64,000 bases of DNA, taken from NCBI RefSeq assembly GCF_018866345.1, contig NZ_CP076443.1, positions 581,501 through 645,500 of the forward strand. The letters are read 5' to 3'. Under the pieces are notes generated by a model. It worked only from the letters and a program-made list of their open reading frames with translations. It ran no database searches and was not told the DNA's origin. The position numbers were made by a program, and so were the translations under genes. The first letter of the stretch is position 1. Each line of letters begins with the position of its first letter. Below are positions 1-64,000 of this stretch, one piece after another. This DNA is from Gemella sp. zg-570. GTDB taxonomy: Bacteria > Bacillota > Bacilli > Staphylococcales > Gemellaceae.

Positions 1-123
1 ATAACAGGCTACAAGCCAGCAAATCCTGAGAAGCTAAATATTAGTAATAGTTATGACAGTCTTATAAATAGGGCTGATAGTATGTCGGCTGATGAAATAG
101 CCGATGTTTTTAAAAATTTATAA
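1..123 (+). CDS. Phage protein, C-terminal end only (probable scaffold)
   Basis: An open frame enters from the left edge and stops at TAA 121-123, giving the last 40 residues of a protein ending in an acidic helical segment (SADEIADVFKNL). Its position directly before the capsid gene is where siphoviruses usually carry the capsid scaffold, so scaffold is the best guess. This rests on position only; too little sequence is visible to recognise a family. Confidence 0.5.
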   Translation: MTGYKPANPEKLNISNSYDSLINRADSMSADEIADVFKNL

Positions 124-142
124 ATAAGGAGATAAAGATATT

Positions 143-970
143 ATGACAATAAGAAATTTTAAACCGACACTTTGGGAGGGGGCTTTACTTTCTCAATTTC
201 ACAGTGTTTCTATAGCTGACGCTATGGCAACTAAACCGACTGATATTCAGGGGGAAAAGGTAGTATTTACTAAGGTTAAAAAGGGGGCTGTAAGTGATTA
301 TGCAGGTTCTGTTAACTGGGCAGAGGTAGATACGGATATTGTAGAGATGACTTTTCCAAAGCAAAAGTATTTTGCAATTAAGCTTGATGATGTGGATAAG
401 GTACAACTTAAAAAGGATACTTTAAAACCGATAGCAGACGAACACGGGGCAGTGCTTGCTGAGACTTATGACGCTGATTTTTTCACAGAGCTTACTTCTT
501 CAGGGCAAATAAGCAAGTTGGGGTCTGCTTCAAGTAAGAAGTCGGTTCACGCTAAAAATATTTATGATTTTATAGTTGATTTGGGAACGGAGCTTTCTAA
601 GAAGAAGGTACCAAAGACTGACAGGTTCGTTACTGTTTCGGCTGAGGTTTTGGGGCTTTTATCTAAAGATCCACGTTTTACTGTTAACCCTACTGTTTTA
701 AGTAATGGTTTTGTAGAGGGTCAAAAGATAAACGGCTTGCAAGTTATGACTAGTGAGGAGTTACCACAAAGTATGGTTGCGGCACATCACAAGTCGGCTA
801 TTGGTGCAGCTAAGCAGATACAAAAGACTGAGGCTATACGACTTGAAAATTCTTTTGCCGATGGTATAAGGGGTCTTTTGAAGTACGGCTTTAAGCGTTT
901 AAGAGATGATGCTGTAGCAGTGCTTTATTATAGTGTTGTTGAAACTCCACGAGTACAAGCTGGGGCTTAG
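143..970 (+). CDS. Phage major capsid protein
   Basis: This 275-residue protein probably forms the capsid shell. The N-terminus (FKPTLWEGALL) followed by a stretch on metal-free beta-rich sequence and a conserved VDKVQ segment resembles short capsid proteins of Gram-positive siphoviruses, which adopt the HK97 fold. The start is supported by AAGGAGA at 126-132. It sits between the scaffold-like end and a head-tail connector, the standard place for the capsid gene. There is no separate protease or long N-terminal arm, consistent with a scaffold-dependent capsid. Assignment is from order and general resemblance. Confidence 0.75.
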   Translation: MTIRNFKPTLWEGALLSQFHSVSIADAMATKPTDIQGEKVVFTKVKKGAVSDYAGSVNWAEVDTDIVEMTFPKQKYFAIKLDDVDKVQLKKDTLKPIADEHGAVLAETYDADFFTELTSSGQISKLGSASSKKSVHAKNIYDFIVDLGTELSKKKVPKTDRFVTVSAEVLGLLSKDPRFTVNPTVLSNGFVEGQKINGLQVMTSEELPQSMVAAHHKSAIGAAKQIQKTEAIRLENSFADGIRGLLKYGFKRLRDDAVAVLYYSVVETPRVQAGA

Positions 971-975
971 ATTTT

Positions 976-1290
976 ATGAGAGAGGAGATTTTAAACAGCT
1001 TGAAAAATAGGCCTGGTGTAGATGGGGAGCTTTTAGAGTCTCTTGATCTGTATTCGGACGCTATCCAGGATATTTTGGAGTTTTGCAACATTGAAGAAGA
1101 TGATATTAAGCCGTCTTTTGCTAGTCTTATAAAGGACTTAATTATGTACAGGTATAATACGCTAGGGGTTGAGGGCTTACGTTCTGAAAGCTACCCTAGC
1201 GTTAGTTTTCAGTATGAAAGGGATATTCCGCCCAGAATTAAGACTAAGTTAAGGAAGTTTAGGAGGCTGTCTTATGAGCTTGATGTATAA
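976..1290 (+). CDS. Head-tail connector protein (gp6-like)
   Basis: A 104-residue, mostly helical protein follows the capsid gene by 5 bases. The pattern of a short helical N-terminus, a DLYSDAIQDILEFCN helix and an LIMYRYNTLG segment matches the family of phage gp6/YqbG-like connector proteins, which form a ring under the portal. Its end overlaps the next gene by 17 bases, typical of the tightly coupled head-completion genes. Function is inferred from family resemblance and order. Confidence 0.75.
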   Translation: MREEILNSLKNRPGVDGELLESLDLYSDAIQDILEFCNIEEDDIKPSFASLIKDLIMYRYNTLGVEGLRSESYPSVSFQYERDIPPRIKTKLRKFRRLSYELDV

Positions 1291-1588
1291 CTTGCAACCT
1301 GCAAGTGTTCTTACTTTTAAAGAGACTGTGTCTAAGTCTGGGGCTAAGTCTAAGGAGTGGGTAGAAGATAGGGAAATTAAGCTTAGTCTTAATAGTGTTA
1401 GTGAGCTTTATTTTGCTGATGATTTTAAGCGGTCTGAAGTTTCCCATATTGCCCTAACTTTTGATAAGTCGCTATCTAGTAGGAATAATAGGTTAAAGAT
1501 TGGTGGCAGGGTGTTTGAAATTGTAAGTTGTTCTTCAGAACATAGGCTTAGTTTTTTGTCTTTGAAGGAGTATGTTTATAATGGATAA
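1274..1588 (+). CDS. Head closure / head-tail adaptor protein
   Basis: A 104-residue protein starting at ATG 1274 with AGGAGG at 1261-1266 inside the preceding gene. It is predicted to be mostly beta strands, with a C-terminal segment (FEIVSCSSEHRLSFLSLKEYV) like that of phage head-tail adaptors (SPP1 gp16 type), where residues describe coordinate or unit conversion loops near the tail interface. It is the second of four small connector genes; the position in that series is the main evidence. Confidence 0.65.
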   Translation: MSLMYNLQPASVLTFKETVSKSGAKSKEWVEDREIKLSLNSVSELYFADDFKRSEVSHIALTFDKSLSSRNNRLKIGGRVFEIVSCSSEHRLSFLSLKEYVYNG

Positions 1589-1994
1589 TTCGCATTTTGT
1601 AAAGGGTGTAAAGGCCGCTAGTTTAGAACTTGTAGATATTTCTAAAAAGAGGGTTGAAGCGTCTGTAAAGCTTGTTGAGGCTAGGGCGACGGAATTAAGC
1701 CCTGTAAATTTTGGTATTTTAAAGGCTAGTAATGTAAGTGATGTAAGGCTTACTGGCGATGAGGTGGTGGGGCTTGTTGGGAATACTGCTCAATATGCCC
1801 CTTTTGTCCACCAGGGGACAGGAATTTATGCTGTAGGTGGCAATGGTCGCAAGTCTAGCTGGAAGTTTTTTATACCTGATAGGTACGGTACGAAGCGTTG
1901 GTATGTTACTAAGGGGCAAAAACCACAGCCTTTTTTACAACGGGCTATTTCTGAAAAGTTACCTGAGATTAAGAAGTTGTTAGGGGGCAAGTAG
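1581..1994 (+). CDS. HK97 gp10-family tail completion protein
   Basis: A 137-residue protein when begun at ATG 1581, which lies 10 bases after GAAGGAG (1564-1570); an earlier ATG at 1572 is too close to that site. The segment VGNTAQYAPFVHQGTG is the hallmark of the HK97 gp10/Gp10-like family, proteins that join or complete the head-tail interface. The C-terminus GQKPQPFLQRAI is also typical of that family. This is the best recognised of the small connector proteins here. Confidence 0.85.
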   Translation: MDNSHFVKGVKAASLELVDISKKRVEASVKLVEARATELSPVNFGILKASNVSDVRLTGDEVVGLVGNTAQYAPFVHQGTGIYAVGGNGRKSSWKFFIPDRYGTKRWYVTKGQKPQPFLQRAISEKLPEIKKLLGGK

Positions 1995-1995
1995 T

Positions 1996-2340
1996 ATGTT
2001 GTCGCATGTTGTAAAGAAGTTATTGGATGATGTAACGGGGCTTTCTTTTAGGCCTGTTCATGATAGTGAGGCTTTTTATATTTTGAAGCCTTTGGAAAGG
2101 GGCGTTATTAATAGGGACGTCTTGGAGGTTAGGATTATTTCAAGTGATTTTGATAATCTGGAGGTTTTAAGGGCTAATGTTGAGTGTTTAATTAGTTTTA
2201 ATAAGGATAATAACCGCCTTGTTGATGATTATTCACTGCGTTTTGCCCTAAGTGGGGGTGGCATTTTGCCCTTGCATGATTTTAATTTATATGATAGTAG
2301 CCAGTTTTTGACGGTTACTTGGTTTAAGAAAGAGAGGTAA
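1996..2340 (+). CDS. Tail terminator-like protein
   Basis: A 114-residue protein starting one base after the previous stop. By order (after the gp10-like gene, before the major tail protein) it should be the tail terminator that caps the tail tube. It has the alternating strand/helix pattern expected for that fold but no motif I can name. Treat the function as positional inference. Confidence 0.55.
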   Translation: MLSHVVKKLLDDVTGLSFRPVHDSEAFYILKPLERGVINRDVLEVRIISSDFDNLEVLRANVECLISFNKDNNRLVDDYSLRFALSGGGILPLHDFNLYDSSQFLTVTWFKKER

Positions 2341-2345
2341 TTTTT

Positions 2346-2882
2346 ATGACAAATAGAATAGATGAGTTTATTTTTGGTTCTGGTGAGCTTTACCTGGTCG
2401 CAGCAACTGACGGGGAGATACCCGAAGATGCGACTATAGAGGTTGAAGCGAATAATGTGGGGCATTGTTCGGGGGGCGCAACGCTTGAGTATAAACCCGA
2501 GGCTTACGACGTTAAAAATCAGTATAATAAGGTTGTTAAAAGGTTTATTAAGGGTGAGGAGGTTTCTTTTAAGACGGGTATTTTGACTTGGAATTTAGAT
2601 ATGCTGTCTAAGCTTTCTAATGCTAGGGTTGAGACGGTAACAAAAAATTCTAAGCAGTCTAAGAAGCTTGTTTTTGGTGCTGGGGGTAGCCTTGCAAGTA
2701 ATATTGTTAGGTTTGTTCACACTAAGGATAACGGAAAAAAGGTTCGTATCACCTTAATTGGACAAGCTGGGAATGGTTTTGCCCTTGAGTTTTCGGGAGA
2801 GAAGGAAACGACTATTGACGCTGAGTTTATGGCAGTTGAAAAGAAAAAGGGCTTTTTATGCGAAGTTAGAGAGGAACAGTAA
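2346..2882 (+). CDS. Major tail protein (tail tube)
   Basis: A 178-residue protein, likely the tube subunit. The N-terminus (FIFGSGELYLVAA) and central GEEVSFKTGILTWNLDML region resemble major tail proteins of Gram-positive siphoviruses, whose subunits stack in hexameric rings. It lies directly before the tail assembly chaperone pair, which is the usual order. Start ATG 2346 follows AGAGAGG (2331-2337). Confidence 0.75.
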   Translation: MTNRIDEFIFGSGELYLVAATDGEIPEDATIEVEANNVGHCSGGATLEYKPEAYDVKNQYNKVVKRFIKGEEVSFKTGILTWNLDMLSKLSNARVETVTKNSKQSKKLVFGAGGSLASNIVRFVHTKDNGKKVRITLIGQAGNGFALEFSGEKETTIDAEFMAVEKKKGFLCEVREEQ

Positions 2883-2885
2883 TTT

Positions 2886-3194
2886 ATGTTAAAAAATTTA
2901 ATTGAGCGTAGGCTTAGGGTAGATTGGAAGCATGACAAAACCCTTAATATTAGGGAGCTTTCTTTTAAGGATTATGAGGAAGTTTTAGAAATTGAGAAGC
3001 TTTTAGGCAGTGCTGAGACTGTGGAAAAGGGCTTGAATTTAAGGTTTAAGTTTGTTCTTAAGGCTTTAAATCGTAATTTGGAGCATGTCCCGATTTCTGA
3101 GAAAGATTTAGAAAGTGTTAATTTGGCTTTTATTAATGCTTTGTGGTTCCGTTTGATTGAGAGAACACAGGAGATTATAAACGACCCAAATTAG
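2886..3194 (+). CDS. Tail assembly chaperone, upstream frame (gpG-like)
   Basis: A 102-residue protein, four bases after the major tail gene. It is rich in charged residues and ends in ...EIINDPN. In siphoviruses the gene in this place (lambda gpG analogue) coats the tape measure during tail assembly and is extended by a ribosomal frameshift. That arrangement is seen directly here: the last two codons before the stop form the slippery heptamer C CCA AAT, and the -1 frame is open into the next reading frame. Confidence 0.8.
   Translation: MLKNLIERRLRVDWKHDKTLNIRELSFKDYEEVLEIEKLLGSAETVEKGLNLRFKFVLKALNRNLEHVPISEKDLESVNLAFINALWFRLIERTQEIINDPN
3185..3191 (+). promoter_or_regulatory. Slippery heptamer CCCAAAT for -1 frameshift
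   Basis: The heptamer reads C CCA AAT in the frame of the upstream chaperone gene, a perfect X XXY YYZ pattern, and is followed at once by the TAG stop (3192-3194). In the -1 frame the codons continue TTA GCC GTC without interruption into the reading frame that ends at 3487. The shift would join both parts into one protein of about 200 residues. Confidence 0.8.
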
Positions 3195-3487
3195 CCGTCC
3201 CACTTCCTAGCGACAGGGTGGCTAGAGAGGCTATTTTTGACAAGTATTTCGCTTGTGAGGAGTGGGAGAAAGTTTTTGATGCTAAGACTTATGAATTTAA
3301 GAGGATGAGGGATTATTCGGGCTTTTCTTTTGATGAGTTGGCTAACCTCCCTATTTCTTTATTTTTGCAGATTAAAAGGGATAGTTGGATCCACAGTATG
3401 AAGCAAAGCCCAGAGTCTGCTGAGGTTTTGAAAAATATTTATAGGTTGGGCAGAAAGGAAGCAGACAAGAATTTAAGCAGGGGTTAA
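3191..3487 (+). CDS. Tail assembly chaperone, frameshift extension (gpT-like)
   Basis: This frame has no good start of its own: the first possible start is GTG 3218, with no convincing ribosome-binding site. Read as the -1 continuation of the upstream chaperone it adds 98 residues, ending ...EADKNLSRG. The gpGT form in lambda-like phages recruits the tape measure to the tail tube protein; the same role is inferred. The tape measure gene follows, as expected. Confidence 0.75.
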   Translation, partial: LAVPLPSDRVAREAIFDKYFACEEWEKVFDAKTYEFKRMRDYSGFSFDELANLPISLFLQIKRDSWIHSMKQSPESAEVLKNIYRLGRKEADKNLSRG

Positions 3488-3526
3488 TAGCCTTTGCTTT
3501 TTTGTTTGCTAGAAAGGAGTGTTTTT

Positions 3527-6500
3527 ATGGGTGTAAATTCTGTTGGTGGTCTTAGTCTACCACCTCTTTATACCGAGATAAGGCTTAAGTACGGGGCTTT
3601 TAAGTCTGATATGGACAAGGTGGCGTCGCTTGCTACTGCTAAGGCGTCGGAGATTGAAAAGCGATTTTCTAAGCTTGATAATTTGGCGTCGCGTATGGTT
3701 AGTTTTGGTAAGAAGGCGTCGCTTGCTGTTACTGCCCCCTTGGTTACTTCTGGGCTTGCTGTGTCTAAGTTTGCTATTGATTACGAGCAGGCTTTTGCAG
3801 GTGTTAGGAAGACTACAGAGGCAACGGAAGCAGAATATAGCAGAATTAGCGACGGCATAAGGAAGATGGCAAAGGAAATTCCAGCGTCTGCTGTGTCTAT
3901 TGCCCAGGTTGCAGAGGCTGCAGGACAGCTAGGGATTAAGAAAGAGGATATCTTGAAGTTTAGCCGTGTTATGATTGATTTAGGAAATGCGACTAATTTA
4001 ACGGCTACCGAGGCGGCGACAAGTTTAGCAAGGTTTAGTAATGTTATGGGTACTAGTGCCGATAATGTGGACAGGCTGGGGTCAACTATTGTGGCCTTGG
4101 GTAATAATACGGCTACAACGGAACGTGAGATTGTGGAAATGGGCTTGCGTCTTGCTGGTGCTGGTAAGCAGGTAGGACTTACAGAAGCCCAGACTTTAGG
4201 GCTTGCGGCCGCTCTTTCTTCTGTTGGTATTGAAGCAGAAATGGGTGGCTCTGCCATGAGTAAGCTTTTAGTTAATATTAAGCTTGCTACTAGTAAGGGG
4301 GGCGAGCAGTTGCAAAAGTTCGCTTCAGTTGCTGGGCTTTCTGCTGATGAGTTTAAGCTGGCTTTTGAAAGGGACGCGTCTTCTGCTTTGCAGTTGTTTT
4401 TACAAGGTTTAAATGATACTGGCAAGAGTGGACAGTCGGCTATTGAAATTTTGTCTGATATGGGCATTGAGGAAGTGAGGCTAAGAGACACTATTTTAAG
4501 GGCTGCAAGTGCAAGTGATAAGTTTAATGAAGCCCAAAAAATAGCTAATAAGGGCTGGCAAGATAATAACGCCTTGCAACAGGAGGCACAGCAAAGATAT
4601 AAAACGACGGCGTCTCAATTACAGATAGCTAAGAATAAGTTTATAGATTTAGGTATTTCTTTAGGTTCTAAGTTGCTACCTATTCTTAATAAGGGCTTGG
4701 ATTTAGTGGGGCGTTTTATGGGCTTGTTTGATAAGTTACCCCAGGGCTTGCAGTCTTCTATTGGGGCTTTTGCTCTTTTAGCTGCTGCAATAGGCCCTGT
4801 AAGTTTAGCTCTTGGTGTGGTTGTTAAGGGTTTTATTAAGGCTAAGTCGGCTATTGGTTCTTTTGGTACTTTTGCTAAGAATATTTTTAAAAAGGATTTA
4901 GGACAGGGGACTAAAACGGCTAGTACGGATTTTAGGCTGGCAAGCTCTAGTATACAAGCAGATATTCAGCTTTTGAAGAGGTCTTTATTGGAGCTTGAAT
5001 TGCAGGCTAAAAGGGCTAATTCTTCTTTAGCAAGGGTTGGTTCTGGTGGTTTTTTAGCTGGGGCTAATAAGGCGTCTAAGGGGGCTAAAAAGGGCAAGAA
5101 TAAGGGGCTTAATAGTCCTGGTCTTGATACGGCAAGGTTTGATGTCTTGACTGCTAAGACTAAGAGATTAGGAGATGTTTCAAGCGATACTAGCAAGAAG
5201 CTTAAGGGGCTTGGTTCTTCTTCTGAAAAGGCAGGGGGTCTTGTGTTAAAGGCTGGTTCTGCTGTTGAAAAAGGAGGGGCTGGTATGGCTAAGTCTGCTA
5301 AGCTTTTGTCTAAGTCTTCACAGGCTTTAAGGGCTGTTGGCAAGGGGGCTTTGTTCGCTCTGCCATTAATAGCTGATGTTGGCTTTGGTTTTGGTGGTCT
5401 TGCGACTGCTGCAACTAGTGCTGGGGCTGGTCTTTTGGGGGCTGGTGCGTCCCTGGGTTCTTTAGCTCTTGCAGCTGCTCCTGTGGTGGCTGGTATTTCT
5501 GCAGTGGCTCTTGCTGGTTATGGGATTTATCAAGCTTTTACCGAGCAAGCAGTACCTGCTGTTGATTTGTATAAAAAGACTAGTGTTGAAACTTTTAAAA
5601 GTGTAGGCCCGCTTTATGGTCAGCATGTAGAGAGTGTTAAAAAGGTTAGTGAGCAGACACAAGAGGAATATAACCACTTTTTCAATATTTCTAAGGAAAT
5701 AAGGACGGTTGCCGAGGGTATGTATACGGGCTTATATCAGAACTCAGAGGAGGGACACAGGCTTATTGTTGAAGGGGCTGAAAGGTTTAGAAATGATTAT
5801 GTAGCTAAGGTTAACCAGGCTAAAGACGAGACGCTACAAAGGTTTAATGAGTTGTTTTCTTCTTCTTCTGAGCTTAGCAAAGAGGCTAAGGAGGCCTTTA
5901 TTAAGGACGCTGAGGAGACGGCGACAAAGACTATTTTATCAGCTGAGGAGAGAACAAAAAGGATTATAGAATTGTCTGAGGAGCTTAAGACAGCACAAGG
6001 TGAAAATGCTAGGTCTATTAAGGATGAGATTATACGGCTAACTAAGGAGCAAGACGAGGAAACAGTTACGATTGTGGCTAAGAATAAGGCAGAACAAGAG
6101 GTTATTTTGTCTAATTTAAAAGATAGGGCTAATGAGATTACACAAGAACACGTGGCAGGGATTATTGAAAAGATTAATAAGTTACGTGATGATACGATAG
6201 AAGCGGCTAAGACTAAAAAAGACGAGCAATTAAGGCTTGCTGAGGAGTTTAAGGCAAGAAAAGAGGCTTTAAACGGACAGCTTACGACAGACGAGAAAAA
6301 GACGTATGAGGCGATGAAAAAGGCGACGGTTGAGACTTACGCCAAAGCTACTAAGGAGGCTGAACGCCTAAGAAGTGAGGGTATAAGCAAGCTTAGGGGT
6401 GAATATAGTCAGTTTGACAAGTCTTTAGATTTTAATACTGGTAAGGTTAAGTCTTGGATTGATAGAGTTATTGAGGGTATTTTAGGGCTTAATAGGACAA

Positions 6501-6850
6501 AAATACAGAGTCAATCGGCAACTTATAGGATAAATTACCAGGTTTACGAGCAAGTTATGCGTCTTGAAGATAGGGGAAAGGCTATTGCAAACGGCCATAA
6601 TTCTTATATGGCTTACCACTATAACGGGCTTGATTTTGTCCCTTATGACGGCTACCACGCCAGACTACACAGGGGCGAGCGTGTCCTTACTGCTGAAGAG
6701 AATAAGGAGTATTCACAAGGTGGCAGGGGGGACACTGTAATTAATATTGACAAGGTTTATAATAATACTCCTCAGGATATTAGGAAGATAGCAAGGGAAC
6801 TTGACTATGAAATGCGTAAGCAAAAAATGGCTTTAGGGGGTGGTTTGTAA
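3527..6850 (+). CDS. Tail tape measure protein
   Basis: A 1107-residue protein that sets tail length and threads the tail lumen. I choose ATG 3527 because AGAAAGGAG (3511-3519) precedes it by 8 bases; an upstream frame extension lacks such a site. Residues about 70-350 match the TP901 tape-measure core (EYSRISDGIRKMA, AEAAGQLG, ATNLTATEAATSLARFSNVMG). A glycine/alanine-rich hydrophobic block near residues 630-680 would be the membrane-active segment, followed by a long charged helical region (about 720-990). By the usual rule of about 0.15 nm per residue the tail would be near 165 nm. Confidence 0.9.
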   Translation: MGVNSVGGLSLPPLYTEIRLKYGAFKSDMDKVASLATAKASEIEKRFSKLDNLASRMVSFGKKASLAVTAPLVTSGLAVSKFAIDYEQAFAGVRKTTEATEAEYSRISDGIRKMAKEIPASAVSIAQVAEAAGQLGIKKEDILKFSRVMIDLGNATNLTATEAATSLARFSNVMGTSADNVDRLGSTIVALGNNTATTEREIVEMGLRLAGAGKQVGLTEAQTLGLAAALSSVGIEAEMGGSAMSKLLVNIKLATSKGGEQLQKFASVAGLSADEFKLAFERDASSALQLFLQGLNDTGKSGQSAIEILSDMGIEEVRLRDTILRAASASDKFNEAQKIANKGWQDNNALQQEAQQRYKTTASQLQIAKNKFIDLGISLGSKLLPILNKGLDLVGRFMGLFDKLPQGLQSSIGAFALLAAAIGPVSLALGVVVKGFIKAKSAIGSFGTFAKNIFKKDLGQGTKTASTDFRLASSSIQADIQLLKRSLLELELQAKRANSSLARVGSGGFLAGANKASKGAKKGKNKGLNSPGLDTARFDVLTAKTKRLGDVSSDTSKKLKGLGSSSEKAGGLVLKAGSAVEKGGAGMAKSAKLLSKSSQALRAVGKGALFALPLIADVGFGFGGLATAATSAGAGLLGAGASLGSLALAAAPVVAGISAVALAGYGIYQAFTEQAVPAVDLYKKTSVETFKSVGPLYGQHVESVKKVSEQTQEEYNHFFNISKEIRTVAEGMYTGLYQNSEEGHRLIVEGAERFRNDYVAKVNQAKDETLQRFNELFSSSSELSKEAKEAFIKDAEETATKTILSAEERTKRIIELSEELKTAQGENARSIKDEIIRLTKEQDEETVTIVAKNKAEQEVILSNLKDRANEITQEHVAGIIEKINKLRDDTIEAAKTKKDEQLRLAEEFKARKEALNGQLTTDEKKTYEAMKKATVETYAKATKEAERLRSEGISKLRGEYSQFDKSLDFNTGKVKSWIDRVIEGILGLNRTKIQSQSATYRINYQVYEQVMRLEDRGKAIANGHNSYMAYHYNGLDFVPYDGYHARLHRGERVLTAEENKEYSQGGRGDTVINIDKVYNNTPQDIRKIARELDYEMRKQKMALGGGL

Positions 6851-7545
6851 TGTTTAGTTTTAAGGGAGTTTCTAGCGATAGCTTGGGGCTTGTCTTTTCT
6901 TATTTCCCTAATTTGCCAACAGGTCAGAAAAGGACACAGTTTTTAACAGTTCCAGGCAGGGACGGCTTTTTAACTTTGGAAGATGACAGCCTAGAGGCTA
7001 TAAGCCTAACTTTGGAGGGACACACAGAGGCGAGCAGGCAAGACTTACTGGCTTTTTTTAGTGGCGAGGGGGACTTGGTTTTTGATGCTTACCCGGACAG
7101 GTATTATAGGGCTATGGTTACTAAGGGGGTCGAGGTTGCTTATCCCCTGGGTAATAGTTCTTTGATTAAGTTTCTTGTGGTGTTAGAGTGTGAGCCTTTT
7201 TCAAGACTTATTAGTAATGAGCTTGTCCCACTTAGTATTACTGACGGGGCTTTTTGCGTTAATAATCCTTATAGTCTTAAGGCTTACCCTTATTTAAAAA
7301 TTGCAGGTTCTGGTCTTGTAACTTTTAAAAGGGATGGACTTTTTTTATGTTCTTTTGATTTAGGGTCTGACGCGGGGGCTTATGTTGAAGTTGACAGCGA
7401 ACTTAATTCTGTTTTTGTGGGTGCTTCTTCCAGAGAAAGAACTTCAAAGGGAAAGCTACCTGTTTTAAGTCCTGGTGATAATATTTTTACTGTTGAGGGT
7501 AACGTTACAAGTATAGAAATTAAATATAATTGGAGGCTCTTATAG
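6850..7545 (+). CDS. Distal tail protein (Dit-like)
   Basis: A 231-residue protein whose ATG overlaps the tape measure stop. The start MFSFKGVSSDSLGLVF and the PGRDGFLTLEDDSLEAISLTLEG segment are characteristic of the Dit family (SPP1 gp19.1, PF05709 type), which forms the hexameric hub at the tail tip that carries the baseplate or receptor-binding parts. Its position between tape measure and Tal agrees. Confidence 0.85.
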   Translation: MFSFKGVSSDSLGLVFSYFPNLPTGQKRTQFLTVPGRDGFLTLEDDSLEAISLTLEGHTEASRQDLLAFFSGEGDLVFDAYPDRYYRAMVTKGVEVAYPLGNSSLIKFLVVLECEPFSRLISNELVPLSITDGAFCVNNPYSLKAYPYLKIAGSGLVTFKRDGLFLCSFDLGSDAGAYVEVDSELNSVFVGASSRERTSKGKLPVLSPGDNIFTVEGNVTSIEIKYNWRLL

Positions 7546-9644
7546 TGATTAGTTTATTTTTTGAAAGGGATAATAGATTTTTTGATAATAGGGGCTGGTA
7601 TGTTTTAAATGACTGTATTTCTTGTGTGGTAAGTGAAGACTTAAACGGCCGCTATGAGCTTAATTTAACCTACCCCTCAGAGGCTAAGCAGGCTAAGAAG
7701 CTTAAGCTTGCTAGGGTTTTAAGGGTTCCTAATTATAAGGGGGATCAACTTTTCCGTATTAAGTCTATTGTTAAGGATTTAGACACTTTAAAGGTTTATG
7801 CTACTCATATTTTTTATGACTTGGCAGGTAATTTTATTGAGGATATTTTCATCAGAAAAGAGGACGGTTCGGTTGCTCTTAATCGGGTTTTAAGTGCTTC
7901 GGTTAGTCCTCATACTTTTACGGCTATAAGCGATATTAATATACAGGCGTCTTCACGTTTGGTTAGAAAGAATACTGTCCAGGCTATTATGAGCGATGAA
8001 GACAATAGCCTTATTTCACGTTGGGGTGGTGAGTTAGACAGGGATAATTTCAGGATTAATTGGTTGTCTAGTATGGGGACTGATAAGGGGGTTACGATAA
8101 AGTACCGTAAAAATCTTACTGGTCTTGAGTTTAAAGAGGATTATTCAGGGCTTGTAACTCACATTATGCCAAAGGGCTATGACGGTTTGTTGATACCTGA
8201 AAAGTATGTTGTAAGCCCCTTAGAGAGTAAGTATTTTGTTAAGAATTATAGGGTTATTGAATATCCCGATGTTATTTCAGAACAGCTTAGCCCAGACAAT
8301 GAAAATAAGATAAACCACGAGGAGGCTTTGCAGACTTTGAAGGAAAGGGCAAGGTATGAGTTCGAGCAAGGGCTGGATAAACCAGAAATTACTTGTGAGG
8401 TTTCTTTTGCTGATTTGTCTAAGACTAGGGAATATAAGGATTATGCAGTTCTTGAGAGGGTTTATTTGGGCGATACTTTAAGGGTTGTTCATAAGGGCTT
8501 TGAGGTAGCAACCCGTGTTGTTGGTTATTCTTATGACTGCTTACTTGAAAGGTTTGTTAGCCTTAGGTTGTCTTCTAAGCCTATACATAATTATATGGTT
8601 CAAGCTATTAATAGGCAGGCGTCGCTTGAGACTAAGCTTAATGAGGTTGAATTATCGGCAGTTGATAAGGCTAAGGAGGCTTTAAAGACGTCTTTAAACC
8701 AGGGTATGGGAAGCAATATTCGCTATTATAAGGACAAGATTTATATTATGGATACTGACAGCGAAAAGACGGCTAGGGTTATTTGGAAGTTTGATGTCAA
8801 CGGTCTTAGCGTGTCGACAACTGGTATTAATGGCGATTTTAGGCTGGCTACGTCTTCGGACGGTCAATTGTTCGCCGAGATTATCACGGGCTTAAGGATT
8901 AATGCCGATATGATAGAAGCAGGTTCTATTGATGTGAATAATGTTTCTATTAGACACGGTAATAAGGAGGTTATCGGCGTTAGGGACAATAAGCTTTTTA
9001 TTGACTTTAGCACTAGTGAGAATTTCAAAAGGGAGTTTGTAGAGACTTTAAAAGAAAAGATTTCTCAAATTGTGGTTGATGAAGACGGGATATTACAGAC
9101 TTTAAAGAATACTACTAAAGACGAGTTGGCTTATATTGAAAAGGATATTAATTATTTAAGAAATAGGCTAGGGAGCGATGGGACAATCGAATTTTCTAAG
9201 AATAGGTTATTAGGAGATGTAAACGGCACTTCTAGGCTTGGTGAAAATTTTGTTGTTTTGCATAATGGCGATGGTTTTAAGGATAATACAAACTATACTT
9301 TAAGCTTTGAGCTTGAATGCCAGCCTTATTTAAGGGTTGATGTAAGATTTAATCAGCCTAATAGGAAGCCTTGGCGAGTTACTGCAAGGGCTAATAATCC
9401 TTTAATAGCTGAAGTAACAAGCGATAGTGATATATTAAGCCTTTATAGTGAGGTTTCTTATAGGCTTTCTTTTTCTTCTAAGTGGTATAAGTCTAAGGTT
9501 ATTGATTTAGATATGGCAAGTAATGCAGTAAGTGGGGGTCTTTATAATCCCTTGCTTGAGTATAGGCAGCTTGTAGACGGCGACGATATCCAGACGGATT
9601 GGGACTTGTCGCCAGAAATTATTTTTGATGGAGGCGGTGTTTAG
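7545..9644 (+). CDS. Tail-tip protein with prophage endopeptidase region (Tal-like)
   Basis: A 699-residue protein if begun at GTG 7545, which overlaps the Dit stop and has GGAGG at 7532-7536; an upstream TTG at 7530 lies inside that site. Residues 1-370 resemble the prophage tail/endopeptidase family found after Dit in Gram-positive siphoviruses, forming the trimeric tail plug. The later region (about 400-700) is beta-rich with a carbohydrate-binding look. I see no clear separate peptidoglycan hydrolase domain, so cell-wall cleavage by this protein is unproven. Confidence 0.8.
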   Translation: MISLFFERDNRFFDNRGWYVLNDCISCVVSEDLNGRYELNLTYPSEAKQAKKLKLARVLRVPNYKGDQLFRIKSIVKDLDTLKVYATHIFYDLAGNFIEDIFIRKEDGSVALNRVLSASVSPHTFTAISDINIQASSRLVRKNTVQAIMSDEDNSLISRWGGELDRDNFRINWLSSMGTDKGVTIKYRKNLTGLEFKEDYSGLVTHIMPKGYDGLLIPEKYVVSPLESKYFVKNYRVIEYPDVISEQLSPDNENKINHEEALQTLKERARYEFEQGLDKPEITCEVSFADLSKTREYKDYAVLERVYLGDTLRVVHKGFEVATRVVGYSYDCLLERFVSLRLSSKPIHNYMVQAINRQASLETKLNEVELSAVDKAKEALKTSLNQGMGSNIRYYKDKIYIMDTDSEKTARVIWKFDVNGLSVSTTGINGDFRLATSSDGQLFAEIITGLRINADMIEAGSIDVNNVSIRHGNKEVIGVRDNKLFIDFSTSENFKREFVETLKEKISQIVVDEDGILQTLKNTTKDELAYIEKDINYLRNRLGSDGTIEFSKNRLLGDVNGTSRLGENFVVLHNGDGFKDNTNYTLSFELECQPYLRVDVRFNQPNRKPWRVTARANNPLIAEVTSDSDILSLYSEVSYRLSFSSKWYKSKVIDLDMASNAVSGGLYNPLLEYRQLVDGDDIQTDWDLSPEIIFDGGGV

Positions 9645-9645
9645 T

Positions 9646-10308
9646 ATGACAGAAAAGATTACTGCAAGGGTGCAACATAAGAGGATGACAAAAGCCCAGT
9701 GGCTGGCAAGTGATATTGTGCTTTATGAGGGTGAAATAGGTGTTGAGAGTGATACGGGCTTTTTAAAGGTAGGAGACGGTAGAAGCCTTTATAGTGCTTT
9801 AAGCTATCTTACGGGACCACAAGGAGAACGTGGCGAACAAGGAGAGCGTGGGCTTACTGGTGCAAGAGGTGCTACGGGTGCAAGAGGTGCAACAGGGGCT
9901 AAGGGAGATAAGGGCGACAAGGGCGACAATATAACGATTAGGTCGAATAGGACTTTAAGCAATGGTAATATTGAGATTACTTTTAGCGACGCTTCAACCC
10001 TAACTATTCCCGCTGCGAATGTTGTTTTTTCTTCTCTTACAGAAGCACAGCGTAATTCTTTAAAAGGAGAACGTGGAGAAAGGGGAGAAAGGGGCGAGAG
10101 AGGCCCAGCAGGTGCAAGAGGTGCTACTGGTGCTACGGGTCCAGCAGGTGCAAGAGGTGCTACTGGTGCTACGGGTCCAGCAGGTGCAAGAGGGGCTACA
10201 GGGGCTACTGGGGCTAGTATTACGATTTGGTCGGGGACTAATGCCCAGTATTTAGCCCTGCGTAATAAGAACGATAGCAGGACGCTTTATTTGATTACGG
10301 AGGATTAG
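9646..10308 (+). CDS. Tail fibre protein with collagen-like repeats
   Basis: A 220-residue protein (ATG 9646, GGAGG at 9630-9634). Residues 1-50 (ITARVQHKRMTKAQW...GFLKVGDGRSLYSAL) match the small N-terminal attachment domain shared by phage hyaluronidases and the Mtd protein. Two blocks of Gly-X-Y triplets follow, about residues 52-85 and 138-185 (GPQGERGEQGERG, GARGATGATGPA), separated by a short beta-rich spacer. Such collagen-like rods trimerise in fibres. The C-terminus (ITIWSGTNAQYLALRNKNDSR) is a common phage tail ending. Likely adhesion role is inferred. Confidence 0.8.
   Translation: MTEKITARVQHKRMTKAQWLASDIVLYEGEIGVESDTGFLKVGDGRSLYSALSYLTGPQGERGEQGERGLTGARGATGARGATGAKGDKGDKGDNITIRSNRTLSNGNIEITFSDASTLTIPAANVVFSSLTEAQRNSLKGERGERGERGERGPAGARGATGATGPAGARGATGATGPAGARGATGATGASITIWSGTNAQYLALRNKNDSRTLYLITED
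10105..10212 (+). repeat. 36-bp tandem repeat encoding Gly-X-Y units
   Basis: Three adjoining 36-base units start at 10105, 10141 and 10177. The first two are identical and the third is diverged. Each encodes twelve residues (PAGARGATGATG), so unit gain or loss changes rod length without breaking the frame. Confidence 0.9.
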
Positions 10309-10311
10309 CTT

Positions 10312-10803
10312 ATGGTTGTTTGTAATTTTAAGACGGCTAAGAAGGTGTTTTATAGGGGGAATAGGATTATTAAGGCTTATTACGGGGGTAATTTGATTTT
10401 TGGCAAGATTAAGTACGCCTTAAATGAGGCTAGCATGTCTTTTACTTATCCGTCTTATTGGTCGGCTTCTACTCCTAGGTCTTCGCTTTCTTTACGTAAG
10501 CCTTTGAAGTTTAAAATTATTTTTGATGAGGCTAATTTTAGGGATGCTGGGGCTTTTAGTTTAAGTATGGCTAGAACTAGTTACGGAACAGGGGCTTATT
10601 TTAATGAAAGTTTTAGCTCCTCAGACGGGCAAGTTGTAAGTGTGGGTAATAGGTCTTATAGGGTTTTTGAGTATACCAAAAATTGGGATAGACACCCACC
10701 TTCAAGCTTTGGTTCTAGTGAGTATTGGTTTGTGCTGTATTTTATTAGCCGGGGCAATATAGAGAACTTGCAACCAAAAATTAGTGTTTGGGAGGCGAAT
10801 TGA
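10312..10803 (+). CDS. Phage tail protein, unknown function
   Basis: A 163-residue protein. Its N-terminus (KKVFYRGNRIIKAYYGGNLIFGK) carries the twin YxGN / YYGxxLIF motif seen at the start of many small phage tail or baseplate proteins. The rest is aromatic and serine rich, suggesting a beta-sandwich. It lies between the collagen-like fibre and the large tail protein and overlaps the latter's start codon, so it is most likely part of the tail tip or receptor-binding apparatus. I cannot name a family. Confidence 0.6.
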   Translation: MVVCNFKTAKKVFYRGNRIIKAYYGGNLIFGKIKYALNEASMSFTYPSYWSASTPRSSLSLRKPLKFKIIFDEANFRDAGAFSLSMARTSYGTGAYFNESFSSSDGQVVSVGNRSYRVFEYTKNWDRHPPSSFGSSEYWFVLYFISRGNIENLQPKISVWEAN

Positions 10804-12467
10804 TGAAGCTTTTAGTTAATGGTATTGAGCATAATTTGGAGTTTAAAAACGGCAGATATTACGCTTCTTTTAATTCTGGTCAAGATTTAAGCCGTCTTTT
10901 GGTTTCTTCTGATTGTATAGGTGTTAGTAGTTTTAAGAATATTCAGCTTGAGCAGGGCTTGGTGGCTACGAGGTTTGAAGCTCCAGAAGTTAGGAATAAT
11001 AAGCGTGAGGGGTTTATTGCCAAAACTTTGGATACTTTGGGCAATTTAGACGAGAGGCTAAAGCAGGCTAGCTTGAGGGCTGAGGAACGTTTTAGGACTT
11101 TTGAAAGTAGGATTGATAGCTTTAGGTCTGAAGTTGGTTCTGTTAAGCGTTCGGTTGCTACTAATTTTAATAATATTTGTTTAGATACTAGGACTACTAA
11201 AACGGGGTCTAGGCTGGCTTTTGCTCTTAGTGAGCCTATAGAGGAGGCTAGCCTGTATACTGTTATTTTTGATAGTTTAAATCCACCTAGAAATAGGTCT
11301 GTTTCTGTGCGTGATGATGCTTTAGCAAATAGGCTTACTTTGAAAGATTATAATAATGTTTTGGTGGTGCGTTTTGCTCCTGTTGCTATTGGTAGGAGGG
11401 AGTTTTTTATTGATGTTACGGGTTCTAGTGTTAGCCTTTTAAATGTTAGGGTTTATAAAGGGGATATAAGGGACGTTCCCTTTGTTAAGAAAACCGAGTT
11501 TGAAAGTTCTGTTACGAATATTATTCAGAATAATGAGCAGATTTCGCTAACGGCTAGTAAGGTTGATGAGATTAAAAGCGAGTTTATGCCAGGCAATAAT
11601 ATTTTTGTAAGAAAGGCTAGCATGTCTAATTCTAGGCTTAAGTTTGTTTTAAGTAGGGCTAAAAGGGCTAATGTCAAGTATACTTTTGTGGCTGATGTTA
11701 GCGGGATTAGTGAAGCTATGCAACCTTTAGCTTTGTCTGTTGTTAATTTGGTAGGTGGTGAGCCTATCAAGGTTAAGAATGGTCAGTTTGCTGTATCTTT
11801 TGCTTTTTCCGATAGTTTGGCTGAGATTGTTTTTTCTGGTTTGCCAGCTAATATTGCTTTTGAGAATGTAAGGATTTTTGAGGGTGATTACGCCTGGTTT
11901 TTCAATAGGCATAATTTCACGACTAAGGAGGAGACTAAGGCAGAGGTTAGCGTATCCTTAAAAGAGGGTATAAGGGCTTTGTTTACTACTAAAAACGGCA
12001 AGGTAAACGGGGTTGTGATTGATGGGGTTTCTACTAAGATACAGGGGGATCTTGATATTCAGGGTATTTTGTCGGCTTATACTGGTATTATGGGGGGCTT
12101 TAGAATTGGTGATAATCCTAACGGTAGCGGCCAATGGCTGACTGGTAAATATGATTTTGACGTTGGTATTGCTTCTGGTTCTGGGCAGTATACAGCCCTT
12201 TGGGCTAATTGGGGCAGTAATTGGAATACTGCGGGCAGGTATGCTTGGCGTGTTACTTCTGACGGTCAGATGTATTGCGGCAATACTGCAAGCTTTTATA
12301 ATGGTATTGATGTTACGGAACGGGAGTCTTATTTTAATAAACTTGTTTATTTGTCGGGTGGTGCTGAGATTACGCAAGGAGGCTATACTTTTAATTTTAC
12401 TAGTGGGGGCGATATTACGGTTAGTGGCTCTGGCAGAAGGTGGAAAGTTCAGTGGGAAGAGATTTAA
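10803..12467 (+). CDS. Large tail fibre / minor structural protein
   Basis: A 554-residue protein; ATG 10803 overlaps the previous stop and has GGGAGGCG at 10790-10797. Residues about 70-120 are charged and heptad-like (LDERLKQASLRAEERF), consistent with a coiled-coil stalk. Two beta-rich repeats follow (about 125-215 and 255-365) with parallel wording (LNVRVYKGD / FENVRIFEGD), implying an internal duplication. The C-terminal 180 residues (GVVIDGVSTKIQGDLDIQGILSAYTGIMGGF) match the end of gp58-like phage fibres. Receptor binding is a reasonable inference. Confidence 0.7.
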   Translation: MKLLVNGIEHNLEFKNGRYYASFNSGQDLSRLLVSSDCIGVSSFKNIQLEQGLVATRFEAPEVRNNKREGFIAKTLDTLGNLDERLKQASLRAEERFRTFESRIDSFRSEVGSVKRSVATNFNNICLDTRTTKTGSRLAFALSEPIEEASLYTVIFDSLNPPRNRSVSVRDDALANRLTLKDYNNVLVVRFAPVAIGRREFFIDVTGSSVSLLNVRVYKGDIRDVPFVKKTEFESSVTNIIQNNEQISLTASKVDEIKSEFMPGNNIFVRKASMSNSRLKFVLSRAKRANVKYTFVADVSGISEAMQPLALSVVNLVGGEPIKVKNGQFAVSFAFSDSLAEIVFSGLPANIAFENVRIFEGDYAWFFNRHNFTTKEETKAEVSVSLKEGIRALFTTKNGKVNGVVIDGVSTKIQGDLDIQGILSAYTGIMGGFRIGDNPNGSGQWLTGKYDFDVGIASGSGQYTALWANWGSNWNTAGRYAWRVTSDGQMYCGNTASFYNGIDVTERESYFNKLVYLSGGAEITQGGYTFNFTSGGDITVSGSGRRWKVQWEEI

Positions 12468-12494
12468 TTTTGTTTTTGAAAGGGGGCGTTTTTT

Positions 12495-12659
12495 GTGGAG
12501 TTTAAGGTCGAGAATTTTTTACTTGATGATATTATGCAAAGTAGGCGTGAGTTAGCCGAATATAAGGTTGCTTATCTTAGTTTGCTTAAGGATAATGAGG
12601 AGTTGAAAGAGAAGTTGAGAGTTTACGAACAAGAGGAGGTAAAAGAAGATGAAGTTTAA
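12495..12659 (+). CDS. Small phage coiled-coil protein
   Basis: A 54-residue frame begins at GTG 12495 with AAAGGGGGCG at 12479-12488 and ends at TAA 12659, overlapping the next gene by 11 bases. It is rich in Glu, Lys and Leu with a heptad-like pattern (AYLSLLKDNEELKEKLRVYEQ), so a short coiled coil is likely. Small acidic coiled-coil proteins often follow phage fibre genes. Function unknown. Confidence 0.7.
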   Translation: MEFKVENFLLDDIMQSRRELAEYKVAYLSLLKDNEELKEKLRVYEQEEVKEDEV

Positions 12660-13764
12660 TTTGGTTTATTCTTTGCCGCGTTTTTCTAGCGATGGCTTGG
12701 TTAATGCTACGATTGTCGCCATTAAGTGCGATGATTTTAATAGCTTACAGCTTACGGTTGAGGGGGATCACAGGGGCAAAAATGACGATGAGCTGGTAGG
12801 TCTTGCCCTTGATAGGTTTTATGAGCTGGTTTTCCCTAATAGGGCTAATAATGAAAGGTTTGATAGCTTGCAAAGTGAGCTTGAACAGATTAAGGATAAG
12901 TACCTTGGAGAGATAAGGCAAGAGATGGCGACGTTTAACGATATGTTAAAGGCTACTGCTTTAATCTTGAATGAACAGATTGAAGACGAGGAGGAGGAAG
13001 AAGACGAGGGGCTAGCAGGTGAGGCTGTGGTAGCTGATGATGGGCTAGAGGGTGCTTTTTCTTCTGATAAGCTAGCAGGCGATGCTGTAGTTGGTAGTCC
13101 AGGGGCTGATGTTCCAGGGTCTGATGATAAGCTAGCAAGCGACGGGGGAGTGGCTGATAATGATAAGCTAGCAGGTGATAGTCCAGAAGTTGAGGCTCAA
13201 GTTGGAAAAGAGGACACAGCAGAGACTGAGGAAGTAGCCGTTGATAAAGCAGAGGGTGTAAAGGTAGATGCAGGACTTGATGACGATAAAGTAGGCTTTG
13301 AAGCTGATAGTGTAAGGTCTGATGAGGATAAAGCAGGGGCTGACGCCCAGCTTGGAAAAGATGACGATTTAAGCCTTGATAGTGCGTCTTCTGCTGTTTC
13401 TGGGGTTGATAGTTTAGGCTCTGGTTTGGCAGGCTCTAATGGGGCTAATATTGGCTCTGATGGGGCAGTTGATAATCCAGAAGTTGATAAGGGGGCAGTT
13501 GATAGTCCAGAAGTCGATACTCCAGCAAGTGAGCCTTTAGATCATGTTGTAGATATTGAGGATGAAGCGGCAGAAACTGAAAAGGTTGATGATAAAGCAG
13601 AGACTGAAAAAGTGGATACTGAAAGAACGGAGGCAGGACTTGCTGATGATAAAGCAGAGACTGAAAAAGTGGATAGTCTAGGATCTGATGCTGAAGTGTC
13701 TTCTGCAGGTGATGCTGTGGATCATGAGGTAACTTTTGATGATGAGGAAGTAGAGGGGCAGTAG
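12649..13764 (+). CDS. Acidic repeat protein, unknown function
   Basis: A 371-residue protein with two parts. Residues 1-110 look like a normal folded domain (FNLVYSLPRFSSDGLVNATIVAIKC...), ending in a helical stretch. Residues about 112-371 are extremely acidic and low complexity: an EDEEEEEDEG run, then repeats around DKLAGDAVV, SPEVD and DKAETEKVD. The tail has almost no aromatic residues and should be disordered with a strong negative charge. Ribosome-binding site AAGAGGAGG lies at 12632-12640. Its place after the tail genes suggests a structural or assembly role, but no known family is recognised. Confidence 0.7.
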   Translation: MKFNLVYSLPRFSSDGLVNATIVAIKCDDFNSLQLTVEGDHRGKNDDELVGLALDRFYELVFPNRANNERFDSLQSELEQIKDKYLGEIRQEMATFNDMLKATALILNEQIEDEEEEEDEGLAGEAVVADDGLEGAFSSDKLAGDAVVGSPGADVPGSDDKLASDGGVADNDKLAGDSPEVEAQVGKEDTAETEEVAVDKAEGVKVDAGLDDDKVGFEADSVRSDEDKAGADAQLGKDDDLSLDSASSAVSGVDSLGSGLAGSNGANIGSDGAVDNPEVDKGAVDSPEVDTPASEPLDHVVDIEDEAAETEKVDDKAETEKVDTERTEAGLADDKAETEKVDSLGSDAEVSSAGDAVDHEVTFDDEEVEGQ

Positions 13765-13821
13765 ATGAAGTTAAGACACTTTAGACTTAAATTAAGTAAT
13801 TTTTTGAAAGGGGGTGGTGCA

Positions 13822-13950
13822 ATGATGATTAATTATTTCGCAATGCAGGTGGAATTAGGTTGGATTACAATAAATCAAGTTCCTAAAAAATGGCGTGCTA
13901 AAGTTAGCGAGCTTTTGGAAAAATCAAACCTAGGCAATAAGGAGGCTTAA
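13822..13950 (+). CDS. Short phage protein (CD1375/XkdX-like)
   Basis: A 42-residue protein (MMINYFAMQVELGWITINQ...). ATG 13822 follows GAAAGGGGGTGG (13806-13817), so the longer upstream frame is not used. The W-I-T-x-x-Q-V-P-x-K-W-R pattern resembles the very short proteins that sit between tail fibre and holin genes in many Firmicutes phages. Their function is not known. Confidence 0.65.
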   Translation: MMINYFAMQVELGWITINQVPKKWRAKVSELLEKSNLGNKEA

Positions 13951-13994
13951 AAGCTTCTTGTTTGTTAATTTTTTATTATTTTTAGGGGGTATGT

Positions 13995-14342
13995 ATGCTT
14001 GAGTTGATAGTAACGGCTTTGACGGTTTTAATTGCTCCTGTTTCTTTGGCAGTCTTAAACCATATTTTAAAGGGTCGTGAGAAGTCTTTAGAGAGGGTGG
14101 CGAACAATGTAAGCCGAATAGAGGAGGCAGTAGACAAAACAGCACAAGGCACAAGGGCTATTTTAAGCTATAGGCTTATAAAGGATATGCGAGGGGCTTT
14201 ACATGCTGGATTTACTACTGTTGATAAGGTGCAAGAGGTAGCCGAACTTTATGAAAGCTATGAGAATTTAGGCGGTAATTCTGTAGTTTCTACCTTATTT
14301 ATTGAATATAAGAATTTGCCGCTAAAAAGAAAGGGGGGCTAA
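13995..14342 (+). CDS. Membrane-anchored phage lysis-module protein
   Basis: A 115-residue protein with one N-terminal membrane segment (about residues 2-22), a charged helical middle and a conserved-looking C-terminal part (GFTTVDKVQEVAELYESYENLGGN). Similar small proteins sit directly before the holin in phages of streptococci and relatives. It ends one base before the holin start codon region and is preceded by AGGGGG at 13984-13989. A holin helper or accessory role is an inference from order. Confidence 0.6.
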   Translation: MLELIVTALTVLIAPVSLAVLNHILKGREKSLERVANNVSRIEEAVDKTAQGTRAILSYRLIKDMRGALHAGFTTVDKVQEVAELYESYENLGGNSVVSTLFIEYKNLPLKRKGG

Positions 14343-14343
14343 G

Positions 14344-14613
14344 ATGGATTTTTTAACGCCTTATATTAATGCTGAAATAGTGGCCTTTTGTCTGCTGTTT
14401 GGCAATGTTTTAAAAAATAATTTGGGCTTTGTAAATAATAGGTTTATTCCTTTTATTTTGGGGCTTGTTGGGGTTTTGCTTAATATTGGTTTTAAAAATG
14501 ATGTTAATTTTTTAATCGTTTTAAGTGGTTTTGTGAGTGGTCTTCTTTCGACTTCGCTTCACCAGGGCTATAAGAATTTGATGTCAAACGATGATAAAAT
14601 ACCGAATAAGTAA
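14344..14613 (+). CDS. Phage holin
   Basis: An 89-residue protein with three hydrophobic stretches (about residues 8-22, 32-50 and 55-72) and a charged C-terminal tail (NLMSNDDKIPNK). The start (MDFLTPYINAEIVAFCLLFGNVLKN) and small size match a holin family common in Firmicutes phages. Holins permeabilise the membrane so the endolysin reaches the wall. The endolysin is 2.8 kb further on, unusually far, with the repeated cassettes in between. Confidence 0.8.
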   Translation: MDFLTPYINAEIVAFCLLFGNVLKNNLGFVNNRFIPFILGLVGVLLNIGFKNDVNFLIVLSGFVSGLLSTSLHQGYKNLMSNDDKIPNK

Positions 14614-14626
14614 TTTTTAAAGCTTA

Positions 14627-14655
14627 TTGACAAGTTACACATTTTTGTGTATATT
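14627..14655 (+). promoter_or_regulatory. Promoter with overlapping palindrome for hicB-like gene
   Basis: TTGACA (14627-14632), 17 bases, TATATT (14650-14655). Between and over the -10 lies the inverted repeat TACACA-TTTT-TGTGTA (14636-14651). A palindrome inside a promoter spacer is a typical operator; autoregulation by the HicB-like product is inferred. Confidence 0.75.
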
Positions 14656-14673
14656 GGTTAGTGTGAGATAAAA

Positions 14674-14714
14674 GGGCTATTTTAAAACAGTCGGCTTTTT
14701 TGGATAAATAGCCC
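14674..14714 (+). promoter_or_regulatory. Inverted repeat in leader of hicB-like gene
   Basis: GGGCTATTT (14674-14682) pairs with AAATAGCCC (14706-14714) across a 23-base loop, ending 25 bases before the gene. It would form a stem in the leader RNA, or act as a second DNA operator. No U run follows, so it is not an obvious terminator. Confidence 0.55.
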
Positions 14715-14738
14715 TCCCTTACATTAGGAGGTTTTTTT

Positions 14739-15149
14739 ATGTTTGTAGTTTATCCAGCTATTTTTTATAAGGATAAGGAAAGTGAAAGCTTTAATGTGGT
14801 TTTCCCTGATTTTGATTATGGAGCAACTTTTGGGCAGGATTTGAAAGAGGCTTTTAAAATGGCACAAGATTATATTTGTTCTTGGTTGTATGATGATTTT
14901 ATTAAGGGAAATAAGCTTGTTAAGGCTTCTAGTATACATAATATTAAATTAGAAAATGACGGCTTTAGTATTTTAGAAGAAAGTTTTGTAACTTTGGTAA
15001 GTGCTGATTTGTTAGAATATGCTAAGAGAACAGAAAATAAAACGGTAAGGCGTAATGTTTCTATACCTAGTTATTTAAACGAATTGGTTAAGGAAAAAAA
15101 TATTAATGTTAGTCAGATTTTAAAAGAGGCTTTGTTAAAAGAATTATAG
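14739..15149 (+). CDS. Orphan HicB-family antitoxin-like protein
   Basis: A 136-residue protein with a HicB-like fold: an N-terminal partial RNase-H-like domain (YPAIFYKDKESESFNVVFPDFDYGATFGQDLKEAFKMAQ) and a C-terminal ribbon-helix-helix region (KTVRRNVSIPSYLNELVKEKNINVSQILKEALL). AGGAGG precedes it (14727-14732). HicB normally neutralises the HicA RNase and represses its own operon. No hicA-sized gene lies next to it, so this is a solitary HicB, as seen in several phages of streptococci. It has its own promoter and palindrome. It ends before a bidirectional terminator. Confidence 0.8.
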   Translation: MFVVYPAIFYKDKESESFNVVFPDFDYGATFGQDLKEAFKMAQDYICSWLYDDFIKGNKLVKASSIHNIKLENDGFSILEESFVTLVSADLLEYAKRTENKTVRRNVSIPSYLNELVKEKNINVSQILKEALLKEL

Positions 15150-15151
15150 GC

Positions 15152-15247
15152 TAAATTAAAAGAGAGTGTTTAACTCTCTTTTTGTGTGTCTATGTAATAT
15201 TTATATAGCTTTTCTGCTGTTTTTAGGGTCATGTTTTCTATTTTGCG
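15152..15247. repeat. 96-bp direct repeat, copy 1
   Basis: This stretch contains the terminator hairpin and the 3' part of the first minus-strand HTH gene. It is almost identical to 16461-16557 (one inserted T). Copies lie 1.3 kb apart in the same orientation, so recombination could delete or duplicate the genes between them. Confidence 0.9.
15158..15182. terminator. Bidirectional terminator
   Basis: AAAAGAGAGT (15158-15167) pairs with ACTCTCTTTT (15173-15182), with U runs available on both strands. It separates the plus-strand hicB-like gene from the converging minus-strand HTH gene. Confidence 0.8.
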
Positions 15248-15361
15248 GTCACCGTTTTTGAAAAATTGCATAGATGATATGGCTAGCCCTGTTTTTTTTG
15301 ATATTTTATAAGCTGTGTTTTCTTGTAAAACTTGGTTTATAATTTTGTATACTTCTTGCAT
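15170..15361 (-). CDS. Cassette 1 small helix-turn-helix protein
   Basis: A 63-residue protein with a Cro-like helix-turn-helix (about residues 16-40: AYKISKKTGLAISSMQFFKNG) and a C-terminal helix (NMTLKTAEKLYKYYIDTQKES). The last 25 residues are identical to the cassette 2 protein and closely similar to cassette 3. ATG 15361 follows AGAGGT on the minus strand. It lies downstream of a small hydrophobic peptide gene on the same strand. Likely a DNA-binding regulator of the cassette; role inferred. Confidence 0.75.
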   Translation of the reverse strand: MQEVYKIINQVLQENTAYKISKKTGLAISSMQFFKNGDRKIENMTLKTAEKLYKYYIDTQKES

Positions 15362-15373
15362 GGTTTTTTACCT

Positions 15374-15460
15374 CTATTTAAAAAATAATATGTATATTTG
15401 TAATATTAAAGTTATTAGTAAAATAACGAATGTTATTTTTTGGATTATATTTTTTTTCAT
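15374..15460 (-). CDS. Cassette 1 membrane micropeptide (possible)
   Basis: A 28-residue frame (MKKNIIQKITFVILLITLIL then a short polar-aromatic end) directly upstream of the HTH gene. It has two N-terminal lysines and one membrane-spanning stretch. No good ribosome-binding site precedes it, and its start overlaps the -10 of the antisense promoter, so translation is uncertain. Equivalent frames occur in cassettes 3 and 4. Confidence 0.35.
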   Translation of the reverse strand: MKKNIIQKITFVILLITLILQIYILFFK

Positions 15461-15474
15461 GGTATAATAAACGA

Positions 15475-15600
15475 TGTTCCTACTTTAGCCTTTCGGCTAA
15501 AGTGGTTCACTTAAAAAAGTTTATTAGAGCAGTTATTAAATTGATTATAGCTATTATGAAATTAATAGTTATTATGGTATTATCTTTTTTTGACTGTTCT
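15475..15600 (+). ncRNA. Cassette 1 antisense RNA (candidate)
   Basis: A plus-strand promoter TTGGAT-17-TATAAT (15440-15445, 15463-15468) with extended -10 (TGGTATAAT) would start RNA near 15475. It passes through the hairpin ACTTTAGCC-TTTC-GGCTAAAGT (15482-15503) and runs antisense to the 3' end of the toxin-like gene (15507-15629). The 3' end shown is a guess; no clear terminator is seen. Confidence 0.5.
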
Positions 15601-15629
15601 TTTCTTTTTCTAAGTCTTTTTTTGTTCAT
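15507..15629 (-). CDS. Cassette 1 toxin-like hydrophobic peptide
   Basis: A 40-residue peptide: a strongly basic N-terminus (MNKKRLRKRKEQSKK) followed by a single hydrophobic segment (TIITINFIIAIINLITALIN region). ATG 15629 is preceded on the minus strand by AAAGAAAGGAGGG. The promoter is near-consensus. This layout, with a convergent antisense promoter at the 3' end, is that of type I toxins (TxpA/BsrG-like membrane peptides of Bacillus prophages). Toxicity is inferred; the sequence is not a recognised family member. Confidence 0.65.
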   Translation of the reverse strand: MNKKRLRKRKEQSKKDNTIITINFIIAIINLITALINFFK

Positions 15630-15656
15630 CGTTTTCCCTCCTTTCTTTATATTATA

Positions 15657-15685
15657 ATTATACATCAAAAGAGATATATTGTCAA
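15657..15685 (-). promoter_or_regulatory. Cassette 1 toxin promoter
   Basis: On the minus strand TTGACA (15680-15685), 17 bases, TATAAT (15657-15662): full consensus at both elements. The -35 faces a plus-strand TTGACA at 15714-15719 in a short divergent region that is repeated upstream of cassette 2. Confidence 0.85.
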
Positions 15686-15735
15686 GAGTTTTTAGAGAAT
15701 TTTTTTAAAAAATTTGACAAAATATTTTAACGCAT

Positions 15736-15764
15736 AATAAACAAGCCTAAGGGTTTATTTTTTT
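15736..15764 (+). terminator. Terminator-like hairpin
   Basis: AATAAAC (15736-15742) pairs with GTTTATT (15753-15759), followed by a T run. It lies just downstream of a plus-strand TTGACA (15714-15719) that has only a weak -10, so it may end a very short transcript or be a remnant. Confidence 0.5.
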
Positions 15765-15825
15765 AAACAAAATTAAGTATGAATATATTTCCGGGTAATT
15801 AATTTATGAAAATAATTAAATTTTA

Positions 15826-15854
15826 TTGATTTTTATTTGGGAAAATGGTATATT
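15826..15854 (+). promoter_or_regulatory. Promoter for DUF2335-like gene pair
   Basis: TTGATT (15826-15831), 17 bases, TATATT (15849-15854), 25 bases before the first gene of the pair. It allows expression independent of phage late transcription. Confidence 0.65.
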
Positions 15855-15879
15855 TAATTAAACAGAGGAGGTTTTTACT

Positions 15880-16068
15880 ATGGATAAAAATGCAAAGTTA
15901 CATTTTTTAAATGGTATTTTATTAGCTTTTAATTTTAATTTTTTTAAAGTAGGTAAACCTAATTTTAAAACACATTTAGATGATAAAAAAAATTTAGAAA
16001 ATGATTTTAATAATATTAGTAAAGATTTTTTGGGAGTAACTAATGACTTCAAAGAAAGATATTGCTAA
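15880..16068 (+). CDS. Small protein upstream of DUF2335-like gene
   Basis: A 62-residue protein with AGAGGAGG at 15863-15870. It begins with a hydrophobic, aromatic stretch (LHFLNGILLAFNFNFFKVG) and continues with a charged Asn/Asp/Lys-rich part. It overlaps the next gene by 26 bases, suggesting translational coupling. Codon use is A-rich, unlike the G+T-rich phage late genes on either side. I do not recognise it. Confidence 0.65.
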   Translation: MDKNAKLHFLNGILLAFNFNFFKVGKPNFKTHLDDKKNLENDFNNISKDFLGVTNDFKERYC

Positions 16069-16453
16069 AAATAATGATATAAATAAAATTCAAAAACAAA
16101 TAGAGGCATTATCAAAAAAAGATAAATTATTACTTTTACAAAAAATAGAGATAACTGAAGAATATAGTGGGATGTTACCACCACCAGCAATGCTAAAGGA
16201 GTTTGACAATATAATTCCTAATGGTGCTGATAGATTGATGAAATTGTTAGAGGTAGAAGTTAAAGAACGCCATGAAAATAATAAAATTTATTTAAAGTAT
16301 ACTAGTGTGGGCTTGTATTTGGCTTTTGCTTTAGCTATAGGTGCATTTATAGGTGGTTTTTATTTGGCAGTTAAAGGAAATAATATAGGGGCTGCTATTT
16401 TAATTGGTTCTGTTTTATCTGGAGTGATAATTTCTTTTATAAAGGGTAAATAA
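16043..16453 (+). CDS. DUF2335-like membrane protein
   Basis: A 136-residue protein. Residues about 35-70 (SGMLPPPAMLKEFDNIIPNGADRLMKLLEVEVKERHEN) match the DUF2335 signature, a proline-containing segment followed by an amphipathic helix. Two membrane segments follow (about 90-110 and 115-132) and the end is basic. DUF2335 proteins are common in prophages and their function is not established. Independent promoter and A-rich composition mark this pair as a moron-like insert between cassettes 1 and 2; a host-benefit or exclusion role is speculation. Confidence 0.75.
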   Translation: MTSKKDIAKNNDINKIQKQIEALSKKDKLLLLQKIEITEEYSGMLPPPAMLKEFDNIIPNGADRLMKLLEVEVKERHENNKIYLKYTSVGLYLAFALAIGAFIGGFYLAVKGNNIGAAILIGSVLSGVIISFIKGK

Positions 16454-16460
16454 TATAATA

Positions 16461-16557
16461 TAAATTAAAAGAGAGTGTTTTAACTCTCTTTTTGTGTGTC
16501 TATGTAATATTTATATAGCTTTTCTGCTGTTTTTAGGGTCATGTTTTCTATTTTGCG
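16461..16557. repeat. 96-bp direct repeat, copy 2
   Basis: Second copy of the terminator-plus-HTH-3'-end repeat described at 15152-15247, differing by one extra T in the hairpin loop before the sequences diverge at 16558. Confidence 0.9.
16467..16492. terminator. Bidirectional terminator
   Basis: AAAAGAGAGT (16467-16476) pairs with ACTCTCTTTT (16483-16492). It ends the DUF2335-like pair on the plus strand and the cassette 2 HTH gene on the minus strand. Confidence 0.8.
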
Positions 16558-16671
16558 CTCGCCTGTTATGTATTTTTGGAGCATGTTTATGTTTAAGTTT
16601 GTAGCTTTTCCTATTTGGTAGGCTGTTATTTGACCGTTTAGTAATTTTTCTATGTGGTGTTGTATAATCAT
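16480..16671 (-). CDS. Cassette 2 small helix-turn-helix protein
   Basis: A 63-residue paralogue of the cassette 1 protein. The N-terminal half differs (HIEKLLNGQITAYQIGKATN), while the last 25 residues (from RKIENMTLK onward) are identical. ATG 16671 has AGGAGGT upstream on the minus strand. The change confined to the recognition half suggests a different DNA target with a shared C-terminal oligomerisation part; that reading is inference. Confidence 0.75.
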   Translation of the reverse strand: MIIQHHIEKLLNGQITAYQIGKATNLNINMLQKYITGERKIENMTLKTAEKLYKYYIDTQKES

Positions 16672-16741
16672 TTTTTTACCTCCTGAATATTTTATGTTGT
16701 GTGGGCTTGTATTTTTTATTTGTCCATGTTATAATTAAGCA

Positions 16742-16875
16742 AGATATAAGGAGGGGATTTTTCCCCAGCCTTATTATTTTAAAAATTTTTCAAACAACTC
16801 TACTAAAATTTTTAATATCTGTAAGGTGCAATATACTATATTAATTTTTATTAGTAGGGTTGAAATTTTTTTTTG
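16742..16875 (+). ncRNA. Cassette 2 antisense RNA (candidate)
   Basis: Plus-strand promoter TTGTAT-17-TATAAT (16707-16712, 16730-16735) with extended -10 (TGTTATAAT). The RNA would begin near 16742, fold ATAAGG-A-GGGG / CCCC-AG-CCTTAT (16745-16774), and run antisense across most of the toxin-like gene. A long inverted repeat (16795-16808 with 16846-16862) followed by T runs is a fitting terminator, giving about 135 nt. Confidence 0.6.
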
Positions 16876-16890
16876 TTTTTTCTTGCTCAT
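16774..16890 (-). CDS. Cassette 2 toxin-like hydrophobic peptide
   Basis: A 38-residue peptide with a basic start (MSKKKQKKIS) and a hydrophobic/amphipathic remainder (TLLIKINIVYCTLQILKILV then ELFEKFLK). ATG 16890 follows a strong AAGGAGGTGAG on the minus strand. Same design and position as the cassette 1 peptide, with little sequence identity. Its mRNA would end in the hairpin at 16745-16774. Confidence 0.65.
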   Translation of the reverse strand: MSKKKQKKISTLLIKINIVYCTLQILKILVELFEKFLK

Positions 16891-16912
16891 TTTCTCACCT
16901 CCTTATGTTTAT

Positions 16913-16941
16913 ATTATACTCTAAAAAGAGGTTAAAGTCAA
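16913..16941 (-). promoter_or_regulatory. Cassette 2 toxin promoter
   Basis: Minus strand TTGACT (16936-16941), 17 bases, TATAAT (16913-16918). It diverges from the promoter of the putative structured RNA; the two -35 elements are 28 bases apart. Confidence 0.8.
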
Positions 16942-16969
16942 GAGTTTTATGAGAATTTTTTTTAAAAAT

Positions 16970-16998
16970 TTGACAAAATATTTTAATTTTGTTAATAT
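16970..16998 (+). promoter_or_regulatory. Promoter for structured RNA / endolysin
   Basis: TTGACA (16970-16975), 17 bases, TAATAT (16993-16998). Transcription would begin near 17005, exactly where the first stem of the putative structured RNA starts. Confidence 0.75.
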
Positions 16999-17004
16999 GA
17001 TTTT

Positions 17005-17342
17005 AGAGATAAAAACCAATCCTTAGTGATTTAACCTATCTCTTTCTAAAACACTAATGTTAGTAAATCTATAGTGATATAGAAGTGTAATAGAAGCACG
17101 TTACACTGCTTGGCAGAGCTTAATAACTGTTCCTTTGCGATAAGCCTAAAAAGCACAACATAGGGAGTTAGTTTTAATAACTAATCGATTACTCCGTTCG
17201 GTAGTTTTTAACCGTTCCGTGCTTTGTATAACAGGGGTACGTTATACTGCCTACCACAGGCTTTGTGAGTGGTCTTTTAGTAGTGAGCGAAAAGAGAGTT
17301 AGCTATTCGTTATTTTGGCTTACTTTTGTAAGGCAATTTTAT
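17005..17342 (+). ncRNA. Putative structured phage RNA with internal repeat
   Basis: About 340 bases with no usable reading frame, less AT-rich than the flanks, and full of paired segments: AGAGATA/TATCTCT (17005-17011, 17037-17043); AGTGTAA/TTACACT (17084-17090, 17101-17107); AAAGCAC/GTGCTTT (17150-17156, 17219-17225) enclosing GGAGT/ACTCC and TAGTT/AACTA; GTATAAC/GTTATAC (17226-17232, 17241-17247); and a last stem CTTAC/GTAAG (17319-17323, 17328-17332). The second and fourth hairpins share loop and flanking sequence, so they form a repeated unit. It may be a separate RNA or a long leader of the endolysin gene. Not recognised as a known class. Confidence 0.6.
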
Positions 17343-17417
17343 TTTAAAAAGTAAATTTATAAGTTAATTTTAAGTCAATTTTTGGTTGGCTTTTTTATTT
17401 TGAAAGGAGTTTTTTTT

Positions 17418-18107
17418 ATGGTAACACAGACAGAAGCGATTAGTTGGGTAAAAAGTAAGATAGGGGGGCGTACTGATTTTGACGGTTGGTATGGTTCTCA
17501 GTGTGTGGATTTGATTATGGCTTATGTTTATGATAATTGGGGCGGTAAAGTTCACGGTAATGCTATTAATTATGTTAATAATGCTTTGCCAGCTGGTTTT
17601 AGGCGTTTTAAAAAGGGTGAGGTTACTATTCAACCAGGTGATATTGTGGTATGGAATATTACTTTACCTTGGGGGCATATTGGCATTTGTACGGCTGTAA
17701 ATGGAGGTTTGCTTACTTGTGTTGAGCAAAATGTAGACGGCAACGCAGACGCTTTGACAAAGGGAGGCCCTGCAAGGGTTGTTAATAGGTATGATGGCTT
17801 GGTTGCCGCTATTATTAGGCCACCTTATGATGTTGATGGTGCAAATGATAGGGAGTGGACAAGGGTTCCTGAGAGTTGGCATTTTACGGTTACGGCTGGG
17901 TCTTTAAATGTTAGAAATGAGCCTAGGCTTGATTGTGAAGTGGTGGCTGTTTATAAAAGGGGTCAAGTTATTAATTATGATAGTTATTGCATAGCTAATG
18001 GTTATGTGTGGGTTTCTTATGTTTCTTCTAGTGGTAAGCGTAGGTTTGTTGCGACTGGTACTTTTAGGGATAATAAAAACCAAATGGAATTTGGCCATTT
18101 TAGATAG
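17418..18107 (+). CDS. Endolysin with CHAP and SH3b domains
   Basis: A 229-residue protein; ATG 17418 follows GAAAGGAG (17402-17409). Residues about 5-125 form a CHAP domain, with the catalytic Cys in GSQCVDLI (near residue 29), the His in WGHIGIC and downstream acidic residue, a papain-like amidase/endopeptidase that cuts peptidoglycan. Residues about 155-225 (TVTAGSLNVRNEPRLDCEVVAVYKRGQVI) are a bacterial SH3 wall-binding domain. No signal peptide, so release depends on the holin. It is unusually separated from the holin by 2.8 kb. Confidence 0.9.
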   Translation: MVTQTEAISWVKSKIGGRTDFDGWYGSQCVDLIMAYVYDNWGGKVHGNAINYVNNALPAGFRRFKKGEVTIQPGDIVVWNITLPWGHIGICTAVNGGLLTCVEQNVDGNADALTKGGPARVVNRYDGLVAAIIRPPYDVDGANDREWTRVPESWHFTVTAGSLNVRNEPRLDCEVVAVYKRGQVINYDSYCIANGYVWVSYVSSSGKRRFVATGTFRDNKNQMEFGHFR

Positions 18108-18110
18108 TTT

Positions 18111-18132
18111 AAGGGAGCTTATTTGCTCCCTT
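18111..18132. terminator. Bidirectional terminator after endolysin
   Basis: AAGGGAGC (18111-18118) pairs with GCTCCCTT (18125-18132), followed by T run on the plus strand. It also overlaps the end of the converging cassette 3 HTH gene. Confidence 0.85.
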
Positions 18133-18307
18133 TTTTTGTTTGTTTGTAGTAGTTGTATAGTTTTTCTGCTGTGGCTAGTGTCATGTTGTCTATTTTGTTA
18201 ATACCGTTTTTGTAGCGTTGTATTGTTGTTGGGTTTAGGTTTAGACTTTTAGCTATTGTGTAGGCTGTAATATTGCTGTTTAGTAGTTTTTCTATTTCTT
18301 TTTTCAT
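18119..18307 (-). CDS. Cassette 3 small helix-turn-helix protein
   Basis: A 62-residue protein (MKKEIEKLLNSNITAYTIAK...) with the same helix-turn-helix layout and a C-terminal NMTLATAEKLYNYYKQTKKGS segment that matches cassettes 1 and 2 at most positions. ATG 18307 uses the GGAG inside the preceding micropeptide frame. Third member of a paralogous set within 3.1 kb. Confidence 0.75.
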   Translation of the reverse strand: MKKEIEKLLNSNITAYTIAKSLNLNPTTIQRYKNGINKIDNMTLATAEKLYNYYKQTKKGSK

Positions 18308-18310
18308 GTT

Positions 18311-18409
18311 TTATTCTCCTTTTTTATTCTCCTTGTTTTTTAGGTATAGACTTATTATAAATTTTACTAATGCTAATATTATAAAAAATATTCCTAGTTT
18401 TAATATCAT
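18311..18409 (-). CDS. Cassette 3 membrane micropeptide (possible)
   Basis: A 32-residue frame (MILKLGIFFIILALVKFIIS then a lysine-rich end) ending three bases before the HTH start, as if co-translated. One membrane segment with a positive C-terminus. There is no clear ribosome-binding site before it, so translation is uncertain. Confidence 0.4.
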   Translation of the reverse strand: MILKLGIFFIILALVKFIISLYLKNKENKKGE

Positions 18410-18447
18410 TTTGTTTACTTTAACTTGAAATTTGTTATAATTATAGG

Positions 18448-18510
18448 TAAGGGGATTTCTCCCCTTAATCTTAATTTATTAATTTTGATATTAATATTAA
18501 GATTATACCT
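18448..18510 (+). ncRNA. Cassette 3 antisense RNA (candidate)
   Basis: Plus-strand TATAAT at 18436-18441 with extended TG (TTGTTATAAT) and a weak -35 (TTTACT, 16-base spacing). RNA would begin near 18448 at the stem TAAGGGG/CCCCTTA (18448-18454, 18461-18467), then AATCTTAAT/ATTAAGATT (18467-18475, 18496-18504), overlapping the 3' end of the toxin-like gene. The 3' end is not defined. Confidence 0.5.
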
Positions 18511-18584
18511 ATAATTAAGTCTATCAGTGCGTCTAATAGTAGTTTTTCCCACTGTATAGGCTTTTTATTTTGTTTAGGTTTCAA
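18471..18584 (-). CDS. Cassette 3 toxin-like hydrophobic peptide
   Basis: A 37-residue peptide starting at TTG 18584, with AAAGAAAGGAGC upstream. Basic start (MKPKQNKKPIQWEK) and a strongly hydrophobic helix (LLLDALIDLIIGIILILISK). The leader carries GTAAAGTT/AACTTTAC (18613-18620, 18627-18634), a stem just upstream of the ribosome-binding site, a feature known from type I toxin mRNAs where translation is held back. Toxin function inferred. Confidence 0.65.
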   Translation of the reverse strand: MKPKQNKKPIQWEKLLLDALIDLIIGIILILISKLIN

Positions 18585-18641
18585 GCTTTATTGCTCCTTT
18601 CTTTATTTTTTAGTAAAGTTTTTATCAACTTTACATATATT

Positions 18642-18670
18642 ATTATACACAATATTGTCTGTTTTGTCAA
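18642..18670 (-). promoter_or_regulatory. Cassette 3 toxin promoter
   Basis: Minus strand TTGACA (18665-18670), 17 bases, TATAAT (18642-18647): perfect consensus elements with consensus spacing. Confidence 0.85.
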
Positions 18671-18753
18671 GTGTTTTTTATGATTTTTTTAATATTTTAC
18701 ATAAATAAAGTGTATAGAAAAAGAGAAAAAGTATTAAAAAAGAGAAAAAAATA

Positions 18754-18782
18754 TTGGCAAGAACAATATAATATTGTATAAT
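18754..18782 (+). promoter_or_regulatory. Cassette 4 toxin promoter
   Basis: Plus strand TTGGCA (18754-18759), 17 bases, TATAAT (18777-18782). Cassettes 3 and 4 are divergent from this region. Confidence 0.8.
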
Positions 18783-18813
18783 ATTATTATCAAGCTAGAA
18801 AGGTGTTAAAAGC

Positions 18814-18939
18814 TTGAAAAAGTGGGATGAAAAAATCGACGAAATCAAAGACTTCATCGACAAGTTGGTTTTGTTGGTATTATCACTTGGAACTTTAGCT
18901 AGTTTGATTAAGTGGATAATACAAACATTATTAAAATAA
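18814..18939 (+). CDS. Cassette 4 toxin-like hydrophobic peptide
   Basis: A 41-residue peptide beginning at TTG 18814 with AGAAAGGTG at 18797-18804. The N-terminal part is charged (MKKWDEKIDEIKDFIDK), more acidic than in the other three, and the rest is one membrane helix (LVLLVLSLGTLASLIKWIIQ). It is followed by the hairpin AGGGGC-GAAA-GCCCCT (18946-18961). Same cassette design on the opposite strand. Confidence 0.65.
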   Translation: MKKWDEKIDEIKDFIDKLVLLVLSLGTLASLIKWIIQTLLK

Positions 18940-18964
18940 TTATATAGGGGCGAAAGCCCCTAAT
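18830..18964 (-). ncRNA. Cassette 4 antisense RNA (candidate)
   Basis: Minus-strand promoter TTGTTA-17-TATAAT (18994-18999, 18971-18976) with extended -10 (TGTTATAAT). The RNA would start near 18964, form the stem AGGGGC/GCCCCT and run antisense into the toxin-like gene. The left end is approximate. Confidence 0.5.
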
Positions 18965-19004
18965 AATTGAATTATAACATTTTTTTAAGTTTATAACAAG
19001 AGGT

Positions 19005-19097
19005 ATGAAAGATTTATTTTTAAATATTGGTGGTTTAATTGTAAAAATACTTATTTTATGTGTTACTATATATGTTTTTTATAAAATGTTAGTATAG
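19005..19097 (+). CDS. Cassette 4 membrane micropeptide
   Basis: A 30-residue frame (MKDLFLNIGGLIVKILILCV then TIYVFYKMLV) with CAAGAGGT just before ATG 19005, better supported than its counterparts in cassettes 1 and 3. One membrane segment. It lies between the toxin hairpin and the HTH gene. Function unknown. Confidence 0.5.
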   Translation: MKDLFLNIGGLIVKILILCVTIYVFYKMLV

Positions 19098-19130
19098 CTA
19101 TATATATTTGAACTTAAGGAGGTGAAGATT

Positions 19131-19325
19131 TTGGAAAAATTAACGTTAAAGATGCTAAGGGTTAAGTTTAATTTGTCGCAAGATGAAGTGGCTGGGCGTT
19201 TGAATATATCCGCTGCGACTTGGAGCAAGTGGGAAAGAGCTATTAATTTCCCTAGTGTACCAGATATTAAAAAAATAGAAAAACTTTTTAATATCACTTA
19301 TGCTGATATTGATTTTAAAATATAA
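19131..19325 (+). CDS. Cassette 4 XRE-family helix-turn-helix protein
   Basis: A 64-residue protein starting at TTG 19131, 6 bases after TAAGGAGGTG (19115-19124); a GTG at 19122 lies inside that site. It is a complete Cro/C1-type domain (MEKLTLKMLRVKFNLSQDEV, then AGRLNISAATWSKWE as the HTH). It belongs to a different XRE subfamily than the three minus-strand proteins, yet occupies the same place in the cassette. Regulator role is inferred. Confidence 0.8.
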   Translation: MEKLTLKMLRVKFNLSQDEVAGRLNISAATWSKWERAINFPSVPDIKKIEKLFNITYADIDFKI

Positions 19326-19380
19326 ATTAGCCTTAGTTTATTTTTTTACTGATTATTATTTATGAATAGTTTACGCAATT

Positions 19381-19402
19381 AAAAGGAGCATTAGCTCCTT
19401 TT
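19381..19402 (+). terminator. Terminator near prophage right end
   Basis: AAAAGGAGC (19381-19389), loop ATTA, GCTCCTTTT (19394-19402) with a T run. It ends the cassette 4 transcript. The prophage-chromosome junction should lie in 19330-19520, because the next gene is a host biosynthetic gene with host composition; no attachment core can be defined from one end alone. Confidence 0.75.
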
Positions 19403-19520
19403 TTTATTTTGGCTATTTTTATAAAAAAAGATGAAAAAATATTTCATGGGGTGTTTTTATTTTTCTATATAAAATTTTGGCAAGTTTATACTTTTTATCA
19501 TAGCCAACCTATATTTTAAA

Positions 19521-20828
19521 TTATTTATTAAACTCACTATATATTGTTCTAATAGTATGCTCATAATCTGAATTATGAACTCCTACTATAATATTTATTT
19601 CATCACTTGTTTGAGATATAACTATTACATTTATTCCTGCTTTACCAAGAGCTGAAAATAGTCTGCCTGAAGTACCGATTTTGTTTTTCATTTGTGAACC
19701 GACTGTCGCTATTAGCGATATTTCATTCATTACTGTTATTTCATCTGCATTTGTAATTTTTTTAAGTTTAGCAATTAGTTCATGAATAAAAGGCTTAATA
19801 TCTTCAGTTGCTACAATAACTGAAAAAGAGTCTATTCCACTAGGTATATGCTCAATACTTACATTATATTCTTCAAAAATTATCAAAGTTTTACTTATTA
19901 GACCAATTTCATTTGACATATGATTTTTCTTTATTGTAATTATAGAAAAATCTTTTTTACCAGCTATACCTGTAATTACATTATTGGTTTCATCTTTACT
20001 GTTTTTTATAATAGTTCCTTTATTAGTTGGATTGTTGGTATTTAATATTTGAATAGGAATATCCTTATCCTTTACAGGAAAAATAGCTTCTTCATGAAGA
20101 ACACTAGCTCCCATATATGACAACTCACGCAATTCTGTATAATTTATTAAATCAATTTCCTTTGGGTTATCAACTATTCTTGGGTCTGCCATTAGGACAC
20201 CAGAAACATCAGTCCAATTTTCATAGACTTCAGCATTAGACACATTAGCAATAATTGCCCCAGTAACATCTCCGCCACCCCTTGACATTATTTTTATTTC
20301 TCCACTAGGAAGAGAACCATAAAAACCAGGTATAAGTAACTTAGAATTATTTTTTATTATTTCATCAAATTTATTTTGAGTTTTTTCATAATTTACACTT
20401 CCATTATAATTGAAGAAAATTAAATCTTTAGCATCTACAAATTTATAGTCCAGATATTCAGCCATTAATAAAGCTGTAAGATACTCACCTCTACTAACTA
20501 AATAGTCTTCATCTATATATTTTACTAACTCTTTTTCAAGCTTATCTAATTCTTTTTCAATATCAAAATTAATATTCAAATTATTTCTAATTTCTATAAA
20601 TCTTTTTCTTATTATAGAATAAATATTTTCACAATTTATATTATATTTTATGTGAGCATAACACAAATACAGTAAATCTGTTATCTTATTATCTTCCTTA
20701 TGAGCCTTGCCAGCCGCACTAACTACAACAAATTTTCTTGACTTATCACTTACTACAATTTCTTTTACTTTTTTAAATTGCTCCGAACTTGCAACTGAGC
20801 TACCACCAAATTTAGAAACTTTAACCAT
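19521..20828 (-). CDS. Aspartate kinase
   Basis: A 435-residue monofunctional aspartokinase, the first step from aspartate to lysine, threonine and methionine. The N-terminus VKVSKFGGSSVASSEQFKKV is the kinase signature; RGGGDVTGAIIANVSNAEVYENWTDVSGVLMADPRIV is the nucleotide/aspartate-binding region; two ACT domains occupy about 300-435 (IGTSGRLFSALGKAGINVIVISQ). The length fits the ThrD/YclM group rather than a homoserine dehydrogenase fusion. It is the first host gene after the prophage and converges on it. No leader riboswitch is visible upstream. Confidence 0.9.
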   Translation of the reverse strand: MVKVSKFGGSSVASSEQFKKVKEIVVSDKSRKFVVVSAAGKAHKEDNKITDLLYLCYAHIKYNINCENIYSIIRKRFIEIRNNLNINFDIEKELDKLEKELVKYIDEDYLVSRGEYLTALLMAEYLDYKFVDAKDLIFFNYNGSVNYEKTQNKFDEIIKNNSKLLIPGFYGSLPSGEIKIMSRGGGDVTGAIIANVSNAEVYENWTDVSGVLMADPRIVDNPKEIDLINYTELRELSYMGASVLHEEAIFPVKDKDIPIQILNTNNPTNKGTIIKNSKDETNNVITGIAGKKDFSIITIKKNHMSNEIGLISKTLIIFEEYNVSIEHIPSGIDSFSVIVATEDIKPFIHELIAKLKKITNADEITVMNEISLIATVGSQMKNKIGTSGRLFSALGKAGINVIVISQTSDEINIIVGVHNSDYEHTIRTIYSEFNK

Positions 20829-21026
20829 AATAACTCCTTTTAATAATAATTTATAAATATTATATCACTATAGAAATTTTTATCAATAGAATAAAATAAA
20901 AAAGCAAAGAAGTCTTTATAACTATCTTAACTTTTTAAATTTTATATTTAATTAATATAGTATTAAAAATTTATGTTCGAAATAAAAAATTAATTTATTT
21001 ACTTAAAATAAATAAGTGATTAAAAA

Positions 21027-21545
21027 TTATTTATTTTTATAAATCCAATGTCTTTTTGTCAATTTATCACCTTCATTAACAATATTTTCTAATATTCCAC
21101 CAGATGCAAGAATAGTTTTTTCAGAAGCTATATTTTCACTATCACAAGTTACCAATATTTTGTCTAATTTTAAATTATCAAAAGAAAATTCCAAGCATTT
21201 CTTCATCATTAATTTAGCATAACCCTTTCTTCTTTCGTCATGACGAACACTATATCCAATATGACCACCGAAATTAAATAAATAATCATTAAGCTCGTGT
21301 CTTAAATTTATAATGCCCACAATTTTATTTTCTATTATTAATACAAATGTATTCGCAGGCACAAAATCTTTATTTAATAAAGTTTCTTTCTTAGTAGCTA
21401 GTTTAACTTCTTTAATCCAGTTTTCAATATTATCACTATCTTTAAGACCAGCAGCACCATGTATATGGTCTGAATACTTTAAAATATGGTTTTTGTATTT
21501 CAAAATTAATTCAATATCAGAATATTCTATTTCTCTAAATTCCAT
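21027..21545 (-). CDS. GNAT-family N-acetyltransferase
   Basis: A 172-residue acetyltransferase. The core GHIGYSVRHDERRKGYAKLMMKKCLEF includes the acetyl-CoA-binding R/Q-x-x-G-x-G/A motif (RRKGYA), and LVTCDSENIASEKTILASGGIL is the conserved C-terminal part typical of the RimJ/RimL-like branch. The substrate cannot be told. It has its own start with AGGAG on the minus strand and stands alone between aspartokinase and the IS element. Confidence 0.85.
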   Translation of the reverse strand: MEFREIEYSDIELILKYKNHILKYSDHIHGAAGLKDSDNIENWIKEVKLATKKETLLNKDFVPANTFVLIIENKIVGIINLRHELNDYLFNFGGHIGYSVRHDERRKGYAKLMMKKCLEFSFDNLKLDKILVTCDSENIASEKTILASGGILENIVNEGDKLTKRHWIYKNK

Positions 21546-21640
21546 AAAATTCTCCTTTATAAACTTAAAATTTAATTAATTATACCATAAAAAATATTTT
21601 GATGATAAATTATATAGAAAAAAATAGTAAATTATATAAT

Positions 21641-22666
21641 TAAGTTAGCCAGTAGTACAAAAAAAGCATCTCATAGGATATACTTTTAGTAACTACAAAA
21701 AAAGGATACCAAGAGATGCAAGAACATTATAACACAAAAGGCAAACACATTACAGAAAAAGAGCGTTATTTAATTGAAAAATGGAAAAAAGAAGGAAAAA
21801 GTAACCGAGAAATCGCTAGATTATTAGGCAAAAATCACCAAACTATTAATAACGAAATTAAACGCGGACTGATTGATTTATCTTTTCATGGTGGCACTAA
21901 AGAATACTCTGCTCAAAAAGCACAGAATGATTATAATCATTTACGTTTAGCCGTAGGTAGAACGGATACGTGGACTGTAGAAAAAGAAAATGTAATCAGA
22001 GAAAAAATTATGGATAAATATTCCCCTGAAATGATTAGTCAATTACCAGATATGCCGTCTTTTACGACAATTTACACATGGATATATAAAGGATGGATAG
22101 CAGGTATTTCACGTAAACATCTGATTTACCCTAGAAAAACTAAACCAATAAAATCAAATGAAAAACGACCACCAAGAAAAACGAATGCCCTCTCTATTGA
22201 ACAGCGACCACAAGAGATTAACGAACGAAAAGAAATTGGGCATTTTGAAATTGATTTAGTCATTTTAAACAAGAAACGTGGACAACAGTTATTGACATTA
22301 ACAGACAGAAAAACACGCTATGAAATCATTCGTCTTATTCCTGATAAAACGGCCCAAAGTGTGAATACCGCTTTGACGTCTATTCAACAAGACTATTTAA
22401 TTCGCTCTTTAACAGCTGATAATGGTTCTGAATTTTTAAGACTAGACGAAGCCATCACTTGTCCTATTTATTACGCACATCCGTTTTCTTCTTATGAACG
22501 AGGTAGTAACGAAAATGCAAATCGATTGATTAGACGATGGTTCCCAAAAGGCACAACAACCGTTACTCCTAACGAAGTAACGGCTGTTGAACAATGGATA
22601 AATCGTTATCCACGTAAATTATTTAATTATGTATGTCCTTATGACTTGCCTGAGGTGCCTAACTTA
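21641..22666 (+). mobile_element. IS30-family insertion sequence (approximate ends)
   Basis: An intact IS30-type transposase fills most of this stretch. The ends are not certain. A short inverted match, TAAGTTAGCCA at 21641-21651 against TGCCTAACTTA at 22656-22666, has the right orientation but is weak and would place the right end inside the gene's last codons. ATATAGAAAAAAAT occurs just outside both ends (near 21612 and 22683). Boundaries need comparison with other copies. Confidence 0.55.
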
Positions 22667-22675
22667 CTATTGTAA
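21716..22675 (+). CDS. IS30-family transposase
   Basis: A 319-residue protein that appears complete. An N-terminal helix-turn-helix (ITEKERYLIEKWKKEGKSNR, then EIARLLGKNHQTINNEIKRG) binds the element ends. The DDE catalytic core is present: first Asp in GHFEIDLVI, second Asp in LTADNGSEF, and Glu in ERGSNENANRLIRRWFPKGT, the last being the IS30 hallmark. No frameshift or stop interrupts it, so it may be active. It inserts between a host acetyltransferase and the rRNA operon. Confidence 0.95.
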   Translation: MQEHYNTKGKHITEKERYLIEKWKKEGKSNREIARLLGKNHQTINNEIKRGLIDLSFHGGTKEYSAQKAQNDYNHLRLAVGRTDTWTVEKENVIREKIMDKYSPEMISQLPDMPSFTTIYTWIYKGWIAGISRKHLIYPRKTKPIKSNEKRPPRKTNALSIEQRPQEINERKEIGHFEIDLVILNKKRGQQLLTLTDRKTRYEIIRLIPDKTAQSVNTALTSIQQDYLIRSLTADNGSEFLRLDEAITCPIYYAHPFSSYERGSNENANRLIRRWFPKGTTTVTPNEVTAVEQWINRYPRKLFNYVCPYDLPEVPNLLL

Positions 22676-22717
22676 TTTGCGATATAGAAAAAAATTAAAT
22701 AAAAAACCAAAAAACAC

Positions 22718-22747
22718 TTGACAAGAAACAAAAACAAATGCTAGAAT
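22718..22747 (+). promoter_or_regulatory. rRNA operon promoter P1
   Basis: TTGACA (22718-22723), 18 bases, TAGAAT (22742-22747). First of two similar promoters in the roughly 350-base leader between the IS element and 16S, which otherwise holds only A-rich sequence and no gene. Confidence 0.8.
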
Positions 22748-22869
22748 AAAAAAGTCCTAAAAGACCAACAATTCATAGAAAAAAACAAGCAAAAGTTCAT
22801 AAAATAAAAAATGCTTTTAAACAATTTTAAAAACATTTAAAAAATTTTTAAAAAAACCCAAAAAAGAAC

Positions 22870-22898
22870 TTGACAAAGAAAAAATAGAATGATAGAAT
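22870..22898 (+). promoter_or_regulatory. rRNA operon promoter P2
   Basis: TTGACA (22870-22875), 17 bases, TAGAAT (22893-22898). Tandem strong promoters are usual for rRNA operons. Confidence 0.85.
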
Positions 22899-23023
22899 AT
22901 AAAAGCTGTAAAAAAAGCAGCAACTTGAACATTGAAAACTAAAAGAAAAAGTCAACGTTAATTCCAAAAAAAGTTAAAAAAGACAACAAAAAACTTTAAA
23001 AGAGCTAATCAAACAAACAAATA

Positions 23024-24587
<1,564 letters not shown>

Positions 24588-24733
24588 AAAAAGGAAAAAC
24601 ATTGACAATTTCTTTTAGTTTTGAGTGTTCAAACACTCAAGCACAATGAAAACAGAATATATATTATAAAGAAGATTTACAAGAGAAAAACCGAGAAAAA
24701 GAGTTCAAGGAAAAAACGAAGCCAAAGCTACAC

Positions 24734-27614
<2,881 letters not shown>

Positions 27615-27672
27615 AAGTAAGTTTTGGAATTGACAAAGTAGATTGGATATAATATAATATATAAAAGTTTTC

Positions 27673-27789
27673 GTCTGGTGGCGATAGCAAAGAGGACACA
27701 CCTGTAACCATACCGAACACAGAAGTTAAGCTCTTTAGCGTCGAGGGTAGTTGGTCTTAGAACCTGCGAGATTAGAACGTTGCCAGGCT
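27673..27789 (+). rRNA. 5S ribosomal RNA
   Basis: About 117 bases from GTCTGGTGGCGATAGC to GTTGCCAGGC, with paired ends (GTCTGG / CCAGGC) and the conserved CCGAACACAGAAGTTAAG at 27713-27730. It lies 58 bases after 23S. No tRNA cluster follows. Confidence 0.95.
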
Positions 27790-27794
27790 TTAGA

Positions 27795-27817
27795 GAACCC
27801 TTATGGGTTCTTTTTTT
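27795..27817 (+). terminator. rRNA operon terminator
   Basis: GAACCC (27795-27800), loop TTAT, GGGTTC (27805-27810), then seven T. Confidence 0.9.
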
Positions 27818-27883
27818 GTTTTATTGATTTGATTTTATAAAAAAAATAGTGTAACATTATACTATATAAATGGAGGTAATATT

Positions 27884-28876
27884 ATGTATCTTGAAGATGA
27901 AAAATTATTAACTATAACTCAAAAAAATAAAAAAAGTATATTAGAAGCATTAGAAAAAATAAATTCTACATTTAATGAACTTAATATAAAGGTAGCTTAT
28001 ATTAAAATACTTAATAATTTACTCAAATTTAATAAAGGAATAGAAAACTATTTTTATTCTAAGAAACCAGGTTATAATACTATATTTCAAAAAAGAATTG
28101 ATCAAAATGATGATAGTGAATATTTATTTACTAAAATCAAGGCAAGTTTAAAATCTGACTTTAATTTAGAAGGTTTTAACTCATTAGAGGCTGAGAAATT
28201 TTTTAACATAATTGATGAAATTGAAAGTAATATTTTATTATTATTTAAAGATGAAGAAGTATATGAATTTAATAATTATCTTATAAATTTGATTAATGAT
28301 AAAAAATTAGATGATTTTATTTGGTTAAATACTATTTATAATTTATATAAAGAAAATCAAAGCATCCGCAATATAGTAAATGATTATAGAACATTTAATT
28401 CTATTGAATTTTCAGATTTATATAAAATGTATTTATTTGTAACAGATTATAATATTAATGAACTTTTATTTATAGGTGAATCTAAAGTAATTAGTGATGA
28501 ATATTTATTAGATGTTAATAAGTTTTTTAACTATATGTATGATTTAGTTGAAGATATGAAAAATTTTGTTGCAAAAGAGAATAAGAAAGATATATTAAGC
28601 TTTGATTCTAAATTCAATACATATACTAATATAAAAACTCCTACTAAGAGTGAATTTATTTCCATAGTTAGAAAAATATTTGTAGTTATGAGAGATTTAT
28701 ATGAGAATGATAATACTAAATTATTATTAGATAATGTTTATCCTGTCTTAGTTAAATCTTTTTACGCTCCACTAAAAAATAACGTCAAGATAAAATATGA
28801 ATTTAATGAAGATTTTATTTTTGCTTTAGAGTATATTCAAATAATTATTGAAGTTATGAGTGATACTGATGAATAA
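27884..28876 (+). CDS. Hypothetical protein upstream of dnaB
   Basis: A 330-residue, Asn/Lys/Leu-rich protein predicted to be almost all helical, without membrane segments or a motif I recognise. ATG 27884 has TGGAGGT upstream. Its last codons overlap the start of the DnaB-like gene, so the two are probably co-translated. In Bacillus the gene before dnaB is nrdR, which this is not. A role linked to replication initiation is suggested only by the coupling. Confidence 0.7.
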   Translation: MYLEDEKLLTITQKNKKSILEALEKINSTFNELNIKVAYIKILNNLLKFNKGIENYFYSKKPGYNTIFQKRIDQNDDSEYLFTKIKASLKSDFNLEGFNSLEAEKFFNIIDEIESNILLLFKDEEVYEFNNYLINLINDKKLDDFIWLNTIYNLYKENQSIRNIVNDYRTFNSIEFSDLYKMYLFVTDYNINELLFIGESKVISDEYLLDVNKFFNYMYDLVEDMKNFVAKENKKDILSFDSKFNTYTNIKTPTKSEFISIVRKIFVVMRDLYENDNTKLLLDNVYPVLVKSFYAPLKNNVKIKYEFNEDFIFALEYIQIIIEVMSDTDE

Positions 28877-30236
28877 TTCCTTGCAAGAAAAAGATTATTA
28901 TTTAGTATATAATGATTATTACAATTTTGATTATTCTAAAGAACTAAATGTTTTATACTTACCTTTAATTGGTGCAAACGCTATAAAAATTTATGAATTT
29001 CTTGCTACTAAACTTTTAAATGATAAGAATATGACTGTTAATTCCATTCACTATGAACTTATTGATATGTTGGGGATAAATATTAAACAATTTGTTCTTA
29101 TTAGAAAAAAATTAGAAGCTCTTGGATTGTTACAAACATATTACTTTGAGAAAGATAATAAAAAATTCTACATATATAAAATTCTTAGACCACTTAATTT
29201 TTACGAATTTTTAAATAATACTTTGTTGTCAGAATTATTGCAAAATGCTATTGGTTATGAAGCATACACATTAATTAAAGATAGATTTAGTCTTAATAAA
29301 GTTTCATTCGAAAATTTTTTAGATATTACAGCTAAATTTTCAGAAGTTTATTCTGATGAAGAAGTAGAATATAATATAAATAAAAATTCTAAAATAAGCT
29401 ATGGTCCCAATTTAGACCAATATTATTTTGATTTTTCAAAATTAAATTATCTACTTAGTAATAAGTATTTAGATGTGATATTAGAAGATAATTCAATTAA
29501 GAAGGATATTTTAAATTTAGCACATTTGTATAAGGTAAGTCCTGAAAATATGGCTGATGCTATTGAGCATTCTATTGAGGATATAACTTCTGGAACATCC
29601 ATTAATATAGAAGTTTTGAAAGATTACTTAAATCAGTTATTTGTTACGGTAAAAAAACAAAAACCGCCTGTACTTGATAATATGATTAATAAACACTTGC
29701 TTGCTGATACATATAATCTTGAAAGAGAACTTGATGAAAAAGAAAAATTTGCCAAGTTACTAGATAATATTAATTATATAGAATTTTTAAATAGAAAATG
29801 GGGCTTAATTATATCTGAAATTGATAGCAAAAATATTATTTTTAAATTACAAGATAAATATAATCTTACATCGGGAGTCCTTAATGTTCTTTTAGATTAT
29901 GCCCTAAGTGAAAGTAATTCTAAAGGATTACCTAGTTTTAACTATTTTGATAAAATTGCAAGTTCTTGGTCGTCAACTAAAATGGTTAGTGCTTTAGATG
30001 CAATTAATTTTGTAAATTCTCAAAGAGATAATTACAATAAAAATAAATTTAACAGAACAAAAAGTAAAAATTATAATAATCCAGGTAATTTTTCAAAATC
30101 TCATATTGTGCAAACTCCTGATTATATAAAAGAGCAATTAAATAGTTTGAGCAATGATACAAAATTAGAAACTAATAATGATAGTATTTCTCATGATGAA
30201 TTTGAGAAATTTTTGAAGGAAAAAGGAATTAATTAA
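28869..30236 (+). CDS. dnaB: Replication initiation/helicase-loading protein DnaB (DnaD-like)
   Basis: A 455-residue protein of the Gram-positive DnaB family, which with DnaD and DnaI loads the replicative helicase and tethers the origin complex to the membrane. The N-terminal winged-helix part (LNVLYLPLIGANAIKIYEFL) is typical. A C-terminal DnaD-like domain (about 290-385) includes the conserved tail of the family, ending in SSWSSTKMVSALDAINFV, equivalent to the usual YxxxI-W motif region. It overlaps both neighbours (ATG in TAATG with dnaI), so this is an operon. ATG 28869 is preferred over GTG 28860. Confidence 0.85.
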   Translation: MNNSLQEKDYYLVYNDYYNFDYSKELNVLYLPLIGANAIKIYEFLATKLLNDKNMTVNSIHYELIDMLGINIKQFVLIRKKLEALGLLQTYYFEKDNKKFYIYKILRPLNFYEFLNNTLLSELLQNAIGYEAYTLIKDRFSLNKVSFENFLDITAKFSEVYSDEEVEYNINKNSKISYGPNLDQYYFDFSKLNYLLSNKYLDVILEDNSIKKDILNLAHLYKVSPENMADAIEHSIEDITSGTSINIEVLKDYLNQLFVTVKKQKPPVLDNMINKHLLADTYNLERELDEKEKFAKLLDNINYIEFLNRKWGLIISEIDSKNIIFKLQDKYNLTSGVLNVLLDYALSESNSKGLPSFNYFDKIASSWSSTKMVSALDAINFVNSQRDNYNKNKFNRTKSKNYNNPGNFSKSHIVQTPDYIKEQLNSLSNDTKLETNNDSISHDEFEKFLKEKGIN

Positions 30237-31117
30237 TGAAAAAAATTTCTAGTATAACTAAGAGCTTTAGTGAAAAAATAAATGTAGAAGAATTTTTAAC
30301 AAATAATATTTTAAAAGATAAGGATATTTTAAAATTTATAAAAAAAAATAATATTAATGATGAAATATTTGAAAATAATAAGCAGATATTTTTTGATTTT
30401 TATCTTAGCAAGAATAAGGCTAAAGAAATAGAATATTTACCAAAATTAAAGTATAATGATGGAACTGTTTATTTAGAATTTTCTGAAACACCTAAGCAAA
30501 AAAAATTAAATGAAGAAAGAAAATGGTCTAATAGAATTAAAACGGAATACATATCTAAAGGTATTTTATACTCTAATTTTGCTAATGTTTCTAAGAATAT
30601 TAATAAAATAGAATTATCAAAAAAATTAATTGATATTTGTGATGAACATCTCGCTGGTAGACAAACACGAGGCATCTATGTTTATGGGAAAACAGGAATA
30701 GGTAAGTCATATTTAATGGGCTGTGTTTATAACTATTTAAAAGATAAGGGGAAAGAACCAGCAATAATTTATTTTCCGGAATTTGTTCGCAAAATAAAAA
30801 CAATGATTTCTAGTGGTGATTATACTTATGTAATTGATAGTATAAGAGAACAAGATATACTTATTATTGACGATATAGGTGCAGAAAATATTACTGAGTT
30901 TGTTCGTGATGAAATATTAGTTCCTATTATAAATTATCGTTCTTCAGAAAATTTATTAACATTTTTCACGTCAAATTTAGGTATTGTTGATTTGAGCGAT
31001 TTTCTTTCTGTTACTAAAAATACTATTGATGAAACTAAGGCTATGAGAATTTTGGACAGAATAAGATATTTAGCAAGTCCAATATATTTAGATTGTGATA
31101 ATGAAAGAACAAAATAA
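30236..31117 (+). CDS. dnaI: Primosomal protein DnaI, helicase loader ATPase
   Basis: A 293-residue AAA+ ATPase. Walker A is GKTGIGKS (about residue 151-158), Walker B ILIIDDIG (about 205-212), followed by a sensor region TFFTSNLG. The N-terminal 100 residues form the helicase-binding part. It loads the replicative helicase onto origin DNA together with DnaB and DnaD. Its ATG overlaps the dnaB stop, and thrS follows, the same order as in Bacillus and Staphylococcus. Confidence 0.92.
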   Translation: MKKISSITKSFSEKINVEEFLTNNILKDKDILKFIKKNNINDEIFENNKQIFFDFYLSKNKAKEIEYLPKLKYNDGTVYLEFSETPKQKKLNEERKWSNRIKTEYISKGILYSNFANVSKNINKIELSKKLIDICDEHLAGRQTRGIYVYGKTGIGKSYLMGCVYNYLKDKGKEPAIIYFPEFVRKIKTMISSGDYTYVIDSIREQDILIIDDIGAENITEFVRDEILVPIINYRSSENLLTFFTSNLGIVDLSDFLSVTKNTIDETKAMRILDRIRYLASPIYLDCDNERTK

Positions 31118-31128
31118 AAAATTACCTC

Positions 31129-31157
31129 TTGCACAAAATTATTCTTTGTGGTAAAAT
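31129..31157 (+). promoter_or_regulatory. thrS promoter
   Basis: TTGCAC (31129-31134), 17 bases, TAAAAT (31152-31157), starting the T-box leader RNA near 31164. Confidence 0.75.
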
Positions 31158-31163
31158 CATTAG

Positions 31164-31395
31164 CATAATATGATTATACAAAAAGGACACGATGATAAAA
31201 TCACTTATTAAAGAGAGAGTATGGTGCTGAAAATACTTATAAGATTTTATTCATTACTACCTTGTAATTTTAATTGTATAAAGTTTTACGAGCTTTAATC
31301 GTTAAATGAGGAAATTTTTATTTCAAAAATGGGTGGTACCACGATATTTATTCGTCCCTATCTAGTTATAAACTAGGTAGGGATTTTTATTTTTA
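31164..31395 (+). promoter_or_regulatory. T-box leader controlling thrS
   Basis: The leader has the stem I motifs AGAGAG and GGTGCTGAAAAT (31213-31234), the T-box core TGGTACCACG (31334-31343) and a terminator CCCTATCTAGTT/AACTAGGTAGGG (31356-31367, 31371-31382) with T run. Threonine codons ACT or ACC at 31256-31261 are the likely specifier. Uncharged tRNA-Thr pairing would favour the antiterminator and allow thrS expression. Confidence 0.9.
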
Positions 31396-31424
31396 TTATA
31401 AAAAAATTTTAAGGAGATTATAAA

Positions 31425-33368
31425 ATGGTAAAATTAATATTTCCAGATGGGAACATAAGAGAGTATGAAAATAAATCAGCTTTAGAAGTAGCTGAAAGTA
31501 TTAGTGTAAGTTTGAAGAAAAAAGTAGTTGCTACTAAATTAAATGATGCTTATATTGAATTGGAAAAACCTATAGAAGAAGATGGTTCTTTAAAATTAAT
31601 ATTGGCAGATGATAAAGATTCTGACGCATTATATGTTTTACGTCATTCGTCTGCCCATTTATTAGCACAGGCATTAAGAAGATTGTACGGAGAAAATGTT
31701 TGTTTCGGAGTTGGACCTGTTATAGATGGTGGTTTTTATTATGACTTTGACTGTGAATATAAAGTAAATGAAGAAGATTTACGCAACATAGAAAAAGAGA
31801 TGAAAAAACTTATTTCTGAAAATCATAAAATTGAAGGTAGAGTAGTTTCAAAAGAGGAAGCGTTAGAAATATTTTATCACGACCCATACAAAATTGAACT
31901 AATAAATGATTTACCACTAGGTGAAGAAATTACAGTATATAAGCAAGGTGAATTTACTGACCTTTGTCGTGGTGGTCATGTTCTATCAACATCAAAAATT
32001 AAAGAATTTAAATTGTTATCAGTTGCTGGTGCATACTGGAGAGGAAATAGTAATAATAAAATGTTGCAACGTATATACGGAACAGCATTTTATAGTAAAG
32101 AATCTTTAGAAGACCATTTGAGAAAATTAGAAGAAGCTAAAGAACGTGACCATAGAAAATTAGGAAAAGAATTGGGAATATTTACAACAAGCCAAAAAGT
32201 AGGGGCAGGATTACCATTATGGTTACCAAACGGAGCAACAATTCGTAGAACAATAGAAAGATATATTGTAGATAAGGAAGTTTCATCTGGGTACGATCAC
32301 GTTTATACACCAGTTTTAGCATCAGTAGATTTGTATAAAACAAGTGGACACTGGGAGCATTATCAAGAAGATATGTTTCCTAAAATGACTATGGACCATG
32401 AAGAAATGGTTTTACGTCCAATGAACTGTCCACATCACATGATGATTTATAAAAATGAAAAACATTCTTATAGAGAATTACCTATTAGAATAGCAGAGTT
32501 GGGTATGATGCACCGTTACGAAGCTAGTGGAGCGGTGAGTGGCTTGCAACGTGTAAGAGGTATGACGTTAAATGATGCCCATATTTTTGTTAGACCAGAC
32601 CAAATAAAAGATGAATTTAAACGTACGGTTGCACTTATACAAGAAGCCTATAAAGATTTAGGAATAGAAAATTACAGTTATCGTCTATCATATCGTGATC
32701 CTGAAAATACTGAAAAATATTTTAACGATGACAAAATGTGGGAAAATGCACAATCAATGTTAAAAGAAGCGGCTGATGAACTAGAACTTAATTATGTTGA
32801 AGCAGAAGGTGAAGCGGCATTTTATGGACCAAAATTAGATGTTCAAGTAGAAACAGCCATAGGAAAACAAGAAACATTGTCGTCAGTTCAGTTAGACTTT
32901 TTACTACCAGAACGCTTTGAATTAGAATATGTAGGTGAAGACGGAAAAATGCACAGACCTGTGGTAATTCATCGTGGTGTAGTTTCTACTATGGAACGTT
33001 TGGTTGCTTTCTTATTAGAAGAATACAAAGGAGATTTGCCAACTTGGCTAGCTCCTAACCAAGTTCGTATAATTCCTGTAAACAATGACTATCACTATGA
33101 ATATTCTAAAGAAATTTTTGAAGATTTGAAACGAAATGGAGTAAGAGTTTCAATAGATGATAGAAATGAAAAATTAGGATATAAAATTCGTGAAGCAGCA
33201 AATAAAAAAATTCCTTACACAATCGTTATAGGAGACAAAGAAGTAGAAAATAATTCTGTAAATGTAAGAACATTTGGTTCTCAAGAACAAAAAATAAAAT
33301 CTTTTGCTGAATTTAAAGAAAATATATTAAAAGAAATTAGTGAAAGAAAAATTAAAAAAGAGGCGTAG
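31425..33368 (+). CDS. thrS: Threonyl-tRNA synthetase
   Basis: A 647-residue class II synthetase that charges tRNA-Thr. Domains in order: TGS (1-60), editing domain with [10 protein letters not shown] and the HxxxH pattern, catalytic core with motif 2 ([20 protein letters not shown]) and zinc ligands (MNCPHH), and the anticodon-binding domain (about 540-640, [11 protein letters not shown]). Length and order are standard. It starts after AAGGAGAT and is controlled by the T-box leader. The cyclophilin gene follows by two bases. Confidence 0.97.
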
Positions 33369-33370
33369 AA

Positions 33371-33958
33371 ATGACTTTATCACAAAAAATAAAAACAATT
33401 CAAGATGGAGAAAGAAAAGTAATAATTAAAACAACTAAAGGAGATATGACTTTTAAATTATTTGAAAAAGATATACCTAAAACTGTAGAAAATTTTATTA
33501 CTCATGCCAAAAATGGTTACTACAATGGAATTATATTTCATAGGGTAATTAAGGATTTTATGATTCAAGGAGGAGACCCAACTGGTACAGGAATGGGTGG
33601 TGAGTCTATTTGGAATTCTCCTTTTGAAGATGAATTTTCTCCAAATTATTTTAATTTTTATGGATCCTTATCTATGGCTAATTCAGGACCGAATACAAAC
33701 GGAAGTCAATTTTTTGTTGTCCAAGCAAAACATGTTGATAGTATGATGTTATCACAATTAGAAGCTGGGGGTTGGTCAAAAGAGGCAATCGAAATATATG
33801 CAGAGCAAGGTGGTACTCCTTGGCTAGACCATCGTCATACAGTTTTTGGTCATATCATTGATGGTGTAGAAGTTTTAGAAAAAATTGCTAACGTTGAAAC
33901 AGGATTTCAAGATAAACCTATTGAAGAAGTATCAATAATAGAGCTAGTAGTAGAATAA
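33371..33958 (+). CDS. Cyclophilin-type peptidyl-prolyl isomerase
   Basis: A 195-residue cytoplasmic cyclophilin that isomerises Xaa-Pro bonds. The active-site signature [24 protein letters not shown] contains the catalytic Arg and the usual substrate-binding residues; [10 protein letters not shown] and [10 protein letters not shown] follow. No signal peptide. It is directly downstream of thrS and shares its terminator, ATGAGAAT/ATTCTCAT at 33963-33981. Confidence 0.95.
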
Positions 33959-33962
33959 AAAA

Positions 33963-33986
33963 ATGAGAATATTATTCTCATCTTTT
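33963..33986. terminator. Terminator between cyclophilin and glnA
   Basis: ATGAGAAT and ATTCTCAT enclose a three-base loop, followed by T run; A run on the other side allows use in both directions for the converging genes. Confidence 0.8.
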
Positions 33987-33992
33987 TTTATT

Positions 33993-35321
33993 TTAATATT
34001 GTTTTAAATATTGTTCTACTTCCCAGTCGGTTACACGAGTTCTAAAAACATCCCACTCAATAGATTTAGCTTCTATAAAGTTTTGGAATATGTGGTCGCC
34101 TAAAGATTCTTTAATTATGGTAGAATCTTTAAGTTCTTTTAATGCAGTATATAAAGTTGAAGGTAGTTCATCAATTCCTTCTGCAATTCTTTCTTCTCTA
34201 GTCCTTATATATATGTTACTATTTACTTCTTGCATAGGCTCAAGTTTATTTTCTATACCATCTAAACCTGCAGCTAATATTGTTGCCATAGCCAAGTATG
34301 GATTCGCTGCAGGATCTACTGAACGTATTTCTACACGAGTAGATTTACCACGTGAAGCAGGGATACGCACTAATGGCGACCTATTAGAAGTCGACCAAGC
34401 TACATAACAAGGAGCTTCATATCCAGGAACAAGACGCTTATAAGAGTTTACGGTAGGGTTACATATAGCAGTAAAACTACGGGCATGTTTTAGTATTCCA
34501 GCTATGAAATGATATGTTTCTTTCGATAATTTATTTTCAGAGTTTTCATCATAGAAACAATTTTCTCCATCTTTAAAAAGAGAAACGTTGCAGTGCATAC
34601 CAGAACCGTTTATTCCGTATATAGGTTTTGGCATAAATGTTGCGTTTAATCCATGTTTACGAGCGATAGTCTTAACAATTAGTTTGAATGTTTGAATATT
34701 GTCGCAAGCACTTATTACATCTGCATATTTAAAATCAATTTCATGTTGTCCTGGTGCAACTTCGTGATGACTAGCTTCTATCTCAAAACCTAAATTTTCT
34801 AATTCTAAAACTATATCGCGTCTTACATTTTCTCCTAAGTCAACGGGTGCAAGGTCAAAATAACCTCCATTATCATTCAAGTCTAAAGTAGGCTCACCAT
34901 TTTCTTTTAGTTTGAATAAGAAAAATTCTGGTTCTGGTCCTAGATTTAGGGTATCAAATCCTAGGTCATTCATTTTTTTCAATATTCTTTTTAAATTTCC
35001 ACGTGGGTCGCCTGCAAAAGGTTTTCTATCAGGAGTATAAACATCACAAATAAATCTTGCAACTTTTCCATATTCACTATCCCATGAAAATACTAAAAAA
35101 GTATCCAAGTCTGGATAAAGATACATATCACTCTCTTCAATGCGCACAAAACCTTCAATAGATGAACCATCAAACATCATATTATTATCTAGAACTTTAT
35201 CGATTTGACTTACAGGAACTTCAACATTTTTTATAGTTCCTGTAATATCAGTAAATTGCAATCTAATGTATTTTACATTTTCCCTTTTAATTGTCTCTAG
35301 TATTTTCTGTCTTTTTGACAT
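33993..35321 (-). CDS. glnA: Glutamine synthetase type I
   Basis: A 442-residue type I-alpha glutamine synthetase, forming glutamine from glutamate and ammonia with ATP. Motifs: MFDGSSIEG (latch), [19 protein letters not shown] (metal ligands), [12 protein letters not shown] and the catalytic [13 protein letters not shown]. There is no adenylylation-site insertion, consistent with feedback-inhibited Gram-positive enzymes. It follows glnR by 23 bases on the minus strand and should be co-transcribed with it and controlled by GlnR. Confidence 0.97.
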
Positions 35322-35344
35322 AATAAAATCTCCTTTTAATATTT

Positions 35345-35719
35345 TTATTTTTTATTATTATAAAACCTAGAAAGGTCGCCACGACCAATAGATTGTTCTC
35401 TATTTGAAGCGTTTGGTCCAATAAATATATCGTTATGAATAATTTGTCTAATTTTATTTATTTCTGAAGAAACTTTTTTATTATTAATTATTTCATCAAC
35501 AGCCTTTATACTAAAACCTTTATTCAATAATTCTTTTATAGACAATAATTTTTCAACATCATTTATCGAAAATAATCTTGTATTTCCTGGAGTTCTTTCA
35601 GGATTTATAAGTTTTTTATCTTCGTAGTAACGAATTTGTCTAGCAGAAAGTTGTGTTATCCTTGTGACAACACTAATTGACAAGGCAGGTAGATTTTTTT
35701 GAAAATCTTTAAATCCCAT
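35345..35719 (-). CDS. glnR: MerR-family nitrogen regulator GlnR
   Basis: A 124-residue MerR-type repressor. The winged helix-turn-helix starts at [20 protein letters not shown]. The C-terminal [14 protein letters not shown] is the GlnR tail that senses glutamine synthetase. It represses glnRA when glutamine is plentiful by contact with feedback-inhibited enzyme. The gene is first in the glnRA operon, behind a clear GlnR box. Confidence 0.95.
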
Positions 35720-35786
35720 AATTTCACCTTCCTATCTATATTTACAAAGGTATAATAACATAAAAAATATATAAAGTAAAAGTATA

Positions 35787-35803
35787 TGTTAAATAATCTA
35801 ACA
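35787..35803 (-). promoter_or_regulatory. GlnR box upstream of glnRA
   Basis: TGTTA-N7-TAACA (read on the minus strand TGTTAGATTATTTAACA) fits the GlnR/TnrA consensus TGTNA-N7-TNACA exactly. It lies just before a minus-strand promoter TTTACT-17-TATTAT (about 35777 to 35749), consistent with autoregulation. Confidence 0.85.
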
Positions 35804-35933
35804 TTTTATTTTAGATTTTAATGAAATATTTTTATAATTGACAGAAAATTTTATTATTAAAAAATATAATTAGTGTAAATTTATTAAAAGTATGATAAAA
35901 TGAATCTAATAAAATTTTATTGTGGAGGAAAAT

Positions 35934-36119
35934 ATGCTATTTGTGCTAAGTACTATATTAGTTTTTTTACTTACTTTTATTTGTTTTTCAGCCCTATATG
36001 TAATTTTAGTATCGAATAAATTTATTAATAAAAAAAGATTTGATAGATTATTTAGATTAATTTTAGTATATAGTGTATTTGTTACCCTTGTATATATTTT
36101 CCAATATTTGTATATTTAA
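35934..36119 (+). CDS. Small membrane protein, unknown
   Basis: A 61-residue protein with two membrane segments (about residues 2-26 and 40-60) joined by a basic loop (NKFINKKRFDRLFR). ATG 35934 follows TGGAGGA. It lies 35 bases before the flippase gene, in the same direction, and may form an operon with it. No family recognised. Confidence 0.7.
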   Translation: MLFVLSTILVFLLTFICFSALYVILVSNKFINKKRFDRLFRLILVYSVFVTLVYIFQYLYI

Positions 36120-36154
36120 AGGTTAAATTTTAATAGTGTTTGGAAGTGAATAAT

Positions 36155-37777
36155 TTGAAAAAAGATTCCTTGTTTAAAGGAACATTTATTTTAAGTCTAA
36201 GCTTAATTTTAACAAAATTAATAGGTTTAATTTATATTATTCCCTACTATAGTATAGTGGGTGGTAAACCTAATATGATTTTGATAAATTATGCTTATAA
36301 TTATTATGTATTATTATTAGAATTGTCTGCTGCTGGTATTCCCCTAGCAATATCAAAATTAATATCTAAATATAACGAAATAGGTAATTTTGAAAAAAGT
36401 AAAAGAATAGCAAAAACTGGTTCAAGTATTTTACTTGTATTTGGAATAATTGGATTTTTTATTTTTATTTTTGGTGCTAAGTATATGGCTGCATATACAA
36501 TATCTACCGTTGATGTACCATTAAGATATACAGTAGAGGACTTGGAGTTAGTAATTCAAACTTTAAGTTTAGCAGTTCCTTTTGTTATGATAAATGGAGG
36601 TTTGCGTGGTATTTTTCAAGGTCATGAAATTATGCTTCCTTCAGCAATATCTCAATTTTTTGAACAGGTATTTAGAATAGCTGTTATGATGCTTGGAACT
36701 TATATAGTAATGCAAATAACAAAAGGTAATGTTGTATATGCAAATGCTATGGCAACTTTTGCTTCGGGTATTGGAGCCATAATTGCAGTGCTTATTTTAT
36801 TATATTATTATGTAAGATTTAAAAACAATTTAGATTTTAATAATTATAATGATATTGTTTATAAAAAAGAAAAGACTGTATCTATAATTAAAGAAATATT
36901 TTCTGTTTCTGTCCCCTTTGTTATAGTATCATCATTTTTTTCTATTCTAACTTTGATAGACCAAAATACTATCATACCTGCTATGGATATATTGGGAAAA
37001 GCTCAAATTGGAGAAGACCAGTTTAATGTTTATAATAATTATATTAATAAATTGGTTATGATTTCTGTTTCTTTAGCACCGGCACTGACAGGGGCGTTTT
37101 TACCTGCTATTACAAGACTTTATGTCAATAAAAAGACTGACGAGGTTAGTATTCAAATCAATAAAGTTATTCTAGCCTTATTGATGATAGTAATGCCATC
37201 TCTTTTTGGCATGTATATACTAACAGAACCTATCTACGTTTCTTTTTATGAATTTGACCTTGAGGCTTTTTATTTGATGAGAATATATATACCATTAGCC
37301 TTATTTTATTCTGTGTATGGAATTACGAGTATCATAATGCAAGCCATAGACAAACAAAGAATAAATATCTACACAATAATTGTAGGAGTATGTTTTAAAT
37401 TTTTCTTAAATGAGAAATTTATATTACACTTTGAAACAGAAGGAGCAATATATTGCTCAATTCTAACCTATATTTTGATGATATTTTTAAATTTTGTAGT
37501 TATAGAGTATGAGATAGGTTTAAGAATTAGGGAATTTGCTAAGAATTTTATAAAAATATTAATTTCTTGTTTTATAATGAGTTTTGTTATTTTAGCAATT
37601 TATGATTCGATAATATCTAATTTTAATATACATTTTAAAATAGATAGTTCTATTCTAGTTGCTATTTGTGCTGTATTTGGAGTAGTTATTTACTTTGTAG
37701 TTTTAAGTAAAAGTAAATTTGTAAGATATTTATTTGGCAAAAATATAAACTTAAAAACTATACTAAGGAGAGGATAA
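36155..37777 (+). CDS. Polysaccharide/lipid flippase (MurJ/YtgP-like)
   Basis: A 540-residue membrane protein with 14 likely membrane segments, of the MOP/MVF superfamily. Its start at TTG 36155 has GGAAGTG at 36142-36148. It opens with LFKGTFILSLSLILTKLIGLIYIIPYYSIVGG and contains LRGIFQGHEIMLPSAISQFFEQVFRI, features of the YtgP/SpoVB branch, which includes lipid II flippases of Gram-positives. Transport of lipid II is the likely role but other polyprenyl-linked substrates cannot be excluded. rsuA follows by one base. Confidence 0.85.
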   Translation: MKKDSLFKGTFILSLSLILTKLIGLIYIIPYYSIVGGKPNMILINYAYNYYVLLLELSAAGIPLAISKLISKYNEIGNFEKSKRIAKTGSSILLVFGIIGFFIFIFGAKYMAAYTISTVDVPLRYTVEDLELVIQTLSLAVPFVMINGGLRGIFQGHEIMLPSAISQFFEQVFRIAVMMLGTYIVMQITKGNVVYANAMATFASGIGAIIAVLILLYYYVRFKNNLDFNNYNDIVYKKEKTVSIIKEIFSVSVPFVIVSSFFSILTLIDQNTIIPAMDILGKAQIGEDQFNVYNNYINKLVMISVSLAPALTGAFLPAITRLYVNKKTDEVSIQINKVILALLMIVMPSLFGMYILTEPIYVSFYEFDLEAFYLMRIYIPLALFYSVYGITSIIMQAIDKQRINIYTIIVGVCFKFFLNEKFILHFETEGAIYCSILTYILMIFLNFVVIEYEIGLRIREFAKNFIKILISCFIMSFVILAIYDSIISNFNIHFKIDSSILVAICAVFGVVIYFVVLSKSKFVRYLFGKNINLKTILRRG

Positions 37778-37778
37778 T

Positions 37779-38483
37779 ATGAGATTAGATAAATATATTA
37801 GTTCTTGTACAACTCTTAGTAGAAATGAAGTGAAAAAAGTTATAAAAAAAGGTGTATTAGTCAATAATATTCTTATCAAATCACCAAATTTTAAGGTTAA
37901 TGAAGATGACAAAGTTCAAGTAGATGGAGAAATACTAGAATATAGAAAATATATTTACATAATGTTAAATAAGGAAAAGAATGTTGTAAGTGCCACACAA
38001 GATGCTAGAGATAAGGCGGTAATTGATTATTTAAGTGATAAAGATAAAATTTTAGCCACTTTTCCAGTCGGCAGACTAGATAAGGATACAGAGGGTTTAA
38101 TACTTCTTACTAATAATGGAGATTTAGCACATAATTTATTATCCCCCAAGAAAAATATTGATAAAAAATATTATGTAGAAGTGGATGGTCAATTAAATAG
38201 TAGTATAGTAGATTTATTTTTACAAGGTGTACATATCGGAGATTATAAGTGTAAAAGTTCTAAGTTAGAAATTATTTTTTCTTCTGAAGAAAAAAGCAAA
38301 GCTTTTATTACTATATCCGAAGGTAAATTTCATCAGATAAAAAGAATGATGAAAGCAGTTAATTTAAATGTTATATATTTAAAAAGACTTACTATTGGAA
38401 ACTTAGTATTAGATGAAAATTTAAAACTAGGTGAATATAGATATTTAACAAAAGAAGAAATAGAAAAAATACAAAATAAGTGA
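37779..38483 (+). CDS. rsuA: 16S rRNA pseudouridine synthase, RsuA type
   Basis: A 234-residue protein: N-terminal S4 RNA-binding domain (MRLDKYISSCTTLSRNEVKK), then the synthase domain with catalytic Asp in GRLDKDTEGLILLTNNGDLAHNL and a C-terminal EGKFHQIKRMM motif. RsuA modifies U516 of 16S RNA. It is sandwiched between the flippase and pepV, an order shared with relatives such as Bacillus and Staphylococcus. Related RluB/RluE-type targets are the alternative. Confidence 0.88.
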   Translation: MRLDKYISSCTTLSRNEVKKVIKKGVLVNNILIKSPNFKVNEDDKVQVDGEILEYRKYIYIMLNKEKNVVSATQDARDKAVIDYLSDKDKILATFPVGRLDKDTEGLILLTNNGDLAHNLLSPKKNIDKKYYVEVDGQLNSSIVDLFLQGVHIGDYKCKSSKLEIIFSSEEKSKAFITISEGKFHQIKRMMKAVNLNVIYLKRLTIGNLVLDENLKLGEYRYLTKEEIEKIQNK

Positions 38484-38493
38484 GGTAAATAAG

Positions 38494-39882
38494 ATGAATA
38501 TTAATTTTAAAGAAGAAGCCCTAAAATACAAAGAAGATTTATTAAAAGATTTGTTTGAACTTTTAAGAGTAGAGTCATATACTGGAGGAGAAATAAGTAA
38601 AGATGCTCCTTTTGGAAAAGGTCCAAGAGCAGGTTTGGATAAAATCTTGTCATTTGGTCAGCGTGATGGATATATTACTAAAAATGTAGGTAATGTTTCT
38701 GGACATATAGAAGTAGGAGAGGGTCAAGAAATTTTTGGTATATTAGGACACGTTGATGTAGTTCCTGCTAATCCTAGTGAGTGGGTATCAAAACCTTTTG
38801 AACCAGAAATTCGAGATGGTAAAATTTTTGCTCGTGGTGTCCTTGATGATAAGGGACCTACTATGGCAGCCTACTATGCAGTGAAATTACTTGATGACTT
38901 AGGTGTTGATTGGAAAAAACGTATTAGGTTAATAGTTGGAACAGATGAAGAAGTAGGATTTAGATGTGTAAAAAGATATTTTGAAACTGAAGAAAGACCA
39001 GATTTAGGGTTTACACCTGATGCTCATTATCCAGTAATATATGGAGAAAAAGCACACGCTAATTTTAGATATGATTTAAAATTTGTAAAAGATGAAAGTT
39101 TTTCAGATTTCAAATTACTGTCATTAAATTCTGGGCTAGCTAAGAATATGGTGCCTAGTGAAGCTATTGCAAAATTATCTGGTGATTTTGCTAAACTAGA
39201 AGAAAAATTAAAATCTTATTCTTACGATAATTACAAAGTAGAAGATGGTCAAGAAATAACTTTAATTTTTTATGGCAAAGCTGCTCATGGTTCTACTCCT
39301 GAATTAGGACTTAATGCTGCAACAATTATGGCAGAATTTTTAAATGCCTTATCACTTGATGTAAATGGAAAAAATTATGTAGAACACATAGCCTTGAATT
39401 TAGCAAATGACCCATTCGGAGAAAAGTTAGGTTTGAAATATAGTGATAATGAAATGGGAACAGCTACTTTTAATTATGGTATTTTTAAATATGATTTAGA
39501 AAAACAAGTTGCTAGTATAGAGACTGATACACGCTATCCTGCAAAGTATGATTTAGTATCAAAAGTAAATGCTTTATCATTTGAAAATTTTGATATTGAC
39601 CTTTATGCTAATAAGGGTGCTCACTACGTTCCAAAAGAAGATGATTTAGTTCAAACTTTACTTTCTGTTTATAGAAAACATACTGGAGATTTTGAAAATG
39701 ATGCTATGGTTATAGGTGGAGGAACCTATGCTAGATGTATGAAAAAAGCAGTAGCTTTTGGAGTTTTATTACCAGGAAGAGAAGATACAATGCACCAAGC
39801 AAATGAATATGTGTTTGTAGAAGATTTGTTACTATCAGTTGCAATTTTTGCAGAATCTATTTATGGAATTTGTTGTGAATAA
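38494..39882 (+). CDS. pepV: Dipeptidase PepV
   Basis: A 462-residue M20-family zinc peptidase that splits dipeptides in the cytoplasm. Zinc and active-site motifs: GHVDVVPAN (His, Asp), DDKGPTMAAYYAV, GTDEEVGFRC (Glu-Glu) and the distal HQAN. The insert LGFTPDAHYPVIYGEKA is characteristic of PepV. It ends before a strong bidirectional hairpin. Confidence 0.92.
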   Translation: MNINFKEEALKYKEDLLKDLFELLRVESYTGGEISKDAPFGKGPRAGLDKILSFGQRDGYITKNVGNVSGHIEVGEGQEIFGILGHVDVVPANPSEWVSKPFEPEIRDGKIFARGVLDDKGPTMAAYYAVKLLDDLGVDWKKRIRLIVGTDEEVGFRCVKRYFETEERPDLGFTPDAHYPVIYGEKAHANFRYDLKFVKDESFSDFKLLSLNSGLAKNMVPSEAIAKLSGDFAKLEEKLKSYSYDNYKVEDGQEITLIFYGKAAHGSTPELGLNAATIMAEFLNALSLDVNGKNYVEHIALNLANDPFGEKLGLKYSDNEMGTATFNYGIFKYDLEKQVASIETDTRYPAKYDLVSKVNALSFENFDIDLYANKGAHYVPKEDDLVQTLLSVYRKHTGDFENDAMVIGGGTYARCMKKAVAFGVLLPGREDTMHQANEYVFVEDLLLSVAIFAESIYGICCE

Positions 39883-39894
39883 TATAAATAAAAA

Positions 39895-39930
39895 ATCAGT
39901 GTAGATATAAAAATCTACACTGATTTTTTC
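39895..39930. terminator. Terminator after pepV
   Basis: ATCAGTGTAGAT (39895-39906) pairs with ATCTACACTGAT (39913-39924), T run after. The remaining 260 bases to the next gene are AT-rich with no open frame or clear structure. Confidence 0.9.
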
Positions 39931-40190
39931 ATACTAATTATAAAAAAATAAAACTTTACTTTTAAATTTATTTTTATTAAAATATTTTTTTTAAATATTT
40001 ATTTTTAAAATAATAACTTATTATAATAAAGTATAAAGAGAAAATAATTATTTTTTTTAATAAATAGTAATAATATTTTTGAAAATTTTAAGTTTAGTTT
40101 TAGAGATGTTATCTTGAAAAAATTAATTAAAAATTGTAAAATAGTAATGCATTATTAAAGAATATTATTAATTAGGAAAGGAGTGGTATT

Positions 40191-40964
40191 TTGGCTAGAG
40201 AATATTATCAGATGGGTTGGACGCTAGGTGAACAATACGAAGAAGATTATTATTTTTCAAGAGAAGATAATAAGTATTTTATAAAGAAAAATACCACTCC
40301 TTTAATAGCTACCTTATCCGCAGAAAAGATAGTTCCTAAATTAAAATGGACTAGAAGGCTTAGTAATGGTGATGTTATAATTGCTCAAGATTTTGAGAAT
40401 GGTCGTACTCTTTTAGCAGATGAAATGACTGACCCAAGAATACCTAAAATACTTAGTAGAGTTCATAATTCTGTTAAGATAAAAAAATTGATGCAAACTC
40501 AAGGTTTTAAAGAAACCACAGCACTTAGTTCTTTGAGAAATCTTGAAAAAATATTGTCAGAAGAACTACTTAGAAATAGTGATATTGCTATGGTATTTAA
40601 TTATTTAAAAAATAATGTTCCTATTACTGAAACTTTTTCTCCTTGCCATGCTGATTTGCACAAGGATAATTGGTTATTATCAGATAGTGGAAAGTTGTTT
40701 TTAGTTGATTGGGAGCAGTCTATACTTGGAGATGCTGCCATAGATATTTCATTTATTTTGTATCGTTATATTCCTCAAAAAGATTGGGATTTATGGCTTG
40801 AAAGCTATGGAATAAAATCAAGTTTAGCTTACAGGTTGAAACTTAAATGGTATATGTCTTTTCAGTCCTTAGTAATGGTTGTTTGGTATCATGAAAAACA
40901 ACAATTCGCTGAAATGAATGAATGGTTATTATTTATCAATAAAATATTTTTAGAATATGTATAA
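40191..40964 (+). CDS. Aminoglycoside-phosphotransferase-fold protein (YtmP-like)
   Basis: A 257-residue protein with the kinase-like fold of choline kinases and aminoglycoside phosphotransferases. The catalytic loop CHADLHKDNWLLSDSGKLFLVDWEQS contains HxDxxxxN and the metal-binding DW. TTG 40191 is used, with AAAGGAGTGG upstream. YtmP proteins are widespread in Firmicutes and normally sit next to trmB; that partner is missing here. The substrate is unknown; antibiotic resistance should not be inferred. Confidence 0.75.
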   Translation: MAREYYQMGWTLGEQYEEDYYFSREDNKYFIKKNTTPLIATLSAEKIVPKLKWTRRLSNGDVIIAQDFENGRTLLADEMTDPRIPKILSRVHNSVKIKKLMQTQGFKETTALSSLRNLEKILSEELLRNSDIAMVFNYLKNNVPITETFSPCHADLHKDNWLLSDSGKLFLVDWEQSILGDAAIDISFILYRYIPQKDWDLWLESYGIKSSLAYRLKLKWYMSFQSLVMVVWYHEKQQFAEMNEWLLFINKIFLEYV

Positions 40965-40993
40965 GAGATATATAAAAATATCTCTTTTTTTGT
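40965..40993. terminator. Terminator after YtmP-like gene
   Basis: AGAGATAT and ATATCTCT enclose ATAAAA, followed by a T run. Confidence 0.85.
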
Positions 40994-41159
40994 TAATAAA
41001 AAATTATTAATATCCTATTTTGATATTTAAAGTATAGCAGTAAATTATGATAAAATGATTTATTTTAAATTTTTTATTTTATATTTTTCAAAAAAATTTT
41101 AATTTATTTATCTGGCTATGTTATAATTATGGTAATATTTTTATTTTGAAGGTGTAATA

Positions 41160-41939
41160 ATGAAGATAAAAAAATATAGTTTATATCTAATAGATTTAGA
41201 TGGAACAATGTATAACGGTAATGAAAAAATAAAATACGCAAAAGAATTTATTGATTATCTAAATTCTAATAATATAGATTACTTATTTTTAACTAATAAT
41301 TCTACAAAAACAGAAAGTGATGTAGTTAAAAAATTAAAAAGTTTAGATATAGAAACTAGCGAAAAAAATATATTTACTTCATCAGAAGCAGCGGCTTTAT
41401 ATATGAAGAAAAAATCTTATAAAAAATCATATCTTATAGGAGAAGATGGTTTAAGAGAAACTTTATTAAGAAATGATATATCAATTACTAATAAAGATGA
41501 TGCACAAGCTGTTGTTGTAGGTTTGGATAGAAATTTAACTTATGAAAAATTAAAACAAGCCTGCTTTATAATTAGGAATGGTGCAGAGTTTATAGGAACA
41601 AATCCAGACAAACTACTTCCCACAGAAGAAGGTATGGCACCTAGTAATGGAGGACAGGTAAAATATTTAGAGTATGTAACTGGTGTTAAACCTACTGTAA
41701 TTGGCAAACCCAACAAGATTATTATGGATTTAGCTATTTCTAAATTTAATTATAATATGGAAGATATAGTAATGGTTGGTGATAATTATGATACGGATAT
41801 TATGTCTGGAATAAATGCAGGAATAGATACCATTCATGTACAAACAGGAGTTACAATTAAGGAAGCTTTGAAAGCAAAAGCAAAACAACCTACATACAGT
41901 ATAAAAAATTTGAGTGAATTAATAAATAATTTTAATTAA
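41160..41939 (+). CDS. HAD-family phosphatase, NagD type
   Basis: A 259-residue HAD hydrolase of the NagD/YutF group. Motif I is DLDGTMYNG (nucleophile Asp), followed by FLTNNST (motif II), KPTVIGKPNK (motif III Lys) and MVGDNYDTDIMSG (motif IV Asp pair). Such enzymes dephosphorylate small sugar or nucleoside phosphates; the substrate here is unknown. An extended -10 TATGTTATAAT lies at 41117-41127, and map follows 24 bases later. Confidence 0.9.
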   Translation: MKIKKYSLYLIDLDGTMYNGNEKIKYAKEFIDYLNSNNIDYLFLTNNSTKTESDVVKKLKSLDIETSEKNIFTSSEAAALYMKKKSYKKSYLIGEDGLRETLLRNDISITNKDDAQAVVVGLDRNLTYEKLKQACFIIRNGAEFIGTNPDKLLPTEEGMAPSNGGQVKYLEYVTGVKPTVIGKPNKIIMDLAISKFNYNMEDIVMVGDNYDTDIMSGINAGIDTIHVQTGVTIKEALKAKAKQPTYSIKNLSELINNFN

Positions 41940-41963
41940 ATTATAATATAAAGGAGCCAAATA

Positions 41964-42725
41964 ATGATAATAACTAATGAAGAACAACTTGAAAAAATGA
42001 AAGAAATAGGTAGAATTTGTGCAATAATAAGAGATACAATGAAAGTAGCGGCAGTACCTGGAGTATCAACAAAAGAATTAGATAATATAGCAAAAAAATT
42101 ATTTGAAGAGTATGGAGCAAGTTCAGCACCAATAACTGAATATGATTTCCCAGGTTATACATGTATATCACTTAACAATCAAGCAGCACACGGTATACCA
42201 GCAAATAATAAAATATTAAAAGATGGAGATTTACTTAATATTGATGTTTCTGGTTGTAAAGACGGATATTATGCAGATACTGGAGTATCTTTTGTAGTTG
42301 GTAAATGTGATAACGATATGAAGCAAAAAGTATGCGATGTAGCAAAAGAAGCATTTTTTGAAGGAGTTAAGTATGCCCAAGCAGGAAAAAAAATAAATCA
42401 AATAGGTAAAAATATCCATAAAAAAATAAAAGAACATAAATTGCAAGTAATAGAAAACTTAACAGGACATGGGATAGGAACAAGTCTACATCAGGAACCA
42501 CAACACGTATTTAATTATTTTGACCCTTGGGATAATCTTATTTTAAAAAATGGAATGTGTTTAGCTGTTGAACCCTTTGTTTCTACAAAAGCAAAAGAAG
42601 TTTCTAATAGCGACAGAGATGAATGGGAATTGGTAACAAAAGATAACTCATTTGTAGCCCAGTACGAGCATACAATAATGGTTAGAGAAAATGAAGAACC
42701 ATTTATTTTAACAAAAATAGATTAA
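41964..42725 (+). CDS. map: Methionine aminopeptidase, type I
   Basis: A 253-residue enzyme that removes initiator methionine. Metal ligands are visible: D in GDLLNIDVSGCKDGYYADTG (two Asp), H in ENLTGHGIGTSLHQEP, E in AVEPF and E in YEHTIMVRE. Length is that of the short type I form, with no N-terminal SH3/zinc extension. It begins after AAAGGAG and is close behind the NagD-type gene. Confidence 0.95.
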   Translation: MIITNEEQLEKMKEIGRICAIIRDTMKVAAVPGVSTKELDNIAKKLFEEYGASSAPITEYDFPGYTCISLNNQAAHGIPANNKILKDGDLLNIDVSGCKDGYYADTGVSFVVGKCDNDMKQKVCDVAKEAFFEGVKYAQAGKKINQIGKNIHKKIKEHKLQVIENLTGHGIGTSLHQEPQHVFNYFDPWDNLILKNGMCLAVEPFVSTKAKEVSNSDRDEWELVTKDNSFVAQYEHTIMVRENEEPFILTKID

Positions 42726-42808
42726 AAATTAATTATAGGTAAGTGTTATTGACAATTTAAAAAAAATAAATTATCATACTTATTATAAAATTTTAGGAGA
42801 AAAATAAA

Positions 42809-44866
42809 ATGGCTGAAAATTTAGTAATTGTCGAGTCTCCGTCGAAAGCTAAAACAATAGAAAAGTATCTGGGTAAAAAATATAAGGTAATTTCTTCAAA
42901 AGGACATATAAAAGATCTTCCAAAAAGTAGAATGGGTGTAGAGGTGCTTGACAAAGAAAATATCCAAGCAGACTACATATCTATAAGAGGCAAGGGAGAT
43001 GTTATAAAGTTTTTAAAAAAAGAAGCAAAGGGTATGAAAAAAATATATCTTGCTTCCGACCCTGATAGAGAAGGTGAAGCTATTGCTTGGCACATATCAA
43101 GTATTTTAGATTTACCACAAGAAAAAAATAGAATAATTTTTAATGAAATAACTAAAGATTCTGTAAAAGAAGCGATAAAACATCCTAGAGAAATAGATGA
43201 AAATTTAGTTGACTCACAGCAGGCAAGACGTGTTCTTGATAGGTTGGTAGGTTATAATATTTCGCCAGTCTTGTGGAAAAAAGTAAAACCAAAACTATCT
43301 GCTGGTAGAGTTCAAAGTACAGCTTTAAAACTTATTGTTGATAAAGAAAATGAAATTCGCAATTTTATACCAGAAGAATATTGGTCTTTACAGATAGATT
43401 TTATTAAGGATAGAAAAATTTTATCTGCTAATTTTTATTCTTATGATGATGAAAAAATAAAATTAAAAACTAAAAAAGATGTGGATAAGGTAAAAAAATC
43501 TATTACTAGTAATGAATTTTTAGTAGTAGATGTTATAAAAGTAAATAAAAATAGAAATTCTCCTAATGTATTTACAACATCAACTATGCAACAAGATGCT
43601 TCTAGGAAAATTAACTTTAAAACTAGAAAAACAATGAGTCTTGCTCAAGAATTGTATGAAGGAATAAATCTTAAAAAGTTAGGAGGAGTTACTGGACTTA
43701 TAACTTATATGAGAACAGACTCTACTAGGATATCAGATGACGCTAAAAATCAAGCATATAATTTTATCTTGAAAAATTTTGGAAAAGAGTATTGTTCTAC
43801 TTCTGCTAAAAAAACTAAGGAAAATAAAAATATTCAAGATGCACATGAGGGGATTAGACCAACCAATGTTGAGTTTACTCCTGATAGGGTTAAAGAATAT
43901 TTAAGTCCTGACCAATACAAGTTATATAAATTGATTTGGGAAAGATTTGTGGCTAGTCAGATGTCGGATGCTATTTATGAAACGACAACAACAACTTTTA
44001 AAAATAATAAGGTCATTTTTAAAGCTAGTGAATCTAAAATTATATTTGAAGGATTTTTAAAAATTCTTAATGACAAAGAAAAAGTTAAAAAAGTCGCAGA
44101 ATTTGAAAAAGGAGAATTTGCCAAAATAAAAAATATTAAAGAGCAACAACATTTTACGCAACCACCCGCTAGATATTCAGAAGCAAGACTAATAGCGACG
44201 TTAGAAGAATTAGGTATAGGCAGACCATCAACTTATGTTACTATTATTGATACCTTGCAAAAAAGATATTATGCAAAAATAACAAATAAAGTTTTTTATC
44301 CTACCGAGTTAGGAGAAGTTGTTTGTAAAATGATAGCAGAATATTTTCCTGACATTATCAATGCTGAATTTACAGCTAATTTAGAAACTGATTTAGATAA
44401 AATAGCTGATGGTGAAATTAGATGGCAAAATGCAATTTATAATTTTTATAATGATTTTTATAAAGATGTAGTCAAGGCAGAAAAAGAATTAAATAAGGTA
44501 GAAATACAAAAAGAATATACTGGTGAAAACTGTCCAGATTGTAGTTCGCCCTTGTTGTTTAAGTTAGGAAAATTTGGAAAATTTGTGGCTTGTTCAAACT
44601 TTCCAGATTGTAGATATACAGAGACAATACAGAAAAAAGTTGGTGTAACTTGTCCTAAGTGTAGTAAACACGAAATATTAGAAAAAAAATCAAAAAAAGG
44701 AAAAGTATTTTACGGTTGTGAATCTTTTCCAGAATGCGATTTTGTTTCTTGGGATAAGCCGATAAATAGAATTTGCCCTAAATGTAAAAACTTGTTATTT
44801 GAGGGTAAAAAATATGTATACTGTAATCAGTGTGATTACAAGGAAGATAGCAAAGAGAAAAAGTAA
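42809..44866 (+). CDS. topA: DNA topoisomerase I
   Basis: A 685-residue type IA topoisomerase that relaxes negative supercoils. Toprim domain NLVIVESPSKAKTIEKYLG with ASDPDREGEAIAWH; catalytic Tyr in LGGVTGLITYMRTDSTRIS. The C-terminus holds zinc-ribbon units: CPDCSS...CSNFPDC, CPKCSK...CESFPEC and CPKCKN...CNQCDY. Length and zinc domains match other Firmicutes TopA. It stands 82 bases after map. Confidence 0.97.
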   Translation: MAENLVIVESPSKAKTIEKYLGKKYKVISSKGHIKDLPKSRMGVEVLDKENIQADYISIRGKGDVIKFLKKEAKGMKKIYLASDPDREGEAIAWHISSILDLPQEKNRIIFNEITKDSVKEAIKHPREIDENLVDSQQARRVLDRLVGYNISPVLWKKVKPKLSAGRVQSTALKLIVDKENEIRNFIPEEYWSLQIDFIKDRKILSANFYSYDDEKIKLKTKKDVDKVKKSITSNEFLVVDVIKVNKNRNSPNVFTTSTMQQDASRKINFKTRKTMSLAQELYEGINLKKLGGVTGLITYMRTDSTRISDDAKNQAYNFILKNFGKEYCSTSAKKTKENKNIQDAHEGIRPTNVEFTPDRVKEYLSPDQYKLYKLIWERFVASQMSDAIYETTTTTFKNNKVIFKASESKIIFEGFLKILNDKEKVKKVAEFEKGEFAKIKNIKEQQHFTQPPARYSEARLIATLEELGIGRPSTYVTIIDTLQKRYYAKITNKVFYPTELGEVVCKMIAEYFPDIINAEFTANLETDLDKIADGEIRWQNAIYNFYNDFYKDVVKAEKELNKVEIQKEYTGENCPDCSSPLLFKLGKFGKFVACSNFPDCRYTETIQKKVGVTCPKCSKHEILEKKSKKGKVFYGCESFPECDFVSWDKPINRICPKCKNLLFEGKKYVYCNQCDYKEDSKEKK

Positions 44867-44954
44867 GTTGAATTTTATATTCAACTTACTTTTTCTTGAA
44901 AAGAAAACTAATATGTTATAATATATTTAGATAGATAAAAAATAGAGGTTATTT

Positions 44955-45806
44955 ATGACATTACAATTCAAAGAATTTAGAAAAAAAATAGCTCGTAAAA
45001 AATATTTAGATTTAGATTTTACACTAGAAGAAAACTCTTCATTAACTATAATTAATGACAATGACAAAGTATTAGAATTAATAAAAAAAGTATTTAAGAG
45101 AAATTTACGTTATGATGGTAAAGTATTTATAAACGACAAAGATATAAAAAAAATTAAAAACTATTATCCATATTTTAAAAATAATATAGGATTTTATAAT
45201 AATTTTTCCCTATATCAAAACTTAAAAACAAGTTTATCCTTATTTAAAATTAAGTATACAAAAAAACAAATATTAGAAATTTTATCCTTAGCAAATTTGG
45301 ATTATAAGTCTAATTACGCTAAGTTAGATTTATCTTCTAAAGAAAAATTTAGTATATTATTTTCGTCATTAGTATCTCAAAAAATATTTATAGTAGATAT
45401 AACGGATACAAAATTAAATGTTAAAGACATGGCTTATATAACAAGTTTTCTAAAAAAAGAAATAGCCAAAAACAATAGAAATATAGTTATATTATCTAAA
45501 AAGTTAAATGACCTTGCTCTTTTATGTGAAAAAACTTTAGTTATTTCAGAAGATAAACAAGTTTATTTTGATGATACAAATAAACTCTCTGTGATTAAGG
45601 ATTTAGTTGTTTTAGAAATTACAGACTACAAAGAAGAAGATTTATATAAAGATTTACATTTTGATTTTAAAACTATTGATAAAAAATTAATAATTAGAAG
45701 AGATAACCTAGAAGACGCCCTGTATTATTTTGTAAAATCTAATATTGAAGTATTAAATATAAGTGATTTTAATGAAGATGCAGATTTATATGAAGTAGAG
45801 GAGTAG
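44955..45806 (+). CDS. ABC-transporter ATPase-like protein lacking catalytic motifs
   Basis: A 283-residue protein with the overall layout of an ABC ATPase. The place for Walker A (about residue 28-42) reads ...IINDNDKVLELIKKVF, without the GxxGxGK[ST] pattern. The signature/Walker B area reads LSSKEKFSILFSSLVSQKIFIVDITD, keeping the LSxxE-K-like helix and the Asp but not the catalytic Glu; the H-loop His is replaced (ILSKKLND). ATP hydrolysis seems unlikely. It is coupled to a membrane protein gene 4 bases downstream. Extended -10 TATGTTATAAT at 44912-44922. Confidence 0.7.
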   Translation: MTLQFKEFRKKIARKKYLDLDFTLEENSSLTIINDNDKVLELIKKVFKRNLRYDGKVFINDKDIKKIKNYYPYFKNNIGFYNNFSLYQNLKTSLSLFKIKYTKKQILEILSLANLDYKSNYAKLDLSSKEKFSILFSSLVSQKIFIVDITDTKLNVKDMAYITSFLKKEIAKNNRNIVILSKKLNDLALLCEKTLVISEDKQVYFDDTNKLSVIKDLVVLEITDYKEEDLYKDLHFDFKTIDKKLIIRRDNLEDALYYFVKSNIEVLNISDFNEDADLYEVEE

Positions 45807-45810
45807 TTAG

Positions 45811-46554
45811 ATGTTAAAAATAGAGATTTTAAAAGTTTTAAAAAGAAAATTAAATTATATTTATTTTGTATTCTTGCTCCTAGTAAGTGGTTTGTCAGCA
45901 TATAAGTACCAAAGTATAATAAATTATTTAGAAGTAGATTTTGAAACTTATTTGTATAATTATGTTTTGAAAGTTTTATTAATTCTAGTTGCTTTTATTT
46001 TAGGGCTTAATATAATATTTAGTTATAGAGAAGACTATAAGACTAAGGTAAATAATATTATTTATAACTCAAAAGTAACTAATTTTTCAAATATCTTTTC
46101 TAAGCTACTTGTTAAATTTATTAATTTTACATTATATTATTTCTTAATATTAGCTATAAATCTAGCTTATTTCCACTACATAAAAATTTTCGATTTAATA
46201 TCTTTTTTAAAGAATGTGAATTATTTATATAGTTTGGGATTAGCTTGTGCAATATTATTATTTGTTGCTAATTTTGTTTTGTTTATTCTATCTATGTTCA
46301 ATAATACAAATTTGGCAGTAGCTATATCTTTATTATTCTTTGCTGGTTCAAAATATGTTGTAGCTTACTTAGTATCTTTTAACAATATATTCAAATATTT
46401 AAAATATACATTTACAGATATTCATAATATTGCTATTGCACAAATATTTTTAGAGCAAAAAAATACATTACTTTTAACAATCATAACTTTAATTATAAAT
46501 TCACTTATTTTGTTTTTACTATCACTAATACTAAAATGGCTTAAGCAAAAATAA
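45811..46554 (+). CDS. Membrane protein, ABC-2-like partner
   Basis: A 247-residue protein with six likely membrane segments (about 17-33, 50-70, 100-122, 140-165, 172-190, 222-243) and a short basic N-terminus. It follows the degenerate ATPase by four bases, the normal pairing for ABC exporter ATPase and permease. Sequence is too diverged for me to place in a family. Confidence 0.7.
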   Translation: MLKIEILKVLKRKLNYIYFVFLLLVSGLSAYKYQSIINYLEVDFETYLYNYVLKVLLILVAFILGLNIIFSYREDYKTKVNNIIYNSKVTNFSNIFSKLLVKFINFTLYYFLILAINLAYFHYIKIFDLISFLKNVNYLYSLGLACAILLFVANFVLFILSMFNNTNLAVAISLLFFAGSKYVVAYLVSFNNIFKYLKYTFTDIHNIAIAQIFLEQKNTLLLTIITLIINSLILFLLSLILKWLKQK

Positions 46555-46583
46555 TTGACAAGTATTAAAATTTTAAATAGAAT
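46555..46583 (+). promoter_or_regulatory. Promoter of terC
   Basis: TTGACA (46555-46560), 17 bases, TAGAAT (46578-46583), directly before the riboswitch. Confidence 0.8.
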
Positions 46584-46591
46584 ATTATCAT

Positions 46592-46728
46592 AGTTCCAAA
46601 GGGGAGTAACTTAACTCTTTTGAGTTTCTGATATCGTCATTACATAGATAAAATTCTATCGGTATTAGAGATAACGTTGTTATTTAGTAAGACCTTTGCT
46701 TTTAATTTAAAAGCGGGGGTCTTTTTAT
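46592..46728 (+). promoter_or_regulatory. yybP-ykoY manganese riboswitch
   Basis: The leader begins with CAAAGGGGAGTAACTT, the conserved start of this class, has paired arms around 46627-46680 and ends with an expression platform AGACC-TTT-GCTTTTAA / TTAAAAGC-GGG-GGTCT (46690-46722) followed by five T. Binding of Mn2+ would favour expression of the TerC gene downstream. Genes of this type are the usual targets of this riboswitch. Confidence 0.9.
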
Positions 46729-46746
46729 ATTTTGAAAGGAGAAAAA

Positions 46747-47529
46747 ATGGACACACAAATTTTAATTCAATACCTTATAGTATTATTAAGTTTAATATTA
46801 TTGGAGGGCTTATTATCAGCTGATAATGCGATAGTCTTGGCAATAATGGTAAGGCATTTACCACTAATTCAGCAGAAAAAAGCACTTATGTATGGTTTGG
46901 TTGGGGCGTTAGTATTTCGTATTATAGCTATTTTCTTAATTACAGTTTTGGTTCAGTATTGGCAAATACAAGTAGTGGGTGGCTTATATCTATTATATAT
47001 GTCTATCACACACATAAAAGAATTTTATAAAAAATTAAACGCTTATCAAGAATACGAAGAAAATGGAAACACAAAAAATCAAAGTGGTTTTTGGGATACA
47101 GTAATAAAAGTAGAATTAACTGACATTGCATTTGCAGTTGATTCAATTTTAGCGGCAGTTGCCATAGCCATAACACTACCACACATTTCAGAAACTTCAA
47201 TAGGCGGAATAAACTTAGGGCAATTTGTAGTTATGGTATTAGGTGGAATTATTGGTGTAATTATAATGCGTTTTGCCGCCAATATATTCATAAAAATATT
47301 GAATGACCAACCAGGTCTTGAACTTGCAGCCTTTTTAATTGTTGCTTGGGTTGGTATTAAATTGTTTGTAATTGCAGCGGCAAACAAAAAATTAGGATAT
47401 TTACCACATGAATTTCCACATTCAACTTTATGGACAGTAATTTTTTGGGTTGTTTTATTCGGCTTACTTTTATTTGGAATTTGGTATTCTAAAAAATTAA
47501 ATAGTAAAATTAATGAAATTAATAAATAA
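46747..47529 (+). CDS. TerC-family membrane protein (Mn-related)
   Basis: A 260-residue integral membrane protein, about seven segments. Acidic residues in membrane segments are conserved: ILLEGLLSADNAIVLAIMVRHLP and VELTDIAFAVDSILAAVAIAI. In Bacillus the related YkoY/YceF (MeeY/MeeF) move Mn2+ to exoenzymes. ATG 46747 follows GAAAGGAG. The upstream Mn riboswitch strongly supports a role in manganese handling. Terminator hairpin at 47531-47560. Confidence 0.92.
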   Translation: MDTQILIQYLIVLLSLILLEGLLSADNAIVLAIMVRHLPLIQQKKALMYGLVGALVFRIIAIFLITVLVQYWQIQVVGGLYLLYMSITHIKEFYKKLNAYQEYEENGNTKNQSGFWDTVIKVELTDIAFAVDSILAAVAIAITLPHISETSIGGINLGQFVVMVLGGIIGVIIMRFAANIFIKILNDQPGLELAAFLIVAWVGIKLFVIAAANKKLGYLPHEFPHSTLWTVIFWVVLFGLLLFGIWYSKKLNSKINEINK

Positions 47530-47530
47530 A

Positions 47531-47560
47531 AAGTGAGCAAATATTTTGCTCGCTTTTTTT
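47531..47560 (+). terminator. Terminator after terC
   Basis: AGTGAGCAAA and TTTGCTCGCTT pair around a short loop, followed by T run. Confidence 0.8.
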
Positions 47561-47609
47561 ATTTATCGTAAAATTATTTTTATAAATATTAAATTAAGGA
47601 GATATTCTT

Positions 47610-47951
47610 ATGTCGTTTAACGAATATATAAAAGATTTTCAAGTTATAAATTCTTCATACTTAGAAAAGTTAATAGAAGAAAAAGAAAAATTAATAGTAT
47701 TTTTAGGTAGGTCAACTTGTCCTTTCTGTCAAATATTTGCACCAAAAATAAGTAAAGTTTCTAAAGATTTAGCAAAACAAACTTTCTTCGTAAATACAGA
47801 AGATTTTACCGATGAGAACTTAGCTATTTTTAGAGAGAAGCATAATATAAAAACAGTTCCAGCTTTATTTGTTTCTAAGAAAGGAAATACAAAAGTAGTT
47901 TGTGATTCTTCTCTTTCAGAAAAAGCAATAATTTCTTTTATAGAAGAATAA
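47610..47951 (+). CDS. Thioredoxin-like protein
   Basis: A 113-residue protein with a thioredoxin fold. The active site is CPFC (GRSTCPFCQIFAPK, about residues 34-37) rather than CGPC, and cis-Pro lies in TVPALFV. No signal peptide, so cytoplasmic. It resembles the bacteriocin-transport accessory (PedC/BrcD-like) or general thioredoxin family. It stands alone, between terC and mraZ, ending at a strong hairpin. Confidence 0.8.
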   Translation: MSFNEYIKDFQVINSSYLEKLIEEKEKLIVFLGRSTCPFCQIFAPKISKVSKDLAKQTFFVNTEDFTDENLAIFREKHNIKTVPALFVSKKGNTKVVCDSSLSEKAIISFIEE

Positions 47952-47953
47952 TT

Positions 47954-47992
47954 AAAAATCTTAAATTCTATTTTATAGAATTTAAGATTTTT
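47954..47992. terminator. Terminator after thioredoxin-like gene
   Basis: AAATCTTAAATTCTAT and ATAGAATTTAAGATTT form a long perfect stem with two or three loop bases, then T run. Confidence 0.9.
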
Positions 47993-48058
47993 TTATTTTT
48001 TAGAAAAATAAAATAAAAAGACAAATTTAAAAAAAGTTTAATATTTTTTAAAATAATA

Positions 48059-48082
48059 GTGGAAAAAAGTGGGGAAGTGTGG
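48059..48082 (+). promoter_or_regulatory. MraZ operator repeats
   Basis: GTGG occurs at 48059, 48069 and 48079, spaced exactly 10 bases. Direct GTGG-containing repeats at one-turn spacing upstream of mraZ are the known binding pattern of the MraZ repressor in several bacteria. Confidence 0.7.
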
Positions 48083-48111
48083 TAAATTATATATTAAAGG
48101 TGGTGAGACGC

Positions 48112-48543
48112 GTGTTTATCGGTCAATATAACAATAAAATGGATAATAAAGGGCGTATTAGTATGCCTGTTAAATTCAGGGAAGAACTAGGAAATACATT
48201 TATTGTAACAAGAGGACTTGACTCTTGTTTATTTGGCTATACGCTTCAAGAGTGGCAAAAAATAGAAAGTAAAATTAAGTCGCTACCACTTACAAAGAAA
48301 AATGCTCGTGCCTTTCAACGTTTCTTCTTCTCTGGTGCAGTAGAAGTTGAAGTTGATAAACAGGGTCGAATAAATATTCCACAAGCACTAATTGAACACG
48401 CCAGTTTAGAAAAAGAATGTGTTGTCAATGGAGTATCCAATAGAATTGAAATATGGGATAAAGAAAAATGGCAAGTACAATTACTTGATAGTGAAATTAC
48501 TTTTGAAGAAATGGCAGAAGAACTTGAAAATTTTGATTTTTAG
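48112..48543 (+). CDS. mraZ: Transcriptional regulator MraZ
   Basis: A 143-residue protein starting at GTG 48112 after AAGGTGGTGAG. It consists of two SpoVT/AbrB-like halves ([19 protein letters not shown] and [18 protein letters not shown]). MraZ is a DNA-binding octamer controlling the dcw cluster. It is first in the division/wall cluster, just upstream of rsmH, behind its likely operator. Confidence 0.95.
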
Positions 48544-48554
48544 TGGGGGATATT

Positions 48555-49487
48555 ATGTTTAAACATTATAGTGTGCTACTTCATGAAGCAATAAGTGGAC
48601 TAAATATAAAAGAAAATGGAATATACGTTGACTGTACTCTAGGAGGAGCAGGACATAGCTTAGAAATTTTAAAAAAATTAAAAAATGGAAAATTGTACGC
48701 ATTTGACCAAGATGATTTGGCAGTTTCTAATGCAAAAATTAAATTGAAAGATTATGAAGATAAGGTAGTATTTATAAAATCAAATTTTGAAAATTTAAAA
48801 TTTGAATTAGCTAAATTAGGAATAGAAAAGGTAGATGGAGTACTATATGATTTAGGTGTTTCATCTCCCCAGTTAGATACTCCAGAACGTGGTTTTAGTT
48901 ATAACTATGACACTAGACTTGATATGAGAATGGATACTACTTCAGAATTAAGTGCTTATGAAGTTGTTAATAACTATAACTATAATGATTTAGTAAGAAT
49001 ATTTTATCGTTATGGTGAAGAAAAATTTTCTAAGCAAATAGCTAGGAATATTGAGACGAGAAGACTAGAAAAAAATATAGAAACAACTTTTGAATTAGTA
49101 GATATAATAAAAAATTCAATACCTGCCGCCGCTAGGAGAAAAGGTGGACATCCAGCAAAAAGAATATTTCAAGCCATAAGAATAGAAGTAAATAATGAAT
49201 TAGGTGTTTTAGAAAATTCATTAGAACAGGCAATAGATTTGGTAAATATGGGAGGAAGAATTTCTGTTATAACTTTTCACTCTTTAGAAGACAGGATTTG
49301 CAAACAAATATTTAATGAGCATTTAAAAGAAAAAGATTTACCAAAAGGACTACCTATAATTCCAACTGAAAACAAAACTAAATTAAAAAATATTACAAAA
49401 AAACCAATAACACCTAGTGATGAAGAATTAGAAGAAAATAATAGGTCTAGAAGTGCTAAATTAAGAATAGTAGAAGTGCAGAAATAA
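48555..49487 (+). CDS. rsmH: 16S rRNA (cytosine-N4) methyltransferase RsmH
   Basis: A 310-residue SAM-dependent enzyme modifying C1402 of 16S RNA. ATG 48555 has TGGGGGAT upstream. Motifs: [15 protein letters not shown] (SAM binding), [35 protein letters not shown] and [19 protein letters not shown]. Also known as MraW. Coupled to mraZ. Confidence 0.96.
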
Positions 49488-49506
49488 CCTAAGAAAGGGA
49501 ACAAAA

Positions 49507-49833
49507 GTGGCAACGTTAAAAGTATATAGTAGAGAATACGGAGTTAAGAAAATTGAAGAAAAGGTTTCACTTACTCGTTCAGAATTAACCATATATATAG
49601 CTTTTCCAATTACAGTAATAGTTTCAATATATATTATGTTAAGTTATGTAGGTGATATATATTCGCTTAGAAATTTAGAAACTAAAAATAATAATGAAAT
49701 TAGTAAGATAGAAAGTAGTAATGAAGAACAAAGAGTTATAATAAATGACTTGTCATCATATGAAAGAGTAAAGAAAATCGCAGAAATGTTAGGAATGGCT
49801 TCACATAAAGATAATGTAAAGGTAGTGAGATAA
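49507..49833 (+). CDS. ftsL: Cell division protein FtsL-like
   Basis: A 108-residue bitopic membrane protein: cytoplasmic N-terminus (about 1-28), one membrane segment (about 29-49), then an extracellular heptad-like helix (LRNLETKNNNEISKIESSNE). It is placed between rsmH and the PBP gene, the invariant position of ftsL. GTG 49507 follows AAGAAAGGG. Sequence is diverged, as usual for FtsL, so identification rests on topology and order. Confidence 0.85.
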   Translation: MATLKVYSREYGVKKIEEKVSLTRSELTIYIAFPITVIVSIYIMLSYVGDIYSLRNLETKNNNEISKIESSNEEQRVIINDLSSYERVKKIAEMLGMASHKDNVKVVR

Positions 49834-52041
49834 TTGAGAAAATTAAGAAAACTTTTAACTTTAAAATTTTTAGAAGATCAGCAAAGTATTGAGAATGAAT
49901 CAAATATATCTAAAAAAAGAACAAAAATGATATTTACAACTCTTTTTGTTTTTTTCTTTGTATGGATACTTATTTATAATATTGGTCAAATGAGTGTTTT
50001 GGGAACTATTAGAGGGAAGAATTTATCTGAAATCGCGGATAAGAAGTATAAAATAGACTCGGTATTAGAACCAAATCGCGGGAAAATTTATGATAGAAAT
50101 GGTAATGTTCTAGCAGATAATATTGAATCGTATAAACTTATTGCTGTAGTTTCTGATAAGGCCTCTGAAGGTTTAGAAGATGATGCACCTAGAAAACATG
50201 TTGTTGATGTAAGTAAAACAGCAGAAGAATTATCTAAATTAATTAATCTATCAAAAGAAGCTATTGAAAAAATTTTAAAAAATGATAAAGCATATCAAGT
50301 AGAATTTGGAAGTTACGGAAAAGATATTAATGTAGAAACTAAAAGAAAAATAGAAGATTTAAAACTACCAGGTATAAAATTTGAAACAACTACTAAAAGA
50401 TATTATCCTAATGGATCTCTTTTAGGAAATTTTTTAGGATTTGCACAGACTTCTAGTGATGATAGTGATTTAATTGTTGGTAAGTTGGGTATAGAAAGAG
50501 TTTTTGATTATTATCTCAGAGGTAAGAGTGGTAGAATAGTTTATGCAAGAGATGCTTGGGGGAAAGTAGTATCTAATATTCCAGCAACAGAGGTAAAACC
50601 TGTAAACGGGGCAGATTTATATCTGACAATAGATAAAAATATTCAAGGTTTTGTTGACAACACTCTAAAAGATATTCATGATAAGTATGAACCAGAGAGT
50701 GCATTTGCAGTAGTTATGAGTGCCAAGACGGGAGAAATACTTGGTATAGGGCAAACTCCTGCATTTAATCCTAATACGAAAGAAAATTTAGACAAGGCAT
50801 GGACAAATGCAGTTTTCAATTCAGCTGTAGAACCTGGTTCTACAATGAAGACTTTTTCTCTTGCAATAATGATGGAAAATAATATATTTGACCCAAATAA
50901 ATATTACAAATCTGGTTCCTATAAAGTGTATGATACTACTATATATGACCATAATAAAAATGGATGGGGTACAATATCTTATAGACATGGTTTTCAAGAA
51001 TCTTCTAATACACTAATGTTGACTATGCTTGAACAACTAGGAAGAGATAAATTTAAATTAGGTCTTGAAAAATTTGGTTTTGGTAAAAAAACTGGCTCTT
51101 TGTATGAAAACGAAGCGTCAGGACAATTAGCTTTTAATAATGTGGTGTCAGCTTCTACAAGTGTGTTTGGTCAAGGTAGTACAGTAACTCCAATTCAAAT
51201 GTTACAAGCAGAAACTGCAATATTGAATGAGGGAAATATGTTAAAACCTTACTTTGTAAAAAGGATACATGATAATTACCAAAATATTGATGTCAATGTG
51301 GGTCGAAAAGAAATTGTTGGTAATCCAATATCAAAAAATACCGCTGAAAGAGTTAAGGAAGAATTATATGGAGTAGTCAATGGAGAATGGTCAGCTGGGG
51401 GTAAAAAATATAGGTTAGATGATTATGTTGTAGCTGGTAAAACTGGTACTGCCGAAGTGGTTAATCCTGAAACAGGAGTCTACTACAAGAGTACATATAA
51501 AGTTATGCATTCATTTTTAGGTTATGCCCCTAGTGATAATCCTGAAATAGTTGTTTATGCAGTAATAAAATTACCGAGTAAAAAAGAAAATGAATCTTAT
51601 AGCAATTCTGTAAAAGAATTATTTAATCCAGTCATGCAAAGTAGCTTAGACTATCTTAATATAAAAAAAGTTAACGAAAATATTTCAAAAGATACTTATT
51701 CAATAAATAACTACATAGGTAATAATATTAATAATAGTATAAATGATTTATCTACTAACACTAAAAATATAGTAGTTTTAGGTTCTGGAAATAGTGTAAC
51801 AAATCAATTTCCATCTGCTGACAATATTGTTAATAAAAACGACAAGGTATTTTTATTAACTGAGGATACGCAATACATTTTACCAAACTTTAAAGGTTGG
51901 TCAAAAGCTGATGTTTTAAGATATGCAGAGTTGGCAAACATAAAAATTAGTATTGAAGGGAATGGCTATGTAAAAGAACAATCTATTTTACCTGGAAAGT
52001 ATATTAAGCCAGATGAAGAACTAAAATTAAAATTATCTTAA
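49834..52041 (+). CDS. Class B penicillin-binding protein (PBP2x/PbpB-like) with PASTA
   Basis: A 735-residue septal transpeptidase. Residues 35-55 are the membrane anchor; a dimerisation domain follows; the transpeptidase domain has SxxK (PGSTMKTFS), SxN (SSNTLM) and KTG (VAGKTGTAEV). A PASTA domain ends the protein (about 665-735, VLRYAELANIKISIEGNGY). It is the FtsI-type enzyme for division septum peptidoglycan and target of beta-lactams. TTG 49834 follows GTGAGAT within ftsL's end. Confidence 0.95.
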   Translation: MRKLRKLLTLKFLEDQQSIENESNISKKRTKMIFTTLFVFFFVWILIYNIGQMSVLGTIRGKNLSEIADKKYKIDSVLEPNRGKIYDRNGNVLADNIESYKLIAVVSDKASEGLEDDAPRKHVVDVSKTAEELSKLINLSKEAIEKILKNDKAYQVEFGSYGKDINVETKRKIEDLKLPGIKFETTTKRYYPNGSLLGNFLGFAQTSSDDSDLIVGKLGIERVFDYYLRGKSGRIVYARDAWGKVVSNIPATEVKPVNGADLYLTIDKNIQGFVDNTLKDIHDKYEPESAFAVVMSAKTGEILGIGQTPAFNPNTKENLDKAWTNAVFNSAVEPGSTMKTFSLAIMMENNIFDPNKYYKSGSYKVYDTTIYDHNKNGWGTISYRHGFQESSNTLMLTMLEQLGRDKFKLGLEKFGFGKKTGSLYENEASGQLAFNNVVSASTSVFGQGSTVTPIQMLQAETAILNEGNMLKPYFVKRIHDNYQNIDVNVGRKEIVGNPISKNTAERVKEELYGVVNGEWSAGGKKYRLDDYVVAGKTGTAEVVNPETGVYYKSTYKVMHSFLGYAPSDNPEIVVYAVIKLPSKKENESYSNSVKELFNPVMQSSLDYLNIKKVNENISKDTYSINNYIGNNINNSINDLSTNTKNIVVLGSGNSVTNQFPSADNIVNKNDKVFLLTEDTQYILPNFKGWSKADVLRYAELANIKISIEGNGYVKEQSILPGKYIKPDEELKLKLS

Positions 52042-52051
52042 GGAGAAAAAG

Positions 52052-53026
52052 ATGAATATACAATTTGGTATAATAATATTATTTTTTTCATTTTTTGTAA
52101 CAGTATTATCACTTCCAAGATTAATAAAATATTTGCACAAATTAAAATTTGGACAAGCTATTAGAGAAGAAGGCCCTAAAAGTCATATAAAAAAACAAGG
52201 TACGCCTACAATGGGGGGCATATCTTTTATAATAGCAATAACATTAACATTAGTTTTAGCTTCAATATTCAATGTAGAAAATATTAAATATTACTTTATT
52301 TTAATTTACACTACATTGTCATTTGCATTTGTAGGTTATATTGATGATATTCTTATTGTTGTGAAAAAAAAAAATAATGGACTATCTCCTAAAAAAAAAT
52401 TATTTTTACAAATTTTATTTTCTGCAATTTTTTATATACTAATAAAAATCAGTTATGTAGAAGTTGATTATATAAATATTCCATTTATAGATTACAAGAT
52501 TAATATGTATTTCTTATATATGATATTCGTTATTTTTTGGCAAACAGGATTTTCAAATGCAGTAAATTTAACTGACGGTCTTGACGGATTGGCAAGTAGT
52601 GTAACTATAATTACAACATTTGTTTTTCTACTATTTAGCTATAAAGAAAATAATTATCCAATTTTTATATTTTGTTTAGCAATAATAGGTGGCTTGTCTG
52701 GATTTTTAATTTTCAATAAAAAACCAGCAAAAATATTTATGGGGGATACTGGTTCTCTTGCACTTGGTGGTATTCTTGCAGCTATATCAATAATTTTACA
52801 TAAAGAAATTGCATTTCTTTTTATAGGTTTAGTATATATATTAGAAACCATATCAGTTATGATTCAGGTTATATACTTTAAAAAAACAGGGAAAAGAATA
52901 TTTAAAATGGCACCACTTCATCATCACTTTGAATTATCAGGTTATGGGGAAGTTAAAACAGTATATTTATTTGTAATAATAGCTTGTATATCTTCGCTTA
53001 TAGGTTATTATTTAGGAGTAGTGTAA
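52052..53026 (+). CDS. mraY: Phospho-MurNAc-pentapeptide transferase MraY
   Basis: A 324-residue membrane enzyme forming lipid I from UDP-MurNAc-pentapeptide. Ten membrane segments are expected. Conserved stretches: GTPTMGGISFI, DDILIVVKKKNNGLSPKKKL, NLTDGLDGLAS, FMGDTGSLALGG and PLHHHFELSG. Coupled to murD through a TAATG overlap. Confidence 0.97.
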   Translation: MNIQFGIIILFFSFFVTVLSLPRLIKYLHKLKFGQAIREEGPKSHIKKQGTPTMGGISFIIAITLTLVLASIFNVENIKYYFILIYTTLSFAFVGYIDDILIVVKKKNNGLSPKKKLFLQILFSAIFYILIKISYVEVDYINIPFIDYKINMYFLYMIFVIFWQTGFSNAVNLTDGLDGLASSVTIITTFVFLLFSYKENNYPIFIFCLAIIGGLSGFLIFNKKPAKIFMGDTGSLALGGILAAISIILHKEIAFLFIGLVYILETISVMIQVIYFKKTGKRIFKMAPLHHHFELSGYGEVKTVYLFVIIACISSLIGYYLGVV

Positions 53027-54390
53027 TGAACATTGAAGAATTAGAAAAAATTAAAAACAAAGTAGTTTTAGTGTTGGGCTTTGCAAGAAGTGGCTATAAA
53101 ACAGCTCTTGTATTAACTAAATTAGGAGTAAAGGTTGTTTTAAACGCTAGTGAAGATTTATCAGAGGATACTGAAGCACTTAGTTTAGAAAAATTAGGAG
53201 TTAAGCTTATCTCTGGAGGACACCATCTATCTTTATTAGATAAAATAGATTTAATAGTTAAAAATCCAGGAATACCTTATAATATAGAAATACTAGAAAC
53301 AGCAAAAAATAAAAATATTCCAATAATAACAGAAATAGAACTAACAAGTTTACTTTTTAATAATAGAATAATAGGCATAACGGGAACTAATGGGAAAACA
53401 ACAACTGCTAAACTAATTTATGAGATGTTAAGTCTAAAAAATAAAAAAGTCAAATTAGCGGGTAATATTGGATTTCCTGCCATAGAGGTAGCTTATGAAA
53501 ATGGAGAAGATACAATTTTAGTTACAGAAATATCTTCTTTTCAACTTAATGGAACAGAGAAATTCAAGCCATATATAAGCCTTATTACAAATTTAGGAGA
53601 GGCACATTTAGATTATCACGGTAGTAAAGAAAATTATCAAAATATAAAAAAAAGGATATTTAAAAATCAAGATAAAAATGATTTTTTAGTTTTAAATATA
53701 CAAGATAAAAATAATTATGAAGTAGAAAAGATAAATGCAAATATAATTTATTATAGCAGTAAAAATGATAAAAACGCAGATGCTTATGTTGAATCTGGCT
53801 GGTTAAAATATAAGAATACCGATATATTTGAAATATCAAAAGTAAAACTTCCAGGCCAACATAATTTAGAAAACATAATAAATGCTACTATTGTAGCTAT
53901 ATTAGAAAATGTATCTATTGCTGATATTCAGAAAATTGTGTATAATTTTATAGGAGTGGAGCATAGACTGCAGTATATTGGAGACATAGATGGTGTAAAA
54001 TATTATAATGATTCAAAAGCAACTAATCCTGTGTCTACACTAAAAGCTCTATCAGGTTTTGAAAGAAATGTTATTTTAATTGCAGGTGGTAAAGATAGGG
54101 GAATAAATTTTCAAGAACTTGCTTCTGAATTGCATAAAGTTAAGTTGCTTATATGTTTCGGAGAAAGTAAGAATATCCTTATAAATCTTGCTAAAAAAAA
54201 TAATATTAAGTATATTGAAGCTAGTAAAGTTGATAATGCTACTATCATAGCTTTTAAAAAATCTGAAAATGGAGACACAGTATTGCTTTCTCCCGCTTGT
54301 GCCTCTTGGGATCAGTATAAAAATTTTGAAGTAAGAGGTCAAGAATTTATTGATACCTTTAATAAAATAAAAAATAAAGAGTTGAATTAA
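53026..54390 (+). CDS. murD: UDP-MurNAc-L-alanine:D-glutamate ligase MurD
   Basis: A 454-residue cytoplasmic ligase adding D-glutamate. The ATG at 53026 overlaps the mraY stop and has AGGAGT nearby. Motifs: GITGTNGKTTTAKL (ATP loop), EISSFQLNG, NLGEAHLDYHGS and NDSKATNPVSTLKAL. In most Firmicutes murG follows, but here divIB is next. Confidence 0.96.
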   Translation: MNIEELEKIKNKVVLVLGFARSGYKTALVLTKLGVKVVLNASEDLSEDTEALSLEKLGVKLISGGHHLSLLDKIDLIVKNPGIPYNIEILETAKNKNIPIITEIELTSLLFNNRIIGITGTNGKTTTAKLIYEMLSLKNKKVKLAGNIGFPAIEVAYENGEDTILVTEISSFQLNGTEKFKPYISLITNLGEAHLDYHGSKENYQNIKKRIFKNQDKNDFLVLNIQDKNNYEVEKINANIIYYSSKNDKNADAYVESGWLKYKNTDIFEISKVKLPGQHNLENIINATIVAILENVSIADIQKIVYNFIGVEHRLQYIGDIDGVKYYNDSKATNPVSTLKALSGFERNVILIAGGKDRGINFQELASELHKVKLLICFGESKNILINLAKKNNIKYIEASKVDNATIIAFKKSENGDTVLLSPACASWDQYKNFEVRGQEFIDTFNKIKNKELN

Positions 54391-54391
54391 A

Positions 54392-55237
54392 ATGAATTTA
54401 AAATTTAATAAAAATAACTTTTTGTACAAGGCAGAACGTAAAAAGAAGTTTATAAGCGCTGTAGATAAATACAAAAACAAAAGAAAAAAAGAAACAACTA
54501 TACTATTATCAATATTAACAATCTTATCTGCTATATTTATATTTTTCAACAGTAGCCTAGTAAAATTAAAAAACATTAATTTACAAGGTAATGTCCAGGT
54601 AGAAAAAGAAAATTTATTAAATGAAGTAGGAATAAATAATAATGTTAAAATTTGGGAAGTTGATGAAGATAATGTAAAAGATATAATATTAAAAAAATAT
54701 AATATTGTATCTGAAGTTAATATTCAAAAAGAATATTTTCAAACTATAACTATTGCAATAAAAGAAAAAAAATTATTAGCTTTGGAAAAAAATGAGGATA
54801 ATTCTTATAGTGTATTAATGTCTGATGGTCAAATATATGTAGGTAAGGTAAGCAACAGTAATAGTTTGCCTATTATTGAAAATTTTAACAATGAAGAATT
54901 TAAAAAGAATGAAATTTTAAATAATCTTTCAAACTTAAAGGTGGAAGTTTTATCTCAAATTTCAGAAATAACACCAGATAAACATAATAAAGATTTATCC
55001 ATAATATATATGAGAGATGGTCAAAAAGTTAAGGTAACTACATCAATTTTTTCAGAGAAATTAAATTATTATTTTGAAATGGAAAAACACATAACAGATA
55101 AGACTAATACAACCTTAAATTTAGTCAATGGAGCTTATGTAGAAACTGAAAAAACTATAACTCAAAAAGAGTCAAAAATTAATAATTTATTAAAAAATAA
55201 TATAAATATAAAAAATAATTCAACAAAAACTAATTAA
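54392..55237 (+). CDS. divIB: Cell division protein DivIB/FtsQ
   Basis: A 281-residue bitopic protein: basic N-terminus, one membrane segment (about 37-55), and a POTRA domain starting at KLKNINLQGNVQVEKENLLN, with a beta domain to about residue 230 and a low-complexity, Asn/Lys-rich tail. It bridges FtsL and DivIC at the septum. It starts one base after murD. Confidence 0.9.
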   Translation: MNLKFNKNNFLYKAERKKKFISAVDKYKNKRKKETTILLSILTILSAIFIFFNSSLVKLKNINLQGNVQVEKENLLNEVGINNNVKIWEVDEDNVKDIILKKYNIVSEVNIQKEYFQTITIAIKEKKLLALEKNEDNSYSVLMSDGQIYVGKVSNSNSLPIIENFNNEEFKKNEILNNLSNLKVEVLSQISEITPDKHNKDLSIIYMRDGQKVKVTTSIFSEKLNYYFEMEKHITDKTNTTLNLVNGAYVETEKTITQKESKINNLLKNNINIKNNSTKTN

Positions 55238-55255
55238 ACAATAAATATATAAAAT

Positions 55256-55301
55256 CTTGTAATAGAAAGTCACTCAACAGGGTACGTCTTTTTATTACAA
55301 G
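55256..55301 (+). other. Inverted repeat between divIB and ftsA
   Basis: CTTGTAATA (55256-55264) pairs with TATTACAAG (55293-55301), with a second short stem AAAG/CTTT inside and a loop containing CACTCAACAGGGTACG. No U run follows, so a simple terminator is unlikely. The rest of the 190-base gap is AT-rich, with an extended -10 TATGTTATAAT at 55363-55373. Confidence 0.5.
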
Positions 55302-55455
55302 TGTGTAAAAATATAAAAAAATTAAAAAAAAATTTGTATTTTCGTACTTTTTTTAATTGTTTTATGTTATAATCTATTGTATGTAATAATAATTGGCGTA
55401 ATAGTGTCAATTTCATTATAAAATAATGGGAAATTTTAAGGAAGGAGTGTCTAAC

Positions 55456-56796
55456 TTGAGTTCACAATTGTACACTGCACTTGATCTTGGCTCATCTAGT
55501 ATAAAAGTAATAATAGCTGATGTAGTTTATGAAAAATTAAATATATTGGGTGTTGGTATTGTTAAAACTAATGCTATAAAACGAGGCAATATAGTTGATG
55601 TGGAAACAGCCGCAAAAGATATAGAAAAAGCATTAGATATGGCTAAAAGTGAAGCTAATAAAGATATTAGATCTCTTTATGTAGCAGTTCCAAGTATTCA
55701 CACTCATATTAAGAAAAGTGTAGCTGAAATTAAATTTGATAATAAACACGATATTGACGGAAGAGACATAGAAGAGGTAATCGAAGAAGCAAAAGTTCTT
55801 CCTTTACCAAAAGAAAGAGAAGTAGTTCAGATAATTCCTGATTATTATAGAGTTGATGATATAGAGCATATTACCCAACCAAAAGGTATGACAGGGCATC
55901 ATGCTTTTGAGGTTACTGGAAATAGAGTTATGACATCAAAAACACATTTACATACTATTTATAAAAGTATAGAAAAATTAAGAGTTGACTGTAATGAAAC
56001 TTTTATAACTTCTCATTCATTGGGGGAACTTCTTATAAGTGACGAAGAAAGAGATTATGGTTCGGTTATAATTGATATTGGAGCAGGATTAACAACTGTA
56101 AGTTATTATGAAGACAATATATTACAATTATCTCAATCTATAGAACTTGCTGGAGATGATATTACTCGTATGATTTCTGATGTTTTAAATGTTTCATTTA
56201 AAAAAGCTGAAGAAATAAAACATAATCAAGGTCATAGTTTTTATGATTTAGCATCTAGTGATATAATAATAGACTTAGATAATTTAGAAGCTGACGAAGA
56301 ACCCTTTACTCAAAAAGAACTATCTGATTATATAGAAGAAATAGTTGAAGAAATAATGCTTAGAGCTTTTGACGTTTTAAGAAAATTTGGTATAAATAGA
56401 GTAAAAGGAAATGTTGTATTAACTGGTGGGACAACATTAATGCCTGGTGTATTAGAATTAGCACGTGATATGTTGAAAAAAATGAATGTTAGAATTGGCA
56501 CTCCAAAAATAATAGGAGCAAATTCTCCAGAATTATCAGTAGCAGTTGGAACCCTAACAAGTAGTTACAATATAGAAAAATTATTTGGATATCAAAGTTT
56601 TGCTGAGGTGGCTATAATAAAAGAAAGTACAAATACAGTATTTGAAGACTTAGAGGAAATAGAAGAAATTGGAGTATCTTCAGTTGAAACAGACAAAAAT
56701 TCAGATGAATATTATGAAGATGAATATTATGAAGAAAAAGAAGAAGCAAGTGTTTTTGGAAAATTTAGAAAAAAATACAGTTCATTCTTTGAATAA
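55456..56796 (+). CDS. ftsA: Cell division protein FtsA
   Basis: A 446-residue actin-like ATPase that anchors FtsZ to the membrane. TTG 55456 is chosen because GGAAGGAGTG (55440-55449) precedes it; an ATG 30 bases earlier would include that site. Motifs: YTALDLGSSSIKVIIADV (phosphate 1), IDIGAGLTTVSYY (phosphate 2) and LTGGTTLMPGV (adenosine). The C-terminus has an acidic stretch and ends in an amphipathic, basic/aromatic helix (FGKFRKKYSSFF), the membrane anchor. Confidence 0.95.
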   Translation: MSSQLYTALDLGSSSIKVIIADVVYEKLNILGVGIVKTNAIKRGNIVDVETAAKDIEKALDMAKSEANKDIRSLYVAVPSIHTHIKKSVAEIKFDNKHDIDGRDIEEVIEEAKVLPLPKEREVVQIIPDYYRVDDIEHITQPKGMTGHHAFEVTGNRVMTSKTHLHTIYKSIEKLRVDCNETFITSHSLGELLISDEERDYGSVIIDIGAGLTTVSYYEDNILQLSQSIELAGDDITRMISDVLNVSFKKAEEIKHNQGHSFYDLASSDIIIDLDNLEADEEPFTQKELSDYIEEIVEEIMLRAFDVLRKFGINRVKGNVVLTGGTTLMPGVLELARDMLKKMNVRIGTPKIIGANSPELSVAVGTLTSSYNIEKLFGYQSFAEVAIIKESTNTVFEDLEEIEEIGVSSVETDKNSDEYYEDEYYEEKEEASVFGKFRKKYSSFFE

Positions 56797-56817
56797 GATT
56801 TAGGAGGATAAATTATA

Positions 56818-57912
56818 ATGGTAAATAGCTTTTTAGATAGCGAATTTGGGCAAACAGCCAATATTAAAGTAGTGGGTGTTGGTGGTGGCGGTGGTAACGC
56901 CGTTGACAGAATGGTTGAAAGTGGTTTGCAAAATGTAGAATTTATTACAATTAATACAGATGCACAAGCTTTAAGACGTTCAAAAGCAGATGTAAGAATT
57001 CAAATAGGAGAAAAACTTACAAAAGGGTTAGGAGCTGGAGCGAATCCTGAAATAGGACGCAAAGCAGCAGAAGAAACAAAAGATAAAATAGAAGCCGCTT
57101 TAGAAGGTGCAGATATGGTATTTGTTACTTCTGGAATGGGAGGAGGAACTGGTACTGGTGCCGCACCTATAGTTGCTAGTGTAGCCAAACAATTAGGAGC
57201 TTTGACAGTTGGTGTTGTTACACGTCCATTCAATTTTGAAGGTAAAAAACGTCAAGTACAATCAACAGCTGGGATTAATGCGCTTAAGGGAGCAGTTGAT
57301 ACACTTATTGTAATTCCTAACGAAAGATTACTTGATATTGTAGATAAATCTACTCCTATGATGCAGGCCTTTTTAGAAGCAGATAATATTTTACGCCAAG
57401 GTGTTCAAGGTATTTCTGATTTAATAAATGTATCGGGTGCAGTTAATTTAGACTTCGCTGATGTTAAAGCTATTATGTCAGATCAAGGGTCAGCCCTAAT
57501 GGGCATTGGTGTAGCTTCTGGAGAAAACAGAGCTGTTGAAGCCGCTAAAAAAGCAATTTCGTCTCCTTTACTAGAAACTTCAATTGTAGGAGCAAAAGGA
57601 GTATTATTAAATATCACAGGTGGACCATCGTTAAGTTTATTTGAAGCACAAGCAGCTGCAAGTATAGTTCAAGAAGCTAGTGATGAAGAAGTAAACATGA
57701 TTTTTGGTACAGTTATAAATGAAGAATTAGAGCAAACTGATGAAATAATTGTTACTGTAATTGCTACTGGTTTTGATGAAGATAAAAATGATAGAGATTT
57801 ATCTCAAAGAGCTAACATTGCATCAACATCATTTACAAGTAATTACGCTAAAGACGAAACAGAATCAGAAATGTTTCCTCGTCCTCGTAGAACAAGAAGA
57901 AGAGAATTGTAA
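56818..57912 (+). CDS. ftsZ: Cell division protein FtsZ
   Basis: A 364-residue tubulin-like GTPase that forms the division ring. Tubulin signature [10 protein letters not shown] (about residue 105-114), NTDAQAL and the T7-loop [12 protein letters not shown] are all present. The variable linker is short, and the C-terminal tail is the basic [11 protein letters not shown] rather than a classic FtsA-binding peptide. Ribosome-binding site TAGGAGGAT. Follows ftsA by 21 bases. Confidence 0.97.
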
Positions 57913-57988
57913 TATTAATTTAGGTGAAGAACTATTTAGTTTCTTCACTTTTTTTTGAAAGTATGTTATAATAACAAAGTTATATTCG

Positions 57989-58342
57989 GGGGATGTTTAG
58001 GATTCGACAGGGGCATTGGTCTGTTTGATTGCACGTAAGAGGCTCGGCTCTTTAAAAACGAAACAGTTTAAATATAACTGACAACAATAAATCATTAGCT
58101 TTAGCAGCTTAATTGCTAAAGGCTGGTTAATTGGTTTGACTATGACTAATATAACTGGTTCATTTAATAATAGTCTATAATTTATTACTTCCGTTTGCAG
58201 TGATAAGTAAGAATTTAATCAAACTCGTTTTTTACAGCCTGTTTACTGGCATAAGTAAAAAATTAAATTTAATAGGTAAACTAAACGTGTAGAAGTTAAA
58301 TAGAGGTGTTTTTGGACGCGGGTTCAAATCCCGCCATCTCCA
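57989..58342 (+). ncRNA. ssrA: Transfer-messenger RNA
   Basis: About 354 bases. The 5' end GGGGATG pairs with CATCTCC at the 3' end; TTCAAATCCCGCC forms the T arm. The tag frame ends DNNKSLALAA (58080-58109) with TAA at 58110, giving the usual ALAA degradation end. CCA is not encoded. An extended -10 TATGTTATAAT lies at 57962-57972, and a hairpin terminator follows. Confidence 0.95.
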
Positions 58343-58344
58343 TA

Positions 58345-58384
58345 AAATATCTATTTTCATAATATGAAAATAGATATTTTTTTA
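58345..58384 (+). terminator. Terminator of ssrA
   Basis: AAATATCTATTTTCAT and ATGAAAATAGATATTT form a long stem with a three-base loop and T run. Confidence 0.9.
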
Positions 58385-58444
58385 TTTTATAAATAAAGTA
58401 TTGATTTTTTTAAAAAAATAATATAAAATAATTCTTGTTAAAAA

Positions 58445-58510
58445 TAAACAATAAGTTTTGTTTTACTAAACTTTATAAACAATAAGTTTTATTATACTTA
58501 ACTAAGTATA
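58445..58510 (+). promoter_or_regulatory. Operator region of pot operon regulator
   Basis: Two direct repeats TAAACAATAAGTTTT start at 58445 and 58476, 31 bases apart (three helix turns), followed by an 18-base perfect palindrome TATACTTA-AC-TAAGTATA (58493-58510). These sit just before the XRE-cupin regulator gene and are its probable binding sites. Confidence 0.65.
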
Positions 58511-58546
58511 CATAAAGTTTTTTAATACTAAACTAAAAGGAGAAAA

Positions 58547-59092
58547 ATGTATTCAATAGGCTATAGATTAAAAAAATTACGTATTCAAAAAGGATTAACT
58601 CAAGAAGAATTAGGAGAAAGAACAGATTTATCTAAGGGTTATATATCCCAAATAGAAAGAGACTTATCATCTCCATCGATGGAAACTTTTTTTGATATAC
58701 TTCAAGTATTAGGTTGCGAACCAAAAGATTTTTTTGATAAAAAAAGTGCAGAACAACAAATTCTTTATAAAAAAGAAAATCAAACACTTTATGAAGAAAC
58801 AGATGATTATTATAAATTGAATTGGCTGGTGCCAGAATCAAATGAAAAAGAGATGGAGTCTTTGATATTGACCTTATCAAGTAAGAGTAGTTATAAAACT
58901 TTTTCTCCATCTGAATCGGACACTTTGTGCTATATCTTAAAAGGAAAATGTATGTTGACCTTTGGTGAAAAAGAATATGTTGCAGATACCAACGAAACAT
59001 TTTATTTTACGGCTACGGATAATCATACCTTATCAAATCCTTTTGAAGATGAGTGTAAAGTATTAATAGTAGCGACAAATTCATATTTATAG
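58547..59092 (+). CDS. XRE-family regulator with cupin domain
   Basis: A 181-residue protein. Residues 1-60 form the helix-turn-helix (LRIQKGLTQEELGERTDLSK); the C-terminal half is a cupin (about 105-178, ILKGKCMLTFGEKEYVADTNE). This PuuR-like group often controls polyamine genes by sensing the ligand. It is the first gene of a five-gene operon with potABCD, nine bases before potA, which supports a role as polyamine-sensing repressor. Confidence 0.88.
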   Translation: MYSIGYRLKKLRIQKGLTQEELGERTDLSKGYISQIERDLSSPSMETFFDILQVLGCEPKDFFDKKSAEQQILYKKENQTLYEETDDYYKLNWLVPESNEKEMESLILTLSSKSSYKTFSPSESDTLCYILKGKCMLTFGEKEYVADTNETFYFTATDNHTLSNPFEDECKVLIVATNSYL

Positions 59093-59101
59093 GAGGAAAA
59101 A

Positions 59102-60190
59102 ATGACAAATATTGTTGAATTTAAAGATGTATCAATGTCTTTTGGTAATAATAAAGTTTTAAAAAATATTGATTTAGAAATTGAAAAAGGAAAATTTTAC
59201 ACATTATTAGGCCCCAGTGGTTGTGGTAAAAGTACAATTCTAAAATTAATTGGTGGTTTCTTACAACCTACAAGTGGTCAAGTAAAAATTTCTGGAAAAG
59301 TTGTTAATGATGTTTCAGCAAATTTACGTCAAGTAAATACTGTATTTCAAGACTATGCCTTATTTCCTCACATGAATGTTTTTGAAAATATTGCTTTTGG
59401 ATTAAAGGTAAAAAATGAAAAAAAAGAAATAATAGAAAAAAAAGTAAAACAAGCTTTAAAATTAGTAAACTTATCTGATTTTGAAAAACGTGAAATTTCT
59501 GAAATGAGTGGAGGGCAAAAACAACGTGTTGCTATTGCTAGAGCCATAGTAAATAAACCTGAAATAATTTTGTTAGATGAATCGTTATCAGCTTTGGATT
59601 TAAAACTTCGCCAAGAAATGCAATATGAATTACGTGAATTACAACAACAAACAGGTATAACATTTATTTATGTAACTCATGACCAAGAAGAAGCATTGGC
59701 AATGAGCGATTATATTTTTGTAATGAATAATGGAGAAATTCAACAAAGTGGTAGTCCTTTAGATATTTACGACGAACCAGTAAATAGATTTGTTGCTGAT
59801 TTTATTGGCGAATCTAATATAGTAAATGCGGTAATGTTAGAAGATTATTTAGTTGAAATATACGGCAAAGAATATGAATGTGTAGATGCGGGCTTACCTA
59901 AAAATAAAAGAGTTGAAGTTGTAATCCGTCCAGAAGATTTAGAAATTACTTCAGTAGAAAAAGGAAAAATAAAAGTTGTTGTAGATACCCAACTATTTAG
60001 AGGAGTTCATTATGAAATTTGTTGCTTAGATGATCAATATAATGAGTGGATAGTTCACTCTACAAAAGTAGCAGAAGTAGGAAAAGCTGTTGCTCTTGAT
60101 TTTGAACCAGAAGCAATTCATATCATGGTTCCTGGAGAAACAGAAGAAGAGTTTGATGCACGTTTAGAAGCATACGAAGAGGAGGAATAA
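59102..60190 (+). CDS. potA: Spermidine/putrescine ABC transporter ATPase PotA
   Basis: A 362-residue ATPase. Walker [11 protein letters not shown]-loop [12 protein letters not shown], signature [15 protein letters not shown], Walker [13 protein letters not shown] and the H-loop [13 protein letters not shown] are complete. A C-terminal TOBE domain (about 270-345) is typical of PotA. Note that Walker B reads DES rather than DEP, as in several PotA proteins. Works with PotBC to import polyamines. Confidence 0.95.
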
Positions 60191-60192
60191 AA

Positions 60193-61005
60193 GTGTTTGA
60201 TAAAAAGATACGTTCATTTTTTATTGTTCCTTACGCGTTATGGATGTTGGTGTTCGTAGTTTTTCCAATAGGACTTATAGTATATTATTCTTTTAAAGAT
60301 ACTCAAGGGAATTTTACATTATTAAATTATACAGAATTTTTTGGTAAAACTTATATGTGGATGACTTTTTATAGTTTTTGGTATGCTTTTTTAGTAACTT
60401 TAGTTTGTTTAATACTTAGTTATCCACTTGCTTTTATAATTAGCAGAAGTAAATACAAAGAAATATTGTTATTACTAATTATCTTACCTACTTGGATAAA
60501 TATACTTTTAAAAACTTATGCCTTTATAGGATTATTTGGTAAACATGGAGCGATTAATTCATTTTTAGAATTTATCGGTATTGGAACTCAAAATTTATTA
60601 TTCAATTCATTTGGTTTTATTTTTGTAGCTAGTTATATATTTTTACCATTTATGTTACTGCCTATTTATAATTCTGTTGCTGGTATTAATAAAAATTTTA
60701 TAGATGCTTCTTATGACTTGGGGGCAGACTTAAAAACAACATTTACAAAAATAATTTTACCACTTAGTATTGAGGGTGTAAAAACCGGTATTCAGGTAAC
60801 CTTTATACCTGCACTTTCTATATTTATGATTACAAGGCTTATTGCAGGTAATAAAATTATCAATTTAGGAACAGCTATTGAAGAACATTTTTTAGTTACT
60901 CAAAATGTAGGATTAGGTTCTACAATAGCAGTATTCTTAATTATAGTAATGGGAGTAATTATGGTTTTAACAAATAATAAAAATAGGATAGGAGTAAAAA
61001 AATAA
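60193..61005 (+). CDS. potB: Spermidine/putrescine ABC permease PotB
   Basis: A 270-residue permease with six membrane segments. It carries the EAA-type cytoplasmic loop DASYDLGADLKTTFTKIILPLS that contacts PotA. GTG 60193 follows GAGGAGGAAT. Second component after PotA in the standard order. Confidence 0.93.
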   Translation: MFDKKIRSFFIVPYALWMLVFVVFPIGLIVYYSFKDTQGNFTLLNYTEFFGKTYMWMTFYSFWYAFLVTLVCLILSYPLAFIISRSKYKEILLLLIILPTWINILLKTYAFIGLFGKHGAINSFLEFIGIGTQNLLFNSFGFIFVASYIFLPFMLLPIYNSVAGINKNFIDASYDLGADLKTTFTKIILPLSIEGVKTGIQVTFIPALSIFMITRLIAGNKIINLGTAIEEHFLVTQNVGLGSTIAVFLIIVMGVIMVLTNNKNRIGVKK

Positions 61006-61811
61006 TGAAAAATATACTATCAAAATTATATTTAATACTTGTCTTTGTTATTTTATATATTCCTATTATTTATTTGGCTTATTTTTCTTTTAGTTCAGGA
61101 AAAACAATGGTTGTATTTGAAGATTTTTCTTTTATTCATTACAAAGAGTTAATAGAAAATACTAGAATGATAGTTATACTCATTAACACCATAGTTATTG
61201 CCTTACTTTGCGGTATTTTTTCAGCAGTATTAGGAACTTTAGGAGCTTTAGGAATATTTTCTTTAAAAACTAATAAATTTAAAAATTCTTATTTAGTAGG
61301 AAATAATATTTTAATAGTTAGTCCTGATGTTATTATTGGTTGTTCTTTTTTATTGGTGTTTACTTTTATATCTGACAAGTTAGGATTAGAAAGTTTACAA
61401 GGATTTTGGTCAGTTTTAATTTCTCATATTGCCTTTAGTGTTCCGATAGTAGTTTTAATGGTTTTACCAAAATTATATGAAATGCCTATTTCAATGATTG
61501 ATGCCGCGGTTGATTTGGGAGCAACTTATCCACAAGTTATAACTAAGGTAATTATCCCCTATATAACCCCAGGAATTTTAGCAGGATTTTTTATGGGACT
61601 TACTTATTCATTAGATGATTTTGCTGTTACTTTTTTTGTAACTGGTAATGGATTCCAAACTTTATCTGTGGAAATTTATTCTATGGCAAGACAAGGAATT
61701 AATTTGCAGATAAATGCACTTTCAACAGTAATAACATTATTTGTTATAATTGCCGTATTAATTTACTATGTAATTAGTATGAGTAAATTAAAAAAGGAGG
61801 TAACTAGATAA
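61005..61811 (+). CDS. potC: Spermidine/putrescine ABC permease PotC
   Basis: A 268-residue permease with six membrane segments and the EAA loop DAAVDLGATYPQVITKVIIPYI. Its ATG overlaps the potB stop, so the two are translated together and form the transmembrane heterodimer. Confidence 0.93.
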   Translation: MKNILSKLYLILVFVILYIPIIYLAYFSFSSGKTMVVFEDFSFIHYKELIENTRMIVILINTIVIALLCGIFSAVLGTLGALGIFSLKTNKFKNSYLVGNNILIVSPDVIIGCSFLLVFTFISDKLGLESLQGFWSVLISHIAFSVPIVVLMVLPKLYEMPISMIDAAVDLGATYPQVITKVIIPYITPGILAGFFMGLTYSLDDFAVTFFVTGNGFQTLSVEIYSMARQGINLQINALSTVITLFVIIAVLIYYVISMSKLKKEVTR

Positions 61812-61812
61812 T

Positions 61813-62892
61813 ATGAAAAAATTAGTAGTTTCAGCCATATCAATTATTTTATTATGTATCGGATTGCTAGAAAGTAGAACTTATATAGATTCTTCACAAG
61901 CAGGAAGTCAAAACACACTCACTATTTTTAATTGGGGAGAATACATTTCTCCGGATTTGCTTAAAAAATTTACTGAAGAAACTGGTATTGAAGTAATATA
62001 TGAAACTTTTGATTCTAATGAGGCTCTATTAACTAAGTTAAAATCAGGTTCAACTTCTTATGATTTAGTTGTACCCTCTGATTATATGATTAAAAAAATG
62101 ATAGATTTTAATTTGTTACAAGAAATAGATAAATCTAAATTAACAAATTTTAATAAAATAAATCCAGAGTTATTAAATAAAAGTTTTGATATGAATAATA
62201 AATATTCAATTCCTTATTTTTGGGGAACTCTTGGAATAATTTATAATCCAGACTTGCTTGATAAAGACCAAAAATTTGAAAAATGGGATGACCTTTGGGA
62301 CGAACGTCTTAAAAATGAAGTAATACTCATAGATGGAGCAAGGGAAATGTTAGGTTTATCTTTGCAATCGCAAGGCGAATCAGTAAATGAAACTGATGAA
62401 ATAAAATTAAAGTTGGCAGAGAAAAAATTAGAGTTGATGGGGGCTAATATAAAAGCTATTAACAATGATGAAAAAACTATGTTAATGGTCAATGAAGATG
62501 CCAAAGTTGCAATTACTTATTCTGGAAGTGCTGCACAGATGATAGCAGAAAATGAAAAATTAGTTTATTCAGTTCCTAAAGAAGGAAGCAACATTTGGTT
62601 TGATAATATGGTAATTCCAAAAGTAGCAAAAAATGTAGAAGCAGCCCATAAATTTATAGATTTTATTTTAAGACCAGAAAATGCTGCTAAAAATGCTGAA
62701 TTTGTTGGCTATGCTACACCTATTTTGGACGCTTATGAGATATTAGGTGAAGAAATTACTTCAGATGAGCAATTTTATCCTAGTGAAGAAACAATGAATC
62801 ATTTAGAAGTATATGACGCACAAAGTCAAAAAATTGTTCAAATGCAAAATGATTTGTTTTTAGAATTTAAAATAAATATTAATAGACCTTAG
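61813..62892 (+). CDS. potD: Spermidine/putrescine-binding protein PotD
   Basis: A 359-residue extracellular binding protein. The mature part starts TLTIFNWGEYISPDLLKKF; VIYETFDSNEALLTKLK, YSIPYFWGTLGIIYNP and NIWFDNMVIPKVAKN match PotD. The N-terminal hydrophobic segment (about 4-19) contains a Cys (ILLCIG) but not a normal lipobox, so it may stay as an uncleaved membrane anchor, as in the pneumococcal protein. Last gene of the operon. Confidence 0.93.
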   Translation: MKKLVVSAISIILLCIGLLESRTYIDSSQAGSQNTLTIFNWGEYISPDLLKKFTEETGIEVIYETFDSNEALLTKLKSGSTSYDLVVPSDYMIKKMIDFNLLQEIDKSKLTNFNKINPELLNKSFDMNNKYSIPYFWGTLGIIYNPDLLDKDQKFEKWDDLWDERLKNEVILIDGAREMLGLSLQSQGESVNETDEIKLKLAEKKLELMGANIKAINNDEKTMLMVNEDAKVAITYSGSAAQMIAENEKLVYSVPKEGSNIWFDNMVIPKVAKNVEAAHKFIDFILRPENAAKNAEFVGYATPILDAYEILGEEITSDEQFYPSEETMNHLEVYDAQSQKIVQMQNDLFLEFKININRP

Positions 62893-63060
62893 TTCTATAA
62901 ATTGTGCATACTAAATTAATTTTATAATTATAAAAAAATTGAAATTCAGTTTATGTTTGTAAATTTAGTTTTAAAATATTTATCAATAGAATTTTTTATA
63001 AAATAATAAATATAAAATAAATTATTAAAAATAAAAATTATAAGAATATATTAAACAAAA

Positions 63061-63096
63061 ATATCTCATGCTAAATATTTAGTATGAGATATTTTA
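63061..63096. terminator. Hairpin between potD and obgE
   Basis: ATATCTCATGCTAAAT pairs with ATTTAGTATGAGATAT (one G-T pair), T run after. The preceding 165 bases are AT-rich with no gene. Confidence 0.8.
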
Positions 63097-63177
63097 TTAT
63101 GATAATTTAAAAAACATTAGAAATATGTTATAATGAATAGAATTTATTTAATAAAAATATTTGAAAGGTTAGAATGT

Positions 63178-64000
63178 ATGTTTATAGATGAGGTAAAAAT
63201 ATATATAAGGTCTGGTGATGGAGGAAATGGCTTAGTAGCATTTAGGCGTGAAAAATATGTTCCTAAGGGAGGGCCAGCTGGAGGGGACGGAGGTAGAGGT
63301 GCCAATATTGTCTTTAAAGTTGACGAAGGTTTGAGAACATTTATGGATTATAGATACCAAAAACGTTTTGTTGCTCCAAATGGTGAGAATGGTATGAATA
63401 AAGGAATGCACGGAAGAAAATCAAAAGATTTATATCTTATAGTACCACCAGGAACAATTATTAAAGATACGGATACTGGTGAAATTCTAGGTGATTTAAC
63501 AATACATGAACAAGAAGTAATTGTTGCACGAGGTGGGCGTGGAGGCAGAGGTAATTGTCGCTTTGCAACACCTTCAAATCCAGTTCCTGAAATAGCAGAA
63601 AATGGTGAACCAGGAGAAGAAAGAAATATAACATTAGAATTAAAATTAATGGCTGATGTAGGGTTAGTCGGTTTCCCATCAGTAGGAAAATCTACCTTAT
63701 TATCTATAACTTCAAAAGCAAAACCAAAAATTGCTGATTATCATTTTACAACCCTAGTTCCAAATTTAGGAGTAGTAGAAACAAAAGATAACAAGAGTTT
63801 TGTTATGGCAGACTTACCTGGACTTATCGAAGGAGCAAGTCAAGGTGTAGGATTAGGTTATCAATTTTTAAGACACATAGAAAGAACAAAAGTAATAGTT
63901 CATATTATAGATATGTCAGCAGCTGATGGAAGAGACCCTTATGAAGATTATAAAATAATTAATAAGGAACTAGAAGACTACAATATGCGTTTACTAGAGC
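63178..64000 (+). CDS. obgE: GTPase Obg, N-terminal part
   Basis: The first 274 codons of ObgE, cut by the window end. The glycine-rich Obg domain ([36 protein letters not shown]) is complete, followed by the G domain with G1 [10 protein letters not shown]2 FTTLVPNLG and G3 DLPGLIEGA. Obg acts in late 50S assembly and stress control. ATG 63178 is used, with GAAAGG at 63162-63167. An extended -10 TATGTTATAAT lies at 63124-63134. Confidence 0.96.

What the first reader, a model, noticed from the sequence alone, without database searches (positions are those of the whole stretch)
15152..19325. Four type I toxin-antitoxin-like cassettes, each with its own HTH gene, clustered around a prophage endolysin
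Seen directly: four times within 4.2 kb the same order occurs: a 37-41 residue charged/hydrophobic peptide behind a near-consensus promoter with 17-base spacing; a stem-loop past its stop; a convergent promoter with extended -10 firing antisense RNA through that stem into the peptide gene; then a 62-64 residue helix-turn-helix gene. Peptides share design, not sequence. Known: TxpA/RatA and BsrG/SR4 of Bacillus prophages have peptide plus antisense RNA. Inference: here a DNA-binding protein is a fixed third part, forming a multi-copy, diversified system, perhaps for prophage maintenance, lysis timing or defence.
Basis: partly seen in the sequence, partly recalled or inferred. Interest (0 to 1): 0.92.

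Follow-up and report, generated by a model that had tools for sequence, protein, structure and literature searches.

The report
Toxin-like peptide cassettes with anti-CRISPR-type repressors
At the end of a prophage sit four small gene cassettes, each making a tiny toxin-like membrane peptide that looks held shut by a folded messenger, an antisense RNA and its own DNA-binding repressor; three of the four repressors belong to the family that controls anti-CRISPR genes, and relatives of the cassettes occur in phages of staphylococci and streptococci.

Summary
In detail: four promoter / short peptide / stem-loop / convergent promoter / HTH cassettes flank a prophage endolysin, in the order of Staphylococcus. 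It is not chance. Both frames are under purifying selection; p1 has reduced synonymous change. The p1 start region pairs with its 3' UTR far beyond chance, and antisense promoters are enriched. This is the layout of B. subtilis yonT-SR6-yoyJ, so type-I-toxin-like control is supported by sequence; transcription and toxicity are not shown. New: three HTHs (the fourth is an ordinary XRE) belong to the AcrIIA15 N-terminal/Aca11 autorepressor family. Inverted repeats lie between -35 and -10 of relatives' p1 promoters, as in AcrIIA15, and similar recognition helices share them across different peptides; the window's own repeats are not significant alone. Three relatives carry anti-CRISPR domains fused to this HTH behind p1. 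A second prophage end in the same genome shows one cassette core exchanged. Best reading: a type-I-like two-peptide module under a co-encoded Aca-type autorepressor, exchanged as a unit. New variant of a known kind.

The parts
15657..15685 (-). cassette 1 sense promoter TTGACA-17-TATAAT
   Evidence: (12 of 12)
15507..15629 (-). cassette 1 peptide p1, 40 aa, charged N-terminus and one hydrophobic stretch
   Evidence: 44% identical over 34 aa to the p1 of locus L006
15479..15505 (-). cassette 1 stem-loop past the p1 stop
15469..15476 (-). cassette 1 3' UTR element complementary to the p1 start-codon region (15627-15634)
   Evidence: part of the predicted fold; alone not significant (z -0.6)
15440..15468 (+). 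cassette 1 antisense promoter TTGGAT-17-TATAAT with TG extension
15374..15460 (-). cassette 1 second small hydrophobic ORF p2, 28 aa, no clear ribosome-binding site
15170..15361 (-). cassette 1 HTH protein, 63 aa, phrog_1529 / AcrIIA15-NTD family
16913..16941 (-). cassette 2 sense promoter TTGACT-17-TATAAT
16774..16890 (-). cassette 2 peptide p1, 38 aa
16753..16766 (-). cassette 2 stem-loop
16746..16754 (-). cassette 2 anti-SD in the 3' UTR, 9-nt complement of the p1 ribosome-binding site (16898-16906)
   Evidence: (z -3.0)
16707..16735 (+). cassette 2 antisense promoter TTGTAT-17-TATAAT with TG extension
16480..16671 (-). cassette 2 HTH protein, 63 aa, AcrIIA15-NTD family; no p2 in this cassette
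17418..18107 (+). endolysin (CHAP + SH3) between cassettes 2 and 3
   Evidence: CHAP 1e-11, SH3_5 3e-13 on the frame 17382-18107; ATG at 17418 read by eye
18642..18670 (-). cassette 3 sense promoter TTGACA-17-TATAAT; ACAATATTGT palindrome in the spacer
   Evidence: palindrome alone p 0.37
18471..18584 (-). cassette 3 peptide p1, 37 aa, TTG start
18448..18467 (-). cassette 3 stem-loop
18422..18430 (-). cassette 3 3' UTR element complementary to the p1 start region (18579-18587)
   Evidence: alone not significant (z -0.7)
18414..18441 (+). cassette 3 antisense promoter TTTACT-16-TATAAT with TG extension
18311..18409 (-). cassette 3 second small hydrophobic ORF p2, 32 aa, no clear ribosome-binding site
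18119..18307 (-). cassette 3 HTH protein, 62 aa, AcrIIA15-NTD family (modelled)
18754..18782 (+). cassette 4 sense promoter TTGGCA-17-TATAAT; AT-rich palindrome
   Evidence: (p 0.055)
18814..18939 (+). cassette 4 peptide p1, 41 aa, TTG start
   Evidence: phrog_38429 E 7e-4
18945..18962 (+). cassette 4 stem-loop
18978..18998 (+). cassette 4 3' UTR element complementary to the p1 start region (18803-18822)
   Evidence: (z -4.0)
18971..18999 (-). cassette 4 antisense promoter TTGTTA-17-TATAAT with TG extension
18835..18861 (-). cassette 4 terminator-like hairpin for the antisense RNA, inside the p1 gene
   Evidence: 12 pairs
19005..19097 (+). cassette 4 second small hydrophobic ORF p2, 30 aa
19131..19325 (+). 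cassette 4 HTH protein, 64 aa, XRE/HTH_3, a different family from the other three

Best explanation
Each cassette is a mobile-element operon of the form p1 - (p2) - HTH. p1 is a membrane-active, probably toxic peptide made from a near-consensus promoter. Its mRNA folds so that the start region pairs with the 3' UTR, and an antisense RNA starts just downstream of the stem past the p1 stop and runs back through p1: type I toxin logic in the yonT-SR6-yoyJ layout. p2, a second small membrane peptide that resembles its own p1, and the HTH follow by read-through. The HTH, in cassettes 1-3 a member of the AcrIIA15-NTD/Aca11 autorepressor family, is inferred to dimerise on an inverted repeat between -35 and -10 of the p1 promoter and shut the operon down. 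Promoter/operator, p1, antisense, p2 and recognition helix are exchanged between elements as one block between conserved anchors, so neighbouring cassettes keep separate switches. In a resident element the locks are closed; on loss of the element, or on entry into a naive cell, the p1 mRNA escapes, giving addiction or exclusion. Shown by sequence statistics over relatives: frames, start pairing, antisense promoters, spacer palindromes, helix-operator link; shown directly: one swapped core. Inferred: transcription, toxicity, repression in these copies, purpose.
For: Layout: p1 in 72, p2 in 46, either in 76 of 107 non-redundant HTH loci (at a stricter cut-off 71 p1, 15 of them without start plus SD); mechanical counts far above shuffles. 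Coding: pN/pS p1 0.44 (shifted frames 0.82, 1.07), p2 0.26 (0.84, 1.39). RNA layer: perfect complement of at least 9 nt between p1 start region and 3' UTR in 18 of 50 cassettes against 0.4 expected, mean duplex z -2.15; antisense promoter score p<0.05 in 32 of 50, TGnTATAAT-like in 16 of 50 against 2.5, 2 on the sense strand; pS of p1 0.364 against 0.584 (p2) and 0.599 (HTH) in the same 20 locus pairs. HTH: model pLDDT 93.5; best PDB fold AcrIIA15 NTD on palindromic DNA, TM 0.90, 39% identity, then Aca11; profile E 5e-22 and 2e-12. Operator: spacer palindromes p<0.05 in 11 of 37, Fisher 2e-8; control regions 0, 5 and 3 of 37; in AcrIIA15 one repeat, IR2, lies between -35 and -10 and the protein represses its promoter (PMC10901769, passages). 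Helix-operator link: 29 pairs with p1 scored as dissimilar and helix identity >=0.6 share 48% of the spacer against 30.5% permuted, p 0.0002; of nine new loci three were scorable and all three fit. p1-p2 resemblance within loci 39.5 against 24.8, p 0.0002, 22 loci. Core swap between two places of one genome. Precedent yonT/SR6/yoyJ (PMC5848175, passages; layout seen in SPbeta).
Against: No transcript, protein or toxicity datum. The palindromes of the window's own cassettes are not significant alone (p 0.41, 0.69, 0.37, 0.055), nor is the start pairing of cassettes 1 and 3 (z -0.6, -0.7). Over all 788 pairs scored as p1-dissimilar the helix-spacer rank correlation is nil (rho -0.04, permutation p 0.77); the link shows among similar helices only, with a cut-off chosen after seeing the table, and the crude p1 score counts some peptides of one broad type as dissimilar. 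31 of 107 HTH loci have neither peptide. p2 is absent in cassette 2 and lacks a clear ribosome-binding site in 1 and 3. Antisense terminator-like hairpins are only mildly enriched (26 of 50 against 15.8); a coarser antisense-promoter scan over 107 loci gave 80 against 30.5 but 58 in the reverse-complement control. The fourth HTH is of another family. Loci are related, so all counts overstate independence.
Confidence: 0.6

Rival explanations
1. The cassettes are acr-aca-like counter-defence operons: p1 and p2 are small anti-defence peptides expressed in a burst on phage entry, and the HTH is the Aca that ends the burst. RNA control merely tightens shut-off.
For: HTH is homologous to AcrIIA15 NTD and Aca11. 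Three cassettes with p1 carry the HTH in frame with anti-CRISPR domains: L055 AcrIIA13 (E 2e-53), L080 8K4M 'Anti CRISPR protein' (4e-66), L075 AcrIIA15 (5e-50). Genes upstream of an aca gene in one operon is the usual acr layout (PMC10901769, passages).
Against: The p1/p2 peptides tested gave no family hit except PHROGs of unknown function and marginal ones; no anti-CRISPR library was searched with them. Start sequestration plus antisense RNA is typical of type I toxins (established knowledge), not of acr genes. The window's genome has no Cas9 by TIGR01865, although 9 of 15 genomes of its family do.
Confidence: 0.25
2. Small lysis-module proteins (holin/antiholin-like) tuned by RNA and an HTH, serving lysis timing.
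For: The cassettes flank an endolysin; a lysin or amidase is annotated beside the HTH region in 7 of 16 phage records viewed; p1 of cassette 3 has a marginal holin hit (phrog_785, E 0.06).
Against: Three of the four window cassettes run on the strand opposite to the endolysin; each operon has its own near-consensus promoter and a repressor of a family known for early shut-off; clusters of 4-5 HTH genes occur in genomes, whose neighbours I did not examine.
Confidence: 0.07
3. Only the HTH gene is real; the peptides, stems and antisense promoters are chance features of AT-rich leader DNA.
For: 31 of 107 loci lack both peptides; AT-rich DNA gives promoter-like strings by chance (29 against 22.0, sd 4.4, in the window region).
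Against: Enrichments against dinucleotide shuffles and frame-specific purifying selection.
Confidence: 0.02

Closest known systems
yonT / SR6 / yoyJ of Bacillus subtilis prophage SPbeta (PMC5848175, abstract and passages read)
   Same: Toxic peptide, stem-loop past its stop, antisense RNA from an extended -10 promoter just downstream, second small, weaker toxin, polycistronic transcript without typical terminators. In SPbeta the annotated stem lies at 6668-6703 of L173 and an antisense TATAAT at 6713; a complement of the yonT ribosome-binding site in that stem is my reading by eye.
   Different: No HTH of this family as third gene: YonU scores 3 bits with the HTH profile and hits only weak coiled-coil-type models in Pfam. 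Sequence likeness of YonT/YoyJ to the window peptides was not tested directly.
AcrIIA13/14/15 and Aca11 autorepressed anti-CRISPR loci (PMC10901769, abstract and passages read)
   Same: HTH domain of the same family (AcrIIA15 NTD E 5e-22, Aca11 2e-12); inverted repeat between -35 and -10; repressor in the operon it controls.
   Different: Window HTHs are stand-alone, without anti-CRISPR domain; the operon leads with toxin-like peptides and an antisense RNA. Three relatives combine both.
SprG/SprF of S. aureus; TxpA/RatA and BsrG/SR4 of B. subtilis
   Same: Small membrane peptide with an antisense RNA, prophage location (PMC10579593, PMC6563280, passages read; TxpA/BsrG details recalled).
   Different: No co-encoded repressor is mentioned in the passages read; peptide sequences were not compared here.
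Multi-copy type I TA modules of Clostridioides difficile prophages (PMC6563280, passages read)
   Same: Several type I modules per prophage, proposed prophage stabilisation.
   Different: No HTH third gene is mentioned in the passages; toxins of 34-59 aa with a charged C-terminal region.

Membership tests
type I toxin-antitoxin | small hydrophobic peptide gene under selection | tested here: met
   over relatives
type I toxin-antitoxin | cis-antisense RNA gene with its own promoter overlapping the toxin mRNA | tested here: inconclusive
   promoter sequences only: 32 of 50 p<0.05, TGnTATAAT in 4 of 4 window cassettes; the RNA itself cannot be tested here
type I toxin-antitoxin | toxin mRNA with sequestered ribosome-binding site or start | tested here: met
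   18 of 50 with >=9 nt complement against 0.4; window cassettes 2 and 4 z -3.0 and -4.0, cassettes 1 and 3 not significant alone
type I toxin-antitoxin | peptide toxic when overexpressed, neutralised by the RNA | not testable with these tools
   needs bench work
Aca / AcrIIA13-15 autorepressor family (HTH protein) | homologous HTH fold | tested here: met
   for cassettes 1-3; the HTH of cassette 4 is another family
Aca / AcrIIA13-15 autorepressor family (HTH protein) | inverted repeat in own promoter | tested here: inconclusive
   met over relatives; window copies alone not significant
acr-aca operon | an anti-CRISPR protein in the operon | tested here: inconclusive
   no known anti-CRISPR family hit in the window cassettes; present in 3 relatives with p1
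yonT-SR6-yoyJ layout | toxin - stem - antisense promoter - second small peptide | tested here: met
   cassette 2 lacks p2
yonT-SR6-yoyJ layout | common descent of the peptides | not tested
   no direct comparison; no shared family hit

The most novel reading that the evidence does not exclude
A so far undescribed class of mobile-element operon in which type-I-toxin-like peptide pairs and anti-CRISPRs share one chassis: the same Aca-type autorepressor, the same promoter-embedded operator, the same p1/p2 leader. Cassette cores (operator, peptides, antisense RNA, recognition helix) are exchanged as insulated units, so one genome can hold several orthogonal switches, and a co-resident or incoming element with the same operator would titrate the repressor and fire the peptide: addiction plus kin-specific exclusion, with anti-CRISPR as optional cargo.
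Probability: 0.35. Interest if true: 0.9.

Novelty: new variant of a known kind. Interest (0 to 1): 0.77.

Why it matters
It joins two fields studied apart: type I toxin-antitoxin modules and anti-CRISPR regulation. The link between recognition helix and operator makes repressor specificity predictable and testable, and in-frame domains without solved relatives behind the same leader (L090, L014) are anti-CRISPR candidates. If p1/p2 prove toxic, some anti-CRISPR loci have an addiction arm to test; if they prove anti-defence, type-I-like RNA control extends to counter-defence.

Tried and rejected
Chance ORFs: rejected by shuffles and frame-specific selection. HTH as common XRE only: rejected for cassettes 1-3 by the AcrIIA15/Aca11 match. 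PADLOC models (four window HTHs, two neighbours, two peptides): weak RmrA and CARF hits to the cassette 3 HTH (E 0.006, 0.014), RmrA/HTH_VI hits to the fourth HTH (best 7e-7), nothing for the peptides. Rfam: only Bacilli-1 reached its cut-off in the region; RefA9 and RT-6 stayed below theirs; on seven relatives one hit, S808 inside the phi 11 endolysin gene. NCBIfam and Pfam: no family reached its cut-off for the peptides searched. Close relatives of the fourth HTH in viral contigs: none confirmed. tblastn of p1 in phages: type B 36 records, type A 1, type C 0 (short or K-rich queries). SAS028/teg102 of S. aureus as a published case: rejected, described as similar to lactococcin 972 (PMC3386247, passages). 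YonU as a missing HTH: rejected (3 bits). Broken-gene asymmetry (no start plus SD in 15 p1 against 4 p2): suggestive only; one of the 15 (L072) has masked letters and should be dropped, and one of the 4 is cassette 1 of the window. Rank correlation of helix and spacer over all p1-dissimilar pairs: null. Literature: ten full-text searches listed no title or abstract start describing p1-p2-HTH cassettes; the library lacks most subscription journals, and two papers asked for by recalled DOI were not held.

Full report
What is there. The window is G000:C1:581501-645500 of an unnamed 1.56 Mb genome. Its relative G035, of the same order, has a contig of the same length as the S. argensis contig that holds L074, so the order is that of Staphylococcus; family Gemellaceae is my guess from genome size. 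Around the endolysin (CHAP + SH3) lie four cassettes, three on the minus strand and one on the plus strand, each with a sense promoter of 17-nt spacing, a 37-41 aa peptide (p1), a stem-loop past the stop, a convergent promoter with TGnTATAAT, and an HTH gene. It missed a second small hydrophobic ORF (p2) between p1 and HTH in cassettes 1, 3 and 4, and that the fourth HTH (XRE, HTH_3 4.5e-10) is not of the family of the other three (phrog_1529).

Relatives. phrog_1529 matches were found in 26 of 60 genomes and in 7 of 15 genomes of the window's family, the own genome included in both, and in 73 of 81 genomes of the genus of G035, often in several copies. Clusters of four or five HTH genes within a few kilobases occur in four Staphylococcus loci (L103-L106; L103 is on a contig of the length of the S. 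schweitzeri contig of L072) and, with the same spacing, in viral contigs (L046, L063, L064); whether the genome clusters lie in prophages I did not examine. By tblastn the HTH of cassette 3 hit 68 phage records: Staphylococcus 50, Streptococcus 16, one Xanthomonas, one Latilactobacillus. In phi 11 the cassette lies unannotated between endolysin and record end. Of 16 phage records viewed with annotation, 7 name a lysin or amidase beside the HTH region (phi 11, phiSP38-1, Javan110, SAP13, phiARI0923, IME1367_01, S-CoN_Ph25) and two mark an attachment site just beyond (StauST398-3, IME1367_01); in the others the surroundings differ, are unnamed, or the record starts at the HTH.

Statistics. 198 HTH hits gave 113 with non-redundant upstream DNA, 107 of them with score >=50 and >=420 nt upstream. 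p1 was found mechanically in 48 and p2 in 35; shuffles give 1.7 and 0.1, the reverse complement of the same regions 8 and 1. With similarity to those seeds (E <=0.01) the totals are p1 72, p2 46, both 42, either 76, neither 31; at E <=0.001, p1 56 intact plus 15 without start and SD, p2 39 plus 4. Purifying selection: pN/pS 0.44 for p1 (78 pairs) and 0.26 for p2 (94 pairs), 0.82-1.39 in shifted frames. In the 20 locus pairs with all three genes, synonymous divergence is 0.364 in p1 against 0.584 in p2 and 0.599 in the HTH, as expected if an RNA function overlies p1. The loci are related, so these numbers overstate the independent evidence.

RNA control. In 50 p1 cassettes (49 loci plus window cassette 4) the start region has a perfect complement of at least 9 nt in the 85 nt after the stop in 18, against 0.4 in shuffles; mean duplex z is -2.15, and 30 of 50 lie below -1.64. 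The paired sequences differ between peptide types (GTGTAAGGAGG in phi 11, AAATAAATGAAGAA in phiSP38-1, ATATAAGGAGG in the genome's other copy of cassette 2), so the pairing, not the sequence, is kept. Window cassettes 2 and 4 are individually strong (z -3.0, -4.0), cassettes 1 and 3 are not (-0.6, -0.7); in the predicted folds of all four the start region is paired with the 3' part. Antisense promoters after the p1 stop: p<0.05 in 32 of 50; TGnTATAAT-like in 16 of 50 against 2.5 expected, 2 on the sense strand. A coarser scan over all 107 loci was weaker (80 against 30.5, but 58 in the reverse-complement control; sense promoters 57 against 33, control 69). Antisense terminators are only mildly enriched (26 of 50 against 15.8); cassette 4 has a clear one inside p1.

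The HTH. The cassette 3 HTH models as four helices, pLDDT 93.5. Its best solved-structure match is the N-terminal domain of AcrIIA15 bound to palindromic DNA (TM 0.90, 39% identity), then Aca11; by profile E is 5e-22 and 2e-12. AcrIIA15 binds inverted repeats of its own promoter, one of them between -35 and -10, and represses it (PMC10901769, abstract and passages). Before seeing that, I had found palindromes in the -35/-10 region of p1 promoters: of 37 promoters (13 of 50 cassettes had none by the rule) 11 at p<0.05, Fisher 2e-8; control regions 0, 5 and 3 of 37, the second with Fisher 0.057. The spacer follows the recognition helix: PYQTVQDL-type helices go with TCACG...CGTGA in front of two peptide types, and a related operator stands in Streptococcus phages with other peptides; SRAKIGRLR helices go with TAGACGAAC... 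in front of two types; DASSIRRIRR with AAAGGACAATTGTCCTT; SYGNINAMRRG with TATAGTTCA...TGAGCTATA. Pairs scored as p1-dissimilar with helix identity >=0.6 (29 pairs) share 48% of the spacer against 30.5% permuted, p 0.0002. Caveats: the threshold was set after looking, the crude p1 score counts some peptides of one broad type as dissimilar, and the rank correlation over all 788 such pairs is nil. Of nine new non-redundant loci fetched later, three had p1, promoter and a known helix class, and all three fit (L149, L166, L167); their peptides are like those of their class in at least two cases, so this tests the operator rule, not its independence from the peptide. The window's own palindromes are not significant alone.

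Anti-CRISPR link. 13 of 113 non-redundant HTHs are longer than 95 aa. I searched six of the 13 against solved structures. Four carry an anti-CRISPR domain: L055 (AcrIIA13, with p1 and p2), L080 (8K4M, with p1 and a p2-like frame), L075 (AcrIIA15, with p1 and p2 by similarity) and L081 (AcrIIA13, no p1; repeats at its promoter). L090 and L014 have p1 and an in-frame C-terminal part without match. The other seven were not searched. The window's genome has no Cas9 match; 9 of 15 genomes of its family do.

Exchange of cassettes. Another place in the same genome (L116), which looks like a second prophage end, is identical to the window over 17061-18140 and 92-100% identical per 60-nt block from 18681 on, but the stretch of about 18200-18650, the core of cassette 3 from the recognition-helix half of the HTH to the promoter, is 35-73% alike. 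Cassettes 1 and 2 likewise agree in the C-terminal HTH half and upstream of the promoter and differ between. This explains 'design, not sequence': operator, peptides, antisense and recognition helix move together.

p1 and p2 of one locus resemble each other more than permuted pairs (39.5 against 24.8, 22 loci, p 0.0002), which suggests partners or duplicates. The published precedent is yonT-SR6-yoyJ, where the second peptide is a weaker toxin (PMC5848175, abstract and passages); in SPbeta I see the same stem and extended -10, but no HTH of this family as third gene.

Verdict. Type-I-toxin-like, HTH-autorepressed, exchangeable two-peptide cassettes. Sequence evidence is strong for the architecture and the RNA layer, good for autorepression in the family, weak for the operators of the window's own copies, absent for toxicity and purpose. 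Anti-defence peptides under Aca control are the main rival.

Noticed in passing
L116 (G000:C1:1003000-1010000): Likely second prophage end in the same genome with copies of the endolysin and of cassettes 2 and 4, a replaced cassette 3, and nearby a further small ORF (517-660) that by eye resembles the Streptococcus phage peptide of phrog_3399, with a small HTH-like ORF (198-392).
   Followed up: partly
17067-17131: Bacilli-1 RNA (RF02931, 76.5 bits) between cassette 2 and the endolysin; similar DNA occurs in Streptococcus phages and satellite phages.
   Followed up: no
14739-15149: HicB-like antitoxin gene (phrog_497, 1.7e-26); a HicA partner was not searched for.
   Followed up: no
16043-16453: DUF2335 membrane protein gene (phrog_3996) between cassettes 1 and 2.
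   Followed up: no
L090 from 1501, L014:1498-1974: HTH with in-frame C-terminal parts without solved relative, behind p1: anti-CRISPR candidates.
   Followed up: partly
L040, L170: Large Staphylococcus phages AH12 and PB50 (265 and 274 kb) carry the same HTH family; no p1 was found upstream in L040 or L170.
   Followed up: no
L046, L058, L093, L113, L125: Loci where a p1-like frame lacks a start plus SD while p2 looks intact: possible decay of the peptide gene first.
   Followed up: partly

Follow-up and report, generated by a model that had tools for sequence, protein, structure and literature searches.

A probable orphan antitoxin RNA of the PBECR4 type, related to Bacilli-1, ahead of an endolysin gene in Gemella sp. 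zg-570

The window (the whole stretch of DNA that was analysed, 64 000 nucleotides) carries a two-module structured RNA upstream of an endolysin gene, and we put at roughly two in three the probability that this RNA is an orphan antitoxin of a PBECR4-type module, possibly a decoy against PBECR4 toxins. In its full form, as seen in relatives, the module comprises its own promoter, a probably pseudoknotted extended Bacilli-1 RNA, an intrinsic terminator and the gene for PBECR4, a predicted RNase; we postulate that the RNA would be the antitoxin of the PBECR4 toxin in a type III-like pair. In the window the toxin gene would have been lost from between the RNA and the endolysin gene, with the RNA retained and tandemly duplicated, and the orphan RNA may neutralise PBECR4 toxins arriving with other phages or satellites.

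Identity and extent of the RNA

The RNA, its modules and the genes bordering it are placed in the window as follows.

14344–14613, + strand: holin gene (Phage_holin_5_2), the upstream border of the accessory stretch that contains the RNA
16970–16998, + strand: sigma-70-type promoter of the RNA, TTGACA-17-TAATAT, with TG ahead of the -10 element
17005–17342, + strand: entire two-module RNA, with inferred ends
17061–17225, + strand: module 1, a complete extended Bacilli-1 homologue (159.6 bits with model R1, of which module 1 is a training member)
17067–17131, + strand: Bacilli-1 portion, by the Rfam covariance model RF02931
17226–17342, + strand: module 2, a diverged tandem copy of module 1, by gapped alignment
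17418–18107, + strand: endolysin gene (CHAP and bacterial SH3 domains), a neighbour outside the RNA module

A sequence-only reading of this DNA had described about 340 non-coding bases behind a TTGACA-17-TAATAT promoter and ahead of an endolysin gene. This description is borne out: the promoter and the CHAP and SH3 domains are present as listed, and the number of open reading frames (ORFs) of at least 50 aa in 17005–17342 is zero. Homologous RNAs have a promoter of one type (TTGAC...TGTCATAAT) at the matching place, though their flanking DNA is unrelated. The same reading had not recognised the RNA as a known one, and had called for a search of Rfam. It was right as regards GOLLD and ROOL, which are likewise large phage-associated structured RNAs and gave no match in the Rfam scan of the window RNA, but the core of the RNA is a significant match to a known family, Bacilli-1, scoring 76.5 bits against a cut-off of 55.6 with the whole 65-position model aligned. 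Bacilli-1 was the sole match, RT-6, gltS and SmY falling below threshold, and its features, two covarying hairpins and the conserved GCUUGGCAGAGC, are both present in the window RNA. To our knowledge, no function has been assigned to Bacilli-1.

Homologues were taken from Streptococcus phages and satellites, from Streptococcus genomes and from genomes of the window's own family; a pattern scan of genome contigs gave, among the matches listed, mostly chance matches beyond Streptococcus and Gemella. The conserved unit measures about 170 nt (17061–17225 in the window) and ends in GTGCTT, followed in most relatives by a T-run. The Rfam model therefore differs from the RNA seen here in two respects: it ends after the P3 region, whereas the conserved RNA runs on for about 100 nt through P4, P6, P7 and the GTGCTT/terminator, and the window RNA adds a second module. 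Loci of Streptococcus mitis type (L054, L074, L104 and L159) have the 5' half (P1–P3) only, followed by differing DNA and without PBECR4; the top Rfam Bacilli-1 score, 88.4 bits, belongs to one of these 5'-half variants, L054.

Secondary structure and the second module

The folding energy of the RNA is mildly unusual (z = −1.95), and single-sequence folding was set aside as too weak a proof; we regard the structure as proven because of covariation rather than folding energy. In an alignment of 23 sequences (A3), 97.2% of the pairs are standard in the structure made up of P1, P2, P3, P4, P6, P7 and two pseudoknot helices; sliding the partners by 1–3 columns lowers this to 32–47%, a control that favours a structure derived from that alignment. 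The stronger point is the changes on both sides of a pair, which occur in 27/44 pairs of the same alignment and exceed all 500 shuffles. Covariation among homologues, which the sequence-only reading had wished to see for its structured RNA, is strong, and through it the structured RNA is confirmed. The helices of module 1 are the following.

17068–17083, + strand: hairpin P1, TCTATA-GTGA-TATAGA, with compensatory changes in 6/6 pairs
17084–17107, + strand: hairpin P2, in which 7/7 pairs covary
17108–17131, + strand: small hairpin P3 (GCTTGGCAGAGC), from covariation and loop/anti-loop comparison
17131–17166, + strand: helix P4, 17131–17135 with 17162–17166, with compensatory changes in 4/5 pairs
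17167–17185, + strand: hairpin P6, from the homologue alignment
17199–17214, + strand: hairpin P7, CGGT/ACCG in the window copy, from the homologue alignment

Pseudoknots are probable in extended Bacilli-1. First, the P2 loop AAGCAC (17094–17099) is complementary to GTGCTT at 17219–17224, and this helix between the loop and the 3' end has one covarying pair, in which G-C replaces A-U in 5 sequences. A second AAGCAC (alignment columns 94–99) was rejected as the partner of GTGCTT, as 5 sequences have a mismatch there that is compensated in the P2 loop. Second, the P3 loop GGCAG (17112–17116) can pair with CTGTT (17127–17131) as a putative H-type pseudoknot, with one covarying pair, seen in two Bacilli-1 sequences, and with loop and anti-loop letters that change together from clade to clade and from repeat to repeat. 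When loop complementarity was tested clade by clade, it was significant in L196 only. This locus and four others (L194 and L277, also from Staphylococcus, and L301 and L244) have a matching architecture written in different letters.

The similar hairpins that had been noticed at 17084–17107 and 17226–17247, and taken for an internal repeat, are real. Both lie in a direct repeat 34 nt long (71% identity, spacing 141), and a gapped alignment of 17085–17208 with 17226–17342 extends the duplication to almost the entire module; this alignment scores 37, whereas 1000 dinucleotide shuffles gave at most 34. Model R1 did not detect module 2, whose kinship to module 1 therefore rests on the gapped-alignment test. 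Its stems are P2' (17226–17232 with 17241–17247) and P3' (17249–17252 with 17258–17261). The P3' loop ACCAC (17253–17257) can pair with GTGGT (17269–17273), both sides being changed relative to module 1, and a loop match of this kind has by itself a probability of 0.14. The paired loop changes suggest that module 2 is functional rather than decayed; this module shows no clear counterpart of the helix between the P2 loop and the 3' end.

PBECR4 genes and the RNAs before them

At 24 of 36 distinct Bacilli-1 loci the next frame after the RNA is an intact PBECR4 gene; it is a broken or partial one at 5/36, and at 7/36 there is none. The intact frame directly behind Bacilli-1 is single and about 170 aa long. 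Three of the four proteins tested match the PBECR4 profile (PF18813) at 33.6–34.3 bits against a cut-off of 27. The protein of L003, a locus from the Gemella family, lies below the Pfam model yet shares 42–50% identity with the others, and beyond PBECR4 the Pfam search of these proteins gave one sub-threshold unrelated match. Two Streptococcus phages have PBECR4 relatives annotated as 'Lmo2277 protein'. PBECR4 is missing behind the full-length Bacilli-1 RNAs of L042 (13371 onward) and L181 (2303 onward); in L042 the next gene after the RNA, in PBECR4's place, looks by eye to be of DUF4065 type.

PBECR4 has been proposed to be a phage RNase of the barnase-EndoU-ColicinE5/D-RelE group, and the usual active site of the PBECR fold consists of His and Thr/Ser (PMC5512222). 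Among 21 diverse PBECR4 members (alignment A5), H45 never varies and T147 is conserved in 90% or more; by position and conservation, these are plausibly the active-site His and Thr/Ser. An AlphaFold2 model of PBECR4 is confident (pLDDT 94.7). A fold search of the PDB with this model returned nothing significant (best E = 0.1), so the RNase fold stays a prediction, and viral models matching at E below 0.001 numbered only two. The toxicity of PBECR4 and its binding by the RNA are likewise predictions.

Type III toxin-antitoxin systems consist of a promoter, pseudoknotted RNA repeats and a Rho-independent terminator, together with the gene of an endoribonuclease to which the RNA binds (PMC5086642). 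The homologues of the window RNA resemble them in having a promoter and a non-coding RNA directly upstream of PBECR4, the toxin gene being the part that is missing in the window. Distances between the RNAs correlate with those between the toxins (Mantel r = 0.87, n = 18, 0/5000 permutations), which fits a specific pair, but mere adjacency in the DNA would produce such a correlation too. From the type III layout together with this correlation we infer that the RNA probably acts as the antitoxin. Strict linkage and co-divergence would be equally expected if the RNA, rather than inhibiting PBECR4, were a cofactor or guide on which the activity of the protein depends. Such a ribonucleoprotein effector is highly improbable in our judgement, given that orphan RNAs exist without the protein and that terminator-controlled dosage and tandem RNA copies are found, as in type III antitoxins.

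The layout extends beyond Bacilli-1. Sampling of solo PBECR4 genes covered the class, the phylum, the order and the genus Streptococcus, and in the upstream DNA nearly all ORFs examined have ahead of them a terminator-like hairpin and a non-coding stretch of structured appearance. In a mechanical scan of 41 solo loci, which are partly non-independent and whose start codons were picked by rule, a terminator lies within 110 nt before the PBECR4 start at 31/41, against 22/185 controls (other low-GC genes in the same fetched loci), and a tandem-repeat score of at least 30 occurs upstream at 7/41, against 1/185. The Rho-independent terminator is thus a further likeness of the solo loci to type III systems, and one that was not found in the window. 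The RNA types differ between PBECR4 subfamilies, with at least about 15 told apart by eye. Most sampled types have one RNA copy, and two copies are present in 7/41 loci and in the window; in L190/L191 the tandem copies show a compensatory loop/anti-loop change (TCCGCA x TGCGGA in one, TCCGCG x CGCGGA in the other). Compared with ToxIN, CptIN and TenpIN, the toxin is PBECR4, with ToxN absent from its Pfam, PDB profile-search and PDB fold-search matches, and the RNA units, putative antitoxins, are larger and mostly single, though tandem in some. The most ToxIN-like loci observed are those of Streptococcus L303–L312 and L317, where solo PBECR4 frames of about 200–260 aa follow two tandem RNA repeats of about 53 nt and a terminator; the tandem RNAs of L303 and L311 had no Rfam match at the gathering threshold.

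These terminators would also suit a cis-acting attenuator, that is, a 5' leader responding to a signal (the PBECR4 protein, for example) by switching the terminator before the PBECR4 gene. The RNA is co-directional with the gene, the terminator stands right before the ORF at most loci, and Rfam classes rli62, one of the RNAs described below, as Cis-reg. However, RNAs are still present at loci whose PBECR4 gene is disrupted or missing (the window, L059, L007, L129, L181 and L299), tandem RNA copies exist, and the RNA letters are wholly different between PBECR4 subfamilies, unlike what a ligand-binding leader would show. We consider an attenuator improbable and retain the antitoxin as the preferred reading.

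Two other Rfam families, separate from Bacilli-1, occupy a like position before solo PBECR4. The rli62 RNA (RF01486) lies directly upstream of a PBECR4 gene in Listeria phage A500, and by eye it has a P3-type hairpin layout in common with Bacilli-1. The drum RNA (RF02958) precedes PBECR4, intact or as a fragment, in 5/6 genomes matched, including Streptococcus and G687, and the sixth, G726, has no PBECR4 downstream. At L342 a drum RNA of 88 bits was seen with PBECR4 missing downstream; this drum is either a further orphan or a sign that the link between drum and PBECR4 is not universal. rli62 is located within prophage A118 of L. monocytogenes EGD-e (PMC3556495), and transcript studies have tracked it as an sRNA (PMC6874125, PMC6786865), so an RNA of the PBECR4-linked group is expressed.

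Bacilli-1, rli62, drum and PBECR4 are each already known; what we put forward is a type III-like layout with a different toxin family and different RNAs, encountered here as an orphan. In our search, which covered mainly open-access literature, we found no paper that joins Bacilli-1, rli62, drum and PBECR4, or that names PBECR4 a type III toxin. A 2017 paper is reportedly the source of Bacilli-1 and drum, and earlier knowledge of the link is possible. Bacilli-1 gains a testable function, and two more RNA families of unclear function become tied to PBECR4 enzymes. If the proposal is true, the solo PBECR4 proteins encoded in the accessory end region of prophages from Streptococcus, Staphylococcus and Listeria would be RNA-restrained toxins, type III toxin-antitoxin systems would widen past ToxN-like enzymes, and orphan RNAs such as that of the window would be natural antidotes borne by phages. 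A bolder version, in which solo PBECR4 constitutes a diverse type III branch uniting Bacilli-1, rli62, drum and numerous RNAs not yet described, and the window RNA is a counter-defence decoy with two specificities whose module 2 has been rewired through compensatory change at its loop, is tentative and, on balance, doubtful.

The window locus without PBECR4

A PBECR4 gene was not found anywhere in the genome to which the window belongs. The order in L003 is RNA, PBECR4, CHAP endolysin, while in the window module 1 is followed by module 2 and the endolysin gene, with PBECR4 missing between. Considering the L003 order, the adjacency of RNA and endolysin gene in the window looks like a consequence of PBECR4 loss.

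The sequence-only reading had left the choice between a free RNA and a regulatory leader for lysis. As a leader, the RNA would set the lysin level, with transcription starting at about 17005 and running past both modules into the lysin gene; consistent with this, the + strand yielded no terminator-like site from 17005 to the lysin start, and RNA and lysin gene have been copied together unchanged at a second locus. In the relatives, however, PBECR4 is the gene behind the RNA, and the RNA itself is usually located past the endolysin gene, in phage records in an accessory region at the prophage end, and an autonomous promoter before the lysin gene would be unusual. A leader of the CHAP lysin was set aside as most unlikely, since the relatives have PBECR4 after the RNA; the first half of that choice, a free phage RNA, is the probable one.

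The RNA-endolysin cassette is present in two copies in the genome (1.56 Mb). The segment 16970–18178 of the window, from the promoter through the endolysin gene and slightly past it, is identical to about 4010–5220 (− strand) of L059, and the flanks differ by 15–22%. The L059 copy adjoins genes that we take to be rpoD and dnaG.

The main alternative concerns the orphan-antitoxin part of our reading only, and holds that the RNA is a non-functional remnant, decaying after the loss of the toxin, with module 2 as debris. Such decay would account for the absent toxin, for the loss of the poly-T after GTGCTT in module 1, and for a module 2 that has diverged beyond the reach of model R1. On the other hand, module 1 keeps every helix and scores 159.6 bits with that model, module 2 retains P2', P3' and the complementary loop change, and promoter, RNA and lysin gene are identical at two loci with diverged flanks, although recent conversion would also explain this identity. 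We consider a remnant unlikely, if a serious contender, and an orphan antitoxin the better reading. A decoy role for such an RNA is plausible by analogy, its closest precedent being pseudo-ToxI, an RNA of phage PhiTE that, through expansion of its repeats, allows the phage to evade ToxIN (PMC3475682). The window RNA is likewise a phage-borne, antitoxin-like RNA with a missing toxin gene and an expansion of repeats; the rescue by pseudo-ToxI is experimental, whereas the role of the window RNA is proposed from sequence alone.

The accessory stretch that contains the RNA also holds a second orphan antitoxin, a HicB-like gene (PF15919) at 14739–15149 (+ strand), between the holin and endolysin genes. 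No HicA (PF07927) to accompany it was found in the genome, and the HicB-like gene was dropped as a partner of the RNA and is treated as a separate item. In the same region, three paralogous minus-strand ORFs of 62–63 aa (15170–15361, 16480–16671 and 18119–18307) are helix-turn-helix-like, with a sub-threshold Pfam match only. Each is preceded by an ORF for a Lys-rich hydrophobic peptide of about 36–40 aa (near 16780–16892 and 15507–15627, for example), and the paired ORFs resemble small toxin or regulator units.
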